The notes below the pieces were generated by a model. The model had not been told where the DNA came from. It did not search any database and worked only from the letters and a program-made list of their open reading frames with translations. Made by a program: the position numbers and the translations under genes. A DNA stretch of 64,000 bases from Burkholderiaceae bacterium (GTDB lineage Bacteria; Pseudomonadota; Gammaproteobacteria; Burkholderiales; Burkholderiaceae_C): the NCBI GenBank assembly GCA_919902775.1, contig CAKKRJ010000009.1:1-64000 (forward strand). Reading direction: 5' to 3'. Shown piece after piece: positions 1 to 64,000 of this stretch (position 1 is its first letter; each line of letters starts with the position of its first letter).

Positions 1-2
1 CG

Positions 3-149
3 GTGTTGCTGGTGGAGCAAAACGCGAGCCGGGCGCTGGCGATTGCGGACCGTGGCTATGTGATGGACTCGGGCCTGATCACCATGACGGGGGTGGGCCG
101 GGACATGCTGGAAGACCCCAAGGTGCGGGCGGCGTATCTGGGGGAGTGA
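3..149 (+). CDS. branched-chain amino acid ABC transporter ATP-binding protein, C-terminal fragment (LivF-like), truncated by window edge
   Basis: Open frame from the window start: VLLVEQNASRALAIADRGYVMDSGLI..., typical LivF C-terminus, stop TGA at 147-149. Confidence 0.75.
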   Translation: MLLVEQNASRALAIADRGYVMDSGLITMTGVGRDMLEDPKVRAAYLGE

Positions 150-246
150 ACAGGAAATGGGCTTCAATGGTGGGTGCTTTGGCCCGAGTGCTGTATTTGG
201 TGAACACCAGATCAGAAATCTCACCTACAACCAAGAGGACGACAAG

Positions 247-1386
247 ATGACATTCAAAATGAAAAACATTGGCTGGGCGATCGCCGCACTGTGTGCGACC
301 CAGGCCATGGCGCAGCAAGTGGTGAAAATCGGCCACGTCGGCCCCGTCAGTGGTGCCATTGCCCACCTGGGCAAGGACAACGAAAACGGTGGACGTTTGG
401 CCATTGAAGAACTCAATGCCAAAGGCATCAAGATTGCGGGGCAGGCCGTCAAATTTGAACTGGTGACGGAAGACGATGCAGGCGACCCCAAGCAAGGGAC
501 TGCGGCAGCGCAAAAATTGGTGGACTCCAAAGTCAACGGCGTGGTGGGCCACCTCAACTCCGGCACATCCATTCCGGCTTCCAAGATTTACAGCGAAGCG
601 GGCATTCCCCAAATTTCCCCCTCGGCGACCAACCCCAAATTCACGCGCAATGGTTACAAGACCACCTTCCGCGTGGTGGCCGATGACGTGCACCTGGGCG
701 GCACCTTGGGCCGTTATGCCGTGAAGAACGTCAAAGGCAAATCGATTGCCGTGATCGATGACCGCACTGCATACGGCCAAGGCGTGGCCGAAGAGTTTGA
801 AAAAGCAGTCAAAGCCGCAGGCGGCAACCTGGTGGGTCATGAATTCACCACGGACAAAGCCACCGACTTCATGGCGATTTTGACCACCCTCAAAGCCAAG
901 AAACCCGATGTGGTGTTTTTCGGTGGCATGGATGCGGTCGCCGGTCCCATGCTGCGTCAGATGAAATCTTTGGGCATCCAAGCCAAGTTCATGGGCGGTG
1001 ATGGTATTTGCAGCTCTGAATTGACCAAGTTGGCTGGCGATGCCATGGCCGACGGCCAAGTCGTTTGCGCAGAAGCAGGCGGTGTGGAAGGTCAGCAGAA
1101 AAAAGGCATGGAAGACTTCTCTGCCCGCTTCAAAAAGCGCTTCAATGCCGACGTGCAAGTGTATGCACCCTATGTGTATGACGCCGTCAACGTGATGGTG
1201 GATGCCATGGTGCGTGCCAACTCGGCCGATCCAGCGAAATACCTGCCCGCTTTGGCCAAGACCAGTGGCTACAAGGGCGTCACCGGCACCATCGCGTTTG
1301 ACGAAAAGGGTGACATCAAGAATGGCGCCTTGACCTTGTACACCTACAAGGCTGGCAAGCGCGACCAGATCGCTGTGGTCCGTTAA
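247..1386 (+). CDS. branched-chain amino acid ABC transporter substrate-binding protein (LivK-like)
   Basis: Signal peptide then VVKIGHVGPVSGAIAHLGKDNENGGRLAIEELNAKG; directly follows livF-like gene. Confidence 0.92.
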   Translation: MTFKMKNIGWAIAALCATQAMAQQVVKIGHVGPVSGAIAHLGKDNENGGRLAIEELNAKGIKIAGQAVKFELVTEDDAGDPKQGTAAAQKLVDSKVNGVVGHLNSGTSIPASKIYSEAGIPQISPSATNPKFTRNGYKTTFRVVADDVHLGGTLGRYAVKNVKGKSIAVIDDRTAYGQGVAEEFEKAVKAAGGNLVGHEFTTDKATDFMAILTTLKAKKPDVVFFGGMDAVAGPMLRQMKSLGIQAKFMGGDGICSSELTKLAGDAMADGQVVCAEAGGVEGQQKKGMEDFSARFKKRFNADVQVYAPYVYDAVNVMVDAMVRANSADPAKYLPALAKTSGYKGVTGTIAFDEKGDIKNGALTLYTYKAGKRDQIAVVR

Positions 1387-1404
1387 GACGCGGTAGCAAG
1401 ACGC

Positions 1405-1439
1405 CAGTGCCCTGTTTTTGTATCAAAAATGGGGCACTG
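1405..1439. terminator. hairpin between convergent genes, candidate terminator
   Basis: CAGTGCCCTGTTTTTG-TAT-CAAAAATGGGGCACTG long stem; a second hairpin GGGCGCC-TTCAC-GGCGCCC at 1455-1473. Confidence 0.6.
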
Positions 1440-1523
1440 AGCAGTGCCGTCTGTGGGCGCCTTCACGGCGCCCTTCAGTGGCTCAAACCTCGGCGTGCCC
1501 ATGGGCTCAGTCGGGCGACTGAA

Positions 1524-1964
1524 TCAAACGGTGCCCTCTTCGAGGGTTTCGATGCTGGCGTCCAGCAAGGCATGCAGCGCCATCACGCGCTCATTGCCCA
1601 ATAGCTCATTCAAGGCCAATTGGGCCTCTTTCCAGGCACGCTGCCCTTGCGTGCGCTTTTCCCGTCCCGCTGCCGTCGCCACCACCAAGCGACTGCGCGC
1701 GTCTTTTCCTTCGCCAATCTCCAGCCACCCCTGTGCCGCCAAGAGTTGCAGGTTGCGTGTCAGGGTCGATGCATCCATTTGCATGCGCCGGGCCAAATCA
1801 CTTGGGCGGATCGGGCCCAGTTTGACCACATGGGAGAGCAGGGCGTACTGGGTGTTCTTCAAATCCACCGACGCGAGGTAGCGGTCGTAGTGGCGCGTCA
1901 CCACGCGCCCGAGTTGGCGCAACTTGAGGTTGGTACAGCCTTGTGGTTTGTCTTTGATTGCCAT
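1524..1964 (-). CDS. MarR family transcriptional regulator
   Basis: wHTH: QYALLSHVVKLGPIRPSDLARRMQMDASTLTRNLQLLAAQGWLEIGEGKDARSRLV. Confidence 0.88.
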   Translation of the reverse strand: MAIKDKPQGCTNLKLRQLGRVVTRHYDRYLASVDLKNTQYALLSHVVKLGPIRPSDLARRMQMDASTLTRNLQLLAAQGWLEIGEGKDARSRLVVATAAGREKRTQGQRAWKEAQLALNELLGNERVMALHALLDASIETLEEGTV

Positions 1965-1972
1965 GTGCTATA

Positions 1973-1999
1973 TTGTAGCTGCAACACTTGTAGATGCAA
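1973..1999. promoter_or_regulatory. tandem MarR-type operator candidate (TTGTAGCTGCAA / TTGTAGATGCAA)
   Basis: Two near-identical 12-mers 15 bp apart between divergent marR-like and thioesterase genes. Confidence 0.55.
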
Positions 2000-2015
2000 C
2001 TATAAAAGGAATTCA

Positions 2016-2549
2016 ATGACCGCTCAACAGACCCTTGCAGACTGGAAGGCACAAGAAACTTCGGTGCGCCAGCACTTGGGGGCCTCGGCACCGCTGCCAC
2101 GGGAAAAAGTCGTCGGCATGTCGGGCTTGCAAGTTTTTGCAGCCATTTTTTCGGGTGAATTGCCTTCACCGCCCATCGGCGAGACGATGGATTTCATACC
2201 GATTCACATGGAACACGGCGTGGCCGTTTTTCAGGGCAAACCCATGATGCGCCATTACAACCCCCTGGGCACGGTGCACGGCGGCTGGTTTTGCACCTTG
2301 CTGGACTCTGCGATGGGCTGCGCTGTGCACACCACCTTGCCGGCGGGCAAGGGCTACACCACGCTGGAGTTGAAGGTCAACATGCTTCGGGCATTGACCG
2401 ATGCGGTGGATCTGGTGCGCGTCGAAGGGAAGGTCATCCATGTGGGGCGGCAGGTGGCCACAGCCGAGGGTCGAATTGTGGATTCAAACGGCAAGGTTTA
2501 CGGCCACGGCACAACGACCTGCATGATTTTTGACCATGCGGCGCGCTGA
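2016..2549 (+). CDS. PaaI family thioesterase (hotdog fold)
   Basis: HYNPLGTVHGGWFCTLLDSAMGCAVHTTLPAGKGYTTLELKVNMLR motif. Confidence 0.85.
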   Translation: MTAQQTLADWKAQETSVRQHLGASAPLPREKVVGMSGLQVFAAIFSGELPSPPIGETMDFIPIHMEHGVAVFQGKPMMRHYNPLGTVHGGWFCTLLDSAMGCAVHTTLPAGKGYTTLELKVNMLRALTDAVDLVRVEGKVIHVGRQVATAEGRIVDSNGKVYGHGTTTCMIFDHAAR

Positions 2550-2550
2550 G

Positions 2551-3912
2551 ATGAACCGGGCTGTCGCCCAACAGTCCAGCGCGGAACACCTGTTGACCGG
2601 CCCCATCCTGCCGCTCTTGCTGCGGTTTTCTTTGCCCAACATGGTCGCCATGTTGGCCACTGCTTTGGCCGCCATGGCCGAGACTGTTTATGTGGGGAAT
2701 TTTGGGCCGCCCGCGCTCGCAGGCATGGCCTTGGTGTTTCCGTTTGTCATGTTGCAGACCATGTTGTCCGGCGGTGCCATGGGCGGCGGGGTGTCCTCGG
2801 CCGTGAGTCGGGCACTGGGCGCGAACGATCCTGGCCGCGCCAATGACTTGGCCGTGCATGCCTTGTGGATTGGCATTGCTGGGGGCGGCATTTTCATGCT
2901 CATGATGGAGCTGTTGGGCCCATCATTGATGGCCGCTTTGGGCGGCAGTGGCGAGGCGTTGCTGCAAGCCGTGGCCTATGGCGAAGTGGCATTTTTAGGC
3001 TCGATCTTCGTCTGGGTGCTGAACACCCTGTCTTCTGTGCTCCGGGGCAGTGGCAACATGCGGGTGCCGTCCGTGACGCTCGTTGTGGTGGCATTGGCCC
3101 AAGTATTTTTTGCTGGGGCATTGGGGCTGGGCTGGGGTTCATTGCCGCAACTGGGCATGCGGGGGGTGGCGGCAGGCGGTGTCTTGGCAAATGCGGTTGG
3201 CGCGCTGTTTTTGTGGGGCTATCTGGCTTCGGGGCGCGGAAAAATCAAATTGAAAATCCGTGCAACACAGCTGGTTCGCCAACACTTTCACGCGATTTTG
3301 CGCGTCGGCGCGGTGGCTTGCTTTTCACCCTTTCAGACGGTGTTGACCGTTTTGATCCTGACGCATCTGGTGACCAAGTTTGGCACGCAGGCCTTGGCGG
3401 GGTATGGCATCGGGACACGGTTGGAGTTTTTGTTGGTGCCCATCGCTTTTGCGGTGGGTGTGGCCTCGGTACCGCTGGTGGGCATGGCCATCGGAGCCGG
3501 CGACAGCGCCAGGGCGCGCAAGGTGGCTTGGACGGCCGCTGCATTGGCCTCCCTGCTTTTGGGGACACTGGGCATGGTGGTGGCCGTGGCACCGCAGTTG
3601 TGGACCGCGCTCTTTACCCAGGAGCCCTTGGTCATGGCTTCGAGTGCCCATTATTTTCTGTGGGCAGGCCCGTTTTATGGCTTTTTTGGGCTGGGTTTGT
3701 CCTTGTATTTTTCTTCACTGGGCGCAGGCCGAGCCCTCGGCCCCGTGCTTGCGGGCACTTTCAGGCTGCTGGTGGTGGCCGTGGGTGGCGCTTTGCTGGC
3801 CTATTGGAATTCCCCGGCCTGGATGATTTTTGCGCTGGTGGGTGTGGGGATGGCGGTCTATGGCATCAGTACGGCGCTGTTCATCCAATACACCCCGTGG
3901 GGTGAAAAGTAA
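2551..3912 (+). CDS. MATE family efflux transporter
   Basis: Multi-TM protein: GPILPLLLRFSLPNMVAMLATALAAMAETVYVGNFGPPALAGMALVFP. Confidence 0.88.
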   Translation: MNRAVAQQSSAEHLLTGPILPLLLRFSLPNMVAMLATALAAMAETVYVGNFGPPALAGMALVFPFVMLQTMLSGGAMGGGVSSAVSRALGANDPGRANDLAVHALWIGIAGGGIFMLMMELLGPSLMAALGGSGEALLQAVAYGEVAFLGSIFVWVLNTLSSVLRGSGNMRVPSVTLVVVALAQVFFAGALGLGWGSLPQLGMRGVAAGGVLANAVGALFLWGYLASGRGKIKLKIRATQLVRQHFHAILRVGAVACFSPFQTVLTVLILTHLVTKFGTQALAGYGIGTRLEFLLVPIAFAVGVASVPLVGMAIGAGDSARARKVAWTAAALASLLLGTLGMVVAVAPQLWTALFTQEPLVMASSAHYFLWAGPFYGFFGLGLSLYFSSLGAGRALGPVLAGTFRLLVVAVGGALLAYWNSPAWMIFALVGVGMAVYGISTALFIQYTPWGEK

Positions 3913-3955
3913 TGCACGCATGCGTGCATGCATCCCACCCCATGGCCGCCCATCT

Positions 3956-4945
3956 TCACTCGGTGCTGATGCCCCGTTCTTTGATCACGCGACCCCACAG
4001 CGTCATTTGCTGTTCGATGAATTTCCTGGCTTGTTCGGGTGAGCCTTTTTGAATGTCTCCCCCCAGTTGAGCGATGCGCGCTTTGACCTCGGGTGCTTCC
4101 AGTGCTTGCTGGAATGCCGAAGCCAGTTTTTTCACCACCGCTTCGGGGGTGTTGGCGGGTGCAAAAACGGCGTTCCACTCGTAAATTTCGGTGCCTTTGA
4201 GGCCCGATTCACTCAGCGTGGGCACGTCGGGCAAGATGCTGGAGCGTTTGCCAGAGGTCACCGCCAAGGCCTTCAATTTGCCGGATTGCACATGTTGCAA
4301 GGTCGAGGCCAGGTTGCCAAAGAACAGTGGCACTTGCCCGCCAATGACATCGTTGAGCGCGGGGCCGCCGCCTTTGTACGGCACGTGCACCATGTCCACC
4401 TTGGCCGCAGATTCAAACAAGGCGCCTGCCAAATGCTGGGCCGAGCCATTGCCTGACGAAGCGTAGGACACGGCGTCTTTGCTTTTGCGTGCAGCAGCTG
4501 TGAGTTCGGCCACGTTGTTGGCTGGAAAACGGGCATTGACCAACACCACGTTGGGAAACAGTGCCACCACACCCACCGGCTGGAAGGCCTTCAAGCTGTC
4601 GTAGGGCAGCTTGGGGTAGAGGGACGGGTTCACAGAAAAAGAGGAGGCGTCGAGCATCAGGGTGTAGCCATCCGGGGCGGCTTTGGCGACAGCCGCCGCG
4701 CCGATTTGTCCGCCTGCACCGGGCTTGTTGTCGATGACGATGGCCTGGCCGAGTGCTTCGCCCATTTTGGGTGCGATCAAGCGGGCCATGGCATCGGCAC
4801 CACCACCGGGCGGGTAGGTGACGACCAGGGTGATGGGCTTGCTGGGGTAGCTCGCTTGGGCCATGGCAGCCGGTGCGGCCCCGCAAAGTGCGAGTGAGGT
4901 CAGCGCGGCCCAAGCGGCTGTTGGGCGTCGAACAAGATCAATCAT
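3956..4945 (-). CDS. tripartite tricarboxylate transporter substrate-binding protein (TctC/Bug family)
   Basis: YPSKPITLVVTYPPGGGADAMARLIAPKMGEALGQAIVIDNKPGAGGQIGAAAVAKAAPDGYTL. Confidence 0.93.
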   Translation of the reverse strand: MIDLVRRPTAAWAALTSLALCGAAPAAMAQASYPSKPITLVVTYPPGGGADAMARLIAPKMGEALGQAIVIDNKPGAGGQIGAAAVAKAAPDGYTLMLDASSFSVNPSLYPKLPYDSLKAFQPVGVVALFPNVVLVNARFPANNVAELTAAARKSKDAVSYASSGNGSAQHLAGALFESAAKVDMVHVPYKGGGPALNDVIGGQVPLFFGNLASTLQHVQSGKLKALAVTSGKRSSILPDVPTLSESGLKGTEIYEWNAVFAPANTPEAVVKKLASAFQQALEAPEVKARIAQLGGDIQKGSPEQARKFIEQQMTLWGRVIKERGISTE

Positions 4946-4965
4946 GGAATGTCTCCTGGTGGGGG

Positions 4966-5706
4966 TTATTGCACCTGTGCGGTGTACTTGAAGGAAAACG
5001 CATCGCCACGTGTGGTGCGCAGTTCCACGCAACGGCCCGCGATGTCAAAGGCCTGCCGCTCGACCAGAACGCAGGGGTGAGCGGCGCTGAGTTTCAAACG
5101 TTTGGCTTGCGTGACGTTGAGTTGGGAAAAGCTCAGGCTGTCTTGTGTTTTTTGAATCACCACCCCGCACCGTTCCTGGTACATGGGATAGAGCAAGTCG
5201 TCCCATGCATCGGTGTCTGATTCAACCAGGGCACCAAATAACGGCAGCGGCAAGACAATGGTTTCCAGCAGGCAAGGCTCTGAATTCAGGCTGCGCAGGC
5301 GTTCGAGTTGGAGCACTTGCGCGCCTTGGCTGAGTTCAAAAGCATGGCACTCTTGCGCGGAGGCGTTGCGCAAACGAGTGGCCAGAATGCGCGAATGGGG
5401 CGTGACGTTGGCGCCGTCGTCCACGCCGCGAAACCTGAAAAAACGCATCATGGATGCACCATCAACACCTTTGGTCACAAAGGTACCTTTGCCGTGCCGA
5501 CGCTGCAAGACGCCATCTTCCACCAGCAGTGACAAGGCTTGCCGGATCGTGCCAAGCGCGACCCCATAGCTTTGCGCGAGCAGGGTTTCGGCGGGGATCA
5601 CCTCGCCAGGCGCCCATTCACCTTGCAGGATGCGTTCGCGCAAAGCCAAGGCCAATTTGCCGTAGCGGCTTTGGCCTGGAAGGGTTTTCGTCAAAAGCTG
5701 GGTCAT
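4966..5706 (-). CDS. GntR family transcriptional regulator (HutC/UTRA subfamily)
   Basis: N-terminal wHTH LREGRILQGEWAPGEVIPAETLLAQSYGVALGTIRQALSLLVEDGVLQRRHGKGTFV (paraphrased from ORF) plus UTRA-like C-terminus. Confidence 0.9.
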   Translation of the reverse strand: MTQLLTKTLPGQSRYGKLALALRERILQGEWAPGEVIPAETLLAQSYGVALGTIRQALSLLVEDGVLQRRHGKGTFVTKGVDGASMMRFFRFRGVDDGANVTPHSRILATRLRNASAQECHAFELSQGAQVLQLERLRSLNSEPCLLETIVLPLPLFGALVESDTDAWDDLLYPMYQERCGVVIQKTQDSLSFSQLNVTQAKRLKLSAAHPCVLVERQAFDIAGRCVELRTTRGDAFSFKYTAQVQ

Positions 5707-5714
5707 GGGATTGA

Positions 5715-5736
5715 TCTAGACATCTAGATGACTAGA
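5715..5736. promoter_or_regulatory. candidate GntR operator palindrome TCTAGACATCTAGATGACTAGA
   Basis: 22-bp palindrome in the 39-bp divergent intergenic region; only the A/A pair flanking the core breaks symmetry. Confidence 0.7.
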
Positions 5737-5745
5737 ATGTAGCAC

Positions 5746-6549
5746 ATGAATTCAACAATGCCAAAAAACGGGGTAGACACCCATTTCCATGTCTTCAACG
5801 CAGGTGTTGCTGTTCAGGGGGCCCGGTATGTGCCCCAGTACAGCGCGTTGTTATCGGACTGGATGCAGCAAAGCCAAAGCGTGGGCATCCAGCGCGGCGT
5901 GTGGGTGCAGCCCAGCTTTTTGGGCGCAGACAACAGCCTGATGCTGAAAGCTCTCCAGGCCCACCCTGACAGACTGCGCGGTATCGCGGTCGTCAATCCC
6001 AATGCGCACTATGACGAACTGCAGGCTTTGCATGACGCCGGCGTGCGAGGCATTCGCCTGAACCTCGCATCGGTCTCGCACGACATACCCGAGTGGACCG
6101 ATGCCCATTCGGTCTGGGAAGCCGTGAGGCGTCTGGGATGGCATCTGGAGATCCACACCGATCAGGGCCGGCTGCCTGATGTCCTGGCCCAATTGCCCTC
6201 GGACCTGCCGCTGGTGGTGGACCACATGGCCAAGCCAGCGCAAGCCCGTGCCGACGACCCATCCCTGGTGGCCTTGATCGCGCGCGCCAGGCATGCCACG
6301 GTGTATGTCAAATTGAGCGGTGCGTACCGGTTGGGGAATGTGAATGCGTCGCAGCTGGCGTCGCTGTGGCTTCATGAACTGGGGCCAGATGCGCTGCTTT
6401 GGGGCAGCGATTGGCCCTGCACGAACCATGAACAGTGCGCAGATTTTGAGCCATTGATGGCTCAGGCGCGTGGCTGGATTGAGGCTGAGCACTGGGTGCA
6501 AATCATGGCGATCAATCCACACCGCCTTTACTGGGCGGACGGGGACTGA
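5746..6549 (+). CDS. amidohydrolase family protein (TIM-barrel, 2-pyrone-4,6-dicarboxylate lactonase-like)
   Basis: VDTHFHVF N-terminus, GVRGIRLNL, LEIHTDQ, VVDHMAKP, LLWGSDWPCTNH motifs. Confidence 0.85.
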   Translation: MNSTMPKNGVDTHFHVFNAGVAVQGARYVPQYSALLSDWMQQSQSVGIQRGVWVQPSFLGADNSLMLKALQAHPDRLRGIAVVNPNAHYDELQALHDAGVRGIRLNLASVSHDIPEWTDAHSVWEAVRRLGWHLEIHTDQGRLPDVLAQLPSDLPLVVDHMAKPAQARADDPSLVALIARARHATVYVKLSGAYRLGNVNASQLASLWLHELGPDALLWGSDWPCTNHEQCADFEPLMAQARGWIEAEHWVQIMAINPHRLYWADGD

Positions 6550-6749
6550 ACAACCGTCAGCGAGGCGAGGATCGCGTCGCGGCACGCCGTCAAGATCTTG
6601 TTGGCGAGCGGTGAATCGTCCGGGCAGGCGCGCCCCAACGAAGGCGGCCTGTCGGCCTTTTTGAAATCGGCGCTCCTCAGTGGCTGGGGTACTTTTCGCA
6701 CGCGGCGTGCACGGGCACGGGTTTGAACTTGCGGCCCGAAGACGACGCG

Positions 6750-7742
6750 TCAGTCTTCTTTCCAGCGTGAGGGTGAAACGCCAAATTGCTGGTTGAACCA
6801 CCTGGAGAACGGGCTGGTTTCAGCAAAACCCAGCAGTTGTGCAATCTCGGTGATGCTGTGGGCGCGTGCTGCGATCAGCCGCAGCGCCTGCTCGCGCCGC
6901 ACACCATTGAGCAGGGTCTGGTAGTTGGCGCCTTCTTGTTCCAGTTGACGCTGCAACGTGCGGGCACTCATGCCCAGTTGCTGGCCGACTTGCGCAATGC
7001 TGTGCTGGCCGCGTGGCATCAGCATGTGCACGGCCCGCAGCACGGCATGGCGCAGCTGCCGGGGTTCAGAGCGCGGCTGAAGTTCGATGAAATCCTGCGC
7101 GTACCGGGCCATGTTGGGATCGCTGGAGGGGTTGATCTGGTCGAGCGCGCCTTTGTCCAGCACGATGCCGTCGAAGTCTGAACCAAATTCCAGATGGGCG
7201 CCGAACACCCTGTGGTGAATGCCTGTGTGCTGCGGTGCGGCATGCACAAAATGCACCTGGCGCGGCATCCAGTGTGGCCCCAGTTGGTGGCGACACAGCG
7301 AGAACAAGGCGGCAAGGGCCAGTTCCACGGGTTGGCGTCCTGGGTGGCGGCGCTCTGTGACCAGGGCGCAGCGCAGCACAGCCACTTGTGGGTGTTCGGT
7401 GATGTCGATGGCCACCGAATCGCTCAGCAGGTGGCGGTAGTGGTGCAGTGCGGACAGGGTTTGGCGCAAGGTCTGCTGGTGTTGCAACAGCAAGCTCAGC
7501 ACGCCGAAATCCGACAGACGCCAGGTCTCGCCCATGAGCAGGCCCAGCGAGTTGCTGCTGGCTGTTTTCGATGACGCATCCAGGATATGGGCCAGGGAGA
7601 TTTCCGGTATCCGCAGATCGGGCGTCGCCAGGTAACCCGGGGCCAGACCGACGTGCCTCAGCATGCTGAGCGGGTCGATGCCCAGTCCGCGTGCAATGGC
7701 CGAGTACTTGGCCAGCGTGACGCTGCGTACCTGAATCGTCAT
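6750..7742 (-). CDS. AraC family transcriptional regulator (arabinose-binding-domain-like N-terminus)
   Basis: C-terminal HTH SIAQVGQQLGMSARTLQRQLEQEGANYQTLLNGVRREQALRLIAARAHSITEIAQLLGFAETSPFSRWFNQQFGVSPSRW. Confidence 0.9.
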   Translation of the reverse strand: MTIQVRSVTLAKYSAIARGLGIDPLSMLRHVGLAPGYLATPDLRIPEISLAHILDASSKTASSNSLGLLMGETWRLSDFGVLSLLLQHQQTLRQTLSALHHYRHLLSDSVAIDITEHPQVAVLRCALVTERRHPGRQPVELALAALFSLCRHQLGPHWMPRQVHFVHAAPQHTGIHHRVFGAHLEFGSDFDGIVLDKGALDQINPSSDPNMARYAQDFIELQPRSEPRQLRHAVLRAVHMLMPRGQHSIAQVGQQLGMSARTLQRQLEQEGANYQTLLNGVRREQALRLIAARAHSITEIAQLLGFAETSPFSRWFNQQFGVSPSRWKED

Positions 7743-7820
7743 GTGTTGGGCACGCGCCGGGTTCAACGCGTGGGGGTCTCCTGTAGGTAAGGGAAATTCC
7801 CAGGGCCATTTCGGGTCTGG

Positions 7821-7857
7821 ATGGCGCGATTGGTCAATTCATGGCGCAGCAAGTCAA
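7821..7857. promoter_or_regulatory. candidate AraC-family operator: direct repeats ATGGCGC-N5-GTCAA with 20-bp period
   Basis: ATGGCGCGATTGGTCAATTC followed by ATGGCGCAGCAAGTCAAGAC, between divergent araC-like gene and tauD-like gene. Confidence 0.5.
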
Positions 7858-7999
7858 GACCCATTTCTTTGGAAACTGAAAAATCACCTCTGTTGGCGCA
7901 ACGAACGCCATGTCGATGCGTTTTTGATCATACAAGCAGCAGACGCGATGGATGAAGGTGATTCGCCATCGGGCGCCCCCCCGTTTTTAGGAGATTTTG

Positions 8000-8842
8000 A
8001 TGCACATTCGACAACTGACCCCCGCCATTGGCGCTGTGATCAGCGGCGTCAACTTGGGTGATGCCAGCCGCGACGCCGGACTGTTCGCCGAAATCAAGGC
8101 GGCCTTGCTCCAGCACCGGGTGATTTTTTTGCGTGACCAGCAGATCACGCGCGCCGAACACGTGGCGTTCGCGCGCCGCTTTGGCGATCTTGAAGACCAC
8201 CCGGTGGCCGGCAGCGATCCGGCGCATCCGGGCCTGGTGCAGATTTACCGCAGCGACAAACGCGAGAACTACGAGAACAACTACCACTCGGACGGGCTGT
8301 GGCGCGAGACCCCAGCCATGGGCTGTGTGCTGCGTTGCATCGAATGCCCGCCCATCGGTGGCGACACCATCTGGGTCAACATGGTCGAGGCCTACAAGAA
8401 CCTGCCTGATGACATCAAAAAGAAGATCGACGGCTTGAGCGCGCGCAGCAGCATCGAACACTCCTTTGGTGCGGTGATGGCGCCCGAGGCGCGTCGCAAG
8501 CTCGCTGCAGACCACCCGCCAGCCGAGCATCCGGTGGTGCGCACGCACCCCGAGACGGGCGAAAAAGTGCTCAACGTGTGCAGCTTCACCACCAACTTTG
8601 TCAACTTCCACACGCCCGAGAACGTGCGCTTCGGGCTGGACAAGACGCCGGGTGCGAGTCACCTGCTCAACTACCTGTTGAGCCAGGCCAGCATCCCCGA
8701 ATACCAGGTCCGCTTCAGCTGGGAACCCAACAGCGTGGCCATCTGGGACAACCGCAGCACGCAGCATTACGCGGTCATGGATTACTGGCCTGCACCGCGC
8801 AAGATGGAACGCGCCGCCATCATCGGCGAACGCCCCTATTGA
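8000..8842 (+). CDS. TauD/TfdA family Fe(II)/2-oxoglutarate-dependent dioxygenase
   Basis: FLRDQQITRAEHVAFARRFGDLE, NNYHSDGLWRETPAMGCVLRC, C-terminal WDNRSTQHYAVMDY motifs. Confidence 0.93.
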   Translation: MHIRQLTPAIGAVISGVNLGDASRDAGLFAEIKAALLQHRVIFLRDQQITRAEHVAFARRFGDLEDHPVAGSDPAHPGLVQIYRSDKRENYENNYHSDGLWRETPAMGCVLRCIECPPIGGDTIWVNMVEAYKNLPDDIKKKIDGLSARSSIEHSFGAVMAPEARRKLAADHPPAEHPVVRTHPETGEKVLNVCSFTTNFVNFHTPENVRFGLDKTPGASHLLNYLLSQASIPEYQVRFSWEPNSVAIWDNRSTQHYAVMDYWPAPRKMERAAIIGERPY

Positions 8843-8871
8843 GCATTTCAATCAGAGCAAAGAAGCAAAAC

Positions 8872-9930
8872 ATGAACTTTCTTGACGGACACCTTTTCCC
8901 AGAAAACCAGCAGCCACTGATCATCACGGCGGCCCCGTATGCGCCGGGCTGGTTGCCTTCGGACTTTCCGGAAGATATCCCGGTCACCATGCAGGCGCAG
9001 ATCCAAAAAGCGGTGGACTGCTACAACGCCGGTGCCACCGTGCTGCACCTGCATGTGCGCGAACTGGACGGCAAGGGCAGCAAACGGCTGTCCATGTTCA
9101 ACGAGCTGATCGCTGGCGTGCGCAAAGCCGTGCCCGAGATGATCATCCAGGTGGGCGGCTCCATCAGCTTTGCACCGGAAGGCGATGGCCAAGCGGCCAA
9201 GTGGCTGTCGGACGACACGCGCCACATGCTGGCCGAACTCGATCCCGTGCCCGATCAGGTCACGGTCACCGTCAACACCTCCCAGATGAACGTGACCGAC
9301 CACATGGAAGACGGTGACGTGATCGGCACCTCGCGCGAGAACCCCAAGCTGTTCGACACCTACAAGGACATGATCGTGCCGGCCAATCCTTTGTGGGTGG
9401 AAGAGCATGTGCGGCGTCTGAGCGCCGCGGGCATCCAGAGCGCCTTCCAGTGCTACAACACCAACAGCTTTGAATCGGTGGAGCGGTTGATCCGGCGCGG
9501 TTTCTACAAAGGCCCGCTGGTGATGAATTGGGTGGCCATCGGCGGCGGCATGGACACGCCCAACGTCTACAGCCTGGGCAACTTCATGCGCGGCGTGCCC
9601 GACGGGGCGGTGGTGACGGTGGAGAGCAATGTGCGCAATGTGCTGCCGGTCAACACGATGGGCATTGCGATGGGCCTGCATGTGCGTTGTGGCACCGAAG
9701 ACGGTATCTGGAACCAGCGCCGAACATCCAAGCAAAGCACGGTCAAGCAGATCGAGCAGCTGGTGCGCATTGCGCAAGAATTGGACCGCGACATCGCCAC
9801 CGCAAGCCAAGCACGTGAGATTTGCAAGATCGGGGTTTTTTACGACAGCGCCGATGAAGCGCTGGCGGCCAATGGCTTTGCGCCCAACCGCCGTGGCGGC
9901 AATCAGGGGTATCTGCACAAATCACGCTGA
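8872..9930 (+). CDS. BKACE family protein (beta-keto acid cleavage enzyme, DUF849; 3-keto-5-aminohexanoate cleavage enzyme-like)
   Basis: PLIITAAPYAPGW, ATVLHLHVRELDGKGSKRLSMFNELIAGVRKAVPEMIIQVGGSI. Confidence 0.9.
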   Translation: MNFLDGHLFPENQQPLIITAAPYAPGWLPSDFPEDIPVTMQAQIQKAVDCYNAGATVLHLHVRELDGKGSKRLSMFNELIAGVRKAVPEMIIQVGGSISFAPEGDGQAAKWLSDDTRHMLAELDPVPDQVTVTVNTSQMNVTDHMEDGDVIGTSRENPKLFDTYKDMIVPANPLWVEEHVRRLSAAGIQSAFQCYNTNSFESVERLIRRGFYKGPLVMNWVAIGGGMDTPNVYSLGNFMRGVPDGAVVTVESNVRNVLPVNTMGIAMGLHVRCGTEDGIWNQRRTSKQSTVKQIEQLVRIAQELDRDIATASQAREICKIGVFYDSADEALAANGFAPNRRGGNQGYLHKSR

Positions 9931-9938
9931 GAACCGCC

Positions 9939-10994
9939 ATGGTCCAAACCCTTGTTCGCGCCGCCTGCCTGACCCACTATGCACAAGTGGCTGTGGCTTC
10001 GGGCCTCAATCCCTCGCGCATGTTGCTCAATGCCGGGCTCAGTCCCCATGTTCTGGACGAGCCCGATCTGATGATTCCGGTCGACAAGGTTGGGCGCCTG
10101 TTGCAGGCATCGGTGAGCCAGTCGGGCAACGAGAGTTTCGGCCTGTGCATGGCCAGCAACCGCTTGCTGTCGAACCTGGGACCGGTGGGTTTGCTGGTCC
10201 GCGATCAGCAAACCTTGCGTGACTCGCTGAACCTGCTGGTGCGTTATCTGGCCACGCTCAACAGCGCCTTGTCGCTGCTGATTGAGGAAACCGGCGAGAC
10301 CGTTGTTTTGCGCGAATGCCTGCTGTCAGGCGGTGCCGGTGAACCCACACGCCAGCGTGTGGAACTGGCGTTGGGGGTGATGGTGCGCATCATTCGCCAG
10401 TTGATTGGCCGGGATTGGCAGCCTCAGGCTGTGTATTTCGAGCACGCAGCCCCCAAGGATGGGCGCATGCACGCCAAGGTGTTTGGGCCGCGCCTGGCGT
10501 TCAATCAGGCGTTCAATGGCATTGTTTGTACCAAGGCTGACTTGGACACATGCAACGAATTTGCCGATCCGGCCATGATCCGCTATGCGCAAAAATTGCT
10601 CGATTTCGCGCTGCCTGCAGACGAGGCCTGCATTTTGGGCGATGTGCGGCGCACCATCTTGCTGCTGCTGTCCAGCGGGCGTTGCACCATCGAGCAGGTG
10701 GGTGAGCACATGGGCGTGATGCCCCGTACCATCCAACGCCGACTGACCGAGAGCGGGCAGACTTTTTCTTGCGCCATGAACGACGTCCGTAAACAACTGG
10801 CCTTGCGTTATGTGCTGGAAAGCAAGCGTTCCTTGGTTGAGGTTGCCGAGCTTTTGGGATTCACGGCGGCCAGCAGTTTTTCGCGCTGGTACCAAAACCA
10901 GTTTGGTTGCAGTGCCACGGAAGCGCGGACCCATATGGCGGCTGCAGCCCCACAGGCCGCAGCCGCAAGCGAGGCCCTTCGCCTCGCCGCTTGA
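9939..10994 (+). CDS. AraC family transcriptional regulator
   Basis: Same architecture as 6750-7742; HTH IEQVGEHMGVMPRTIQRRLTESGQTFSCAMNDVRKQLALRYVLESKRSLVEVAELLGFTAASSFSRWYQNQFG. Confidence 0.9.
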   Translation: MVQTLVRAACLTHYAQVAVASGLNPSRMLLNAGLSPHVLDEPDLMIPVDKVGRLLQASVSQSGNESFGLCMASNRLLSNLGPVGLLVRDQQTLRDSLNLLVRYLATLNSALSLLIEETGETVVLRECLLSGGAGEPTRQRVELALGVMVRIIRQLIGRDWQPQAVYFEHAAPKDGRMHAKVFGPRLAFNQAFNGIVCTKADLDTCNEFADPAMIRYAQKLLDFALPADEACILGDVRRTILLLLSSGRCTIEQVGEHMGVMPRTIQRRLTESGQTFSCAMNDVRKQLALRYVLESKRSLVEVAELLGFTAASSFSRWYQNQFGCSATEARTHMAAAAPQAAAASEALRLAA

Positions 10995-11022
10995 ATCGTT
11001 GCGGCACCAAGCGCAGCGCGAC

Positions 11023-12030
11023 TCAATCCGCCGAAATGTTGGCGTCTTTGGCGATCGCGCCCCAGAGCTTGACATCGTTCGCGATGATGGCTTTGAACTC
11101 TTCGGCGGTCTTGACCGGTGGCGGCTCAAAGTTGAAGGTTTCCATGCGTTTGACCATCTCGGCAGATTTTTGGACCTTGTTGATTTCAGCGTTCAAACGC
11201 TCGGTGATGGCTTTGGGCAGGTTGGCCGGGCCAAACATGCCAAACCAGCCCACGGCATCGAAGGGGTAGCCTTGCTCACCCATGGTCTGGACGCTGGCCG
11301 TGCGCGGCACACGGACATTGCCGCTCATGGCGATGCCTTTGAGCTGTTTCGCTTCGATCATGGCCACCGGGGTGCCCGGGTCGGTCCAGCCGACCTGCAA
11401 CACACCCGACACCAGCTCGTTCACGATTTGCGGTGTGGTCTTGTACGGGATGTGCGCGATCTTCAGGTCCGCTTGTTTTTTCAGCCACTCCATGGTCAGC
11501 TGCCCGGACGAACCATTGCCCCAGGTGCCGTAGTTGTATTTGTCTGGATGGGCCTTGATCAGGGCCACCAGCTCTTTGAGGTTGTTGGCCGGCACGTCCT
11601 TGTTGACCAACAGCAAAATGCCGCCAGCGGCAGTTTGTGCCAAAGGCGTCAGGTCCTTGACCGGGTCGTAGCTCATGTTTTTAAGGACGGCTGGGGCCAC
11701 GACGATGAACGAGGCATTCGAATACAGCAAGGTGTAGCCATCGGCTTTGGCGCGGGCCACGATGGCGCCCGCCACCATGCCGCTGCCGCCGGGTTTGTTG
11801 TCCACCACCACCGGTTGCTTGAAGACGGCGCTGAGCTTTTGCGCCATTTCACGCGCCGTCAGGTCCACGCCCGAACCCGGGCCCGAAGCAACGACCAGGG
11901 TGATGGGCCGGTTGGGCCAGGCGTCGCTGCCTTGGGCCCAGGTGGGCAGGGCGCCGGCGCCCATCAGCAAGCTGCCGACGCAGACCAGGGTGGTCAAGGT
12001 CCGTCGGCGATTAATAAGTGTGGGTTTCAT
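11023..12030 (-). CDS. tripartite tricarboxylate transporter substrate-binding protein (TctC/Bug family)
   Basis: WPNRPITLVVASGPGSGVDLTAREMAQKLSAVFKQPVVVDNKPGGSGMVAGAIVARAKADGYTLL. Confidence 0.92.
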   Translation of the reverse strand: MKPTLINRRRTLTTLVCVGSLLMGAGALPTWAQGSDAWPNRPITLVVASGPGSGVDLTAREMAQKLSAVFKQPVVVDNKPGGSGMVAGAIVARAKADGYTLLYSNASFIVVAPAVLKNMSYDPVKDLTPLAQTAAGGILLLVNKDVPANNLKELVALIKAHPDKYNYGTWGNGSSGQLTMEWLKKQADLKIAHIPYKTTPQIVNELVSGVLQVGWTDPGTPVAMIEAKQLKGIAMSGNVRVPRTASVQTMGEQGYPFDAVGWFGMFGPANLPKAITERLNAEINKVQKSAEMVKRMETFNFEPPPVKTAEEFKAIIANDVKLWGAIAKDANISAD

Positions 12031-12079
12031 GGGGTTTGTCTCCTGGTGTTGGTGTTGGATGCGAAGCGGTTAACTTGTT

Positions 12080-12245
12080 GTGAAAGAACAGCCTTCGGCC
12101 GGCTCCTGTGGGAGCGCGCCCCCGCGCGCGAATGCTTCGGCCGCAGGGGCAGCCTCCCACAAAAACTTCCGAGCCCTGTGGGCGCGCGAACGAACCTTGT
12201 GGGAGCGCGCCCCTGCGCGCGAAGGTTCCCTTGAAGTTTCTTTCA
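12080..12245. repeat. REP/BIME-like dispersed repeat, family A copy 1
   Basis: GTGAAAGAACAGCCTTCGGCC...GTGGGAGCGCGCCCCCGCGCGCGAATGC...; modules shared with 13491-13663, 53223-53342, 61301-61386. Confidence 0.8.
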
Positions 12246-12280
12246 TGATCTGGCGTTCGCCCAGCTGCATGAAAGTTCGC

Positions 12281-13339
12281 TCAAAGCGGCTTGCGCAAAA
12301 AACCCTGGTTGCCGCCGTTGCGGTTGGGCGCAAAACCGTTTTCGTGCAGTGTTTCTTCCACCGTGTCGTAGAACACGCCGATCTTGCAAATCTTGCGCGC
12401 CTGTTTTGCGGTGGCAATCGGACGGCCGAATTCACCGGCAATGCGCACCAGCTGTTTGATCTGCTCGACCGAACTCATCTTGCCCGAGCGGTCCTGCTTC
12501 CACAGCACGTCTTCGATGCCGCAGCGCACATGCAGGCCCAGAGCGATGCCGATCATGTTGATGGGCAGCACGTTCAGCACCGAGCTCTCCACCGTGACCA
12601 CCGCGCCATCGGGCACGGCACGCAGCATATTGGTCAGGTTGTAGATGTTGGCTTGGTCCATGCCGCCACTGATGGCCACCCAGTTCATCACCAGTGGGCC
12701 CTTGTAAACACCGCGACGCATCATGCGTTCGATGGTTTCGAAGCTGTTGATGTTGTAGACCTGAAACTCGCTCTGGATGCCTGCATCGGTGAGGCGGCGG
12801 ATGTGTTCCTCGACGAAGCTGGGATTCGACGGAACGATCATGTCCTTGTAGGTTTTGTGCAGGTGCGGGAAGCCGCGCGAGACGCCCCGGAAGTCGTCTT
12901 CGCCCGCGTGCTCGGTCACGTTCATCTGTGTGGTGTTCACGGTCACCGTCACCTGGTCGGGTTTGGGGTCGAGTTCGGCCAGCATGTGGCGTGTGTCGTC
13001 GCTCAGCCACTTGGCTTCACCGTCCGGACCTTCGGGGGCAAAGCTGATGGAGCCACCCACCTGGATGATCATCTCGGGCACAGCCTGGCGCACGCCTGCG
13101 ATCAACTCGTTGAACATGGACAGACGCTTGCTGCCTTTGCCATCGGCCTCGCGCACATGCATGTGCAGCACGGTGGCGCCGGCCTCGTAACAATCGACCG
13201 CTTTCTGGATCTGCTCGGCCATGGTGATTGGGATGTCTTCTGGAAAGTCCGCAGGAATCCAGCCCGGCGCATACGGGGCGGCCGTGATGATCAGCGGTTG
13301 CTGGTTTTCAGGGTAGAGGTGGCCATCAAGAAAGTTCAT
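12281..13339 (-). CDS. BKACE family protein (DUF849), paralogue of 8872-9930
   Basis: MNFLDGHLYPENQQPLIITAAPYAPGWIPADFPEDIP..., collinear with the other copy, both 352 aa. Confidence 0.9.
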   Translation of the reverse strand: MNFLDGHLYPENQQPLIITAAPYAPGWIPADFPEDIPITMAEQIQKAVDCYEAGATVLHMHVREADGKGSKRLSMFNELIAGVRQAVPEMIIQVGGSISFAPEGPDGEAKWLSDDTRHMLAELDPKPDQVTVTVNTTQMNVTEHAGEDDFRGVSRGFPHLHKTYKDMIVPSNPSFVEEHIRRLTDAGIQSEFQVYNINSFETIERMMRRGVYKGPLVMNWVAISGGMDQANIYNLTNMLRAVPDGAVVTVESSVLNVLPINMIGIALGLHVRCGIEDVLWKQDRSGKMSSVEQIKQLVRIAGEFGRPIATAKQARKICKIGVFYDTVEETLHENGFAPNRNGGNQGFLRKPL

Positions 13340-13490
13340 GGTGAAAGGTCTCCGACTGCGTTGTGAACATCTGGTTGCCTGTGGTGGGACAACAAGGCCT
13401 GATGGTGAACAGACGCGTGACCGGGCGCTTGACCTTTCGTGTCACTGACTTTGCTTTTCGCGACTGCGCGCCAAGTGAATGAAGTCAACA

Positions 13491-13663
13491 GGCATTCGCG
13501 CGCAGGGGCACGCTCCCACAGGGTTCAGGGGGGTGTGGGAGGCCGCCCCTGCGGCCGAATGCGTGCAATGGCTCAGAGCCGGCATTCGCGCGCGGGGCGC
13601 GCTCCCACAAGGGTTCGGTTTTTTGTGGGAGGCCGCTCCTGCGGCCGAAGGCTGTTCTTTCAC
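13491..13663. repeat. REP/BIME-like dispersed repeat, family A copy 2 (two tandem units)
   Basis: GGCATTCGCGCGCAGGGGC..GCTCCCACA...TGTGGGAGGCCGCCCCTGCGGCCGAA, then a second unit ending GGCTGTTCTTTCAC. Confidence 0.8.
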
Positions 13664-13671
13664 GTTAAAGG

Positions 13672-13716
13672 TTGACCAGACCCAGAAAATCATTGTATGA
13701 TGAACGTCATGCGAAA
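13672..13716 (+). promoter_or_regulatory. promoter plus operator upstream of tetR-like gene: TTGACC-18-TATGAT with TATGATGAACGTCATGCGAA
   Basis: -35 TTGACC 13672-13677; -10 TATGAT 13696-13701; near-identical module recurs at 14299-14342. Confidence 0.65.
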
Positions 13717-14302
13717 TTCACAAGCCAATAAACGGTCAAGCGCCAAGGAGGCGTCACACGAGCGGATCGTCGACGTCGCCTCGCGTGCCATCCGCAGAAG
13801 TGGCTATGGCGGCACCGGTGTCGCGGACATCATGAAAGAAGCGGGCCTCACGCACGGGGCCTTTTATGCGCATTTTGCGTCTCGTGAAGCCATGTTGGCC
13901 GAAGCCGCCGACCGCGCGGGTGCGGCTGCCAATGCCCGTGCGGGCCGGCTTGTTGCCTCGGTTCCACAAGAAAAAGCCTTGCACACCTTGATTGAAGCCT
14001 ATCTTTCAAAAGCGCATGTCGAGGGCATTGAGACAGGCTGTGCAGTCTCGGCGCTTGGCTCGGAAATGCCACGCCAGTCACCCGAAGTCCGCCGTGCCGG
14101 CACGCTGCGCATCAAAGAAATGGTGGATCTGGTCGCCCGCCAAATGCCCGATTGGGGGCAGCCCGCTGCGCACGAGCGCGCACTGGTGACGGTGGCCACG
14201 ATGGTCGGCACCCTGGTCTTGGCGCGCGCGGTCGACGAGGCCCATCTGTCAGACCAACTGATTCATGCAGCCATGGCCCAACTGCTGCCTTCTCCCACTT
14301 GA
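13709..14302 (+). CDS. TetR family transcriptional regulator
   Basis: IVDVASRAIRRSGYGGTGVADIMKEAGLTHGAFYAHFASREAMLAEA. ORF opens at 13697, but that ATG falls inside the predicted -10, so 13709 is preferred. Confidence 0.85.
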   Translation: MRNSQANKRSSAKEASHERIVDVASRAIRRSGYGGTGVADIMKEAGLTHGAFYAHFASREAMLAEAADRAGAAANARAGRLVASVPQEKALHTLIEAYLSKAHVEGIETGCAVSALGSEMPRQSPEVRRAGTLRIKEMVDLVARQMPDWGQPAAHERALVTVATMVGTLVLARAVDEAHLSDQLIHAAMAQLLPSPT

Positions 14303-14342
14303 GCCCTTTTTTTGCAAATAAATATGATGATCATCATGCGAA
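14299..14342 (+). promoter_or_regulatory. promoter plus operator upstream of oxidoreductase: TTGAGC-18-TATGAT with TATGATGATCATCATGCGAA
   Basis: Same spacing and 18/20 identical operator as the tetR-like promoter; contains the perfect palindrome ATGATGATCATCAT. Confidence 0.65.
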
Positions 14343-14403
14343 TGTGGTGTTCATGTCAGCCCAAACCCCTCCCACTCACTTGCTAGACAACAAAGGAAAC
14401 ACC

Positions 14404-15405
14404 ATGAAAGCATTCATCACAGACCGGTATGGAAAGAAAGAGACTTTGCGCGCTGGCGACTTGCCAGAGCCCGTCCTGCGCGACAACGAAGTGTTGGTGG
14501 AGGTGCATGCCGCCAGTGTCAACGTGCTGGACGTCAAGATGCGCAACGGGGAATTCAAGCTGCTTTTGCCGTACCGTGCGCCCTTTGTTTTAGGGCACGA
14601 CATCGCCGGTGTGGTGGTGCGCGTGGGCCCCAAGGTGCGGCAATTCAAACTGGGCGATGCTGTCTATGCCCGATTGGACGACTTTCGGATTGGTGGCTTT
14701 GCCGAGTTCGTGGCGGTCCAAGAAAGCTCTTTGGCACGCAAGCCCCAAAACACCAGCATGGAAGAGGCGGCCTCGATTCCCTTGGTGGGCTTGACCGCCT
14801 GGCAAGCCTTGGTCGAAAAGGCCAAGCTTCAAAAGGGGCAAAGTGTTTTCATACAAGCTGGCTCCGGTGGCGTGGGGACTTTTGCCATCCAGTTGGCCAA
14901 ACATTTGGGGGCGAAGGTGGCGACCACCACCAGCACCGCCAACGTGGCTTGGGTCAAAGACCTTGGCGCGGATGTGGTGGTCGATTACAAGCAGACCGAT
15001 TTTGAATCCGTGCTGAAGGACTACGACCTGGTCTTGAACAGCCAGGACACCACGACACTCAAGAAATCCTTGAATGTCCTCAAGTCTGGTGGCCAAGCCA
15101 TCTCCATCTCTGGCCCCCCGGACATCGCATTTGCCAAGGAAATCAAAGCCCCCTGGGTGGTCCAGCAAGTCATGCGTCTTTTGAGTGCTGGGGTCAGAAG
15201 GCTGGCCGAAAAGCGCCATCTGGGCTATTCATTTCTGTTCATGAAAGCCAGCGGCAGCCAGTTGGGCCAAATCACGCAGCTCATCGAGTCCGGGGCGATC
15301 CGTCCTGTGGTGGACAAGGTGTTCCCCTTCGCGCAAACCAACGAAGCATTGGCCTACGTCGAAAGTGGACGTGCCAAAGGCAAAGTGGTCATCAAGATGA
15401 AGTAA
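14404..15405 (+). CDS. NADP-dependent zinc-type alcohol dehydrogenase-like / quinone oxidoreductase family (MDR superfamily)
   Basis: MKAFITDRYGKKETLRAGDLPEPVLRDNEVLVEVHAASVNVLDVKMRNG; AGSGGVGTFAIQLAKHLGAKV Rossmann motif. Confidence 0.9.
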   Translation: MKAFITDRYGKKETLRAGDLPEPVLRDNEVLVEVHAASVNVLDVKMRNGEFKLLLPYRAPFVLGHDIAGVVVRVGPKVRQFKLGDAVYARLDDFRIGGFAEFVAVQESSLARKPQNTSMEEAASIPLVGLTAWQALVEKAKLQKGQSVFIQAGSGGVGTFAIQLAKHLGAKVATTTSTANVAWVKDLGADVVVDYKQTDFESVLKDYDLVLNSQDTTTLKKSLNVLKSGGQAISISGPPDIAFAKEIKAPWVVQQVMRLLSAGVRRLAEKRHLGYSFLFMKASGSQLGQITQLIESGAIRPVVDKVFPFAQTNEALAYVESGRAKGKVVIKMK

Positions 15406-15463
15406 GGGGTGGCGATCACATCGCCATTTTTTGCGCGCGCGGTTGCCGTGCGTCACCGTCACA

Positions 15464-17329
15464 TCATGCGCCAGCGGATTCTTGCACCAGGTCCGTGGTC
15501 AGGGCTTTGAGTGCGTCAGCATCCAGCGTTTCCGCCTTGAGCAAGGCTTGCGCGCAGCGCGCCAGCACGGCGCGGTTGGTGGTGAGGATCCGGGTGGCAC
15601 GCTGCAGGTTGTTGGCCAGCAATGCGGCGATGGCCGCGTCCAGCTTTTGCTGCGTGGCCTCAGACACCGGATGGGGTGGGGTGAACGGGTTGTCTGCCAT
15701 GGCATAGGGCAGCGCGCGTTGGCTGTCATGGCTGACACAGCCCAGTTCTTCGTCCATGCCGTAGCGCATGACCATTTCGCGGGCAATTTGTGTGGCCTTG
15801 GACAGGTCGTCGGCCGCGCCGGTCGAGGTGTGGCCAAAGACCAGTTTTTCGGCCGCCCGCCCGCCCAGCAGCACGCAGATCTTGCGTTGCAATTCATCTT
15901 GCGTCATCAGGTAACGGTCTTCGGAGGGGCGCTGAATGGTGTAACCCAGTGCGCCGATGCCGCGCGCCACGATCGAGACTTTGTGCACCGTGTCGCTGTC
16001 GGGCAAAGCCAGCGCGACCAGCACGTGGCCCATTTCGTGGTGGGCCACAGCCAGGCGCTCTTGGGGATTGAGCACGCGGCTGCGCTTTTCCAGGCCCGCC
16101 ACGATGCGCTCTACGGCCGCGGTGAAGTCGGCCAGCGTCACGCTGCCGGCTTGGCGCCGCGTGGCCACAATGGCCGCTTCGTTGACCAGATTGGCCAGGT
16201 CCGCGCCGGTGAATCCCGGCGTGATGGCGGCCACGGCGTCGAGTGACAGCTGCGGGTCCAGTGTCACCTTTTGGGCGTGCACGTTCAGGATGTCCAAGCG
16301 GCCCTTTTTGTCGGGTTTGTCCACCAGCACCTGCCGGTCAAAGCGGCCTGCACGCAGCAGCGCCGGGTCGAGGATTTCCGGGCGGTTGGTGGCCGCCAGA
16401 ATGATCACTCCCGAAGCGCTGTCAAAGCCGTCCATTTCGGCCAGCAACTGGTTGAGGGTTTGCTCTTTTTCATCGTGCCCGCCCCATCCCGGAAAGGCGC
16501 CGCGTGCGCGGCCCAAGGCGTCGAGTTCATCAATGAAGATGATGGCGGGCGCGGTCTTGCGGGCTTGTTCAAACAGATCACGCACCCGGGCCGCGCCCAC
16601 GCCCACAAACAGCTCGACAAACTCGCTGCCCGACATCGAAAAGAAGGCCACACCCGCTTCGCCCGCCACGGCCTTGGCCAGCAGGGTTTTGCCGGTGCCC
16701 GGCGGTCCCACCAGCAGCACGCCTTTGGGCGTGTGTGCGCCCAGCCGTGCGAAATCGGCGGGGTGTTTCAGGAACTCGACAACTTCCATCAGTTCCTGCT
16801 TGGCTTCGTCCACCCCGGCCACGTCGGCAAACGTGACGCCGGTGTGGCGCATCACATAGACCTTGGCGTGGCTTTTGCCGATGTTCAGGAAACTGCCTGC
16901 GCCTTGCTGGTTGACCATGCGGCGGATCAAGAAAAACCACAGCCCAAAAAACACCAGCGAGGGCAAGACCCACGACAGCAGGTCGCGCAGCCAGGTGCGC
17001 TCGATCACCCGCGAGTAAGGCACTTTGTAGGCGTCCAGCCAGGCCGCCAGATCGGGCTCCACGCGCACCGTGAGCCAAAGCGACTTGTTGCCCACGGGCT
17101 CTTTCAGGCGACCGACCAGGGTCTGGTCCGAGATGGCGACTTCGGTGATGCGCCCCTCGGCCAGCGCTTGTTCAAACTGGCTGTAAGGCACCGTTTCGGT
17201 GCTGGCTTGGCCTTGCAGCACGCCTTGCAACCAGAACAGCAGCAAGGTGGCCACCACGGCGTAGGCCAGTGTCCAGCTTTGTCTGGGGCTCAGCTTGCTG
17301 CCAGCAGAAGGCAGTCGGCTCATAGGCAT
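15464..17329 (-). CDS. FtsH-family ATP-dependent zinc metalloprotease
   Basis: Walker [40 protein letters not shown], zinc site HHEMGH; start uncertain between 17323 and 17329. Confidence 0.93.
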
Positions 17330-17629
17330 TCTCTGATGGATGTGGCAAAGGACAAATGCTGAAGCCGACTTGGCGCTGGCATTTGCGCCAGCGCAAGCCA
17401 TGGCTTGAAAGCGGCGGATTTACCTTGTTTCAAGTAATGACGGTCGACCAGCGCTCGGATGCAGATCGCTATGGTGTCCGCGTTGCGTGAGGTGATCAAC
17501 AGACGTTCTGTGTTGAACCAACGACATTGTCTGTTGGACACTGAAAAGTCCGCGGAGCGATGCGTAATTCCACCGCGCTCCTGATTGTCTTGCGGCACGT
17601 TTGCCGCGCATTGATGGATGGAGAAAACC

Positions 17630-18064
17630 ATGAGCAACCTCACACGATTCAACCCTTTCAACGAACTGCGTGACCCTTTCGGCGATGATTTTTTCAAAGG
17701 GTTTGCGATGCGCCCCATGCTCCGAATGATGGAAGGCGAGCCCCAAATGCGACTGGATGTGACGGAAGATGACAAAAACTTCTTCGTCAAGGCCGAAATT
17801 CCAGGCGTGGCAAAAGAAGACATCAAGGTGTGCCTTGCAGGCAATCAGGTGTCCTTGAGTGCAGAAGTGAAAAAAGAAAAAGAGGAAAAAGAGGGGGCCA
17901 GGGTCATTCGCAGTGAGCGTTATTACGGCAGCGTGGCGCGCAGCTTCACGCTGGATGACAGCGTGGATTCATCGGCAGCTTTGGCCAAATACGAAAACGG
18001 CGTGTTGCAGCTGACCTTGCCTAAAAAGCCCAACGGGCAGAGCCAGTTGCTCAAAATATCCTGA
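17630..18064 (+). CDS. Hsp20/alpha-crystallin family small heat-shock protein
   Basis: RLDVTEDDKNFFVKAEIPGVAKEDIKVCLAGNQVSLSAEVKKEKEEKEGARVIRSERYYGSVARSFTL. Confidence 0.92.
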   Translation: MSNLTRFNPFNELRDPFGDDFFKGFAMRPMLRMMEGEPQMRLDVTEDDKNFFVKAEIPGVAKEDIKVCLAGNQVSLSAEVKKEKEEKEGARVIRSERYYGSVARSFTLDDSVDSSAALAKYENGVLQLTLPKKPNGQSQLLKIS

Positions 18065-18225
18065 GCCCCAGGCGTTCGGGTTCAGGCGATCCGGATCTTC
18101 TGGGAGGGTCCGGACCATTGGCCGCCGCCTGGGTGCTTGTTTTTGGTGATGAACCCAAAAGGCGCTCCTTCGAGCGGATGGCCAAAAAATCAAAACCATC
18201 TTCACTCGCAAAAAGGGATTCGGTC

Positions 18226-18660
18226 ATGCCGCAAACACATTGGATCTTGGTGGCCAACGCTGCGCAGGCGCGGCTTTTTGAGCGCACCTCATTGACCGAA
18301 CCCTTGGTGGAATTGGCCGATTGGGTGAACCCCCAAAGCCGCATGCCAGCCAGCGAGACCGAGCGCGCGCCGTTGGGGCATTCGTTGGGCGGGCGTGCCG
18401 GTTTGGCGCCCCGGTCCGACCTCAAGCAGCAGCAGCGCAGCGCGTTTGCGCAGACCTTGGCGGCGTATTGTCGTGAGGCGGTCTTGAACCACCGCGTGAA
18501 GGCTTTGGCCCTGGTCGTGTCCAACCCCTTCATGGGCGAGTTGGCCGCGCACCTGGACGCGTCGGTGCAAAAGGCTCTGCTGGCCCAACACGTGCTGGAC
18601 TTGACATCCTTGAGCACCACAGACTTGGATCAGCGCTTAAGGACCGAATTTCGTTTGTAA
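18226..18660 (+). CDS. host attachment family protein (PF10116-like)
   Basis: THWILVANAAQARLFERT...PLVELADWVNPQSR...LVVSNPFMGELAAHLDASVQKALLAQHVLDLTSLSTTDLDQRL. Confidence 0.75.
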   Translation: MPQTHWILVANAAQARLFERTSLTEPLVELADWVNPQSRMPASETERAPLGHSLGGRAGLAPRSDLKQQQRSAFAQTLAAYCREAVLNHRVKALALVVSNPFMGELAAHLDASVQKALLAQHVLDLTSLSTTDLDQRLRTEFRL

Positions 18661-19269
18661 CGACGCCAGCACTTGCGCATCGTCCACTTGCGGGAAGTGC
18701 CGGTAAAACTGCGCCACGGCAACGAAGTCATCGGGGGCAGACAAGCACACGGTTTCGTCGGCCAGTGGCGCGATGGTGGGCAAGGCATTCGGGCTGGCCA
18801 CCGGAATGGCGCAGACCAAACGCTGTGGCTGGTCTCTGCGCAGGGCATGGAGGGCAGACGCCATGGTCGCCCCTGTGGCCAGGCCATCGTCCACCACAAT
18901 GACCACGCGCCCCTTGACCGGAATGGGCGCACGGATATGGTTGTATTGTTTGCGCCGTGCCTTCAGGGTGTTCATCTGGCGCTGAATTTCAGCTTTCACA
19001 TACGCTGGCTCCAGGCCCCATGTGGCCGCGCTGGGTGACAAATAGGCCAAACCCGTTTCGTCCACTGCACCGATGGCCACTTCGGGCTGAAAAGGGGCCC
19101 GCAGTTTGCGCACCAGCACCACATCGAGTTGCCCATGCAGTGCCTGGGCGATCCATGCCGCCATGGGCACGGCACCCCGGGGAATCGCCAGCACCAAGGG
19201 GTTTTGGCCTTGGTACTTCTTCAAGGCTTTGGCCAACTGGCGGGCGGCATCGAGGCGGTCTTGGAACAT
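18637..19269 (-). CDS. phosphoribosyltransferase domain protein
   Basis: PLVLAIPRGAVPMAAWIAQALHGQLDVVLVRKLRAPFQPEVAIGAVDE; GRVVIVVDDGLATGATMASAL PRPP motif. Confidence 0.9.
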   Translation of the reverse strand: MFQDRLDAARQLAKALKKYQGQNPLVLAIPRGAVPMAAWIAQALHGQLDVVLVRKLRAPFQPEVAIGAVDETGLAYLSPSAATWGLEPAYVKAEIQRQMNTLKARRKQYNHIRAPIPVKGRVVIVVDDGLATGATMASALHALRRDQPQRLVCAIPVASPNALPTIAPLADETVCLSAPDDFVAVAQFYRHFPQVDDAQVLASLQTKFGP

Positions 19270-19342
19270 GGGCTGTGCTGCCGAAGTGGTTTGATGCGAT
19301 TGTCAAAACAAGCCACTGCGCGGGTCTGTACCGGCTGCCACA

Positions 19343-19384
19343 CAAAAAAGCCGCTCAACCTGCATGGGGCAGGCGTTGAGCGGC
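19343..19384 (-). terminator. Rho-independent terminator of metK
   Basis: Minus strand GCCGCTCAAC...GTTGAGCGGC stem followed by TTTTTT. Confidence 0.85.
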
Positions 19385-19418
19385 GGGTGCTTGGCCCCCA
19401 TGCCGGGGTGACGGGAGA

Positions 19419-20600
19419 TTACCGGCCTGCGGCTGCTTTCAAAGCGGCGGCGCGGTCGGTGCGTTCCCAGGTGAAATCGGGCTCGTCGCGGCCAAAGTGG
19501 CCGTAGGCGGCGGTCTTGCTGTAGATCGGGCGCAGCAAGTCCAGCATCTGGATGATGCCTTTGGGACGCAAGTCAAAGTGCTCGGCCACCAGCGCAGACA
19601 GTTGGTCGTCCGGGATCACACCGGTACCGGCGGTGTTGACGGTGATGTTCATGGGGCGAGCCACGCCAATCGCATAAGCCACCTGCACCTGGCACTGGGT
19701 GGCCAGGCCTGCGGCCACGATGTTCTTGGCCACATAGCGGGCAGCATATGCGGCCGAACGGTCCACTTTAGATGGGTCTTTGCCGGAGAAGGCACCGCCG
19801 CCATGCGGGCAGGCGCCGCCGTAGGTGTCGACGATGATCTTGCGTCCGGTCAAGCCGCAATCACCCTGCGGGCCGCCGATGACGAAACGCCCGGTCGGGT
19901 TGATCAGGTACTTGGTGTCTTGCAGCCACTCTTTGGGCAGCACGGGCTTGATGATCTCTTCGATGATGGCTTCGGTGAAACTGGCCTTCATCTTGGTGGC
20001 TGTCTCGCTCTGGTCGGGGCTGTGTTGGGTGGACAGCACCACGGTGTCGATGCTGTGGGGCTTGCCGTCCACATAGCGCATGGTCACCTGGCTCTTGGCG
20101 TCAGGGCGCAAAAAGGGCAGGCGGCCGTCTTTGCGCAGCTGGGCTTGGCGCTCGACCAGACGGTGGGCGTAGTAGATCGGCGCCGGCATCAGCTCGGGTG
20201 TTTCTGAGCAGGCGTAGCCGAACATCAGGCCCTGGTCGCCAGCGCCGGTGTTGAGGTGGTCGTCGCTGGCGTGGTCCACGCCCTGGGCGATGTCGTTGGA
20301 CTGCTTGTCGTAGCAGACCATGACGGCGCAGCCTTTGTGGTCGATGCCGTACTCGGTGTTGTCGTAGCCGATGCGCTTGATGGTGTCGCGCGCGACTTGG
20401 ATGTAGTCCACATGCGCGTTGGTGGTGATCTCACCGGCCAACACCACCAGACCGGTATTGGTCAGGGTTTCGGCGGCCACGCGGGACAGCGGGTCCTGCT
20501 CAAAAATCGCGTCGAGGATCGCGTCAGAAATTTGGTCGGCAACCTTGTCGGGATGGCCTTCCGAGACGGATTCGGAGGTGAAGAGGTAGTCGTTGGACAT
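19419..20600 (-). CDS. metK: S-adenosylmethionine synthetase
   Basis: [40 protein letters not shown]; full-length match to MetK. Confidence 0.97.
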
Positions 20601-20734
20601 GAATAAACTCCTTGGTTTCAGTGGTTTGTCGGCGTTGCCGACCCTGAAAACCCGGAGCCTGGCGAACGCTTTAGCAGGATTTATGAATCGCCCTGCAAGT
20701 AGTTCAAGTAACTCGGCGATGTGCAAATTATAAA
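20601..20734 (-). promoter_or_regulatory. metK 5' leader with perfect TATAAT -10 candidate and predicted pseudoknot/hairpin
   Basis: Minus strand TATAAT then GCAGG-GCGATTCATAAAT-CCTGC-TAAAGCGT-TCGCC, then GTCGGC-AAC-GCCGAC hairpin before GGAG. Confidence 0.4.
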
Positions 20735-20777
20735 AGATGTCAAAGAGCCCTGGCCAAAATCATGTCCAATACAGCCC

Positions 20778-20999
20778 ATGGACATTCCCACCGCAATAGA
20801 AAACCGCCTGGTCGATCTGGAGATCAAGGCCGGCTTCACCGAAGACCTGCTGGACCAGCTCAATGCCCAGGTCTACCGTCAGCAGCAGCAAATTGACGCG
20901 CTGATTCAAGAACTGCGTCAAATGCGCGAGCGCTTACCCGAGTCCGGTGGCGGCGCGGAGGTGCGCAATTTGCGTGACGAGATTCCACCGCATTACTGA
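20778..20999 (+). CDS. slyX: SlyX family protein
   Basis: IENRLVDLEIKAGFTEDLLDQLNAQVYRQQQQIDALIQELRQM... C-terminal EIPPHY typical of SlyX. Confidence 0.85.
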   Translation: MDIPTAIENRLVDLEIKAGFTEDLLDQLNAQVYRQQQQIDALIQELRQMRERLPESGGGAEVRNLRDEIPPHY

Positions 21000-21004
21000 A
21001 GCCG

Positions 21005-22039
21005 ATGCACAGCGTTCAGGACATCCGCGACCACTTGCGCACCCTGGGGGCCAACGAACGGCATGAACAGCGTGTGCTGCGCCTGTGGGCACAGGCACAG
21101 CCGCAAAACAGTGGCCGCAGACCGTTGGAAAGCTTCATGCCCACGGCCTTGCGCCAGGCATTGCCCGCCCTCAGCGCCCAACTGGCCGGCTTAGCCACTT
21201 TGCGTGAACAGCACCCCGGCCAAGACGGGTCGGCCCGTTTGCTGGTGGGTTTGCAAGATGGCCAGACCGTGGAAAGTGTGTTGCTGCCGCGTGATGGCCT
21301 GTGCGTTTCATCGCAAGTGGGCTGCGCGGTGGGGTGTGTTTTTTGCATGACGGGGCGTGAGGGCCTGATCCGGCAGGTGGGCAGCGCCGAAATCGTGGCC
21401 CAAGTGGCACTGGCCCGCACGCTCAGGCCTGTCAAAAAAGTGGTTTTCATGGGCATGGGCGAGCCTTCGCACAACCTGGACCAAGTGATGGAGGCCATGG
21501 ACCTGCTGGGCACGGTAGGCAACATCGGGCACAAGAACCTGGTGTTTTCCACGGTGGGCGACGCGCGGGTGTTTGAGCGCTTGCCGCAAGGCCGGGTCAA
21601 GCCTGCGCTGGCCTTGTCACTGCACACCACACGCGCTGACTTGCGGGCGCAGTTGTTGCCCCGGGCGCCGCGTTTTGACCCGCAAGACCTGGTCGATGCA
21701 GGGGAGGTGTACGCCCGCGCCACGGGCTACCCGATCCAGTACCAGTGGACGCTGATCGAGGGCGTGAACGACAGCGCCGAAGAAATCGACGGCATTGTGC
21801 GCTTGCTGAAAGGCAAATACGCGCTGATGAACATGATCCCTTACAACGCCGTGCCCGATTTGCCTTATGCCCGGCCCAGCTGGGAACGGGCGGCCGAAAT
21901 CGCCCGCACTTTGCACCAGCGCGGGGTGCTGACCAAGTTGCGCCAATCTGCCGGGCAGGATGTGGATGGTGGCTGTGGGCAGTTGCGCGCCCGCGATGTG
22001 CAAAAGGAATACCCCGTGAAAATGGTCAGTCGGGGCTGA
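21005..22039 (+). CDS. RlmN-family radical SAM rRNA methyltransferase-like protein
   Basis: Radical SAM motif GCAVGCVFCMTG, KVVFMGMGEPSHNLDQV, GRVKPALALSLHTT, SAGQDVDGGCGQL. Confidence 0.85.
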   Translation: MHSVQDIRDHLRTLGANERHEQRVLRLWAQAQPQNSGRRPLESFMPTALRQALPALSAQLAGLATLREQHPGQDGSARLLVGLQDGQTVESVLLPRDGLCVSSQVGCAVGCVFCMTGREGLIRQVGSAEIVAQVALARTLRPVKKVVFMGMGEPSHNLDQVMEAMDLLGTVGNIGHKNLVFSTVGDARVFERLPQGRVKPALALSLHTTRADLRAQLLPRAPRFDPQDLVDAGEVYARATGYPIQYQWTLIEGVNDSAEEIDGIVRLLKGKYALMNMIPYNAVPDLPYARPSWERAAEIARTLHQRGVLTKLRQSAGQDVDGGCGQLRARDVQKEYPVKMVSRG

Positions 22040-22088
22040 AGCCACCGACCTGCCAATCCTCCTGTAGGGCGGAGCTTCAGCTCCGACG
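22029..22088. repeat. REP-like dispersed repeat family B (GTCGGGGCTGAAGCC / GGAGCTTCAGCTCCGAC), copy 1
   Basis: Shared modules with 60636-60709; overlaps the 3' end of the rlmN-like gene. Confidence 0.7.
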
Positions 22089-22114
22089 CAGATTTGGCCA
22101 GGCCTGTCGCCCGC

Positions 22115-23011
22115 TCAACGCCCCGGCAGCTTGACCAATCCGCTGGACAAGGCGGTGCCCAGCAAAATCACCGTGCCGCACAGCAGCATCCAGGCGGTGA
22201 CACTTTCACCCAGAAACAGCACGCCATAAGCGATGGCAAAAACCGGCACCAGGAACGTGACCGTCAAAGCGCGGGCGGGCCCGGCGCTTTCAATCAGCTT
22301 GAAATACAGGAAATAGGCCACCCCCGTGCACAGCACACCCACCGCAAGCAAGGAACCCCAGACCGAAACACTGGGCCAGTGATCGGGTCGAAACCACAAG
22401 GCAGGCAAGACCAGGGCCAGTGTGGCGCCGATCTGGCTGCCTGTGGCCGTGACCAAGGGGGGCAGGCTGGGGATGTGTTTTTTGGTGAAGCTGGCCGCCA
22501 GGGCATAGCACGTGGTGGCCGCCAGACAGGCCAGCACGGCCCATGCTGGCGCGATGCCCGATGCATTGGGCTTGAAGCTCGCCTGCCCGCTGGCCAGCAA
22601 GACCACACCGCCAAATCCGATGGCCAGGCCCACCGTGCGTGACAGGCTGGGCTTGTCACCCAGCCAAACCCAGGCCACCACGGCACCAAACAGCGGCACC
22701 GTGGCGTTCAGGATGGATGAAAAGCCGGTGGTGATGTGCATCACCGCGAAGGCATACAAGGCAAACGGGATGCCGCTGTTGAGCACGCCCACGAACAACA
22801 CGGGCCGCCAGTGCTGGCGCAGCGCTGCCCAATGGCCTTTGGCCAACATGAGCGGCAATAAAAAAACCGAGGCGATGCCCACCCGCAGCGCGGCTGTGGG
22901 CAGTGCCCCCATTTCGACGGCAGCCAGACGCATGAATAAAAACGATGAACCCCAGATGGCGGCCAGCAACAAAAAATCGGCCAGCCAGCCTTTGGCGTGA
23001 GATGAAGTCAT
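22115..23011 (-). CDS. EamA/DMT family transporter
   Basis: LLLAAIWGSSFLFMRLAAVEMGALPTAALRV...; 10-TM-like pattern. Confidence 0.9.
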   Translation of the reverse strand: MTSSHAKGWLADFLLLAAIWGSSFLFMRLAAVEMGALPTAALRVGIASVFLLPLMLAKGHWAALRQHWRPVLFVGVLNSGIPFALYAFAVMHITTGFSSILNATVPLFGAVVAWVWLGDKPSLSRTVGLAIGFGGVVLLASGQASFKPNASGIAPAWAVLACLAATTCYALAASFTKKHIPSLPPLVTATGSQIGATLALVLPALWFRPDHWPSVSVWGSLLAVGVLCTGVAYFLYFKLIESAGPARALTVTFLVPVFAIAYGVLFLGESVTAWMLLCGTVILLGTALSSGLVKLPGR

Positions 23012-23021
23012 GGAAAAGAGG

Positions 23022-23522
23022 TCAGAGAGCAAGATGGCCTTCAAGCCGCAGCAGCGCTTCTTTGCGCCACAGCCCGCCTGCATAGCCCGTGAGTTGGCCA
23101 CCCGCACCCAAAATGCGGTGGCAAGGCACGATGATACTGATTGGGTTGCGCCCAACGGCCGCGCCGACTGCGCGCACGGCTTTGGGATGGTTCAGTTGTT
23201 TGGCCAGATCGCCATAACTGGCGGTTTGGCTCAAGGGAATTTGGCGCAAGGCCTGCCAGACCGATTGCTGAAAGGCGGTGCCGTGCGACAGGTCCAGCGG
23301 CACATCGAATGGCTGCTGTTGGCCATCGAAATACGCCTGCAACTGCCGTGCGGCTTCTTGCAGCACGGGGTGTGTGGCTGACGGTGTCCAGTGTTGCATG
23401 GATAAGGGGCTGGGGCCGTGGCGCTGGCCTTCAAACCAAACCCCACACAAGCCCTGCGCCGAGGCGGCCAAAGTGATGGGCCCGAGTGGACTGGCCAGTG
23501 AATGGGTCAACAGTTTGCGCAT
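23022..23522 (-). CDS. ogt: methylated-DNA--[protein]-cysteine S-methyltransferase
   Basis: VGAAVGRNPISIIVPCHRILGAGGQLTGYAGGLWRKEALLRLEG active-site PCHR motif. Confidence 0.93.
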   Translation of the reverse strand: MRKLLTHSLASPLGPITLAASAQGLCGVWFEGQRHGPSPLSMQHWTPSATHPVLQEAARQLQAYFDGQQQPFDVPLDLSHGTAFQQSVWQALRQIPLSQTASYGDLAKQLNHPKAVRAVGAAVGRNPISIIVPCHRILGAGGQLTGYAGGLWRKEALLRLEGHLAL

Positions 23523-23527
23523 GGATT

Positions 23528-25093
23528 TCAGCTCGGTGAGGGTGAGAGGGTTTGCCAAGCCGCGATCAAGGCATAGCTGCGGTAGGGTTGCCAAGCCTGC
23601 CCCAGACGCTCCAGTGTGCGGCCAGGGTGCTGGGCCTGGCGCACGCCCAGGGCGGTTTGCAAGGCCACATCTTGGACCGGCCAGGCGTCGGTCCAGCGCA
23701 AGGCGCGCATGGCCACATAGTGCGCCGTCCAGGGGCCAATGCCTGGCAGGCTCAGCAAGGTGTCCAGTGTGGACGACAGCGGGGCGCTGGCCCGCAAGTC
23801 CAAAGCACCAGAGTGCACCGCCTGGGCCAGGGCCTGGATGGCTTTTTGCCGCTGCCGCACCACACCCAGACTGCCCATGAGGGCCGCGTGTTCTGGCTTG
23901 GCCAGGGTGGCGGGGGTCGGAAAGGTCCGATTCAAGCCGGGCCAGGGCGTCTCGCAGGGGTCGCCCAAAGCGTTGACCAGCCGTTGCCCCAGGGTGCGGG
24001 CCGCCTTGACGGTGATTTGCTGGCCCAAAATGGCACGCACCGCCAGCTCAAAGCCGTCCAGACCGCCGGGTAAGCGCTGACCCAGGGCTTGAGGGAAGTC
24101 GTGGCCCAGAATTTGGTCAATGTGGGCCGGGTCGGCATCCAGGTCGAGCCAGTGGCGAACTTGCGCGACCACCTCGGGCAGCACGGGCATCAGGCTGGCA
24201 CTGGCCTCCAAATGCACACAGGGTTGCTCGGCGTCCCAGTGCACTTGCAGCCAGCCTTGCAGATGGCCTGGCCCATGCGGCCAGTGAACGGTTCTGCGCA
24301 GCACAGCCTGGGGCCCTTCGCCTTGCCAACATTCCATGCCCTCCAAAGACCGCTCGCGAAAAAATTGCCACAAGGCCATGTGTTGGCATGGCGGCCTGTA
24401 ATGCAGGGTCAGTGGCAGGGTCAGTGCGTGCGCCATGGCGGGGGAGGCGGGGGCTAACGGGGCTTGCACTTTGGCGGGGCGCAATTGGGCTGGACTGAGT
24501 CGGTAATGTTGGGCAAAAGCGGCATACATGCGCCGTGTGGAACCAAAACCGCTGGCCTGGGCCACTTGAGCCACTGGCCAGTGGGTATCGTGCAGCCACT
24601 GCTTGGCCAGCAACAGGCGCTGGGTTTGCAGGTATTGCCCGGGTGAGACGTGCCACTGCCGCTCAAACACGCGCCGCAAATGGCGGTCACTCACCCCCAG
24701 CCGTGCGGCCAAGTCGCTCATGCGCTGAGGTTTTTGGCCTTGCCGCACCGCGCTCTGCAACAGATCAGCGGCGCTTTGCGCCAACTGCAGCTGCGCATCG
24801 GTGGTCGACCAATGGCGGCGTGCCGGGGCCAATTCGGGGCGGCAGCGCAGACAGGGCCGAAAGCCATGGGATTCGGCTTGTGCGGGGGTTTCAAAAAATC
24901 GGCAGTTCGAGGCTTTGGGCAAGCGCACTCGGCAAACGGGGCGGCAGTAAATGCCGGTGGAGGTGACGCCTGTGAAAAATAAACCGTCCCACGCCGCGTC
25001 TTTGTCGGCCATGGCTTGGTAGCAGCGCTCGGCATCCAGCCCCTGGGCGTCAGGGCTGGGCGGGGGAGCTGTGGGTGAGGCTGAGCGACGCAT
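23528..25093 (-). CDS. Ada-type Zn domain + AraC HTH + AlkA-type DNA-3-methyladenine glycosylase fusion
   Basis: AERCYQAMADKDAAWDGLFFTGVTSTGIYCRPVCRVRLPKASNCRFFETPAQAESHGFRPCLRCRPE; HTH VSDRHLRRVFERQW; glycosylase LLSLPGIGPWTAHYVAMRAL. Confidence 0.93.
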   Translation of the reverse strand: MRRSASPTAPPPSPDAQGLDAERCYQAMADKDAAWDGLFFTGVTSTGIYCRPVCRVRLPKASNCRFFETPAQAESHGFRPCLRCRPELAPARRHWSTTDAQLQLAQSAADLLQSAVRQGQKPQRMSDLAARLGVSDRHLRRVFERQWHVSPGQYLQTQRLLLAKQWLHDTHWPVAQVAQASGFGSTRRMYAAFAQHYRLSPAQLRPAKVQAPLAPASPAMAHALTLPLTLHYRPPCQHMALWQFFRERSLEGMECWQGEGPQAVLRRTVHWPHGPGHLQGWLQVHWDAEQPCVHLEASASLMPVLPEVVAQVRHWLDLDADPAHIDQILGHDFPQALGQRLPGGLDGFELAVRAILGQQITVKAARTLGQRLVNALGDPCETPWPGLNRTFPTPATLAKPEHAALMGSLGVVRQRQKAIQALAQAVHSGALDLRASAPLSSTLDTLLSLPGIGPWTAHYVAMRALRWTDAWPVQDVALQTALGVRQAQHPGRTLERLGQAWQPYRSYALIAAWQTLSPSPS

Positions 25094-25241
25094 GGCTGAA
25101 GATGGTAACGACAAAAGGCGCCTGGTATGTGCCGTTTTCGGACCTGTGGTTTCGCGCCTGTTTCGAACCGCGAGCCACCTACAATGCGGGGACAATGCCT
25201 GAATCGGCCCTGGCGGTCTTTCAATTATTCAAGTCCATCCC

Positions 25242-26645
25242 ATGCAATTGACCCCTTCGATCTTCAAAGCCTATGACATCCGTGGCGTGGTGCCCTCGAC
25301 GCTGCACGAGCAAGTGGCCGAAGGCCTGGGCAAAGCTTTTGGCACGCAGGCCATGGCCGAAGGCCAAACCCAGGTGGCGGTGGGGCGCGATGGTCGCCTG
25401 AGTGGCCCCAGCCTGTCAGCCGCCTTGGTGCGTGGGCTGGTGGCTGCAGGTGTTCAGGTGATCGACATCGGCCTGGCCACCACCCCTCTGCTTTATTTTG
25501 CGGCCCACACCGTGTGCCAAAGTGGCATCCAGGTGACGGGCAGCCACAACCCCAAAGACTACAACGGCTTCAAGATGGTGCTGGCGGGGCGGGCCATTTA
25601 TGGCGATGAAATCCAGGCCTTGCGCCAGATGATGGAGGCCGAAACCTGGCAGCTGAAAGCCGGGGGCACGGTGACCCATTTGGACGTGCTCGCCGATTAC
25701 ACGCAGCGCATCGTGGGCGACATCCGCTTGGCGCGTCCCCTGAAAATCGTGGTCGATTCGGGCAACGGCATTGCGGGGGCTTCGGCGCCGGGCATTTTCC
25801 GCGCGCTGGGCTGTGAAGTGATCGAGCTGTTCAGCGAAGTCGATGGCCACTTTCCCAACCACCACCCCGACCCCAGCAAGCCGGAAAACCTGCAAGACCT
25901 GATGCAGGCCCTGCAAACCACCGGGGCCGAACTGGGCCTGGCGTTTGACGGCGATGGCGACCGTCTGGGCATTGTCACGAAAGACGGCCACAACATTTAC
26001 CCCGACCGCCAGATGCAGCTGTTTGCCGAAGATGTGCTCAAGCGCGTGCCCGGCGGCACCATCTTGTTTGACGTGAAGTGCTCGCAGCGCCTGGCCCCGG
26101 CCATCGAGGCCGCCGGCGGCAAAGCCCTGATGTACAAAACCGGTCATTCGCTGATCAAAGCCAAGATGAAGGCCATTGAGGCCGAAGGTGGTCAGGCCCC
26201 ACTGGGCGGCGAGATGAGCGGGCACATCTTCTTCAAGGAGCGCTGGTACGGTTTTGACGATGGCACCTATGCCGGTTGCCGCCTGCTGGAGATCGTGAGC
26301 CAGAGCCCCGATGCCAACGCCGTGCTCAACGCTTTGCCCAGCAGCTTCAGCACGCCCGAGCTGAACGTGGCCTGTGCCGAAGGCGAACCGCACCGCGTGA
26401 CCAGCGCCCTGCAGGTTTTGGCCGGTGACGTTTTCAAGGCCCCCGCCAAAGTGTGCAGCATTGACGGTTTGCGCGTGGACTGGCCCGATGGCTTTGGCCT
26501 GATCCGCGCCTCCAACACCACGCCGGTGCTGGTGCTGCGCTTTGAAGGGCAGACCGAAGCGGCGCTGCACCGCATCGAAGGCGAGATGATGGCGCTGTTG
26601 CGCTCGGTCAAGCCCGACGCGCAAGTGGCTGCGGCAGCCCACTGA
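25242..26645 (+). CDS. phosphomannomutase/phosphoglucomutase
   Basis: IFKAYDIRGVVPSTLHEQVAEGLGKAFG; QVTGSHNPKDYNGFKMV active site; LAFDGDGDRLGIV. Confidence 0.95.
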   Translation: MQLTPSIFKAYDIRGVVPSTLHEQVAEGLGKAFGTQAMAEGQTQVAVGRDGRLSGPSLSAALVRGLVAAGVQVIDIGLATTPLLYFAAHTVCQSGIQVTGSHNPKDYNGFKMVLAGRAIYGDEIQALRQMMEAETWQLKAGGTVTHLDVLADYTQRIVGDIRLARPLKIVVDSGNGIAGASAPGIFRALGCEVIELFSEVDGHFPNHHPDPSKPENLQDLMQALQTTGAELGLAFDGDGDRLGIVTKDGHNIYPDRQMQLFAEDVLKRVPGGTILFDVKCSQRLAPAIEAAGGKALMYKTGHSLIKAKMKAIEAEGGQAPLGGEMSGHIFFKERWYGFDDGTYAGCRLLEIVSQSPDANAVLNALPSSFSTPELNVACAEGEPHRVTSALQVLAGDVFKAPAKVCSIDGLRVDWPDGFGLIRASNTTPVLVLRFEGQTEAALHRIEGEMMALLRSVKPDAQVAAAAH

Positions 26646-26670
26646 GCGGGCAGCTGAGGAAAAACGGACC

Positions 26671-27750
26671 ATGAACGCTTTCCAAAATGGGCTGAGCACG
26701 GACCCCGAGGTCATCGTGTTCAATTTGAAGAAACGCTACACCGGCGTGTCGGCCACCATCAATGCGCTGGTGCCTTTGCAAGCCCGGCAGTGGCGGTTGG
26801 GCTTTTGTGGCACGCGCATGTCCAACGACATCGATGGCATGCGCTTGGGTGAGGCCATCGCGCTGTCGCGCCAGCCGCCTGCGGGGCGGCCGTTTCGCAT
26901 CTGGCATGTGCGGCGTGACCCGGAAATGATGGCGGCCATTTTTGCGCGCGATGTGTTGCGCCTGCCCATCAAGCTGGTGTTCACCTCGGCCGCACAGCAT
27001 TTGCATGGGCGCTTTCCACGTTGGCTGATTTCCAAAATGGATGCGGTCATCTCCACCACGCCGTTGGCGGCCAGTTTTGTGCCCAACACCACCGCTGTGG
27101 TGCCGCATGGCATTGACCTTTCACGTTTCAGCCCACCACCAGACAAGCTCAAGGCCTGGGCCGATTCGGGCTTGCCGGGACAGTACGGCATTGGTGTGTT
27201 TGGCCGTGTGCGGCCCGACAAAGGCAGCGATGTGTTTGTGCACGCCATGATCCAGGCCTTGCCCCAATTGCCGGGGGCCACAGCCGTCATCGCTGGTCTG
27301 GCGCAGCCCCAGCACCAGGCTTACCAGCAAGACCTGCAGCGCCAGATCGATGCGGCGGGCTTGCATGACCGCATTGTGTTTTTGGGCGAAGTACCTGCCG
27401 GTGAAGTGCACCTGTGGTACCAGCGTTGCCTGCTGTGCGTGGCTTGCCCGCGCTATGAGCCGTTTGGCCTGACGCCGTTTGAGGCCGCGGCCACGGCTTG
27501 TGCGCTGGTGTGCTCACGCACGGGCGCGTTTGACCAATTGGCGATCCCCGGGCAGACCGGTGAAATGGTGGACACGGGTGATGCACCTGGCCTGGCCCAG
27601 GCGGTCCTGTCGGTCCTGCGTGATCCGCAGCGCGCCGCCCAAATGGGGGAGGCCGCGCGGGCACGGGTGACGGAACACTTTTCCCTGGCCCGCGAGGCCG
27701 AGGGCATTGGCCGTGTGTACCAGCAACTGTTTGAAAAGGCCCCCGTTTGA
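26671..27750 (+). CDS. glycosyltransferase family 4 protein
   Basis: VFGRVRPDKGSDVFVHAMIQALPQLPGATAVIAG; CPRYEPFGLTPFEAAATACALVCSRTGAF. Confidence 0.92.
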   Translation: MNAFQNGLSTDPEVIVFNLKKRYTGVSATINALVPLQARQWRLGFCGTRMSNDIDGMRLGEAIALSRQPPAGRPFRIWHVRRDPEMMAAIFARDVLRLPIKLVFTSAAQHLHGRFPRWLISKMDAVISTTPLAASFVPNTTAVVPHGIDLSRFSPPPDKLKAWADSGLPGQYGIGVFGRVRPDKGSDVFVHAMIQALPQLPGATAVIAGLAQPQHQAYQQDLQRQIDAAGLHDRIVFLGEVPAGEVHLWYQRCLLCVACPRYEPFGLTPFEAAATACALVCSRTGAFDQLAIPGQTGEMVDTGDAPGLAQAVLSVLRDPQRAAQMGEAARARVTEHFSLAREAEGIGRVYQQLFEKAPV

Positions 27751-29099
27751 TGGCGCAGGCTTCGTCTGGGTTGACGTGGCTCGAGCGGCTGGCGTTGGCC
27801 GCCTACGGTGTGGTGTTGCAGCTCTTGCAGCCGTTGCTGCGCCGCAAGCTGCGCCGCCGTGCACAGCAAGAGCCTGAATACGGCCTGCATGTGGCACAGC
27901 GCTTTGGACACCATGTCGGCGATGTGCCCCAAGGCGAATGGGTCTGGTTGCACGCCGTTTCGCTGGGCGAGACCCGCGCCGCAGCCTTGTTGTTGCCTGC
28001 TTTGCGAGAGGCCTTTCCCGGCATGCGCCTGTTGTTGACGCATGGCACCGCCACAGGGCTGGTGCAGGGCCGGGCCTTGCTGCAGTCAGGCGATGAACAG
28101 GCCTGGTTGCCTTGGGACACAGCCCAGGCCACACGCCAATTCTTGCAGCACTTTCAGCCCCGCATCGGCTTGCTCATGGAAACCGAAGTCTGGCCGGGCC
28201 TGGTCCAGGCGTGCCGCCATGCGGGGGTGCCATTGTGTTTGCTCAATGCCCGCATGAGTGATCGATCCTGGCGTCAGGCCGAGCGCTGGTCTTGGCTGTC
28301 CGCTCCGGCTTACCGTGGCTTGAGCCTGGTGCTGGCGCAATCGGCCGCCGACGCACAGCGTTTGCAGCAGTTGGGTTGCCAGGATGTCCGGGTGGTCGGT
28401 AACCTCAAATTCGATGTGACGGTTTCTGAGCCGGCGCACAGCTTGGCCATGCGCTGGCTAGGCGTGCTGGCGACCCGACCTGTCGTGATGTTGGCCAGCA
28501 CGCGCGAGGGCGAGGAAGCCATGTGGCTGCAGGCCTTGCAGTCCCAGCCTTCCCGGCTGACGCAACTTCAGGCCTTGGGTGTTTTGTGGCTGCTGGTGCC
28601 CCGCCATCCCCAGCGTTTCGATGAAGTGCATGCCTTGGTTGAAAAAGACGGATGGCGTTGCGAGCGCCGAAGCAACTGGGGCGTTGGCGCACCCGATGCC
28701 TTGCGTGTCGCCGCAGCCGATGTGGTCCTGGGTGACAGCTTGGGTGAAATGCAGGCTTACTACTTGGTGAGTCGCATGGCTTTGCTGGGCGGCAGTTTTG
28801 CGCCACTGGGCGGACAGAACCTCATTGAGGCCGCGGCTTGCGGCTGCCCTGTGGTCATGGGGCCGCACACGTTCAATTTTTCCGATGCCGCAGCTTTGGC
28901 TGCCGAGCAAGGTGCCGCCGTGCGGGTGCAGGACATGCAAGCCGCCCTGGACCAGGTGGTGTTTGCCTTGGCCCATCCGCCATGGCTGGCGCAGGCGCAA
29001 GCCGCCACCGTCCAGTTGTTGGCCAAAGGCCGGGGTGCCGTGGCCCTGCACATGGCGGCTTTGCGTTCGATCATCACCATGGACGGAGGCGAGGCATGA
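27750..29099 (+). CDS. waaA: 3-deoxy-D-manno-octulosonic acid (Kdo) transferase
   Basis: WLHAVSLGETRAAALLLPALREAFPGMRLLLTHGTATG; LLMETEVWPGLVQAC; GGSFAPLGGQNLIEAAACGCPVVMGPHTFNF. Confidence 0.95.
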   Translation: MAQASSGLTWLERLALAAYGVVLQLLQPLLRRKLRRRAQQEPEYGLHVAQRFGHHVGDVPQGEWVWLHAVSLGETRAAALLLPALREAFPGMRLLLTHGTATGLVQGRALLQSGDEQAWLPWDTAQATRQFLQHFQPRIGLLMETEVWPGLVQACRHAGVPLCLLNARMSDRSWRQAERWSWLSAPAYRGLSLVLAQSAADAQRLQQLGCQDVRVVGNLKFDVTVSEPAHSLAMRWLGVLATRPVVMLASTREGEEAMWLQALQSQPSRLTQLQALGVLWLLVPRHPQRFDEVHALVEKDGWRCERRSNWGVGAPDALRVAAADVVLGDSLGEMQAYYLVSRMALLGGSFAPLGGQNLIEAAACGCPVVMGPHTFNFSDAAALAAEQGAAVRVQDMQAALDQVVFALAHPPWLAQAQAATVQLLAKGRGAVALHMAALRSIITMDGGEA

Positions 29100-29956
29100 A
29101 CCATGGGGCATTTCCACAGGTCACCGTTGTGGTGGTGACGTACAACAGCGCGCACTGTTTGCCGATGCTCTCGCCCTTGTTGTCCACTTGCGCGCATGTG
29201 GTGATCTCGGACAACGGCAGCGACGATGCGACGGCGACCCAAGCGCAAGCGCTGTGGTTACATGCGACGGTGCTGGCACATGGCCGCAATCTCGGGTTTG
29301 GCGCAGCCAACAACCGGGCACTTGCCCAGGTCAAAACGCCTTTTGCATTGCTCCTCAACCCCGACTGCGAAATGACGCCGCAAGCCTTGCAGGCCTTGCT
29401 GGAGGCTGCCGACAGTTTTCCGGACGCGGCCGTCGTTGCACCCCAACTCATGGCCACCGAAGAGCGGGCAGAGGTGAATTACCGTTGGCCTTCGGCTTAT
29501 TGGACCAGCCGTGGCGGCGCCGCAGAAGGGCCGTTGTGCGTGGGCTTTGTGTGCGGTGCCGTCATGTTGCTGCGCATGGAGCGCATGGCCATCACCGGGT
29601 TTTTTGATGAGCGCTTCTTCTTGTACTACGAAGACGATGACTTGTGCCTGCGGCTTTTTCAAGCCCAATTGCCCATGGTGTTGTGTCCCCAGGTGATGGT
29701 TCTTCACCGTTCACGCGGCTCGGTGCGTGGCCGGTCACCCTGGCGAAGCGAGTACCTGCGCGGCTACCACCACGCACAATCGAAACTGATTTTTTTGAAC
29801 AAGCACGAGTCCTTGCAGGCGGCGCGACGTTTGCGAAGGCAGCTGATCTGGACAACCACCCTGGCTTTGCCGCTGAGGGTCATCCTGTTTTCGCCCAAGT
29901 TGGTGGCCCGCATGTGGGGACGCTGGCGCGGCTTGTTGGAATGGAACGCACCATGA
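29096..29956 (+). CDS. glycosyltransferase family 2 protein (rhamnosyltransferase-like)
   Basis: VTVVVVTYNSAHCLPMLSPLLS; LLLNPDCEMTP; FDERFFLYYEDDDLCLRL. Confidence 0.92.
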   Translation: MNHGAFPQVTVVVVTYNSAHCLPMLSPLLSTCAHVVISDNGSDDATATQAQALWLHATVLAHGRNLGFGAANNRALAQVKTPFALLLNPDCEMTPQALQALLEAADSFPDAAVVAPQLMATEERAEVNYRWPSAYWTSRGGAAEGPLCVGFVCGAVMLLRMERMAITGFFDERFFLYYEDDDLCLRLFQAQLPMVLCPQVMVLHRSRGSVRGRSPWRSEYLRGYHHAQSKLIFLNKHESLQAARRLRRQLIWTTTLALPLRVILFSPKLVARMWGRWRGLLEWNAP

Positions 29957-30744
29957 AGCCTATCGATCGACCCACCCTGTGCATTGGCATCCTGACGATG
30001 AACGAGGAACGCCGGATTGCCCAATGCATTCAAAGCGCCAAGTTTGCCGACCAGATCGTGGTGGTGGACAGTGGCAGCACCGACCGCACGCGCGACATCG
30101 CGCAGGAGATGGGGGCAGAAATTCACCGTTACGATGACTGGCAAGGCTTTGCCGTCCAGCGCACGCGCCTGCTGCAACATGTCAAGGCGGACTATATTTT
30201 CTTTCTGGATGCGGATGAAGTGATCGGTGATGCCCTGGCCGATGAAATCCGCGCTGCTGTGGCCAGTGGGCGCGACGCCATTTGGGAAGTGCTGTGGAAC
30301 CAGGTGGCCTATGGTCGCCCGCTCACGTTGATGAAATCAACGGCGGGTGTGCAACGCCTGTTCAAAACCGCCTCGGTTGAAAAATTTGAAGGGGTGGTCC
30401 ATGAAGGCGCTGTCATGCGCAATGGGACGCGGCCTGTGCTCAAGTTCCGAGAGCGGTTGTTGCACTATTCGCGCGAAACGGTGCACGGCAGTTTGCTCAA
30501 ACTGGCTCAATACGTGCAGCACGGTGCGGCCAAGCGGGCGCAGGTGGGCAAGACCGGCGGCGTGTTGCGTGGCTTTGCGTCGGCGCTCGCCATCTTTCTC
30601 AAGCTGTACGTTTTTCGCCGTGGATTCCTGTGCGGCGCAGAAGGCTTCCTGTTTTGCTTTTTCATCGCGCTCGAGTGTTTCTTCCGTTACGCGGCACTGA
30701 AGTACGATTTCAAGCAGCCGGGTGTGGCGCTGTCCAAACGATGA
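29953..30744 (+). CDS. glycosyltransferase family 2 protein (WaaE/KdtX-like LPS core)
   Basis: LCIGILTMNEERRIAQCIQSAKFADQIVVVDSGSTDRTRDIAQEMGAEIHRYDDWQGFAVQRTRLL; FFLDADEVI. Confidence 0.9.
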   Translation: MKPIDRPTLCIGILTMNEERRIAQCIQSAKFADQIVVVDSGSTDRTRDIAQEMGAEIHRYDDWQGFAVQRTRLLQHVKADYIFFLDADEVIGDALADEIRAAVASGRDAIWEVLWNQVAYGRPLTLMKSTAGVQRLFKTASVEKFEGVVHEGAVMRNGTRPVLKFRERLLHYSRETVHGSLLKLAQYVQHGAAKRAQVGKTGGVLRGFASALAIFLKLYVFRRGFLCGAEGFLFCFFIALECFFRYAALKYDFKQPGVALSKR

Positions 30745-30813
30745 TAACAAGCCGCTTGCGCTGAAGAACTTGCTTGTTCACGCATCGGCATGTGCTGCAA
30801 ACGCGTACGCCTC

Positions 30814-30847
30814 AAAAAATACCAGCCCCATGGGCTGGTATTTTTAT
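30814..30847. terminator. bidirectional Rho-independent terminator
   Basis: AAAAAATACCAGCCC-CAT-GGGCTGGTATTTTTAT between convergent genes. Confidence 0.9.
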
Positions 30848-30907
30848 TTCAGACTTTCACTTTGACTGCGTCACATGGCGGTCAACAGGTGCTTAGACGA
30901 CGTGAAT

Positions 30908-32230
30908 TCATTGCCCGAAAAGCCCGTTCAAGCGCTGCACATCTTCCTCCTTGAGAACGCCACTCGCCTGACGCAGCTTCAGCTGCCCCAGCAGCACGTC
31001 GTAGCGTGCTTTGGCCAGATCGCGCTTGGTCTGGAAGAGCTGGCTTTGGCTGTTGAGCACGTCGATGTTGATGCGCACGCCGACCTGATAGCCCAGTTTG
31101 TTGGCATCCAGTGCGCTTTGGCTGGAGGCCTCTGCGGCTTCCAGGGCCTTGACTTGACCCAGGCCGGATTGCACGCCGAAGAATGCCGTGCGTGTGGCTT
31201 GCGCCACTGTCCGCTGAGCGGCTTCCAGGTCGTTGCGTGCTTTTTCTTCCAGCGCCACGGTTTCCTGGATGCGGTTTTGGGTGGCGTAACCAGCGTACAA
31301 GGGCAGGTTGAAGCTCAAACTGAGGGTGCCGGTGTTGTTTTCGATCCTGGAGGCGGATGGAACGCCGCCATTGCGGTACCGCGTGCCGCCATAGGAGGCG
31401 ATCAGGTCCAGTGTGGGCAGGTGCCCGGCCTTGGCTTTTTCGGTTTCGAGTTGGGCCACTTCCAGGCCCACGCGCGCTTGTTCAATGCCCGGGCTTTGTT
31501 CGGTGGCTTGCTGGACCCAGGTTTCGACGTCACCACTGGCGGTCGGGTTCAGGTTGGCCCCCGTTTTGAGGGCCAGGGGTTGTGCGTTCTTGGTCCCCAC
31601 GGATTGGTCCAGCGCCAACTTTTTGACGCGCAAATCGTTGTCTGCGGCAATTTCCTGGGCGGTCACCAGGTCGAATCGGGCTTGTGCTTCGCGCGTGTCG
31701 GTAATGGTGGATGTGCCCACTTCAAAATTGCGTTTGGCTGCAGCCAGTTGTTCGGAAACCGCTGACTTCTGGGCTTTCACAAAAGCCAGACTTTCTTGTG
31801 CGGTGAGCACCTCAAAGTAGGCCTGGCTGACGCGCACGATGAGATCTTGCTCGGCGGCTTTCAGTTGCGCCTGGGCCACTGCAACCTGCTTCAGGCCTTG
31901 CCGGTAACCTGCCAGGTTGGCGGGGCGGAACAGCGGTTGGCTGGCGTTGAGCGTGGCGGTTCGGGTGCCAAAGCGGCCCTCACCTGCAGCGGTGACCTTG
32001 TTGTCGAAGTCGGTTTCACTGGCGGTGGCCCCCAGCCCTGCGGTCGGGCGCAGCAAGGCTTTGGCCTGTTCTGCTTTGGCCAGGTTGGCCTGGTATTGGG
32101 ATTGCGCCGCTTTGAACGAGGCATCGTAGCCCTTGGCCGCTTCGTAAAGCTGAACCAGGCTTTGGGCTTGGGCGGTACCGGTCAACACAGCGGTCAGGGC
32201 AAGGGTCAAAGGCAGGATGCGCAGTTTCAT
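30908..32230 (-). CDS. tolC: TolC family outer membrane efflux protein
   Basis: Signal peptide MKLRILPLTLALTAVLTGTAQAQSLVQLYEAAKGYDASFKAAQSQYQAN; C-terminal coiled-coil repeats. Confidence 0.93.
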   Translation of the reverse strand: MKLRILPLTLALTAVLTGTAQAQSLVQLYEAAKGYDASFKAAQSQYQANLAKAEQAKALLRPTAGLGATASETDFDNKVTAAGEGRFGTRTATLNASQPLFRPANLAGYRQGLKQVAVAQAQLKAAEQDLIVRVSQAYFEVLTAQESLAFVKAQKSAVSEQLAAAKRNFEVGTSTITDTREAQARFDLVTAQEIAADNDLRVKKLALDQSVGTKNAQPLALKTGANLNPTASGDVETWVQQATEQSPGIEQARVGLEVAQLETEKAKAGHLPTLDLIASYGGTRYRNGGVPSASRIENNTGTLSLSFNLPLYAGYATQNRIQETVALEEKARNDLEAAQRTVAQATRTAFFGVQSGLGQVKALEAAEASSQSALDANKLGYQVGVRINIDVLNSQSQLFQTKRDLAKARYDVLLGQLKLRQASGVLKEEDVQRLNGLFGQ

Positions 32231-32268
32231 GGGGATGTGTCTTTCAGAAATCAGGGGTGCCCAACGGC

Positions 32269-32598
32269 TCAATAAACGGGAATGCTCGGGTCGACCTGCA
32301 TGGACCAGGCATGGATGCCGCCAGCCACATTGGCCACCTGGAAACCATGCTGCTGCAAAAAGGCGGCCACTTGCATGCTGCGGCTGCCGTGGTGGCACAG
32401 GCAGGCAATGGGCCGGGATTTGTCCAGTTCACTCAGACGCGCCGGAATGGTTTGCATGGGCATGTGGATCAGGTCCGCCGCGTCCAATCGGGCGCTGGCC
32501 GTCTGGCATTCCCAGCCTTCACGCACATCCAGCAAGATGGGGCGCTGCGCCTGGTTTTTGGCCCAGTCGGCCATTTGTGCGGGGGGGATCTGCTCCAT
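32269..32598 (-). CDS. rhodanese-like domain protein
   Basis: PILLDVREGWECQTA; PIACLCHHGSRSMQVAAFLQQHGFQVANVAGGIHAW. Confidence 0.93.
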   Translation of the reverse strand: MEQIPPAQMADWAKNQAQRPILLDVREGWECQTASARLDAADLIHMPMQTIPARLSELDKSRPIACLCHHGSRSMQVAAFLQQHGFQVANVAGGIHAWSMQVDPSIPVY

Positions 32599-32610
32599 CG
32601 CGAAGTGCGC

Positions 32611-33270
32611 TCAGAACTGAAAACGGGAGGGCTCGGCAAAACCACCCAGGCGGGGTGCTGTGCAGTCCCAGGGTTCGGTGGTGGTCCAGCTGTTTTCGCT
32701 GGTGCGGGTGATCAGCGTGGCGCGCATCATGGGCTCGTCACCCACGATGGCGGCCAGACGTCCGCCCACGCTCAGTTGTTGCAGCAATGCGGCAGGCACT
32801 TCGGCCACGGAGCCGCTGAGCAAAATCACATCAAACGGGCCGTCTGCGGCCGCGCCTTGGCTGCCATCGGCTGTGCGCACGGTGACATTGGTGACGCCGC
32901 TTTTTTGCAGATTGGCCTGGGCTTGTGCAGCCAGGCCCGCGTCGATTTCCAGGCTCAGCACTTGGGCGGCTTGGTGGGCCAGCAACGCAGCCATGAAGCC
33001 CGAACCTGTGCCAATGTCGAGCACTTTGTCGGTTTTCTTCACGGCCAGATCTTGCAGCAGGCGCGCTTGCACACGGGGTGCCAACATGACCTGGTTGGGC
33101 GCTGAGCCCAAAGGGATGTCCATGTCCACAAAGGCCAGTGCTTTGTTGGCCAAGGGCACAAAGTCTTCGCGGTGCACGACCGAGAGCAGTTCCAGCACTT
33201 GCGGGTCCAGCACTTCCCATGGGCGGATTTGCTGTTCGATCATGTTGAATCGGGCTTGATTCAGATCCAT
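32611..33270 (-). CDS. pcm: protein-L-isoaspartate O-methyltransferase
   Basis: MIEQQIRPWEVLDPQVLELLSVVHREDFVP; KVLDIGTGSGFMAALLAH. Confidence 0.92.
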   Translation of the reverse strand: MDLNQARFNMIEQQIRPWEVLDPQVLELLSVVHREDFVPLANKALAFVDMDIPLGSAPNQVMLAPRVQARLLQDLAVKKTDKVLDIGTGSGFMAALLAHQAAQVLSLEIDAGLAAQAQANLQKSGVTNVTVRTADGSQGAAADGPFDVILLSGSVAEVPAALLQQLSVGGRLAAIVGDEPMMRATLITRTSENSWTTTEPWDCTAPRLGGFAEPSRFQF

Positions 33271-33310
33271 TGGGTACTCCTGAAGGGGTTGTCGCTAAAT
33301 GAGGGTGATT

Positions 33311-36300
33311 TTAAGGGGCGGCCGTGTCATGTCCCTGACGGCTGGGGGCCAGGCCTGCTTTGCGGCGAAACCATTGCGCCAGGTCGTCCATGTAGCAATA
33401 CACCACGGGCACGACCACGAGGGTCAGCAAAGACGAGGTGATGACCCCGCCGATCACAGCCTGGCCCATCGGGGCCCGTTGTTCAGAGCCTTCGGTCATG
33501 GCAAAAGCCAGCGGCACCATGCCGAAAATCATGGCCAGGGTCGTCATCAGGATGGGGCGCAAACGGACCTTGGCGGCCAACAGCAACGCCGCACTGCGCT
33601 CCATGCCGTCTTCTCTGGCCCGGATGGCAAAGTCCACCAGCAAGATGGCGTTTTTGGTGACCAGGCCCATCAGCATGATCACGCCGATGACCGAGAACAT
33701 CGACAAGGTGGAGTGGAACGCCATCAACGCCAGCACCACCCCGATCAAGGTGAGCGGCAGGGCGGTCATCAGGGCCAGGGGTTGCAGGAAGCTTTTGAAC
33801 TGGCTGGCCAAGATCATGTAAATGAAGATCACCGCCATCGCCAGGGCCGAGAGGGCATAGGCAAACGACTCGGTCATGCTTTTGGTGGAGCCGCCAAACT
33901 GGTAGCGGTAGCCGGGGGGCAAGGCGATGCTGTCCATTACCTTGCGGATGTCCGCAGACACTTCGCCTGCCGCCCGGCCATAGGCGTTGGCGTTGATGGC
34001 CACTTCGCGCGACAGCTCGCGCCGGTTGATCTGGTTGGAGCCGGTGGCTTCGCTGACCTTGGCCACCTGGCCCAGGCGCACCACACGCATGCTGCCGTCG
34101 GGGCCGGCCCCCACGTTGAACGACAAGCGCTCCAGATCTTGCGGGGCATTGCGGCTTTCGGGTGCCAGGCGCACGTTGACGTCGTAGGTCTGGTCGTCAG
34201 GTGCACGCCAGTTGCCCACTGTTTGGCCTGCCACCAGGGTGCGCAAAGGCCCTGCAATCTGGCTGGTGCCCAGCCCCAGGTTGGCAGCAGAGTCGCGCAG
34301 CATTTCGACGCGGATGGTTGGCTTGTTGGCTTTCACGCTGGAGTCCAGGTCCACCAGGCCGGGGATGTTGCGAATTTGCGCCATCGCGCCCAGTGCCAAA
34401 CGCTCCAGCTCCCGCTGGTCGGGGCCTTGCAGAGAAAACTCCACCTGCTTGTTGCCGCCCACCGAATCCAGCAAGCCCACATGCGTCACGGTGATGCCGG
34501 GCACTTGGCGCAGTCGGTCACGCAACAGGCCCGACATGTCGTCCACATTGCGCTGACGGTCTTTGCGGTCGATCAGGCGGACATAAATGCTGGTGCTGTT
34601 TTTGCCCAAGGCGTTGCCGGTGTTGAGGGTGGCCAGGGTGTAACGCACTTCGGGGAACTCGTGGATGATGGCCTCGACCTGCCTGGCTTTGGCTTCGGTG
34701 GCTTCCAGCGAGCTGCCCACAGGGGTTTGGAAATTCACGGTGGTTTCCGAAAAGTCGGCCTTGGGCACAAACTCGGTGCCCACAAAACGCAGCATGAAGA
34801 GGCTCAGCACAAAAATACCCACCGCCATCAGCACGGTTTTGCGTTTGTGGACCAGGGACCAGGCCAGAATTTTTTGGTAAGCCTCGGCCAGGCGCTCGGT
34901 GGCCTGATCGAACCAGCGGGTCACCCGGCCCAGGGTCTTGTCGTAAAAAGTCACGGGGGCGTGGTGCTGGCCATGGGTCTCGATGCTCGGGTCGTGCCAG
35001 ATGCTGGACAGCATGGGGTCGAGCGTGAAGCTGACAAACATCGAGATCATGACCGCCGCCACGATGGTGATGCCGAACTCGTGGAAAAACTTGCCGATGA
35101 TGCCTTGCATGAAGCCGATGGGCAAAAACACCGCCACGATGGACAAGGTGGTGGCCAGCACGGCCAGGCCAATTTCCTGCGTGCCGTCCATGGAGGCGTT
35201 CCAGGCGTTTTTGCCCATTTGCACATGGCGCACGATGTTCTCGCGCACCACGATCGCGTCATCGATCAGCAGGCCCACACACAGGGACAAGGCCATCAGC
35301 GTGACCATGTTGATGGTGAAGCCGAACATCTGCATGAACATGAAGGTGCCGATCAGCGAGATCGGCAGGGTCAGGCCCGTGATGACGGTCGAGCGCCAGG
35401 AGTTCAGGAACAGGAAGACGATCAGCACCGTCAGGATGGCGCCCTCGATCAGGGTGCGACGCACGTTGCTGACTGCCACGCGGATGGGACGTGAACTGTC
35501 GGTGATGGGCTCGAGCCGGATGCCTGCGGGCGTCTGGTTTTTCATCTCCGCCACGGTTCTGACCAGGCCATCGATCACATCGATCGTGTTTTCGTCCTGG
35601 GCTTTTTGCACCGTCAGCAGCAAGGTGCGCTGGCCGTTGTACAAGGCCAGGGTGTCCAGTTCCTGAGCACCATCTTGCACCCGTGCCACCTGCGACAGCC
35701 GGATGGAGGCCCCGCCTTTGTTGGCCACGATGATGCGTTCAAAGTCTTCGGGCCGCTTCATGCGTGACTCGATCTGAACCATGCGTTCCTGTTCGAGCGA
35801 GCGGATGGCGCCCACAGGCAGATCCTGGTTTTCGCTGCGCACGGCATTGACCACCTGGTCTGCCGTGACGCCCAGGGCCTCCATGGCGGCGGGTTGCAGG
35901 TACAGGTTGATCTCGCGCCGTGTGCCGCCGACCAAAGACACCGATCCCACGCCGCGCACGTTTTCCAGACGCTTTTTGAGAACTTGCTCAGACCAGTTGG
36001 TCAACTCCACCGCGCTGGGCGTTTGCCCTTGCACGGTTTCGGGCACCACGGCCAGTGACCAGATGGCGCGGGCAGACGGGTCAAACCGCAGCACCTTGGG
36101 TTCTTTCACTTCGGCCCGCAGGCTTGGGCGAATGGCGGCCACTTTTTCCCGCACATCTTCGGCCGCCTTGCGACCATTGATGTTCAACTGGAACTCGATC
36201 ACCACCACCGACTGGTTTTCGTAGCTGCGCGAGGTGAGGGCGTTGATGCCGGCGATCGAATTGACGCCTTCTTCGATTTTTTTGGAGACTTCGCTTTCGA

Positions 36301-36475
36301 CGATTTCAGGCGATGCGCCGGGATATTCCGTACTGACCACCACCACCGGGAAGTCGATGTTGGGGAACTGGTCGACTTTCAGGCGTTGGTAGGCAAACAG
36401 GCCCAGCACCACCAAGGCCAGCATGACCATGGTGGCAAAGACGGGGTTTTTCAGACTGACACGGGTGAACCACAT
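33311..36475 (-). CDS. RND family efflux transporter permease (AcrB/HAE1-like)
   Basis: 1054 aa; FTRVSLKNPVFATMVMLALVVLGLFAYQRLKVDQFPNIDFPVVVVSTEYPGASPEIVESEVSKKIEE. Confidence 0.96.
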   Translation of the reverse strand: MWFTRVSLKNPVFATMVMLALVVLGLFAYQRLKVDQFPNIDFPVVVVSTEYPGASPEIVESEVSKKIEEGVNSIAGINALTSRSYENQSVVVIEFQLNINGRKAAEDVREKVAAIRPSLRAEVKEPKVLRFDPSARAIWSLAVVPETVQGQTPSAVELTNWSEQVLKKRLENVRGVGSVSLVGGTRREINLYLQPAAMEALGVTADQVVNAVRSENQDLPVGAIRSLEQERMVQIESRMKRPEDFERIIVANKGGASIRLSQVARVQDGAQELDTLALYNGQRTLLLTVQKAQDENTIDVIDGLVRTVAEMKNQTPAGIRLEPITDSSRPIRVAVSNVRRTLIEGAILTVLIVFLFLNSWRSTVITGLTLPISLIGTFMFMQMFGFTINMVTLMALSLCVGLLIDDAIVVRENIVRHVQMGKNAWNASMDGTQEIGLAVLATTLSIVAVFLPIGFMQGIIGKFFHEFGITIVAAVMISMFVSFTLDPMLSSIWHDPSIETHGQHHAPVTFYDKTLGRVTRWFDQATERLAEAYQKILAWSLVHKRKTVLMAVGIFVLSLFMLRFVGTEFVPKADFSETTVNFQTPVGSSLEATEAKARQVEAIIHEFPEVRYTLATLNTGNALGKNSTSIYVRLIDRKDRQRNVDDMSGLLRDRLRQVPGITVTHVGLLDSVGGNKQVEFSLQGPDQRELERLALGAMAQIRNIPGLVDLDSSVKANKPTIRVEMLRDSAANLGLGTSQIAGPLRTLVAGQTVGNWRAPDDQTYDVNVRLAPESRNAPQDLERLSFNVGAGPDGSMRVVRLGQVAKVSEATGSNQINRRELSREVAINANAYGRAAGEVSADIRKVMDSIALPPGYRYQFGGSTKSMTESFAYALSALAMAVIFIYMILASQFKSFLQPLALMTALPLTLIGVVLALMAFHSTLSMFSVIGVIMLMGLVTKNAILLVDFAIRAREDGMERSAALLLAAKVRLRPILMTTLAMIFGMVPLAFAMTEGSEQRAPMGQAVIGGVITSSLLTLVVVPVVYCYMDDLAQWFRRKAGLAPSRQGHDTAAP

Positions 36476-36488
36476 GGAACGGCCTCTT

Positions 36489-37628
36489 TCAGCGTGCGCC
36501 AGCGGTGAACTTCACCTGGGTGCTTTCGCGAACCGCGCCTGCGCTGGCGGTCAGCACTTGGGCTCCTTCGGTCAGACCCTGCACTTCGACCCAGGTCAGG
36601 GTGATGTTTTGCTGGGTCTTTTCGGTCCGCGTGCCTGTTGTGACCGGCACATGCCGCACCCGATCGCCCTCCACCACTTGCACGTAGGGCAATGGCTTGT
36701 CGGTGCGCACGCTGGACAGCGGCACCGCCAGTGTTTGCAAGCTGCGGGTGCCCAGTTGCCCTTGTGCAAAAAGACCTTGCCGAAGCCCTTCCTGGCCTGT
36801 CACGCCCAAATAGACCAGCACACTTCGGCTGCCCGCTTGTGCGGCGGGGCTGATGCGCAAGACCTTGGCCGAAATGGCCTCGTCCAGTCCCTCGACCTTC
36901 AACTGCGCCTGCATGCCGGTGCGCACCAGACTGGCATCGGTGGCGGGCAATGCCGCTTCGATCTCCAGCTGGCTGAGGTTGACCACCTCCACAATCCGGG
37001 CATCCAGCCCCATGCGTTCGCCGGGTTGGGCCAGGCGCTGGGCAATCTGGCCGCTGATCGGGGTGCGGATAATCGCATCGTCCAGCGCCTTGCGGGCCAC
37101 ATCCAGCGCCGCCGCAGCGGCCAGTTGCGTGGCTTTGGCGCCGTTCAGACTGGCCGTGGCGTTTTGCAAGGCAGTGGGTGAGATGAAGCCCTGTTCCAGC
37201 AAGGCCTTGTTGTTGTCAAACTGCTTTTGCGCGATGTCGACCTGAGCTTGCGCCGCATCGGCTTGTTGTTTGGCTTGGCGTTCGCGGGCCAGGTATTCGG
37301 TGGGGTCAATGCGGGCGATCACTTGACCGGCTTTGACCACGTCGCCTTCACGCACCACCAGGTCCAGCAGTTCGCCCACCACGCGGGCTTTGAGCATGGC
37401 ACTTTGGCTGGCTTTGAGCGTGCCCGAGACGGGCAGCCCCTGCACCATGTCCATTTTTTGCACGGGCACGACATCGTTGGCGCTCAACTCGATCAGGTTG
37501 GCGACCGAGGTCGCCGCCGTTGGGGCCATGTTGGGGGCCGGCTTGCGCTGGCTGGCCCAGCGGGCACCGCCTGCAAGCGCCATGGCCGCAGCCACGCCAG
37601 AGAGGATCCAGAGAGTAGAACGTTTCAT
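36489..37628 (-). CDS. RND efflux periplasmic adaptor subunit (membrane fusion protein)
   Basis: GLPVSGTLKASQSAMLKARVVGELLDLVVREGDVVKAGQVIARID; DDAIIRTPISGQIAQRLAQPGERM. Confidence 0.95.
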   Translation of the reverse strand: MKRSTLWILSGVAAAMALAGGARWASQRKPAPNMAPTAATSVANLIELSANDVVPVQKMDMVQGLPVSGTLKASQSAMLKARVVGELLDLVVREGDVVKAGQVIARIDPTEYLARERQAKQQADAAQAQVDIAQKQFDNNKALLEQGFISPTALQNATASLNGAKATQLAAAAALDVARKALDDAIIRTPISGQIAQRLAQPGERMGLDARIVEVVNLSQLEIEAALPATDASLVRTGMQAQLKVEGLDEAISAKVLRISPAAQAGSRSVLVYLGVTGQEGLRQGLFAQGQLGTRSLQTLAVPLSSVRTDKPLPYVQVVEGDRVRHVPVTTGTRTEKTQQNITLTWVEVQGLTEGAQVLTASAGAVRESTQVKFTAGAR

Positions 37629-37634
37629 GGGGAT

Positions 37635-38279
37635 TCAGACAGGGGAAAGACCACGCACCAGCAAGCGGGCGTGTTGGGTGATGAATTCTTCGGGATTGAT
37701 TTGCTCGGAGGCCGGGCAGCAGGGCCCCAGGGAGTGCTTCCACATGACCAGAAAGAGCACGGGGGCAATGACCGAGTGCAGGGCCAGCTCAACATCCACC
37801 GGGCGGAATTCGCCCTGGTCGATGCCGCGTTGCAGCACCGAGCGGACCAGGGCCTGGGCGGGCTCAATGACCTCGTGGCGGTAAAAAGCGGCCAACTCCG
37901 GAAAATTGGTCGCTTCGCTCATGATCAGTTTGGAAATGCCCGATGTCTTGGTGGCCCCGTAGCGGTGCCACCATTGCAGCAGCATCCATTCCAGCAGTTC
38001 GCCGCAATGGCCTTGGAATTGGCCCACCTCAGCGGCCCCTTGGACAAAGGGGCTGACCAAGTTCTCGCGCACCACGGCCTTGAACAGGTCTTCCTTGCTG
38101 GAAAAGTACAAAAACAGCGTGCCCTTGGACACACCCGCCCGCGCAGCCACTTCTTCGACGCGGGTGGCGGCAAAGCCTTTTTCCACGAACAGGTCCAAAG
38201 CCGCCTCGATCAATTCACCGGGGCGTTCTTGTTTGCGGCGTTCGCGTTTGTGGGGGGGGGCTGGGTCGAGGGGGTTCAC
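37635..38279 (-). CDS. TetR family transcriptional regulator of the RND operon
   Basis: PGELIEAALDLFVEKGFAATRVEEVAARAGVSKGTLFLYFSSKEDLFKAVVREN. GTG at 38279 chosen because the longer ORF (to 38336) runs through a TetR-like operator. Confidence 0.85.
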   Translation of the reverse strand: MNPLDPAPPHKRERRKQERPGELIEAALDLFVEKGFAATRVEEVAARAGVSKGTLFLYFSSKEDLFKAVVRENLVSPFVQGAAEVGQFQGHCGELLEWMLLQWWHRYGATKTSGISKLIMSEATNFPELAAFYRHEVIEPAQALVRSVLQRGIDQGEFRPVDVELALHSVIAPVLFLVMWKHSLGPCCPASEQINPEEFITQHARLLVRGLSPV

Positions 38280-38290
38280 ACACTGTTTAA

Positions 38291-38308
38291 TGACTGATTG
38301 GTTAGTAA
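38291..38308. promoter_or_regulatory. TetR-like operator TGACTGATTGGTTAGTAA
   Basis: Imperfect palindrome (T-ACT-A/T-AGT-A) just upstream of the tetR-like gene. Confidence 0.55.
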
Positions 38309-38373
38309 TGTATTCCCAGGACCCCTGTTTCGTCAAGGCGTGGCATCCGCAACAAGGTAAAGCGCAGGTAAAG

Positions 38374-38394
38374 AAAAAGGGGCCGAAGCCCCTT
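38374..38394 (-). terminator. Rho-independent terminator of gcdH
   Basis: Minus strand AAGGGGC-TTCG-GCCCCTT followed by TTT. Confidence 0.8.
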
Positions 38395-38416
38395 GGTCTG
38401 GCGGGTCAGGCGTTGT

Positions 38417-39613
38417 TCAGTAAAACGCCTGCAAGCCGGTTTGGGCGCGGCCCAGGATCAGTGCATGCACATCGTGCGTGCCTTCGTAGGTGTTCACGGT
38501 TTCCAGGTTGATCATGTGGCGGATCACGTGGTATTCGTCATGGATACCGTTGCCGCCGTGCATGTCGCGGGCCAGGCGGGCAATGTCCAAGGCTTTGCCG
38601 CAGCTGTTGCGCTTGATCATGCTGATCATCTCGGGCACGGCTTTGCCCTCGTCCATCAGGCGGCCCACGCGCAGGCAAGCCTGCAGGCCCAGGGTGATTT
38701 CGGTTTGCATGTCGGCCAGTTTTTTCTGGATCAACTGGTTTTGCGCCAGTGGGCGACCAAACTGCACGCGGTCCAGCGTGTACTGGCGGGCGCGGTGCCA
38801 GCAGTCTTCAGCGGCGCCCAAAGCGCCCCAGGCGATGCCGTAGCGCGCCTTGTTCAGGCAACCAAACGGGCCTTTGAGGCCGTTCACGTTGGGCAGCAGG
38901 TTTTCGGACGGCACAAACACCTCGTCCATCACGATTTCGCCGGTGATGCTGGCGCGCAAGCTCATCTTGCCCTCGATCTTCGGCGCGGTCAGGCCCTTCA
39001 TGCCTTTTTCCAGGATGAAGCCGTGGATGGCTTCTTGCCCACCCACCGAGCCGTCTTCGTTTTCCAGCTTGGCCCAGACCACGAACACGTCGGCAATCGG
39101 CGCGTTGGTGATCCACATCTTGGCGCCGTTCAAAATAAAGCCACCATCGACCGGCTTGGCGCGGGTCAGCATGCTGGCGGGGTCGGAGCCGTGGTTGGGT
39201 TCGGTCAGGCCAAAGCAGCCCACCCATTCGCCGGTGGCCAGTTTGGGCAGGTATTTTTGGCGCTGGGCTTCGCTGCCGTATTCGTTGATCGGGTGCATGA
39301 CCAGCGAGCTTTGCACGCTGATGGCACTGCGGTAGCCGCTGTCCACGCGCTCGACTTCGCGCGCGATCAGGCCATAGGCCACATAGCTCAGGCCGGCGCA
39401 GCCGTAGCCTTCGATGGTGGAGCCCAAAAAGCCCATGGCCCCGGCCTCGTTCATGATTTCGCGGTCAAACTTTTCGTGGCGTGCGGCCATCAACACGCGG
39501 GTTTGCAGGCGTTCCTGGCAAAACGTGTGGGCGGCGTCCACGATGGCGCGCTCGTCATCGCTGAGTTGCTCGCTCAGCAAGAAGGGGTCGTTCCATTGGA
39601 AAGTGGGTTTCAT
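38417..39613 (-). CDS. gcdH: acyl-CoA dehydrogenase, glutaryl-CoA dehydrogenase-like
   Basis: [90 protein letters not shown]. Confidence 0.92.
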
Positions 39614-39791
39614 GAGGGCTCCTGGGAAATGGGTGGAGAACAAAGGGCCATTCGGCCCCTGTCTGGTTGGTGGGAGTTTGTCATGCCCGCCAAAGCGGGT
39701 GTCCATGCCTTGGCTCTGGCCGCTATTGTTGGTCTTTCATGAATAGTTGTCTAATATTGATTATCGATTCAGCAATACATTTTTTAAATTC

Positions 39792-40682
39792 ATGGAATTC
39801 CGTCACCTGCGCTATTTCCTCATGCTGGCCGAAGAGCTGCATTTTGGCCGCGCGGCCCAGCGCCTGTCGATTTCGCAGCCGCCCTTGAGCCTGAACATCC
39901 AGCAGTTGGAGGCCTCGGTGGGGGCGCAGCTGTTCACGCGCAACAGCCGGGGCGTGCAGCTCACCGCTGCTGGCCTGGCTTTTGTGCCGGCCGCCCGGGC
40001 CTTGTTGGCCCAGGCCACGGCGGCCGCCCGCGAGGCGCGCGATGTGGCCGAAGGCCAGTCCGGGCAATTGCAGATCGGCTTTGCCGGCACCATGCTGTAT
40101 TGCGGTTTGCCGCAGATCCTGAGCCGTTTTCAGGCCAGCCACCCGCGTTTGCGGCTGGTGCTGCGTGAGTTGAGTTCGACCGAGCAGTTGTCTGAATTGC
40201 TGCGTGACCGGCTGGATGTGGGTTTTGTGCACACGCCCCGGGTGCCCCCGGGTTTTGATCAGGTGTTGGTGGCCAGCCAGCCCCTGGTGGCGTGTTTGCC
40301 GGCCCGCCACCCGCTGGCCGGGGCGGCCAGCCTGGGCCTGGAAGCTCTGTCCGGGCAAGACCTTGTGGTGGTGTCGCGCACCGTGTCGCCCGACTACCAC
40401 GAGCGCATCTTGCTGCTGTGTGAGCACGCGGGCTGGATGCCGCAGGTGGTGCACGAGTTGCGCCATTGGCTGAGCGTGGTGTCCTTGGTGTCGCAGGGCC
40501 AGGGGGTGGCGCTGGTGCCGCAGGCTTTGCAGCAATCGGCCTTGGCCGGGGCGGTTTTTGTGCCGCTGAACGCGGTGGATGTGCGCTACGACACGCGCTG
40601 TCTGTGGCGCAGCGGTCGAGACCAGACTGCGCTCAAGGATTTTGTGCAGGTGGTGCAGGGCGATGCGGTGCACGTTCGATAA
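39792..40682 (+). CDS. LysR family transcriptional regulator
   Basis: MEFRHLRYFLMLAEELHFGRAAQRLSISQPPLSLNIQQLEASVGAQLFTRNSRGVQLTAAG. Confidence 0.95.
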   Translation: MEFRHLRYFLMLAEELHFGRAAQRLSISQPPLSLNIQQLEASVGAQLFTRNSRGVQLTAAGLAFVPAARALLAQATAAAREARDVAEGQSGQLQIGFAGTMLYCGLPQILSRFQASHPRLRLVLRELSSTEQLSELLRDRLDVGFVHTPRVPPGFDQVLVASQPLVACLPARHPLAGAASLGLEALSGQDLVVVSRTVSPDYHERILLLCEHAGWMPQVVHELRHWLSVVSLVSQGQGVALVPQALQQSALAGAVFVPLNAVDVRYDTRCLWRSGRDQTALKDFVQVVQGDAVHVR

Positions 40683-40708
40683 TCCCGCTGAACACAGAAG
40701 GAAGCAAC

Positions 40709-41242
40709 ATGACAGAAACTTTGGCCTTGGGCGGCGGGTGCTTTTGGTGCACCGAGGCGGTGTATGTTCAGGTGCGCGGCGTGACCGATGTGGAGTCGGG
40801 CTATGGCAATGGCCACACCGTGTCGCCCACGTACGAAGAGGTCTGCACCGGGCGCACAGGGCACAACGAAGTGGTCAAGCTCGTTTACGACCCGACCCAG
40901 GTCAGTACCCGTGAGTTGTTGGAAATTTTCTTTGTCATCCATGACCCGACCACCCGCAACCGCCAGGGGCACGACGTGGGCACGCAGTACCGCAGCGGCA
41001 TTTACTTCACCACGCCCGAACAGGCCGAGGTGGCGCGTGCCCTGATCGCCGAATTGACCGCAGACCAGGCCTTTGACCAGCCCATCGTGACCGAAGTGCT
41101 GCCACTGAGCCAATACAGCGCGGCCGAGGCATATCACCAAGACTTTTTTGAGAACCACCCCGATCAGGGCTATTGCCTGGCGGTGGCCGCACCCAAGGTG
41201 GCGAAGTTCAAAAAGACGTTTGCACGTCTGGTGCGAGGCTAA
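40709..41242 (+). CDS. msrA: peptide-methionine (S)-S-oxide reductase
   Basis: LALGGGCFWCTEAVYVQVRGVTDVESGYGNGH. Confidence 0.95.
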   Translation: MTETLALGGGCFWCTEAVYVQVRGVTDVESGYGNGHTVSPTYEEVCTGRTGHNEVVKLVYDPTQVSTRELLEIFFVIHDPTTRNRQGHDVGTQYRSGIYFTTPEQAEVARALIAELTADQAFDQPIVTEVLPLSQYSAAEAYHQDFFENHPDQGYCLAVAAPKVAKFKKTFARLVRG

Positions 41243-41254
41243 GCCGGCAGTCCC

Positions 41255-42211
41255 ATGAACCTTGATCACCCCGTCCTGTCTTCGCTTTTGCCTGTGGTTT
41301 TTCTCATCTTCATTGGCCTGGTTGCCGACAAGGCCAAGCTGGTGCGCGGCGAGTCGGTGCGTGATTTGTCGAACCTGGTGTTCCTGGTGCTGACCCAGGC
41401 CTTGCTGTTTCGCACCATGAGCAGCGTGCACATTGAACAACTCGATTTCAGGCCGGTGGTGCAGTATTTTCTGGTTGCAGGCACTTTGTTCGTGTCGATG
41501 CTGTGGGTGTATGGCGGCAACAGCCGTGCCTCGGTGCTGGCGTTGGCCAGCATTTTCAGCAACACCTTGATGATTGGCGTGCCGCTGGTGGGCCTGGCCT
41601 ACGGGCAAGAGGGGCTGGTGCTGCTGTTCACCCTGATTTCCTTGCACGCGCTGGTGTTGCTCAGTGCGGCCACGCTGGTGCTGGAGTTGCAGGTGGCCCG
41701 TGAACAAGCGGCCTTGTCGGGTCAGCCGCGCCCGATCTGGCGCACCGTGGCGTCTGCCATCCGCAACGCCATCATCCACCCGGTGCCGCTGCCGATTCTG
41801 GTGGGCCTGCTTTATGCGCAAACCGACTGGGGGCTGCACCCGATCGTGGACCGCCCGCTGGCTTTGCTGGGCAGCGCTTTTGGTCCCATCGCGCTGGTGC
41901 TGGTGGGCATCACGCTGTCGCAAACCCCGATTGGGCAGCAATTCAAGTCCGCGCTCAAGCTGTCCTTGGTGAAAACCGTGCTGCATCCGCTGCTCATGCT
42001 GGCCTTGGGCTGGTTGCTGGGTTTGCGGGGGCTGCACCTGGCGGTCATGACCGTGGCGGCGGCTTTGCCGATCGGTGCCAACGTGTTTTTGTTCTCGCAG
42101 CGTTACCGCAAGGAAGAAGAGACCGTGACCGCAGGCGTGGCCGTGTCAACGGCCATGGCGGTGCTGAGTGTGTCGGCGGTGATGGCCGTGTTGCCCTTGT
42201 TGCCTGCCTGA
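41255..42211 (+). CDS. AEC family transporter (auxin efflux carrier-like)
   Basis: LPVVFLIFIGLVADKAKLVRGESVRDLSNLVFLVLTQALLFRTM; AALPIGANVFLFSQRY. Confidence 0.9.
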   Translation: MNLDHPVLSSLLPVVFLIFIGLVADKAKLVRGESVRDLSNLVFLVLTQALLFRTMSSVHIEQLDFRPVVQYFLVAGTLFVSMLWVYGGNSRASVLALASIFSNTLMIGVPLVGLAYGQEGLVLLFTLISLHALVLLSAATLVLELQVAREQAALSGQPRPIWRTVASAIRNAIIHPVPLPILVGLLYAQTDWGLHPIVDRPLALLGSAFGPIALVLVGITLSQTPIGQQFKSALKLSLVKTVLHPLLMLALGWLLGLRGLHLAVMTVAAALPIGANVFLFSQRYRKEEETVTAGVAVSTAMAVLSVSAVMAVLPLLPA

Positions 42212-42230
42212 GCGGGCAGATCGCATCAGA

Positions 42231-42863
42231 TCAAGGTGCCAGGCGCTCGCGCAACCAGCCGTCGCCCTGGGGGGTGTAACGCAGCCGGTCGTGCAGTCGG
42301 CTTTTGCGGCCTTGCCAGAACTGCCAGTGATCGGGCACCAGGCGGTAGCCGCCCCAGTGTGGTGGGCGGGGCGGGTTGAGCATGAATTGGGCGGCGTATT
42401 TGGCGGCGTTGGTCACCAGCACGGTGCGTCCGTCGATCACCTGGCTTTGCGGTGAGGCCCAGGCGCCGATGCGTGAGTCCAGCGGGCGGCTGTGGAAGTA
42501 GGCGTCGCTTTCTTCGTCGCTGACTTTCTCGACCCGGCCTTCGATGCGTACCACCCGCTCCAACTCCACCCAGTGAAACTGCAACGCGGCAAACGGGTTG
42601 CCTGCCAGTTCCTGGCCTTTGCGGCTGGCGTAGTTGGTGTACCAGACGATGCCGTGCGCGTCGTAGCCCTTGATCAGCACCACCCGGGTGCTGGGACGCA
42701 GGTCGCTGGCCACGGTGGCTAGCGTCATGGCATTCGGCTCGGGCACTTCGGCGGTGATGGCTTCTTGCAGCCATTGGCCAAATTGCTTCAAGGGGTCGGC
42801 ATGGGAGGCGTTTTCGTTGAGTTCGGCTTTTTCGTAACTCTTGCGCAGGTCGGCGATGTTCAT
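42231..42863 (-). CDS. pdxH: pyridoxamine 5'-phosphate oxidase
   Basis: [93 protein letters not shown]. Confidence 0.95.
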
Positions 42864-42920
42864 GGTGCAAGTATAGGCAGCGCTTCAATCCCGGGCTTTG
42901 TCACAGGTCAGCAGTTCAAG

Positions 42921-43817
42921 TCATGGGCTGAATGGGTGATGCCGAAAATCCACGCATTCTTGAACCAGTGGGTGAAGGGTGGCGATCAGTGACCGTGCAT
43001 CGCCACGCCGCCACTGAAATGTGTAATGCAGTGGGACCAGCGGTGTTGGCGAATGCACGAGGCGAAGGTTCAAGGCTGTGACCCAATGGGTGGGTAAAAA
43101 GCCCACGCCCACCCCCAGCCGCAACATGCCGGCCACGGCCCCCCAACTGTTGCAATGAATGCGTTCGTGGACGGACGCCTGGTTTTCCTGCAACCATTCA
43201 TCCAGCAAGCGTGTTGTACCTGCCCCTTGGGGCAGCGTCACCAAGGGCGAGCGCTGCAAGAGTTCTGCTGCGTCCAGCTTGTCTGAGCCTGACAAACCAG
43301 GGGCTGTTGCCCAGCTGAAGTGCGCAGAACCCACCGGCTGAGACAGCAGTTCCGAACGCGAACTGCGTCCCGCAATCACCGCAAAGTCGAGTTCACCGTC
43401 CGCCAGGCGGCGCTCCAATACCCCGCCGACATCGACACAGGGCGCCAGCTCCAACTGGGGATGTGCCCGACGCGCAGCCGCCACGAAGTGGGGCAACCAA
43501 GTCAGTGCAGAGAGATCGCCCACGCCAAAGCGGCAGCGGCCCATCAGGGCCACGTTCGCATCCAGTGTCTGACTCAGCGCGGCCATGGCATTGAGGACCC
43601 CGAGTGCGGAAGGCAGCAAGCGTTGCCCTTCCTCGGTGAGAACGGCCCGATGACCGCTGCGGTCAAACAGCTGGTGGCCCAACGCGGCCTCCAGTTCTGA
43701 AATGCGCTTGGACAGGGACGACACCGACAGGTGGACGCGTTCGGCTGCGGTGGCGAAATTGGTGCAGGTTGCCGCCCACCAAAAGGCTTCCAACTGCTTG
43801 ATGGAGGGCATGGGCAT
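42921..43817 (-). CDS. LysR family transcriptional regulator
   Basis: PSIKQLEAFWWAATCTNFATAAERVHLSVSSLSKRISELEAALGHQLFDRSGHRAVLTEEGQRLL. Confidence 0.9.
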   Translation of the reverse strand: MPMPSIKQLEAFWWAATCTNFATAAERVHLSVSSLSKRISELEAALGHQLFDRSGHRAVLTEEGQRLLPSALGVLNAMAALSQTLDANVALMGRCRFGVGDLSALTWLPHFVAAARRAHPQLELAPCVDVGGVLERRLADGELDFAVIAGRSSRSELLSQPVGSAHFSWATAPGLSGSDKLDAAELLQRSPLVTLPQGAGTTRLLDEWLQENQASVHERIHCNSWGAVAGMLRLGVGVGFLPTHWVTALNLRLVHSPTPLVPLHYTFQWRRGDARSLIATLHPLVQECVDFRHHPFSP

Positions 43818-43928
43818 GTTGAAGTTGTTTCTAAAAAGAGAACATGAAGATTCTAAATATATCGCTTTTATTTGAAATGCCAGGAACCTAAAGTCGCAAC
43901 CACCCCATCGATTCACGTCCTTCACGCC

Positions 43929-45125
43929 ATGGCCAACTACGCAGAACCCTCCCCGGTGACACTTCCCGCCGCCTTGCGCAACATGCTGTCGCTGCACGAT
44001 TTTGAAGAGGCTGCGCGTCGGAGGTTGCCCAGGCCGATCTTTGGCTACATCGCCGGTGCCGCTGAAGACGGTGCTTCACTCAGGGATAACCGCGATGTGT
44101 TCTCTGAATACGGTTTCGTGACGCGTGTGCTGCACGACGTTTCCAAACGGACACAGTCGGTGGAGCTGTTTGGCCAGCGCTACAGCAGTCCGTTTGGCAT
44201 TGCCCCCATGGGCATCAATGCGCTGTCCACCTACCGCGGAGATGTGGTCCTGGCGCGGGCCGCACAACAGGCCGGCATTGTTTCGATCATGAGTGGCACC
44301 TCGCTGATCCCGATGGAGGAAGTGGCACAAGAGTCCCCTGCAACCTGGTTTCAGGCGTATTTGCCCGGTGATCAGGAGCGCATCGACGCACTGATCGACC
44401 GGGTGGAAAAAGCAGGCTTTGGCACCTTGGTTGTGACGGTCGATATTCCGATCTCTGCCAACCGCGAGAACAACATCCGCACCGGGTTTTCCACACCCAT
44501 GCGCCCCAGCCTGCGCCTGGCCTGGGATGGCATTGTGCGACCCCGGTGGGTGGGTGGCACTTTCTTGCGCACCTTGCTGCGCCATGGGATGCCGCACTTT
44601 GAAAATTCATTCGCCACAAGGGGCGCGCCCATCATGTCACCCAGTGTCTTGCGCGACTTTTCTGCGCGTGACCATTTGAGCTGGCAACACATTGCGCTGA
44701 TCCGTCAGCGGTGGAAAGGCAAGCTGGTCCTCAAAGGACTGTTGCATGTGGAAGATGCCGTGCATGCACAGCGCCTGGGCGTGGATGGCATTGTGCTTTC
44801 CAACCACGGGGGGCGACAGCTGGATGGCGCCACCTCGCCCATGCGCGTGCTGGAAGCCGTGGTCGCGGCGGTAGGCCCTGATTTTCCGGTGCTGATCGAC
44901 AGCGGTTTCCGACGGGGTTCGGACGTGCTCAAAGCCTTGGCGCTGGGTGCGCGCATGGTGTTGGTTGGCCGCCCCTTCAACTATGCCGCCGCTGTGGCAG
45001 GCGAGGCGGGCGTTGCACATGCCATCGAACTGCTGCGCGACGAAGTGGACCGCAACATGGCCATGCTGGGGGTCAGCACCTGCACCGAGCTGGGCCCGCA
45101 GCAACTGGTTCGCCGCAGCATCTGA
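43929..45125 (+). CDS. FMN-dependent alpha-hydroxy acid dehydrogenase (LldD/MdlB family)
   Basis: DFEEAARRRLPRPIFGYIAGAAEDGASLRDNRDVFSEYGFVTRVL; HIALIRQRWKGKLVLKGLLHVEDAVHAQRLGVDGIVLSNHGGRQLDGA. Confidence 0.93.
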   Translation: MANYAEPSPVTLPAALRNMLSLHDFEEAARRRLPRPIFGYIAGAAEDGASLRDNRDVFSEYGFVTRVLHDVSKRTQSVELFGQRYSSPFGIAPMGINALSTYRGDVVLARAAQQAGIVSIMSGTSLIPMEEVAQESPATWFQAYLPGDQERIDALIDRVEKAGFGTLVVTVDIPISANRENNIRTGFSTPMRPSLRLAWDGIVRPRWVGGTFLRTLLRHGMPHFENSFATRGAPIMSPSVLRDFSARDHLSWQHIALIRQRWKGKLVLKGLLHVEDAVHAQRLGVDGIVLSNHGGRQLDGATSPMRVLEAVVAAVGPDFPVLIDSGFRRGSDVLKALALGARMVLVGRPFNYAAAVAGEAGVAHAIELLRDEVDRNMAMLGVSTCTELGPQQLVRRSI

Positions 45126-45172
45126 GCTGCAAATTCTGACCCCCTATTTTCATCACCACCAAGGAGACTTTC

Positions 45173-46159
45173 ATGCCTACCCAACTTTTTCGCCATGGCG
45201 CACGCGCCGCTCTTTGCAGCTTGGCATTCACCGCAGTCAGTGCGGCCCTGGCTCAAAACGCCTACCCCAACAAACCCATTCGTCTCATCGTGCCGTTTGC
45301 ACCAGGCGGGACCACCGACATCATCGCCCGAGTGATTGCCGAACCACTGGGCCGGGAGTTGGGTCATCCGATCGTGGTGGACAACAAAGCCGGTGCTGGC
45401 GGCACCATTGGTGCACAAGAGGGGGTGCGCGCCAAACCCGATGGCTACACCTTGAGCATGGCCACGGTGTCCACCACCGCCACCAATCCGGCCATTACCC
45501 CCAAGTTCCCGTACAACCCCGAGACAGACTTCGCGCCCATCATCAACATCGCCGCGACACCCAACATCATCGCGGTGACGCCCAAATTCCCAGGCCACGA
45601 CTACAAGAGCTTCGTTCAGGAACTCAAGAGCAATCCTGGCAAATACGCCTACGCATCGACGGGCACAGGGAGCATCACCCACATGCTCATGGAGATGTAC
45701 AAAGCCTCGACGGGCATTCAGATGGCGCACATCCCTTACCGTGGTGCAGGTCCTGCATTGAACGACGTGGTGGCGGGTCAAGTCAGCATGAACCTGGACA
45801 ACTTGCCTTCTTCGCTGCCCTTCATCAAAGCCGGCAAATTGGTCCCCATTGTGGTGGCGGCTCCCAAGCGTTTGGCGGTGCTGCCTGATGTGCCTACCTT
45901 CAAGGAAGTCGGTCTGGAGTCTGTCAATCGCATGGCCTACTACGGCATTGTGGCCCCCAAAGGCACACCCAAAGAAATCGTTGACACGGTCCATGCCGCA
46001 GTCAAAAAGGTGCTGGCCAACCCTGCAGTGCAAAAGAGCATCGATGGTACCGGCTCGGTCATTCTGGGCAACACCCCTGAGCAATTTGCCGAACAGATCA
46101 AGACCGAATTCTCTCTGTACAAGCAAGTGGTCAAGACACAGAACCTCTCGCTCGACTGA
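45173..46159 (+). CDS. tripartite tricarboxylate transporter substrate-binding protein (TctC/Bug family)
   Basis: YPNKPIRLIVPFAPGGTTDIIARVIAEPLGRELGHPIVVDNKAGAGGTIGAQEGVRAKPDGYTL. Confidence 0.93.
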   Translation: MPTQLFRHGARAALCSLAFTAVSAALAQNAYPNKPIRLIVPFAPGGTTDIIARVIAEPLGRELGHPIVVDNKAGAGGTIGAQEGVRAKPDGYTLSMATVSTTATNPAITPKFPYNPETDFAPIINIAATPNIIAVTPKFPGHDYKSFVQELKSNPGKYAYASTGTGSITHMLMEMYKASTGIQMAHIPYRGAGPALNDVVAGQVSMNLDNLPSSLPFIKAGKLVPIVVAAPKRLAVLPDVPTFKEVGLESVNRMAYYGIVAPKGTPKEIVDTVHAAVKKVLANPAVQKSIDGTGSVILGNTPEQFAEQIKTEFSLYKQVVKTQNLSLD

Positions 46160-46335
46160 CCTGTCAAGCAACCATGCCGACACCTCCTCAATGGAGGTGG
46201 GCATCCAGGTTCTGGCAGAAAAAATCAGGACGCAGTTCAGAAATTGAATGACTGCCGATGGGCGCTTGGCTGAACTCGGCCATTCCGGTCGAAAACTGAT
46301 TTTCACGTCAGCCGAAACCCCATGCCAAGCTGCAA

Positions 46336-47976
46336 TCAGGTCAACACCGCGCCCTCGCTGGCTGGAAGAACATGTTGACGGTAGCGGCGCATGAACCCCA
46401 CGGGAACCTGGCGCTGGTAGGGTACCCAGTGTTGACGTCTGAGCGTCAGCGTCGTCTCATCCACATGCAGGGTCAGCGCCCGATTCGGGATATCGATTTC
46501 AATCAGATCCCCGTCCTCGATCAGGGCAATCGGCCCCCCTTGCCAGGCTTCCGGGCAGATGTGGCCGACGCAGGGTCCCGAGGTGGCGCCAGAAAATCGG
46601 CCATCCGTGACCAAGGCGGCATTTTTGAATCCGGCCATCTTGAGCGCCACAGTGGCGCCGAGCATTTCTGGCATCCCCGGCGCCCCCTTCGGCCCCATGT
46701 AACGCAGCACCACCACATGATTGGCCTGAATGTGCCCGTCGCCAATCGCCCGGATAGCTTCTTCCTCAGAGTTGAAACAGATCGCCGGACCCTGGCAATG
46801 GAGCATGTCCTCTGACACTCCTGATTGCTTGATCACAGCGGTCTCGGGTGCCAAGTTACCGCGCAAAATGGTGATGCCGGCGCGTCGGCGAAAAGCCTGA
46901 TCCAGCGCTGGAATAACCTTGGCATTGCGCACCCGCGCGGCGTCCATCGTGGCCTGCAAGGATTTGCCGGTGACTGTCATCACGCTGCCGTCAAGGTGCG
47001 GCGCAATCTGTTGAAGCACCGCTGGCATGCCACCGGCCGCCCACAGATCCTGAATGCCGAAAGGACCATTCGGGCTTACCGCCAGCAGCGTTGGAATATG
47101 GTCGGCCGCCTCAAATTCAGCCAGTCCAAAGGGCACTTCAGCCGCGTGCGCGATCGCCGGCAAATGCAGTGCCGTATTGGTCGATGCGCCAATCGCCATG
47201 GCCGTGGCCACCGCATTCTTGAAGGCGGCAGGCGTGAACATCTGCCGGGCATTGAGACCTTCGTGGACCAGACCGACAATACGTTCACCGGTGCGCCGCG
47301 CCGCCTTGAGTTTGTCGGCGTGCCAGCCTGGAATATTGCTGCTGCCGGGCAGGCAAATGCCAAAGGCCTCTGCCAGGCACTGAAAGGTATTGGCTGTACC
47401 CATGATTTCGCAGGCGCCACAGGTAGCGCAGGTGAGTGACTTGTCCAGGCGATGGGCATCCGTCTGAAAATCACCGTGGTCGATTGATCCCGACGGGTTG
47501 TCAACATTGCGGATGTCCATTTGACCCGGTCCGCCACCAAGGTAAATGGCGGGCAAGTCCAGCCTGGCCATGGCCATCATCATGGCCGGGTTGATCTTGT
47601 CGCAACCGGCGATGAACACCACCCCATCGTAGGGCTGTGACCGCAAGTGGGTTTCAATCAGATCGGCGATCAGATCACGCTGCGCCAGCACGAAGCGCAT
47701 GCCGTCGTGCGCCATGGCCACACCATCACAGGGCGCCGGCACGTTGAATTCTGCGCATTCACCACCGGCGGCCAACACGCCATCGCGCACCTTGGCGGCC
47801 AGGCGATCCAGATGGGCGTGCCCCGTCGTCAATTCGGTGTGCGAATTGGCAATGGCAATCAAAGGACGGGTCTTGAGCTGTTCGGCATCAATGCCGGCGC
47901 CGTGCAGCAAGCCCTTGCGAAACATGTTCATCAAGGGGCTGGCACTGTTGGAAAGAATGTCGCTGCGTTTGCTCAT
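46336..47976 (-). CDS. IlvD/Edd family dehydratase (sugar-acid dehydratase-like)
   Basis: RPLIAIANSHTELTTGHAHLDRLAAKVRDGVLAAGGECAEFNVPAPCDGVAMAHDGMRF; FIAGCDKINPAMMMAMARLDLPAIYLGGG; CATCGACEIMGTANTF. Confidence 0.92.
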   Translation of the reverse strand: MSKRSDILSNSASPLMNMFRKGLLHGAGIDAEQLKTRPLIAIANSHTELTTGHAHLDRLAAKVRDGVLAAGGECAEFNVPAPCDGVAMAHDGMRFVLAQRDLIADLIETHLRSQPYDGVVFIAGCDKINPAMMMAMARLDLPAIYLGGGPGQMDIRNVDNPSGSIDHGDFQTDAHRLDKSLTCATCGACEIMGTANTFQCLAEAFGICLPGSSNIPGWHADKLKAARRTGERIVGLVHEGLNARQMFTPAAFKNAVATAMAIGASTNTALHLPAIAHAAEVPFGLAEFEAADHIPTLLAVSPNGPFGIQDLWAAGGMPAVLQQIAPHLDGSVMTVTGKSLQATMDAARVRNAKVIPALDQAFRRRAGITILRGNLAPETAVIKQSGVSEDMLHCQGPAICFNSEEEAIRAIGDGHIQANHVVVLRYMGPKGAPGMPEMLGATVALKMAGFKNAALVTDGRFSGATSGPCVGHICPEAWQGGPIALIEDGDLIEIDIPNRALTLHVDETTLTLRRQHWVPYQRQVPVGFMRRYRQHVLPASEGAVLT

Positions 47977-48007
47977 GGTAAATAGACGCCTGTCTTTGTT
48001 GTTGAAC

Positions 48008-49492
48008 TCAGAGCATGACGCCCAGATCCCAGGGGCAGAATTCCTCTTCGCCGTAGCCCATTTGTTCGCTCAGGGTGCGTTCCCCCGAGGCCACCGCGAC
48101 GATGCGCTCGAAAATCCGCGTGCCAACCTGTTCAATCGTCTCACTGCCGTCGAGAATCGTGCCGGCATTGATGTCCATGTCATCGGGCATGCGCTGGTAA
48201 AGCTGCGTGCTGCCTGCCAGCTTGATCGAAGGCGCTGGTTTGCAACCAAAGGCCGAGCCGCGGTCGGTGGTGAACACCATCACCGTGGCGCCACCAGCGA
48301 CCTGCGCGGTGGCACCCACCGGATCAAAGGAAGGCGCATCCATGAACACCAGCCCTCGGCCTGGCTCAACCGGCTCGGCATAGAGATAAACCTCGTTGAG
48401 GTTGCTGGTGCCACCCTTGGCAATGGAGCCCAGCGATTTCTCAATGATGGTGCTCAAGCCGCCGGCCTTGTTGCCAGGCGATGGATTGTTATTGATCACC
48501 AAGCCGCGTGGCTTGACAAAATCTTCCCACCACTGGATGCGGTCCACCAGTTTGCGGCCGACTTCCGCGTTGACGGCTCGGGCGGTCAGAATGTGCTCGG
48601 CGCCATAGGTCTCGGTGGTTTCAGAAAGAATTGCCGTGCCACCGTGGCGAACCAACAGATCAACGGCATAACCCAGCGCCGGATTACAGCTGATGCCAGA
48701 CACACCGGATGAGCCCCCGCATTGCATGGCCAGTTTGAGTTCACGCAGGGGCACGGGCTCGCGCTGGACGTCATTGATGACGGGCAACAAAGATGTGATC
48801 CGCTCAATGGCTTTTGTCACCAACTTTTGGGTGCCGCCAAGCGCTTGAATGGACATGGAATCACCGGGCGATCCGCCCAATATGTCGCCCAGGTTGGCGA
48901 TTTCGCAGCCCAGACCCACCACGATGATGTGCGCAAAATTGGGGTGATCGACATAACCTTTGAGCGCCCGTTTCAGCATGTCCACACCTTCGATCGGCGT
49001 GTCGAGCCCACAACCGCTTTTGTGCGTCAGTGCCAGCACACCATCGACATGGGGATAGGCGTCGAGTTTTCCCTCGAAGTGCCTGGCAATCTGTTTGGCC
49101 GCGGTGGCGGAGCAATTGACGCTGGAAACCACACCGATGTAATTGCGCGTTGCCACCTTGCCGTTGGCACGGTGAATGCCCATGAAGGTGCCGGGATTGG
49201 CGACGAAGTCGGTCGCTTTGGCCTGGGTGCCAAAGGCGTAATCACGCTCAAACTCGGCCATGCCCAGGTTATGCACATGCACGTGGTCTCCGGGCTGAAT
49301 GTCTTGCGTGGCCACGCCAATGATTTGGCTATACCGATGAACGAAGGCACCCTGTTTGAGCGCGTGCCTTGCGACCTTGTGCCCGGACGGGATGGGCCCC
49401 GTCGTGACCAGGCCGCCTTCGAGCGTCGCGCCTTGGGCCAGGTCGCTCAGGGCAATCCATACGTCATCGGATGGGTGTAACAGGGTGATCAT
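48008..49492 (-). CDS. UxaA family hydrolase / altronate dehydratase-like (SAF domain + C-terminal domain)
   Basis: GGLVTTGPIPSGHKVARHALKQGAFVHRYSQIIGVATQDIQPGDHVHVHNL; CGGSSGVSGISCNPALGYAVDLLVRHGGTAILSETTETYGAEHIL. Confidence 0.9.
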   Translation of the reverse strand: MITLLHPSDDVWIALSDLAQGATLEGGLVTTGPIPSGHKVARHALKQGAFVHRYSQIIGVATQDIQPGDHVHVHNLGMAEFERDYAFGTQAKATDFVANPGTFMGIHRANGKVATRNYIGVVSSVNCSATAAKQIARHFEGKLDAYPHVDGVLALTHKSGCGLDTPIEGVDMLKRALKGYVDHPNFAHIIVVGLGCEIANLGDILGGSPGDSMSIQALGGTQKLVTKAIERITSLLPVINDVQREPVPLRELKLAMQCGGSSGVSGISCNPALGYAVDLLVRHGGTAILSETTETYGAEHILTARAVNAEVGRKLVDRIQWWEDFVKPRGLVINNNPSPGNKAGGLSTIIEKSLGSIAKGGTSNLNEVYLYAEPVEPGRGLVFMDAPSFDPVGATAQVAGGATVMVFTTDRGSAFGCKPAPSIKLAGSTQLYQRMPDDMDINAGTILDGSETIEQVGTRIFERIVAVASGERTLSEQMGYGEEEFCPWDLGVML

Positions 49493-49552
49493 GTCGTGTC
49501 TCCTCGTGCTTTTAAGGCGCAATGGTAGGCAGGTGTCAGCAGCTTGTCTTTC

Positions 49553-49585
49553 GAATAGAAGACAATCGATTATGAATAGAAGACA
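49553..49585. promoter_or_regulatory. AraC-family operator candidate: direct repeat GAATAGAAGACA x2, 21-bp period
   Basis: Two perfect 12-mers at 49553-49564 and 49574-49585 between divergent uxaA-like and araC-like genes; the upstream copy pairs with TGTCTT at 49545. Confidence 0.7.
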
Positions 49586-49623
49586 CTTTTTCGACGCAGA
49601 CTTGCTGTTCTGAGCGCAAAACC

Positions 49624-50661
49624 ATGAAGAAAAGAACCGAATCGGTCTATTACACGCACCCCAGCTCCCTGTATGGGCTCGATCGCTTGGCGCTGCTCTT
49701 GCATCAACCCATTCAGCCGCTGCTCAGCCGTGTCGGGCTCACAGAGCAAGCCTTGAAAGATCCTGAGATGGTGGTTTCATATGCGGCGATTTGCAAGTTG
49801 CTTGAGGCATGCGCAAGCGAATGGGATTGCCCGGATCTTGGCATTCGTCTGGGCCAGATGCAAAACATGGAATTTTTGGGCCCCGTGGGTTTGGCGGCAC
49901 GGCTGACCGATACCGTAGGCGAAGCCATCCACGCGGTTCAGCTGAACTTGTCCATCCACTCCAACGCCTTTCACTGTGACACTGAATTTGGAAATCATGA
50001 AGGCACCGACCATGCCCGTATCACCTATGCAGCCAAGCCCCATGCAGGTGGCGGAGCGCAAATGGTTGAATTGAGCCTGTGCCGGATCTACCAGTTTTTG
50101 GCGATCACATCTGGGCTTACAAAACCCAAAATTTTGCGTGTGAGCATGCAACATGCACCGCTCAGTTCATCCAGGCTCGGCGCTCGTTTCTTTGGTTGCA
50201 AGATCTCTTACAACGAATCCGTCAATGCCGTCTATGTCGATCGCGCCTTGCTCAGCGTGCCAACGGCCGTGCGCGATGCCAGCATTTCACCCATCGTGCG
50301 CGCCTACCTGGAGCAGACCCGCCAGCAAACGGAATCAAACATGGTGGAAGTCACCCAACGACTGATCGCGCAGTTGCTGGCCACCGGCCGTTGCACCCGG
50401 GACGCGGTTGCAGAGCTGTTGCATATTCACCCCCGCACCCTGCAGCGCCGCCTGGCGCAAGAGCACACCTCATTTGGCGGTTTGCTCGAAGACTATCGTC
50501 GCATCAAGGCCTTTGAAATTGTCAGCCGAGGCTCTATGCCATTGGTCCAGCTGAGCCTGTTGCTTGGCTATGCCAATCAAAGCGCCTTTTCGACGGCCTA
50601 TCGGCGCTGGTACGGAAAGAGCCCCATCAGCGACCGACTTTTCAGCGCAAACGGGGATTAG
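49624..50661 (+). CDS. AraC family transcriptional regulator
   Basis: TRDAVAELLHIHPRTLQRRLAQEHTSFGGLLEDYRRIKAFEIVSRGSMPLVQLSLLLGYANQSAFSTAYRRWYGKSP. Confidence 0.9.
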   Translation: MKKRTESVYYTHPSSLYGLDRLALLLHQPIQPLLSRVGLTEQALKDPEMVVSYAAICKLLEACASEWDCPDLGIRLGQMQNMEFLGPVGLAARLTDTVGEAIHAVQLNLSIHSNAFHCDTEFGNHEGTDHARITYAAKPHAGGGAQMVELSLCRIYQFLAITSGLTKPKILRVSMQHAPLSSSRLGARFFGCKISYNESVNAVYVDRALLSVPTAVRDASISPIVRAYLEQTRQQTESNMVEVTQRLIAQLLATGRCTRDAVAELLHIHPRTLQRRLAQEHTSFGGLLEDYRRIKAFEIVSRGSMPLVQLSLLLGYANQSAFSTAYRRWYGKSPISDRLFSANGD

Positions 50662-50766
50662 AACGGTCCAGGTCAATACATGGCTTGCGATGGCGCCGCC
50701 ATCAGATTCAAGCTGACTTGGATGTCAATGGTTCGAGAATTTTTAAAATTTCAGATCGAAAATGTC

Positions 50767-50797
50767 TTGACCTTCAGGTTGACTTGAAGGTTAGAGT
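50767..50797 (+). promoter_or_regulatory. MerR-type promoter TTGACC-(19)-TAGAGT with dyad in spacer
   Basis: TTGACCTTCAGGTTGACTTGAAGGTTAGAGT. Confidence 0.75.
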
Positions 50798-50831
50798 GCC
50801 GAGTTTTCCGACTCTGGTATCAGGAACCTGC

Positions 50832-50996
50832 ATGTTCACATCCCTGCTCAAGCGCATCCTTCCCGGCCTCATGGCGACGTTTCTGGTGCAGGCTGCGGCA
50901 GCACAACCGGCAGAGGTGACAGGCCAAAACCCGAGTTCGGGCAAGGCGGTGGCCAAGGCTTTGCTCCAGGCGATTGAGGTCAACCAAATCCAGTGA
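50832..50996 (+). CDS. small predicted secreted protein (54 aa)
   Basis: MFTSLLKRILPGLMATFLVQAAAAQPAEVTGQNPSSGKAVAKALLQAIEVNQIQ; signal-peptide-like N-terminus, lies between MerR-type promoter and merR-like gene. Confidence 0.4.
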   Translation: MFTSLLKRILPGLMATFLVQAAAAQPAEVTGQNPSSGKAVAKALLQAIEVNQIQ

Positions 50997-51027
50997 ACTG
51001 GATGACAACGCAACAAGAAGGTGCTTT

Positions 51028-51459
51028 ATGAAAATCGGCGAACTGGCCAAGCGCAGCGGCTTGGCCACCTCCACCATCCGTTTCTACGAATCCAAGGGAC
51101 TGTTGAACGCCGTGGGTCGTCAAACCAATGGTTACCGGGAGTACCCGTTGGAAGCGGTGGCCGTCCTGTCCATCATCGCCAACGCGCAGCAGACGGGCTT
51201 TACGCTGGACGAGATCAAGCAAATCCTGCCGCAGGACATTGCCCATTGGCAGCACGACGAGCTGTTGCTGGCCTTGCGCAAAAAGATCAACGACATCGAG
51301 ACCATGGAGGTGCGCCTGGCGCAGAGCAAGGCCCATTTGCAGTCGCTGATTCAGCTGATCGATGCCAAGCCCGCGGACATGGCGTGCGCGGACAACGCCG
51401 TGCGGGTGTTGGACAGCATGGGGATTGCCAGCCGCAAGAAAGGCAGCAGCAGGGGATAG
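51028..51459 (+). CDS. MerR family transcriptional regulator
   Basis: MKIGELAKRSGLATSTIRFYESKGLLNAVGRQTNGYREYPLEAVAVLSIIANAQQTGFTLDEIKQIL. Confidence 0.95.
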   Translation: MKIGELAKRSGLATSTIRFYESKGLLNAVGRQTNGYREYPLEAVAVLSIIANAQQTGFTLDEIKQILPQDIAHWQHDELLLALRKKINDIETMEVRLAQSKAHLQSLIQLIDAKPADMACADNAVRVLDSMGIASRKKGSSRG

Positions 51460-51479
51460 AAAATTTCAAAAAAATACGC

Positions 51480-51510
51480 TTGACATTCAAGTTAAGTTGA
51501 ACCTTAAGCT
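51480..51510 (+). promoter_or_regulatory. second MerR-type promoter TTGACA-(19)-TAAGCT with related dyad
   Basis: TTGACATTCAAGTTAAGTTGAACCTTAAGCT. Confidence 0.75.
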
Positions 51511-51561
51511 ACCCCCACGCCGCTCTGAACGCGCGGCAGTCACCGAAGATAGGAAAAAGTC

Positions 51562-52497
51562 ATGCAAACAATTCTTGGCGCTACCGGGCAGATCGCGGTG
51601 GAGTTGGCCCGCGAACTGGTGCGCAACACCACCACCGAGCTGAGGCTGGTGAGCCGCAACCCTCGCAAGGTCAACGCCACCGATGCGGTGGTTGCCGCCA
51701 ATTTGCTCGACACCGAGCAGACGCTGGCCGCCGTCACGGGCAGCGATGTCGTGTACTTCACCGCGGGTCTGCCGCCGGATACGGCGGTGTGGGAAGCCCA
51801 GTTCCCGACGATGTTGCGCAACGCGCTCGATGCCACTCGCGCAGCGGGCGCCAAGTTCGTCTATTTCGACAACACCTACATGTACCCGCAAGACGATCGC
51901 TTGTTGAAGGAGGATGCACCTTTTGAGCCGAATGGCCGCAAGGGCAAGGTGCGGGCAGAGATGGCTGCCATGGTGCTGGAGGAGATGGCGAGAGGTGACA
52001 TCCCCGTGCTCATCGGCCGCGCCCCGGAGTTCTACGGCCCCGGCAAGACCCAAAGCTTCACCAACGCGCTGGTGATCGACCGGCTGAAACTTGGCCAGAA
52101 GTCCCGCGTGCCGGTGCGTGACGATACGTTGCGCACCTTGATCTGGACGCCGGATGCCAGTCGTGCACTGGCAGTGTTGGGCAATGCGCCGGATGCCTAC
52201 GGCCAGACCTGGCATCTGCCCTGCGATGACAACCGGTTGACCTACCAACAATTTGTGGCATTGGCCGCGGATGTGTTTGGCCGGCCACCGGCGTACAGCG
52301 TCATCGGTCGCCTCACGATGACGGTGGCGGGACTCTTCAAAAAGGAAGTCCGAGAGATCAGCGAATTGTTGCCCCGCTACCAGCAGGACAACTTGTTCGA
52401 CTCTGGCAAGTTCAAGCGACGCTTCCCGGATTTCGCGGTGACAAGCTACAGAGAAGGTTTGTGTCAGATTCAGCAGCAAGCCAGCGCGATCGGATAG
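51562..52497 (+). CDS. NAD(P)-binding / NAD-dependent epimerase-like protein (atypical SDR)
   Basis: QTILGATGQIAVELARELVRNTTTELRLVSRNPRKVN; FVYFDNTYMYPQDDRLLKEDAPFEPNGRKGKVRAEM. Confidence 0.88.
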   Translation: MQTILGATGQIAVELARELVRNTTTELRLVSRNPRKVNATDAVVAANLLDTEQTLAAVTGSDVVYFTAGLPPDTAVWEAQFPTMLRNALDATRAAGAKFVYFDNTYMYPQDDRLLKEDAPFEPNGRKGKVRAEMAAMVLEEMARGDIPVLIGRAPEFYGPGKTQSFTNALVIDRLKLGQKSRVPVRDDTLRTLIWTPDASRALAVLGNAPDAYGQTWHLPCDDNRLTYQQFVALAADVFGRPPAYSVIGRLTMTVAGLFKKEVREISELLPRYQQDNLFDSGKFKRRFPDFAVTSYREGLCQIQQQASAIG

Positions 52498-52515
52498 TCC
52501 GGTTTCCTGATGCGC

Positions 52516-52968
52516 TTACGGCGATGGCATGACTTGACCGCGAACCTCGCCGCCTGGATGGGTCTCGGTATGCAGGTTGACATACCATTTTCCAGACATC
52601 AGCTCTGCCGTCTGAGCTGCTGTTAATGTGGCGGATCCCTTGATGGGGCTTTCCATTGGGCCTGTGAGGCCCAATGCCACGCCGGCACTGACGCCAACGG
52701 GTGCTGGGCCATGGAAGTGGCCCGCTTTGACTGGGCCGGACAGGCCCGAATAGGTCACCGTCCAGCTCAATACATGGGTTCGTTTGTCCAAGGTGGCGTT
52801 CAACATGCCCATGCCTGCACTGGTGTTGGCCGGGACCTCATGGGCCCCCGCAAGTTGGGCACCGAAGACCATCGTGCTCGAGTCCTTCATCGCGCCACAG
52901 GCACTCAAGCTCAACGTGAAGGCGATCAAGCCCAGGGACAAGAATTTTTGGGTGTTCAACATGGTCAT
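52516..52968 (-). CDS. CHRD domain-containing lipoprotein
   Basis: LSLSACGAMKDSS lipobox; FGAQLAGAHEVPANTSAGMGMLNATLDKRTHVLSWTVTYSGLSGPVKAGHFHGPAPVG...WYVNLHTETHPGGEVRGQV. Confidence 0.9.
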   Translation of the reverse strand: MTMLNTQKFLSLGLIAFTLSLSACGAMKDSSTMVFGAQLAGAHEVPANTSAGMGMLNATLDKRTHVLSWTVTYSGLSGPVKAGHFHGPAPVGVSAGVALGLTGPMESPIKGSATLTAAQTAELMSGKWYVNLHTETHPGGEVRGQVMPSP

Positions 52969-53105
52969 TCCTTCAAGATGTGATTTATTAAAGAAAATAG
53001 CTGCGCCGTTCAACGCCAAAAAATGATAGCGAGACATCCCCAAAGGGATGCGCCATTTTGTGTGGGCAAACAGACAGACAAACCAATGTGGATCGACCAT
53101 GAAGA

Positions 53106-53153
53106 AAGCGCTTTGCTTGCACCCTGGGTTGACAGGGTGCAAGCAAAGCGCTT
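53106..53153. repeat. perfect 21-bp-stem inverted repeat with 6-nt loop
   Basis: AAGCGCTTTGCTTGCACCCTG-ggttga-CAGGGTGCAAGCAAAGCGCTT; no adjacent T-tract. Confidence 0.8.
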
Positions 53154-53222
53154 GCTTCAACAGCCACTACCCGCTTGAGGGGCGACTCTGGGACGACTGT
53201 GGCGATGGGTGTCAGCCCTTAC

Positions 53223-53342
53223 TGTGAAAGAACAGCCTTCGGTCGCAGGGGCGACCTCCTACAAAAAATTGGACTCTTGTGGGAGCGCATCCCTACAAAA
53301 AACCGAATCCTTGTGGGAGCGCGCCCCTGCGCGCGAATGCCC
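53223..53342. repeat. REP/BIME-like dispersed repeat, family A copy 3
   Basis: TGTGAAAGAACAGCCTTCGGTCGCAGGGGCGACCTCCTACAAAAAA...TTGTGGGAGCGCGCCCCTGCGCGCGAATGCC. Confidence 0.8.
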
Positions 53343-53349
53343 ATTGGGT

Positions 53350-54366
53350 TTATTGCGGCACAAAACCCGAGGCTTTGGCCAGTGAACCCAATACCTTCAC
53401 ATCGTCGAGGTAAAAAGCGTGAGCCTGCTTGACGGTTGTGGGCTCAAAAACGCTCGCACCTGTGGCCTCGATCGTTTTGCGCACTTCAGGCTTGGCCAAG
53501 GCAGCCAAAACAGCCTTGTTCAACTGTTCCACGATGGGGGCAGGCACGGCAGAGCTCACATGCACAGCCGACCACAAAGAAAAGTTCGTGTTCTCCAGGC
53601 CTTTGAATGAGCTGGCCAGTGGGACTTTGGGGAAGCGGGCATTGGGCTTGTCGCTGAGCAGGGCCAAGCCGCGAATCTTTCCAGATTCAATATAGTCCGG
53701 AAATGGGCCGGCGATGGGCAGCAGCGCAAAGTCAATGCGGCCGCCGACCAGGTCGGTCAGGCAGGGGCCAAAACCGGGGTAGGGTACCTGCAGGCTCTTG
53801 GTTTGCAACTGGTTGTTGATGCGATCCATGATCAAGGGGTAAATGGTCCCCGCGCCTGGTGTGCAGTAAGACAGGGGCTTGTCGGTACTGGCTTTCATCA
53901 AGGCGACCAGCTCTGGAAAGGTTTGTGCGGGCAAGGAATTGCGCACGACCACCATCACCGAGGTGTAACCCACCAAGGCCACGGTTTGTGCTTCTTCATG
54001 CTTGTAGTTGGCAGACTTGTAACTGAAGGGCGAGAGCACCAGGTCTTGCTGAGTCGATACCAGCAGCGTGTGCCCGTCGGCCGGGGCTTTGAGCGCTTTG
54101 GTGGTGCCAATCGAGCCACCAGCGCCGACGATGTTTTCCACAATCACGGGCTGGCCCAGGCTGGTTTGCAGTTCACTGCTCAGCACCCGTGCGACCACAT
54201 CGGTGGCACCGCCGGCAGGCCAGGGCACCATGAAGGAAATCTTCTTGTTCGCGTAGGTTTGAGCTTGCGCAGCCGCTCCGAAACTGAGCAACGCCAGCAA
54301 CAGCATGGGCGCAGTGCGCTTGCAAAGTTTGGTGGCATTGGCTTTTAGATGCAAGGTCAGAGACAT
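53350..54366 (-). CDS. tripartite tricarboxylate transporter substrate-binding protein (TctC/Bug family)
   Basis: YANKKISFMVPWPAGGATDVVARVLSSELQTSLGQPVIVENIVGAGGSIGTTKALKAPADGHTLL. Confidence 0.92.
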   Translation of the reverse strand: MSLTLHLKANATKLCKRTAPMLLLALLSFGAAAQAQTYANKKISFMVPWPAGGATDVVARVLSSELQTSLGQPVIVENIVGAGGSIGTTKALKAPADGHTLLVSTQQDLVLSPFSYKSANYKHEEAQTVALVGYTSVMVVVRNSLPAQTFPELVALMKASTDKPLSYCTPGAGTIYPLIMDRINNQLQTKSLQVPYPGFGPCLTDLVGGRIDFALLPIAGPFPDYIESGKIRGLALLSDKPNARFPKVPLASSFKGLENTNFSLWSAVHVSSAVPAPIVEQLNKAVLAALAKPEVRKTIEATGASVFEPTTVKQAHAFYLDDVKVLGSLAKASGFVPQ

Positions 54367-54631
54367 GGAAAGTCCTTTCAAAGTGCGGAATACCGAATGT
54401 GCTTGTTGGATGAAATTCGCATCAGAATTTTCACTCTTGTGAATTGTTGAAGTATTGGGAGTTTCCCTTGGATGTACAGATTTCCTTTGTAATTACGTGC
54501 TGGTGTAGGTGTTTGCACGGGTTTGATTGATGCTCGGTAATCGCGCGATAATGAAAATCATGATATAAATTTCACTTGATTGAATCTTCAATTCAGTGCC
54601 TGTCCAACGCACACATCAAAAAGGTGTTTGT

Positions 54632-56542
54632 ATGTCTACAAGCCAGTCCTCCACTATTGAAGAGCTGACGATTTTTCTAGCCAAGCGCATCTACACCATG
54701 GATGAATCCTTGCCCGAGGCCAATGCTGTCGCGGTCAGCCAGGGGCGCATCGTGGCGGTCGGCTCTTTGGAGGAGATGGATGCCTGGATGACGGGGCGGA
54801 AAGTGACCATTGACAGGCAGTTTGAGGACCGTGTCTTGATGCCCGGGCTGATCGACAACCACATCCATCCCTTCCTGGGCGCGTTGTTGATGCCGATGGT
54901 GACCATTGCGCCAGAAGCCTGGCGTCAGCCCAGTGGCGAACTCGTGCCTGCAGCCAGAACCCCCGAGGCATACCGCAAGGCATTGCTTGAAGCAGCGCAG
55001 GCAGCGGTTGATCCAGCCGACTGGTTCATCACCTGGGGTTACCAGCCCGACTTGCATGGCCGTTATGACCGCCAACTGCTGGATGAGCTGTTCCCAGACC
55101 GGCCTGTCATCTTGTGGCAAAGGTCGTTCCATGAAACCTATTTGAACTCTCGTGCATTCGAGAAGCTGGGGCTGCAGCGTGAAGAATGGGCAGACCATCC
55201 TCAAATCGACTGGGAGAAAGGGCATTTTTACGAAACGGGCTGCAAGCCTGTCTTGTTGGGCATGCTGCCTTATTTCATGCGACCCGAGTGGTATTACGAA
55301 GGCCTGCGGCAGACCACCAAGTTGATGCACATGGGCGGCATCACCACGGCAGTGGACATGCTGTATGGCGCTTTGGCCCCCGAATACGAAGGCAAGGCAC
55401 TCGATCAGGTTTTGCATCAAGAGAACACGCCCTGCCGCGTGGTCAATGTGTTTGATGTGAGAGGCTATGCCAACCGCGCCACCCAGACCGAACTGGGCCC
55501 GCCGGATCAGCCCATTGACTTTGAGGCGGGGCTCGCCGCGATTGACGACCAGGTTGGCAAACGGCAAGGAAAAATCTGGAACGCCAAAGCCATCAAGCTG
55601 TTTGCCGATGGCGCGATTTTTTCGCAGCTGATGCAAATGCGCTGGCCGGGCTATCTGGACGGCCACCAGGGCGAGTGGCTGATGGCTCCGCCGGTGCTCA
55701 AGGCCGGTGTGCTGGCGGCCTGGAAGGCGGGTTACACCATCCATGTGCATGTGAATGGCGACGGCGGCATGGACGCGGTGCTCGACGCGGTGGAAGCCGC
55801 GCAGCAAGCGCAGCCGCGCTTTGACCACCGCTTTCATGTGCACCATGTGGGCTTTCATGCCCAGTCACAAACCGCGCGCATGGCGGCACTGGGCATCCAT
55901 GCCACCGTCAACCCCTATTACCTGCATACGCTGGGTGACGACTACAGTATTTTTGGTCTTGGGCCAGAGCGTGCGGCGCAACTCACGCGCATTGCGTCGA
56001 TGTTGCGTGAGGGCATGCGGGTGTCCTTCCATTCCGATTTCATGATGGCCCCGACCGAGCCATTGACCTTGGCCTGGTGTGCCGCGAATCGGGTGACACA
56101 AAGCGGTCAGGTTTTGGGGCCAACAGAGAAAATTCCATTGATGCAAGCCTTGCGGGGCGTGACCATTGATGCCGCCTGGGCCTTGCGTCTGGAAGACGAA
56201 ATTGGCTCCATTGCAGCAGGCAAGCGGGCAGATTTTGTGGTCTTGGAAGATGACCCCATGCAATTGGGCGCGGACAAACTCCGAGAGGTCCGCGTGGCTG
56301 GGACGGTCTTTGAAGGACAGGTCCACATGCTGCCTTTCCCCGTGGGCTCCTCGTTGCTTGACCAGTCCCATGCGACGGCTCAGACCGCAGAAAAAGTGAA
56401 AACCGCTGGCCGTTATCGGCCAGTCCAGGGGGCGTGCAATGGCGTATCGGATCGCTGTGATCTGGTCCGTACGTGGGCACAATGGCTGCAAACCGCATTG
56501 CCCGGCATGTTGCCTGCGGGTCCTCGATTGAACACACCATGA
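54632..56542 (+). CDS. amidohydrolase family protein (YtcJ-like, PF07969 type)
   Basis: FLAKRIYTMDESLPEANAVAVSQGRIVAVGSLEEM; RVLMPGLIDNHIHPF; GSIAAGKRADFVVLEDDPM. Confidence 0.92.
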   Translation: MSTSQSSTIEELTIFLAKRIYTMDESLPEANAVAVSQGRIVAVGSLEEMDAWMTGRKVTIDRQFEDRVLMPGLIDNHIHPFLGALLMPMVTIAPEAWRQPSGELVPAARTPEAYRKALLEAAQAAVDPADWFITWGYQPDLHGRYDRQLLDELFPDRPVILWQRSFHETYLNSRAFEKLGLQREEWADHPQIDWEKGHFYETGCKPVLLGMLPYFMRPEWYYEGLRQTTKLMHMGGITTAVDMLYGALAPEYEGKALDQVLHQENTPCRVVNVFDVRGYANRATQTELGPPDQPIDFEAGLAAIDDQVGKRQGKIWNAKAIKLFADGAIFSQLMQMRWPGYLDGHQGEWLMAPPVLKAGVLAAWKAGYTIHVHVNGDGGMDAVLDAVEAAQQAQPRFDHRFHVHHVGFHAQSQTARMAALGIHATVNPYYLHTLGDDYSIFGLGPERAAQLTRIASMLREGMRVSFHSDFMMAPTEPLTLAWCAANRVTQSGQVLGPTEKIPLMQALRGVTIDAAWALRLEDEIGSIAAGKRADFVVLEDDPMQLGADKLREVRVAGTVFEGQVHMLPFPVGSSLLDQSHATAQTAEKVKTAGRYRPVQGACNGVSDRCDLVRTWAQWLQTALPGMLPAGPRLNTP

Positions 56543-57177
56543 GCCCACGATCCACCCCTGTCGCGGTCAAAAAGACCGCTCAAAAAGCACCGCAAAAAAC
56601 CCCAGCGACACTGACGCCTCAGCAAATTCTGGGTTTTCAGATCCGTGACCTGCGGCGTGCCAAACGCCTGACGCTGGTTGAATTGACGCAACGCATCAAC
56701 CGCTCTGTGGGCTGGCTCAGCCAGATTGAAAGAGGCATGGCCGAAATCAGTATTTCGGCCATGCACGAAATCGCGCGCGAACTGGACGTGCAAATTTCCT
56801 GGTTCTTCCGATCCGAGTCGGCCCCTGATGCCGATGAAATCGGCTTTGTGGTGCGCAAAGCCCATCGGCGAGCCATGGATTTTCATGGCTCAGGCGTGCA
56901 TGAAGAAATTCTCAGCCCGTCCATCAGCGGTGAATTGCTGCTGGTGGAGACCACGTTTGAGCCCGGTGCCAGAACGGGTGACCGCGATCGCGAGCGCCGA
57001 GGCGAGGAAGCTGGCGTGGTGATGAGTGGCGTGCTGGAGCTGCAAGTGGATGGCAAAACCTTGATGCTGGAAGCGGGTGACAGTTTCTCTTTCACCAGAA
57101 AAGGCCCGCACCGCTGTCACAACCCCGGCAAAGTGCCCGCCGTGGTTTTGTGGGTGCACACCCCGGCGTCGTATTGA
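56539..57177 (+). CDS. XRE family transcriptional regulator with C-terminal cupin domain
   Basis: QIRDLRRAKRLTLVELTQRINRSVGWLSQIERGMAEISISAMHEIARELDVQISWFF; cupin GVVMSGVLELQVDGKTLMLEAGDSFSFTRKGPHRCHNPG. Confidence 0.95.
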   Translation: MSPRSTPVAVKKTAQKAPQKTPATLTPQQILGFQIRDLRRAKRLTLVELTQRINRSVGWLSQIERGMAEISISAMHEIARELDVQISWFFRSESAPDADEIGFVVRKAHRRAMDFHGSGVHEEILSPSISGELLLVETTFEPGARTGDRDRERRGEEAGVVMSGVLELQVDGKTLMLEAGDSFSFTRKGPHRCHNPGKVPAVVLWVHTPASY

Positions 57178-57183
57178 GTTTTG

Positions 57184-57981
57184 ATGTTGTTTGATTTATT
57201 CAAAGCCGCAGACCCCTCCGCATGGGGCATCGGATGGCAGTCGTTGCCTCTTTTCCAATCCGGCGTGGTCTTTTTGGGCTACTTGGTGCTGGGCGTGACC
57301 GGCTTTGGCTCGGCCTTGATCATCATTCCGCTGTTGGCCTGGCACTGGCCCCTGACACTGGTCGTGCCCCTGGTGCTGATGACGGACATCCCGACCTCGC
57401 TTTTTCATACCGGCTTGAATTTCCGCGAGGTCGCTTGGCGTGAACTGCCACGGTTGCTGCCCTCCGTCATCGTGGGGGCATTGGCCGGATCAGCGCTCTT
57501 GCAAGTCTCCAGCGGACAGGGCTTGCTGGCCGTGTTGGGCCTGTACGTGATCTGGGTGGGCATCCGGGGATTCAGAGCCTCAGCGCCCTTCGTTCATGTG
57601 TCAGGTTGGATTCCGCAAAATGTGGCCGGGTTCTTCATGGGCTTGATCGAAACCATGTTTGGCACCGCCGGGCCGGTGGTCATGCTGTGGCTCACCAAGC
57701 GCCTGGAAGACCCACAGGCCTTGCGTGCGACGATGCCCATCACCATCTTGTTCTTGTCCAGTACCGCATTGACCAGCGCGGCCTTGACGGGCAACCTCAA
57801 CCAACCCGAAATCTGGCAATGGGTTTTGGTGTTGCTGCCCTCTGCTTTCTTGGGCATTTGGTGCGGCCACCGCTTGGCGCAGCGCTTCGACGCCCAAACA
57901 TTGAAGCCAATCATCTTCAGCCTCTTGGGCATGAGTGGGGCTTTGTTGGTGGTTCGCGCGCTGTCGCTGTTGATGAACTGA
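57184..57981 (+). CDS. TSUP family permease (sulfite exporter TauE/SafE-like)
   Basis: VVFLGYLVLGVTGFGSALIIIPLLAWHWPLTLVVPLVLMTDIPTSL; GFFMGLIETMFGTAGPVVMLWLTKR. Confidence 0.88.
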   Translation: MLFDLFKAADPSAWGIGWQSLPLFQSGVVFLGYLVLGVTGFGSALIIIPLLAWHWPLTLVVPLVLMTDIPTSLFHTGLNFREVAWRELPRLLPSVIVGALAGSALLQVSSGQGLLAVLGLYVIWVGIRGFRASAPFVHVSGWIPQNVAGFFMGLIETMFGTAGPVVMLWLTKRLEDPQALRATMPITILFLSSTALTSAALTGNLNQPEIWQWVLVLLPSAFLGIWCGHRLAQRFDAQTLKPIIFSLLGMSGALLVVRALSLLMN

Positions 57982-58059
57982 ACTGGCGTTGCGCAACTTG
58001 TACCCAGTCTGTAACCGGCATAACGGCCCAAAGCGGGTGAACACGGTTACCATGGATGA

Positions 58060-58074
58060 TGTAACTTAGTTACC
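58060..58074. promoter_or_regulatory. candidate operator TGTAACTTAGTTACC upstream of edd-eda (HexR-like dyad)
   Basis: GTAAC-TTA-GTTAC dyad; further GTAACCG/CGGTTAC arms nearby. Confidence 0.4.
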
Positions 58075-58142
58075 AACCGGGGCGTCACAGCCCCCTGTTG
58101 GTTCTTTTGTCCTGAAACATCCGCCTGCTTCCCGTCAGGCCC

Positions 58143-59990
58143 ATGCCCATGAAACTTCATCCCACTGTGGCGGCCGTCACCGCCCGCATCGCCCAGCGCA
58201 GTCGCCCGACCCGTCAGGCTTATTTGCAGCAGATCGACGAGGCCGCCAACAAAGACCCCGGGGCCCAGCGCCTGGGCTGTGCCAATGTGGCCCATGCTTT
58301 TGCGGCCATGCCCGAAGACGACAAAGGCCGCGCCACCGCACTCGACAAAATCAAGGTGGTGGCCCCGCGCGCGCCCAACATCGGCATCGTCAACGCCTAC
58401 AACGACCTGTTGTCGGCCCATGCGCCGTTGCAGCACTATCCCGATCTGATCAAGGACGAGGCCCGAAAATGCGGTGCCACCGCCCAAGTGGCCGGTGGCG
58501 TACCCGCCATGTGCGATGGCGTGACACAGGGCACGCCCGGCATGGAGCTGAGCTTGTTCAGCCGTGACGTGATCGCCATGGCCACGGCCGTGTCGCTCAG
58601 CCACGATGTCTTTGATGCCGCCCTGATGCTGGGTGTGTGCGACAAGATCGTGCCGGGTCTGTTGATCGGGGCCCTGCAGTTTGGCCATTTGCCCACGGTG
58701 TTTGTGCCCGCCGGGCCCATGACCAGCGGCTTGTCGAACAACGAAAAATCCAAGGTGCGTGAAAAAGCCGCACTGGGTCTGGTGGGACGCCCCGAACTGC
58801 TCGAAGCCGAATCGGCCGCCTACCATGCCCAAGGCACGTGCACTTTTTATGGCACGGCCAACAGCAACCAGATGCTGCTCGAAGCCATGGGCCTGCATGT
58901 GCCAGGCACGGCGTTCATCAACCCAGGCGAAGGTGTACGCCAGGAACTGACACGCGAGGCCGCCCGCACCGTGCTGGCGCTGGTCAAGGCCAAAAACTTC
59001 ACGCCGATTGGCAAACTGGTGGACGAGCGTTGCATCGTCAACGCCATGGTGGCCTTGCTGGCCACCGGCGGCTCGACCAACCACCTGATCCACTGGGTGG
59101 CCGTGGCGCGTGCCGCTGGCATCGTGATCGACTGGGATGATTTCTCGGCCCTGTCGGACGTGGTGCCCTTGCTCACCCGCGTGTATCCCAACGGCAGCGC
59201 CGATGTGAACCAGTTCCAGGCCGCTGGCGGTCCGGGTCATGTGATCCGCGAACTGCTCGATGCCGGCCTGATGCACGCCGACGTGCTCACGGTGCGTGCC
59301 GGTGGCCTGCGTGAATTCACCCGCATGCCCGCCTTGCACAACGGTCAACTGGTCTGGAACGACATCGGTGCCAGCAAGGACGAGTCCGTGGTGCGTCCGG
59401 CCTCCCAGCCGTTCAGCGCCACCGGGGGGCTGAAACTCTTGCAAGGCAATCTGGGACGCAGCGTGATCAAGATTTCGGCTGTGCCCGAAGAGCTGCATGT
59501 GATCGAAGCCCCGGCCCGTGTGTTCAGCTCGCAAGAAGAACTGCACGTCGCTTTCAAGGCCGGTGAACTGGAGCGTGACATCGTGTGTGTTGTGCGCTGG
59601 CAAGGCCCGCAAGCCAACGGCATGCCCGAGTTGCACAAGCTCACCCCGCCGCTGGCGGTGTTGCAAGGCAAAGGCTTCAAGGTGGCGCTGGTCACCGATG
59701 GCCGCATGAGCGGCGCGTCCGGCAAAGTGCCTGCGGCCATTCATGTCTCGCCCGAGGCCGTTGCCGGTGGCCCATTGGCCAAGGTGCAAGACGGCGATCT
59801 GATCCGCCTCGATGGCGTGGCGGGCACCTTGCAAGTGCTGGTGAGCGAGGCCGAATGGGCCGCCCGTCCCTTGGCCCAAATGCCCGCCGAACTGCGCGCC
59901 GCCAACGGCGTGGGCATGGGCCGTGAACTGTTTGCCAACATGCGCCGCAATGCGCTCAAAGCCGAAGAAGGAGCCTGCACATGGCTGTGA
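58143..59990 (+). CDS. edd: phosphogluconate dehydratase
   Basis: [111 protein letters not shown]. Confidence 0.96.
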
Positions 59991-60628
59991 ATCTGAATGG
60001 TCCATTGACCGCCCTGCAAGTCATGCAGGACGCCCCCGTGATCCCCGTGATTGTGTTGAACGATGTGGCCCACGCCGTGCCCATGGCGCGTGCACTGGTC
60101 GCAGGCGGTATCCGCATGCTCGAAGTGACCTTGCGCACCCCGCAAGCACTGGCGTGCATGGAAGCCATTGCCAAAGAAGTGCCCGGGGCCGTGGTGGGCG
60201 CAGGCACGGTGCGCAGCGCAGCCGATGCGGCAGCGGCGGCCAAAGCCGGTGCCCGGTTTGCTGTGAGCCCCGGCTACACCAAGACTGTGGGCCAGGCTTG
60301 CCGCGACCACGGTTTGTCGCTCTTACCCGGTGTGGCCACCGGCAGCGAAATCATGATGGCGCAAGAAGACGGCTACACCGAACTCAAGTTCTTCCCGGCC
60401 ATGCAAGCGGGCGGCCCGGCCATGCTCAAGGCCTGGAGCGGTCCGTTTTTTGATGTGAAGTTCTGCCCCACCGGTGGCGTGACGCAACAAAACGCGAACG
60501 ACCTGCTGAGCCTGCCCAATGTGGCCTGCGTGGGCGGTTCCTGGCTGGTGCCCGCGGACGCGCTGGCGCAGGGCGACTGGGCACGCATCGAGGCACTGGC
60601 CCGCGAGGCCACTCAATTGCCGCGTTGA
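59981..60628 (+). CDS. eda: 2-dehydro-3-deoxy-phosphogluconate (KDPG) aldolase
   Basis: [67 protein letters not shown]; overlaps edd stop. Confidence 0.96.
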
Positions 60629-60635
60629 TGCATGG

Positions 60636-60709
60636 GTAGGTCGGAGCTTCAGCTCCGACACCAGTTGGCTGGCCACGCACGCACGTCGGGGCTGAAGCCG
60701 CCGACCTAC
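60636..60709. repeat. REP-like dispersed repeat family B, copy 2
   Basis: GTAGGTCGGAGCTTCAGCTCCGACA...GTCGGGGCTGAAGCCGCCGACCTAC; outer arms GTAGGTCGG/CCGACCTAC. Confidence 0.75.
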
Positions 60710-60727
60710 AGATGATTGAGCGTTTGT

Positions 60728-61138
60728 TCAGCGCAATCCTTGCTCACCCGCAAATTCGGTCCGCTGGATCAACTCGATCTTGTAGCCATCGGGGTCGGTC
60801 ACGAACGCGATCACGGTGGTGCCGCCCTTGACCGGGCCGGCTTCGCGAGTCACATGACCGCCTGCGGCCTTGATTTTTTCGCAGGCCGCAGCGGCATCGG
60901 GCACCCCCAGCGCGATGTGGCCATAGGCCGTGCCCATCTCGTAGGCTTCGACGCCCCAGTTGTAGGTCAGCTCCAGTTCGGCATGCTCGGGGTTGTTGCC
61001 GTAGCCCAAAAAGGCCAGTGAATATTTGTATTCGGGATTTTCCGAGGTGCGCAGCAGTTTCATGCCCAGCACCTGGGTGTAGAAATCGATGGCGCGTTGC
61101 AGGTTGCCCACGCGCAGCATGGTGTGAAGAAGTCTCAT
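60728..61138 (-). CDS. gloA: lactoylglutathione lyase (glyoxalase I)
   Basis: [72 protein letters not shown]. Confidence 0.95.
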
Positions 61139-61300
61139 GTTCGGGTTCCGGTGGGATGGACGTCGGCACAGCTTGCGCAAAGCGTGTCCAAATGGCAACC
61201 ACCTTGGCGACTTCTCTGGGTGGTTCGCGTTCGGACAGGCCGGAGCATCCAGTACCATTGCCCGGATTCATTTTGCTGGGTGACGCCCAGGATGATGAAA

Positions 61301-61386
61301 GGCATTCGCGCGCAGGCGCGCGTTCCCGCAGGGTTCGCGGTTTTTTGTAGGAGGCCGCCCCTGCGGCCGAAGGATGTTCTTTCTCA
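61301..61386. repeat. REP/BIME-like dispersed repeat, family A copy 4
   Basis: GGCATTCGCGCGCAGGCGCGCGTTCCCGCAGGG...TTTTTTGTAGGAGGCCGCCCCTGCGGCCGAAGGATGTTCTTTC. Confidence 0.8.
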
Positions 61387-61400
61387 GGTGCGGAAAATGC

Positions 61401-62195
61401 ATGAACGACAAAGAGGACCATCAAGTGGGTCAAAAAGAGTGCCATAAAGAAGACCAAAAAGAAGACAGTCACGGCGTATCGCCGCATGCCGTTTCGCGTT
61501 TGCGCGCCGCTCGCCTGGCCCGCAGCGCCAAGCCCTTTTTAGCCCGAGGCGGCATTAAGGGGGAGCGCTGCCCGGGCTGCCGCCTGGTGCCCAGCCACTG
61601 CATGTGCAGCGTGCGGCCCGAGATACCCACGCGGTCGGGTGTGTGTTTGCTGATGGCCGACATCGAGCCGCTCAAGCCCAGCAACACGGGCTGGTTGATC
61701 GCCGATGTGGTGCAAGACACCTATGCCTTTGGTTGGGCGCGTACCGAGGTGGATCCGGCCTTGCTGGCGCTGCTGGCCGATCCGCAGTGGCTGCCGTTGG
61801 TAGTGTTCCCGGGTGAGTTTGTGGCGCCCGAGCGGGTGGTGCAGGACGTGCCTCCGACCCACGCGGGCCAACGCCCGCTGTTCATCTTGCTCGACGCCAC
61901 CTGGCCCGAAGCCCGCAAGATGTTCCGCAAAAGCCCGTACCTGAACCGTTTGCCGGTGCTCAGTTTGAACCCCGAGCAGGTCTCACGCTACACCTTGCGT
62001 CGTTCGCGTCGTGGTGACCACTTTTGCACCAGCGAAGTGGCCTCGCTGTGCCTGGATCTGGCGGGCGAAGCCCATGCGGCGCACTGTCTGCAGGCTTATC
62101 TGGATGTCTATACCCACCATTACCAGCAAGCCAAACACCAGCTTCCGCCCGATTGGCAAGGGGCTGCGCACACGCGCTTGCGCGACTTGAAGTGA
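61401..62195 (+). CDS. DTW domain protein (tRNA-uridine aminocarboxypropyltransferase-like)
   Basis: RCPGCRLVPSHCMCSV; LFILLDATWPEARKMFRKSPYLNRLPVLSL; start uncertain. Confidence 0.85.
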   Translation: MNDKEDHQVGQKECHKEDQKEDSHGVSPHAVSRLRAARLARSAKPFLARGGIKGERCPGCRLVPSHCMCSVRPEIPTRSGVCLLMADIEPLKPSNTGWLIADVVQDTYAFGWARTEVDPALLALLADPQWLPLVVFPGEFVAPERVVQDVPPTHAGQRPLFILLDATWPEARKMFRKSPYLNRLPVLSLNPEQVSRYTLRRSRRGDHFCTSEVASLCLDLAGEAHAAHCLQAYLDVYTHHYQQAKHQLPPDWQGAAHTRLRDLK

Positions 62196-62249
62196 GCGAG
62201 CACCGCCGCCAAGCAGATACTGCTGTCCGGCCAATACCCCGGTCAGGTT

Positions 62250-63173
62250 TCATCGGTGTTGAAAGGCGCCGGCCACAAAATCGATCAAGGCTTTCACCCT
62301 GACCGATGTCCTGTGCCGTTCGGCATAGATGGCATAGATGTCGGCATCGGGGCTGTTGTAGGCCGTCAGCAGTGGCACCAGTTCACCGGATGCCAGATGC
62401 TTTTCCACATCCCATTGGGCACGCAGCAAGATGCCGTGCCCATCCAGTGCCCAGTTCAGCGCGGCCCCGCCGTCATTGGTGGTCAGGTTGCCCCGGATCT
62501 TGACGTTTTCGGCCGCTGTGGTTTGGTTTTTCCCTTTGCCTTTGGTGCTGGTGAATCGCCACAAGCCGTAGGCCTCGTCGCCTTGCCGAATGCCAATGCA
62601 GTTGTGTTGCACCAGCTCTTGCGGGGTTTGCGGCGCACCGTGTTGCTGGATGTAGGCCGGCGAAGCGACCACGACCCGTTTGTTGGCCGCGATGAAGCGC
62701 GCAATGGAGCGTGAGTCCGGCGGGTTGCCAAAGCGAAAGCAAATGTCAAAGGCATCGTCTCCGCTGGGGGGCGGGTTCACCGACAGTTGCAGCTGGATGT
62801 CCACCTTGGGGTATTGCTGCGTGAAGCGGGAAATCAGCGGCGCAATGTGGCTGCGCCCGAACCCCAAGGTCGCATTGACCCGCAACAAACCTTGGGGCAC
62901 CGCCGTCGCGCCCAGCAACTGGCTTTCCAGCCCTTCGATGTCGCTCATGATTTTGCGAGCGTGCTCCAGGTAAATCTCCCCCTCCGGGGTCAAACTCATT
63001 CTGCGCGTGGTGCGGTTGATCAAGGGGCTGCCCAAGCGCGACTCCATCAGCCCCAAATGCCGGCTCACCGCGGCCGGGGAAACGCCTTGTTCCCGCGCTG
63101 CTGCGCTCAGTGAGCCGGCGCTGGCGAGCGTCATGAAAAACCGCAGATCGGAGGGGCTGATCAGCTTGCTCAT
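62250..63173 (-). CDS. LysR family transcriptional regulator
   Basis: DLRFFMTLASAGSLSAAAREQGVSPAAVSRHLGLMESRLGSPLINRTTRRMSLTPEGEIYLEHARKI. Confidence 0.95.
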   Translation of the reverse strand: MSKLISPSDLRFFMTLASAGSLSAAAREQGVSPAAVSRHLGLMESRLGSPLINRTTRRMSLTPEGEIYLEHARKIMSDIEGLESQLLGATAVPQGLLRVNATLGFGRSHIAPLISRFTQQYPKVDIQLQLSVNPPPSGDDAFDICFRFGNPPDSRSIARFIAANKRVVVASPAYIQQHGAPQTPQELVQHNCIGIRQGDEAYGLWRFTSTKGKGKNQTTAAENVKIRGNLTTNDGGAALNWALDGHGILLRAQWDVEKHLASGELVPLLTAYNSPDADIYAIYAERHRTSVRVKALIDFVAGAFQHR

Positions 63174-63298
63174 ATCTTTAACTTGAAGTTAACAATGATT
63201 TGAATATACAGGCATTTTTTGAGCTTGTTGATCGTTAAAGTTGCTCCCGTTCCACCCGCCACAGTGGGTGGCTGTTCAGCCTAAAACGAGGAGACAAC

Positions 63299-64000
63299 AT
63301 GTTTAAAAACTTCAGAAAACCCCTGCTCACAACGGCCCTGTGCTGTGCTTGGGCCCTGGCATCGGCGCAAACCTGGCCCAGCAAAACGCTCACCATCGTG
63401 GTGCCCTTTCCGGCCGGTGGAACCACCGATGTGCTGGCCAGAGCGGTGGCCAACAAGTTGTCGCCCGCCCTGGGGCAGCCGGTGATCGTGGACAACAAAC
63501 CCGGTGCCGGTGCCACGCTGGGCGCCGACCTGGTTGCCAAAGCCCAGGCAGACGGCCACACCTTGCTCATGGGGGCGGTGCACCACACCGTGGCGAGCAG
63601 TGTGTACAAGAACCTGAAATACAGCTTTGAAAAAGACTTGGCCCCCATCACCACCGTGGCGATGGTGCCCAACGTCATGACGGTCAGTGCCAAGTCGGCT
63701 TACAACTCGGTCAAAGATGTGGTGGCCGCAGGCAAGGCATCCCCCGAGAAGTTGGCTTATGGCTCCAACGGCAACGGCACAGCGCAACACATGATCGGCA
63801 CCCAGTTCCAGATGGAAAGCGGCGCCAAGATCCTGCATGTGCCGTACAAAGGCAGCGCACCCTTGACCACCGATTTGCTGGGCGGCCAGGTGGACATGTC
63901 GTTTGACACCATCACACCGGTGCTGCCTTTCATCAAGGAAGGCAAGCTCAAGGCGCTGGCAGTGACGACAGCCAAGCGTTCGTCCGCCTTGCCGAATGTG
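63299..64000 (+). CDS. tripartite tricarboxylate transporter substrate-binding protein (TctC/Bug family), truncated by window end
   Basis: WPSKTLTIVVPFPAGGTTDVLARAVANKLSPALGQPVIVDNKPGAGATLGADLVAKAQADGHTLL; no stop before window end. Confidence 0.92.
   Translation, partial: MFKNFRKPLLTTALCCAWALASAQTWPSKTLTIVVPFPAGGTTDVLARAVANKLSPALGQPVIVDNKPGAGATLGADLVAKAQADGHTLLMGAVHHTVASSVYKNLKYSFEKDLAPITTVAMVPNVMTVSAKSAYNSVKDVVAAGKASPEKLAYGSNGNGTAQHMIGTQFQMESGAKILHVPYKGSAPLTTDLLGGQVDMSFDTITPVLPFIKEGKLKALAVTTAKRSSALPNV

Follow-up and report, generated by a model that had tools for sequence, protein, structure and literature searches.

Old yellow enzymes (OYEs) are a heavily used family of biocatalysts whose natural function is often unclear. 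In the NemR–NemA system of E. coli, such an enzyme is controlled in electrophile stress by NemR, a repressor of the TetR family. Promoters controlled by MerR-family proteins typically have spacers of 19–20 bp, which are essential for regulation; the regulator holds these promoters inactive and, when triggered, distorts the DNA, turning both boxes towards RNA polymerase (PMC9909328). The metal sensors of the family are recognised by two cysteines bordering a C-terminal loop (PMC9909328), and SoxR by four C-terminal cysteines for a [2Fe-2S] cluster. The carbonyl and formaldehyde regulators NmlR and AdhR have their cysteine in the DNA-binding part, at residue 52 or 54 (PMC4776306).

The locus described here lies in a 64,000-nucleotide stretch of contig CAKKRJ010000009.1 from a Burkholderiaceae bacterium, hereafter the window. 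It very probably encodes a one-component MerR-type switch that controls itself and an SDR gene, belongs to a widespread subfamily and stands in a remodelled locus; its signal is probably an electrophile, sensed through Cys120. NemR–NemA is comparable with those relatives of the locus that bear an OYE gene, except that the regulator here is a predicted activator of the MerR family. The type of switch is textbook. The subfamily and its regulon are apparently undescribed, without this amounting to proof of novelty: no description of a MerR regulator of an OYE, or of this gene set, was found in the open-access literature searched, subscription papers being outside the scope.

Promoter geometry

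Both promoters can be read in the plus strand. P1 (TTGACC-19-TAGAGT, 50767-50797) points into an apparent relic ORF and the merR gene, and consists of a −35 box TTGACC at 50767-50772, the dyad TTCAGGTTGACTTGAA at 50773-50788 and a −10 box TAGAGT at 50792-50797. P2 (TTGACA-19-TAAGCT, 51480-51510) lies 51 bp upstream of the SDR start codon, with its −35 box TTGACA at 51480-51485, the dyad TTCAAGTTAAGTTGAA at 51486-51501 and its −10 box TAAGCT at 51505-51510. In each, a dyad of the form TTCArGTTrAsTTGAA occupies the 19-bp spacer. The initial annotation had placed two 19-bp-spacer promoters with a common dyad at exactly these positions, and rightly so. When the 3.49-Mb assembly was searched with the 31-bp promoter pattern, allowing up to three mismatches, P1 and P2 were the only matches and the reversed control gave none; nor did a −35/dyad/19-bp/−10 arrangement of their quality appear in any of 60 dinucleotide-shuffled versions of the window. 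A chance origin of P1 and P2 was rejected on the strength of these searches. The assembly is 84% complete and may therefore lack additional targets.

The arrangement is shared widely. With the regulator as query, 80 loci were fetched, and at 55 of the 56 closest (L004-L059), all with related regulators, at least one site combines TTGAC with the dyad. The count was then extended to 65 loci that have a related regulator or a related SDR. Dyads that match at least 14 of 16 positions and bear TTGAC number 75 there, every one at the same offset. TAnnnT follows exactly 19 bp downstream in 72 of the 75 and 17, 18 or 20 bp downstream in none; the reversed control showed this geometry nowhere in the 65 loci. 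The fixed position of the −10 box is independent evidence, since the −10 box had no part in the first selection of sites. The initial annotation had staked its reading on conservation of the 19-bp geometry in related loci, and the relatives do keep the promoter that characterises the MerR superfamily, with an internal dyad in a 19–20-bp spacer.

In most homologues' sites the half-sites read TTAAAG. Covariation of base 3 of the half-site with residue 16 of the regulator, a recognition residue, is suggestive but confounded by one clade: base 3 is C in 21 of 48 half-sites paired with T or A at residue 16 and in 3 of 96 otherwise.

The sites share an operator core, CAAGTTnACTTG, a 19-bp spacer and stress-type targets with SoxR. 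Written as CAAGTTnAsTTG, this core differs little from the SoxR box of E. coli (CCTCAAGTTAACTTGAGG; PMC4411124), which makes cross-binding by another MerR protein conceivable, and 19-bp spacers also occur in some SoxR promoters (PMC4411124). P1 and P2 might then be SoxR boxes under a SoxR encoded elsewhere in the genome and respond to redox-cycling drugs. This is extremely improbable: no protein of the assembly reaches the SoxR cut-off of 116.9 bits, the best being the regulator of this very locus at about 51.8, which has no [2Fe-2S] four-cysteine motif and, of the cysteines concerned, Cys120 alone. A SoxR could have escaped the search because the assembly is incomplete. Over more than 50 loci the sites go together with the regulator gene next to them, and the TTAAAG half-sites of most homologues are unlike the SoxR box. 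Control by the adjacent regulator is the reading followed below.

The regulator

The merR gene (51028-51459, plus strand) encodes a protein of 143 aa with the N-terminal winged HTH of the MerR superfamily (residues 1-69), a dimerisation helix (76-112) and a cysteine, Cys120, that opens the last helix. It matches PF13411 (MerR_1) at 62.9 bits, and PF00376 (MerR) and PF09278 (MerR-DNA-bind) are also above the Pfam cut-offs. It fits none of the named subfamilies compared, falling far short of what NCBIfam requires for CueR, MerR, ZntR, CadR-PbrR, SoxR and NmlR: the five CueR/MerR/ZntR/CadR-PbrR models, whose cut-offs lie at 143-168 bits, give it 59-67 bits, and two stricter models give it less. 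In an alignment of 56 regulators, the window's own included, Cys120 is the single invariant cysteine (56/56).

The winged-HTH fold, the dimerisation helix and the dyad within a 19–20-bp spacer are common to this protein and the metal regulators CueR, ZntR, CadR, PbrR and MerR. The solved structures closest to its predicted fold (pLDDT 87) are CadR, CueR and PbrR, and Cys120 takes the position of the distal cysteine of the CueR metal loop. These points would suit a metal-responsive switch of the CueR/ZntR/CadR/PbrR kind with a metal ion as inducer. However, two cysteines border the metal loop in such sensors (Cys112 and Cys120 in CueR; PMC9909328), whereas the proximal one is absent here and one C-terminal cysteine is invariant in the subfamily. 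The scores far below every metal-regulator cut-off also argue against metal sensing, as do the targets. These are enzymes of redox and hydrolytic reactions, and neither a transporter nor a chaperone for metals was found among them in the compared loci. A metal inducer is thus improbable.

NmlR and AdhR are alike in having a single conserved cysteine and oxidoreductase targets. In contrast to theirs, the cysteine here is Cys120, combined with a C-terminal sensor loop; the window's regulator has no cysteine at residues 52-54, the family has no shared cysteine column there, and the score against the NmlR model is 38.7 bits for a cut-off of 175.

Probable remodelling of the locus

A third copy of the dyad lies upstream of P1, and the initial annotation had described it as a possibly decayed site lacking good −35 and −10 boxes. 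Read along the minus strand, its −35 box is perfect (TTGACA at 50728-50723) and is followed by the dyad TCCAAGTCAGCTTGAA at 50722-50707 and, 19 bp from the −35 box, by a poor −10 box, GATGGC at 50703-50698. The suspicion of decay is therefore upheld and applies to the −10 box; the −35 box had been overlooked. In the regulator tree, the window's regulator falls within a fully supported clade of 14, and in 13 of 13 clade-mates an OYE gene, divergent from merR, follows a site on the other strand. The third site (50698-50728, minus strand) matches this promoter in position and orientation, and is best read as the relic of a divergent OYE promoter because the 13 clade-mates carry one there. A plus-strand auxiliary operator was rejected in view of the minus-strand −35 box, dyad and 19-bp spacing and the position of the clade-mates' OYE promoter. 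No OYE of the clade-mates' type was found within the window, and the three OYE-family proteins of the assembly are only 29–38% identical to the clade-mates' enzyme.

A second apparent relic is the 54-codon ORF (54 aa; 50832-50996, plus strand) between P1 and merR. Its start resembles the signal peptide of a DJ-1/PfpI protein encoded between site and merR in loci L007, L010 and L107, and from there it jumps straight to the C-terminal tail (VTGQNPSSGKAVAKALL), comprising about 26 residues (VTGQNPSSGKAVAKALLQAIE...) of a periplasmic-type DJ-1/PfpI protein. A complete DJ-1/PfpI domain is absent from the ORF, which has no Pfam match above cut-off. It is apparently what an internal deletion has left of a DJ-1/PfpI gene. 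A conserved leader peptide was rejected because what is conserved is the tail of DJ-1 and because Pseudoduganella violacea has at the same place, between a plus-strand site and merR, a separate DJ-1/PfpI relic that is start-less and arose independently, in parallel to the one in the window (L006:4816-4917).

The predicted target of P2 is a gene (51562-52497, plus strand) for an atypical extended SDR, an NAD(P)-binding protein of 311 aa (PF01370/PF13460) whose fold model is of low confidence (pLDDT 57.7). Eight other loci (L018, L019, L056, L098, L100, L101, L102 and L106), which belong to several lineages, have a site directly upstream of the gene for this SDR, and four more (L040, L042, L054 and L099) have it in an operon behind the site. 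To account for linkage to the SDR, the regulator tree requires at least six changes, so the partnership between SDR and regulator must have been lost or made repeatedly. Among 399 genomes of the order, a close SDR was found in two, in both with the regulator within 2 kb. The slot behind merR, which holds the SDR gene in the window, has a site driving an acetoacetate-decarboxylase-like (ADC-like) gene in L004, L005 and L008. Since the closest relatives of the SDR adjoin regulators from other branches of the tree, the SDR gene was probably acquired from elsewhere. Apart from the window's own genome, none of 60 genomes of the genus that were searched contains the regulator, the SDR or the adjacent AraC gene. 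The locus is most likely a remodelled regulon that has gained the SDR and lost OYE and DJ-1.

The surroundings and the SDR relatives offer some further observations. The AraC-family regulator, which has QhpR-like similarity and is absent from 59 genus-mates, is divergent from two dehydratase-like genes (IlvD/EDD-like and UxaA-like; 46336-50661). On the other side, a gene for a CHRD-domain protein with a lipoprotein-like stretch is convergent with the SDR gene (52519-53160, minus strand). A Providencia/Proteus plasmid (L102:3935-4927) carries an SDR gene with the same 19-bp promoter and no MerR gene of this subfamily within about 4 kb; its regulator must be elsewhere or the promoter orphaned. 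In Pluralibacter gergoviae a broken SDR gene adjoins the regulator (L058:4568-4863).

With two relic parts in place, the OYE promoter and the DJ-1 gene, the window's copy of the switch could itself be decaying and no longer functional. This is highly improbable, as merR and the SDR gene are both intact, full-length ORFs with conserved residues, and P1 and P2 keep all promoter elements. A remodelled, working switch is the better account.

The predicted regulon and its probable signal

Across the relatives, sites often lie about 28 nt upstream of the start codons of specific genes. The gene behind the site is an OYE gene (PF00724) in 42 loci, and an OYE gene is present at 49 of the 56; other genes found behind sites encode an ADC-like protein, an alpha/beta hydrolase, DJ-1/PfpI, an SDR or the regulator itself. 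Aldehyde dehydrogenase joins the set in annotated plasmid loci. The regulon, as predicted from these sites, varies from locus to locus. On plasmid pNK82 of Caballeronia sp. NK8 (L100:2167-10914), two regulators of this subfamily and several sites occur in one cluster with genes for DJ-1, SDR, hydrolase, aldehyde dehydrogenase and an ADC-like protein. The proposal of the initial annotation that the regulator controls itself and the SDR gene is strongly supported by the conserved geometry and dyad and by the same promoter directly before the gene for this SDR in eight other loci. It had missed, however, that the third site is a minus-strand promoter relic and the small ORF a gene relic, and that relatives mostly have an OYE, rather than the SDR, as their main target.

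We infer that a dimer of the regulator binds the dyads between the −35 and −10 boxes of P1 and P2. In the absence of a signal it would keep these over-long promoters inactive; on receiving one it would twist the DNA and make both usable by sigma-70 RNA polymerase. Activity of P1 would then yield more regulator, a positive autoregulation, and activity of P2 would yield the SDR oxidoreductase. The signal is probably a reactive electrophile, such as an unsaturated or other reactive carbonyl or a quinone, acting through the invariant Cys120. Reactive carbonyls, enones and quinones are suggested because the target set (ene-reductase, DJ-1, aldehyde dehydrogenase, SDR and hydrolase) is combined with a single invariant cysteine; on the same grounds, the regulator is most likely a thiol-based activator, probably of the response to electrophile or carbonyl stress.

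A serious rival, although on balance an unlikely one, is that the regulator senses a specific catabolic substrate, for example an aromatic aldehyde or a lactone degraded by the OYE, ADC-like protein, hydrolase, aldehyde dehydrogenase and SDR. In Agrobacterium pusense, genes for the ADC-like protein, hydrolase, aldehyde dehydrogenase and SDR form a pathway-like run, and a similar set occurs without this MerR on a Streptomyces plasmid. However, most loci consist of OYE and merR alone and the gene set is freely variable, a pattern that fits detoxification better than it does a pathway of set composition. The Streptomyces plasmid (L104:1-4921) groups genes for hydrolase, ADC-like protein, SRPBCC, aldehyde dehydrogenase and SDR with no MerR of this subfamily, so Actinomycetota have the enzyme set under a different control.

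Implications

Beyond this locus, it is possible, and is proposed tentatively, that these proteins form a new MerR subfamily that senses electrophiles through a single cysteine in the C-terminal loop and controls a detoxification regulon that is both modular and mobile (OYE, DJ-1, ADC-like protein, hydrolase, aldehyde dehydrogenase and SDR) across Proteobacteria, with 19-bp promoters before different genes in different lineages. If so, the sensing layout would be one not seen in SoxR, the metal-sensing MerR proteins or the NmlR proteins. The comparison provides a testable regulator, operator and gene set for a MerR subfamily present in many Proteobacteria, and predicts a physiological role for OYEs. 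The window itself would represent a regulon in the midst of rebuilding: a promoter relic and a gene relic are still in place, so that rewiring through the exchange of genes downstream of an unchanged promoter may be read from it directly.
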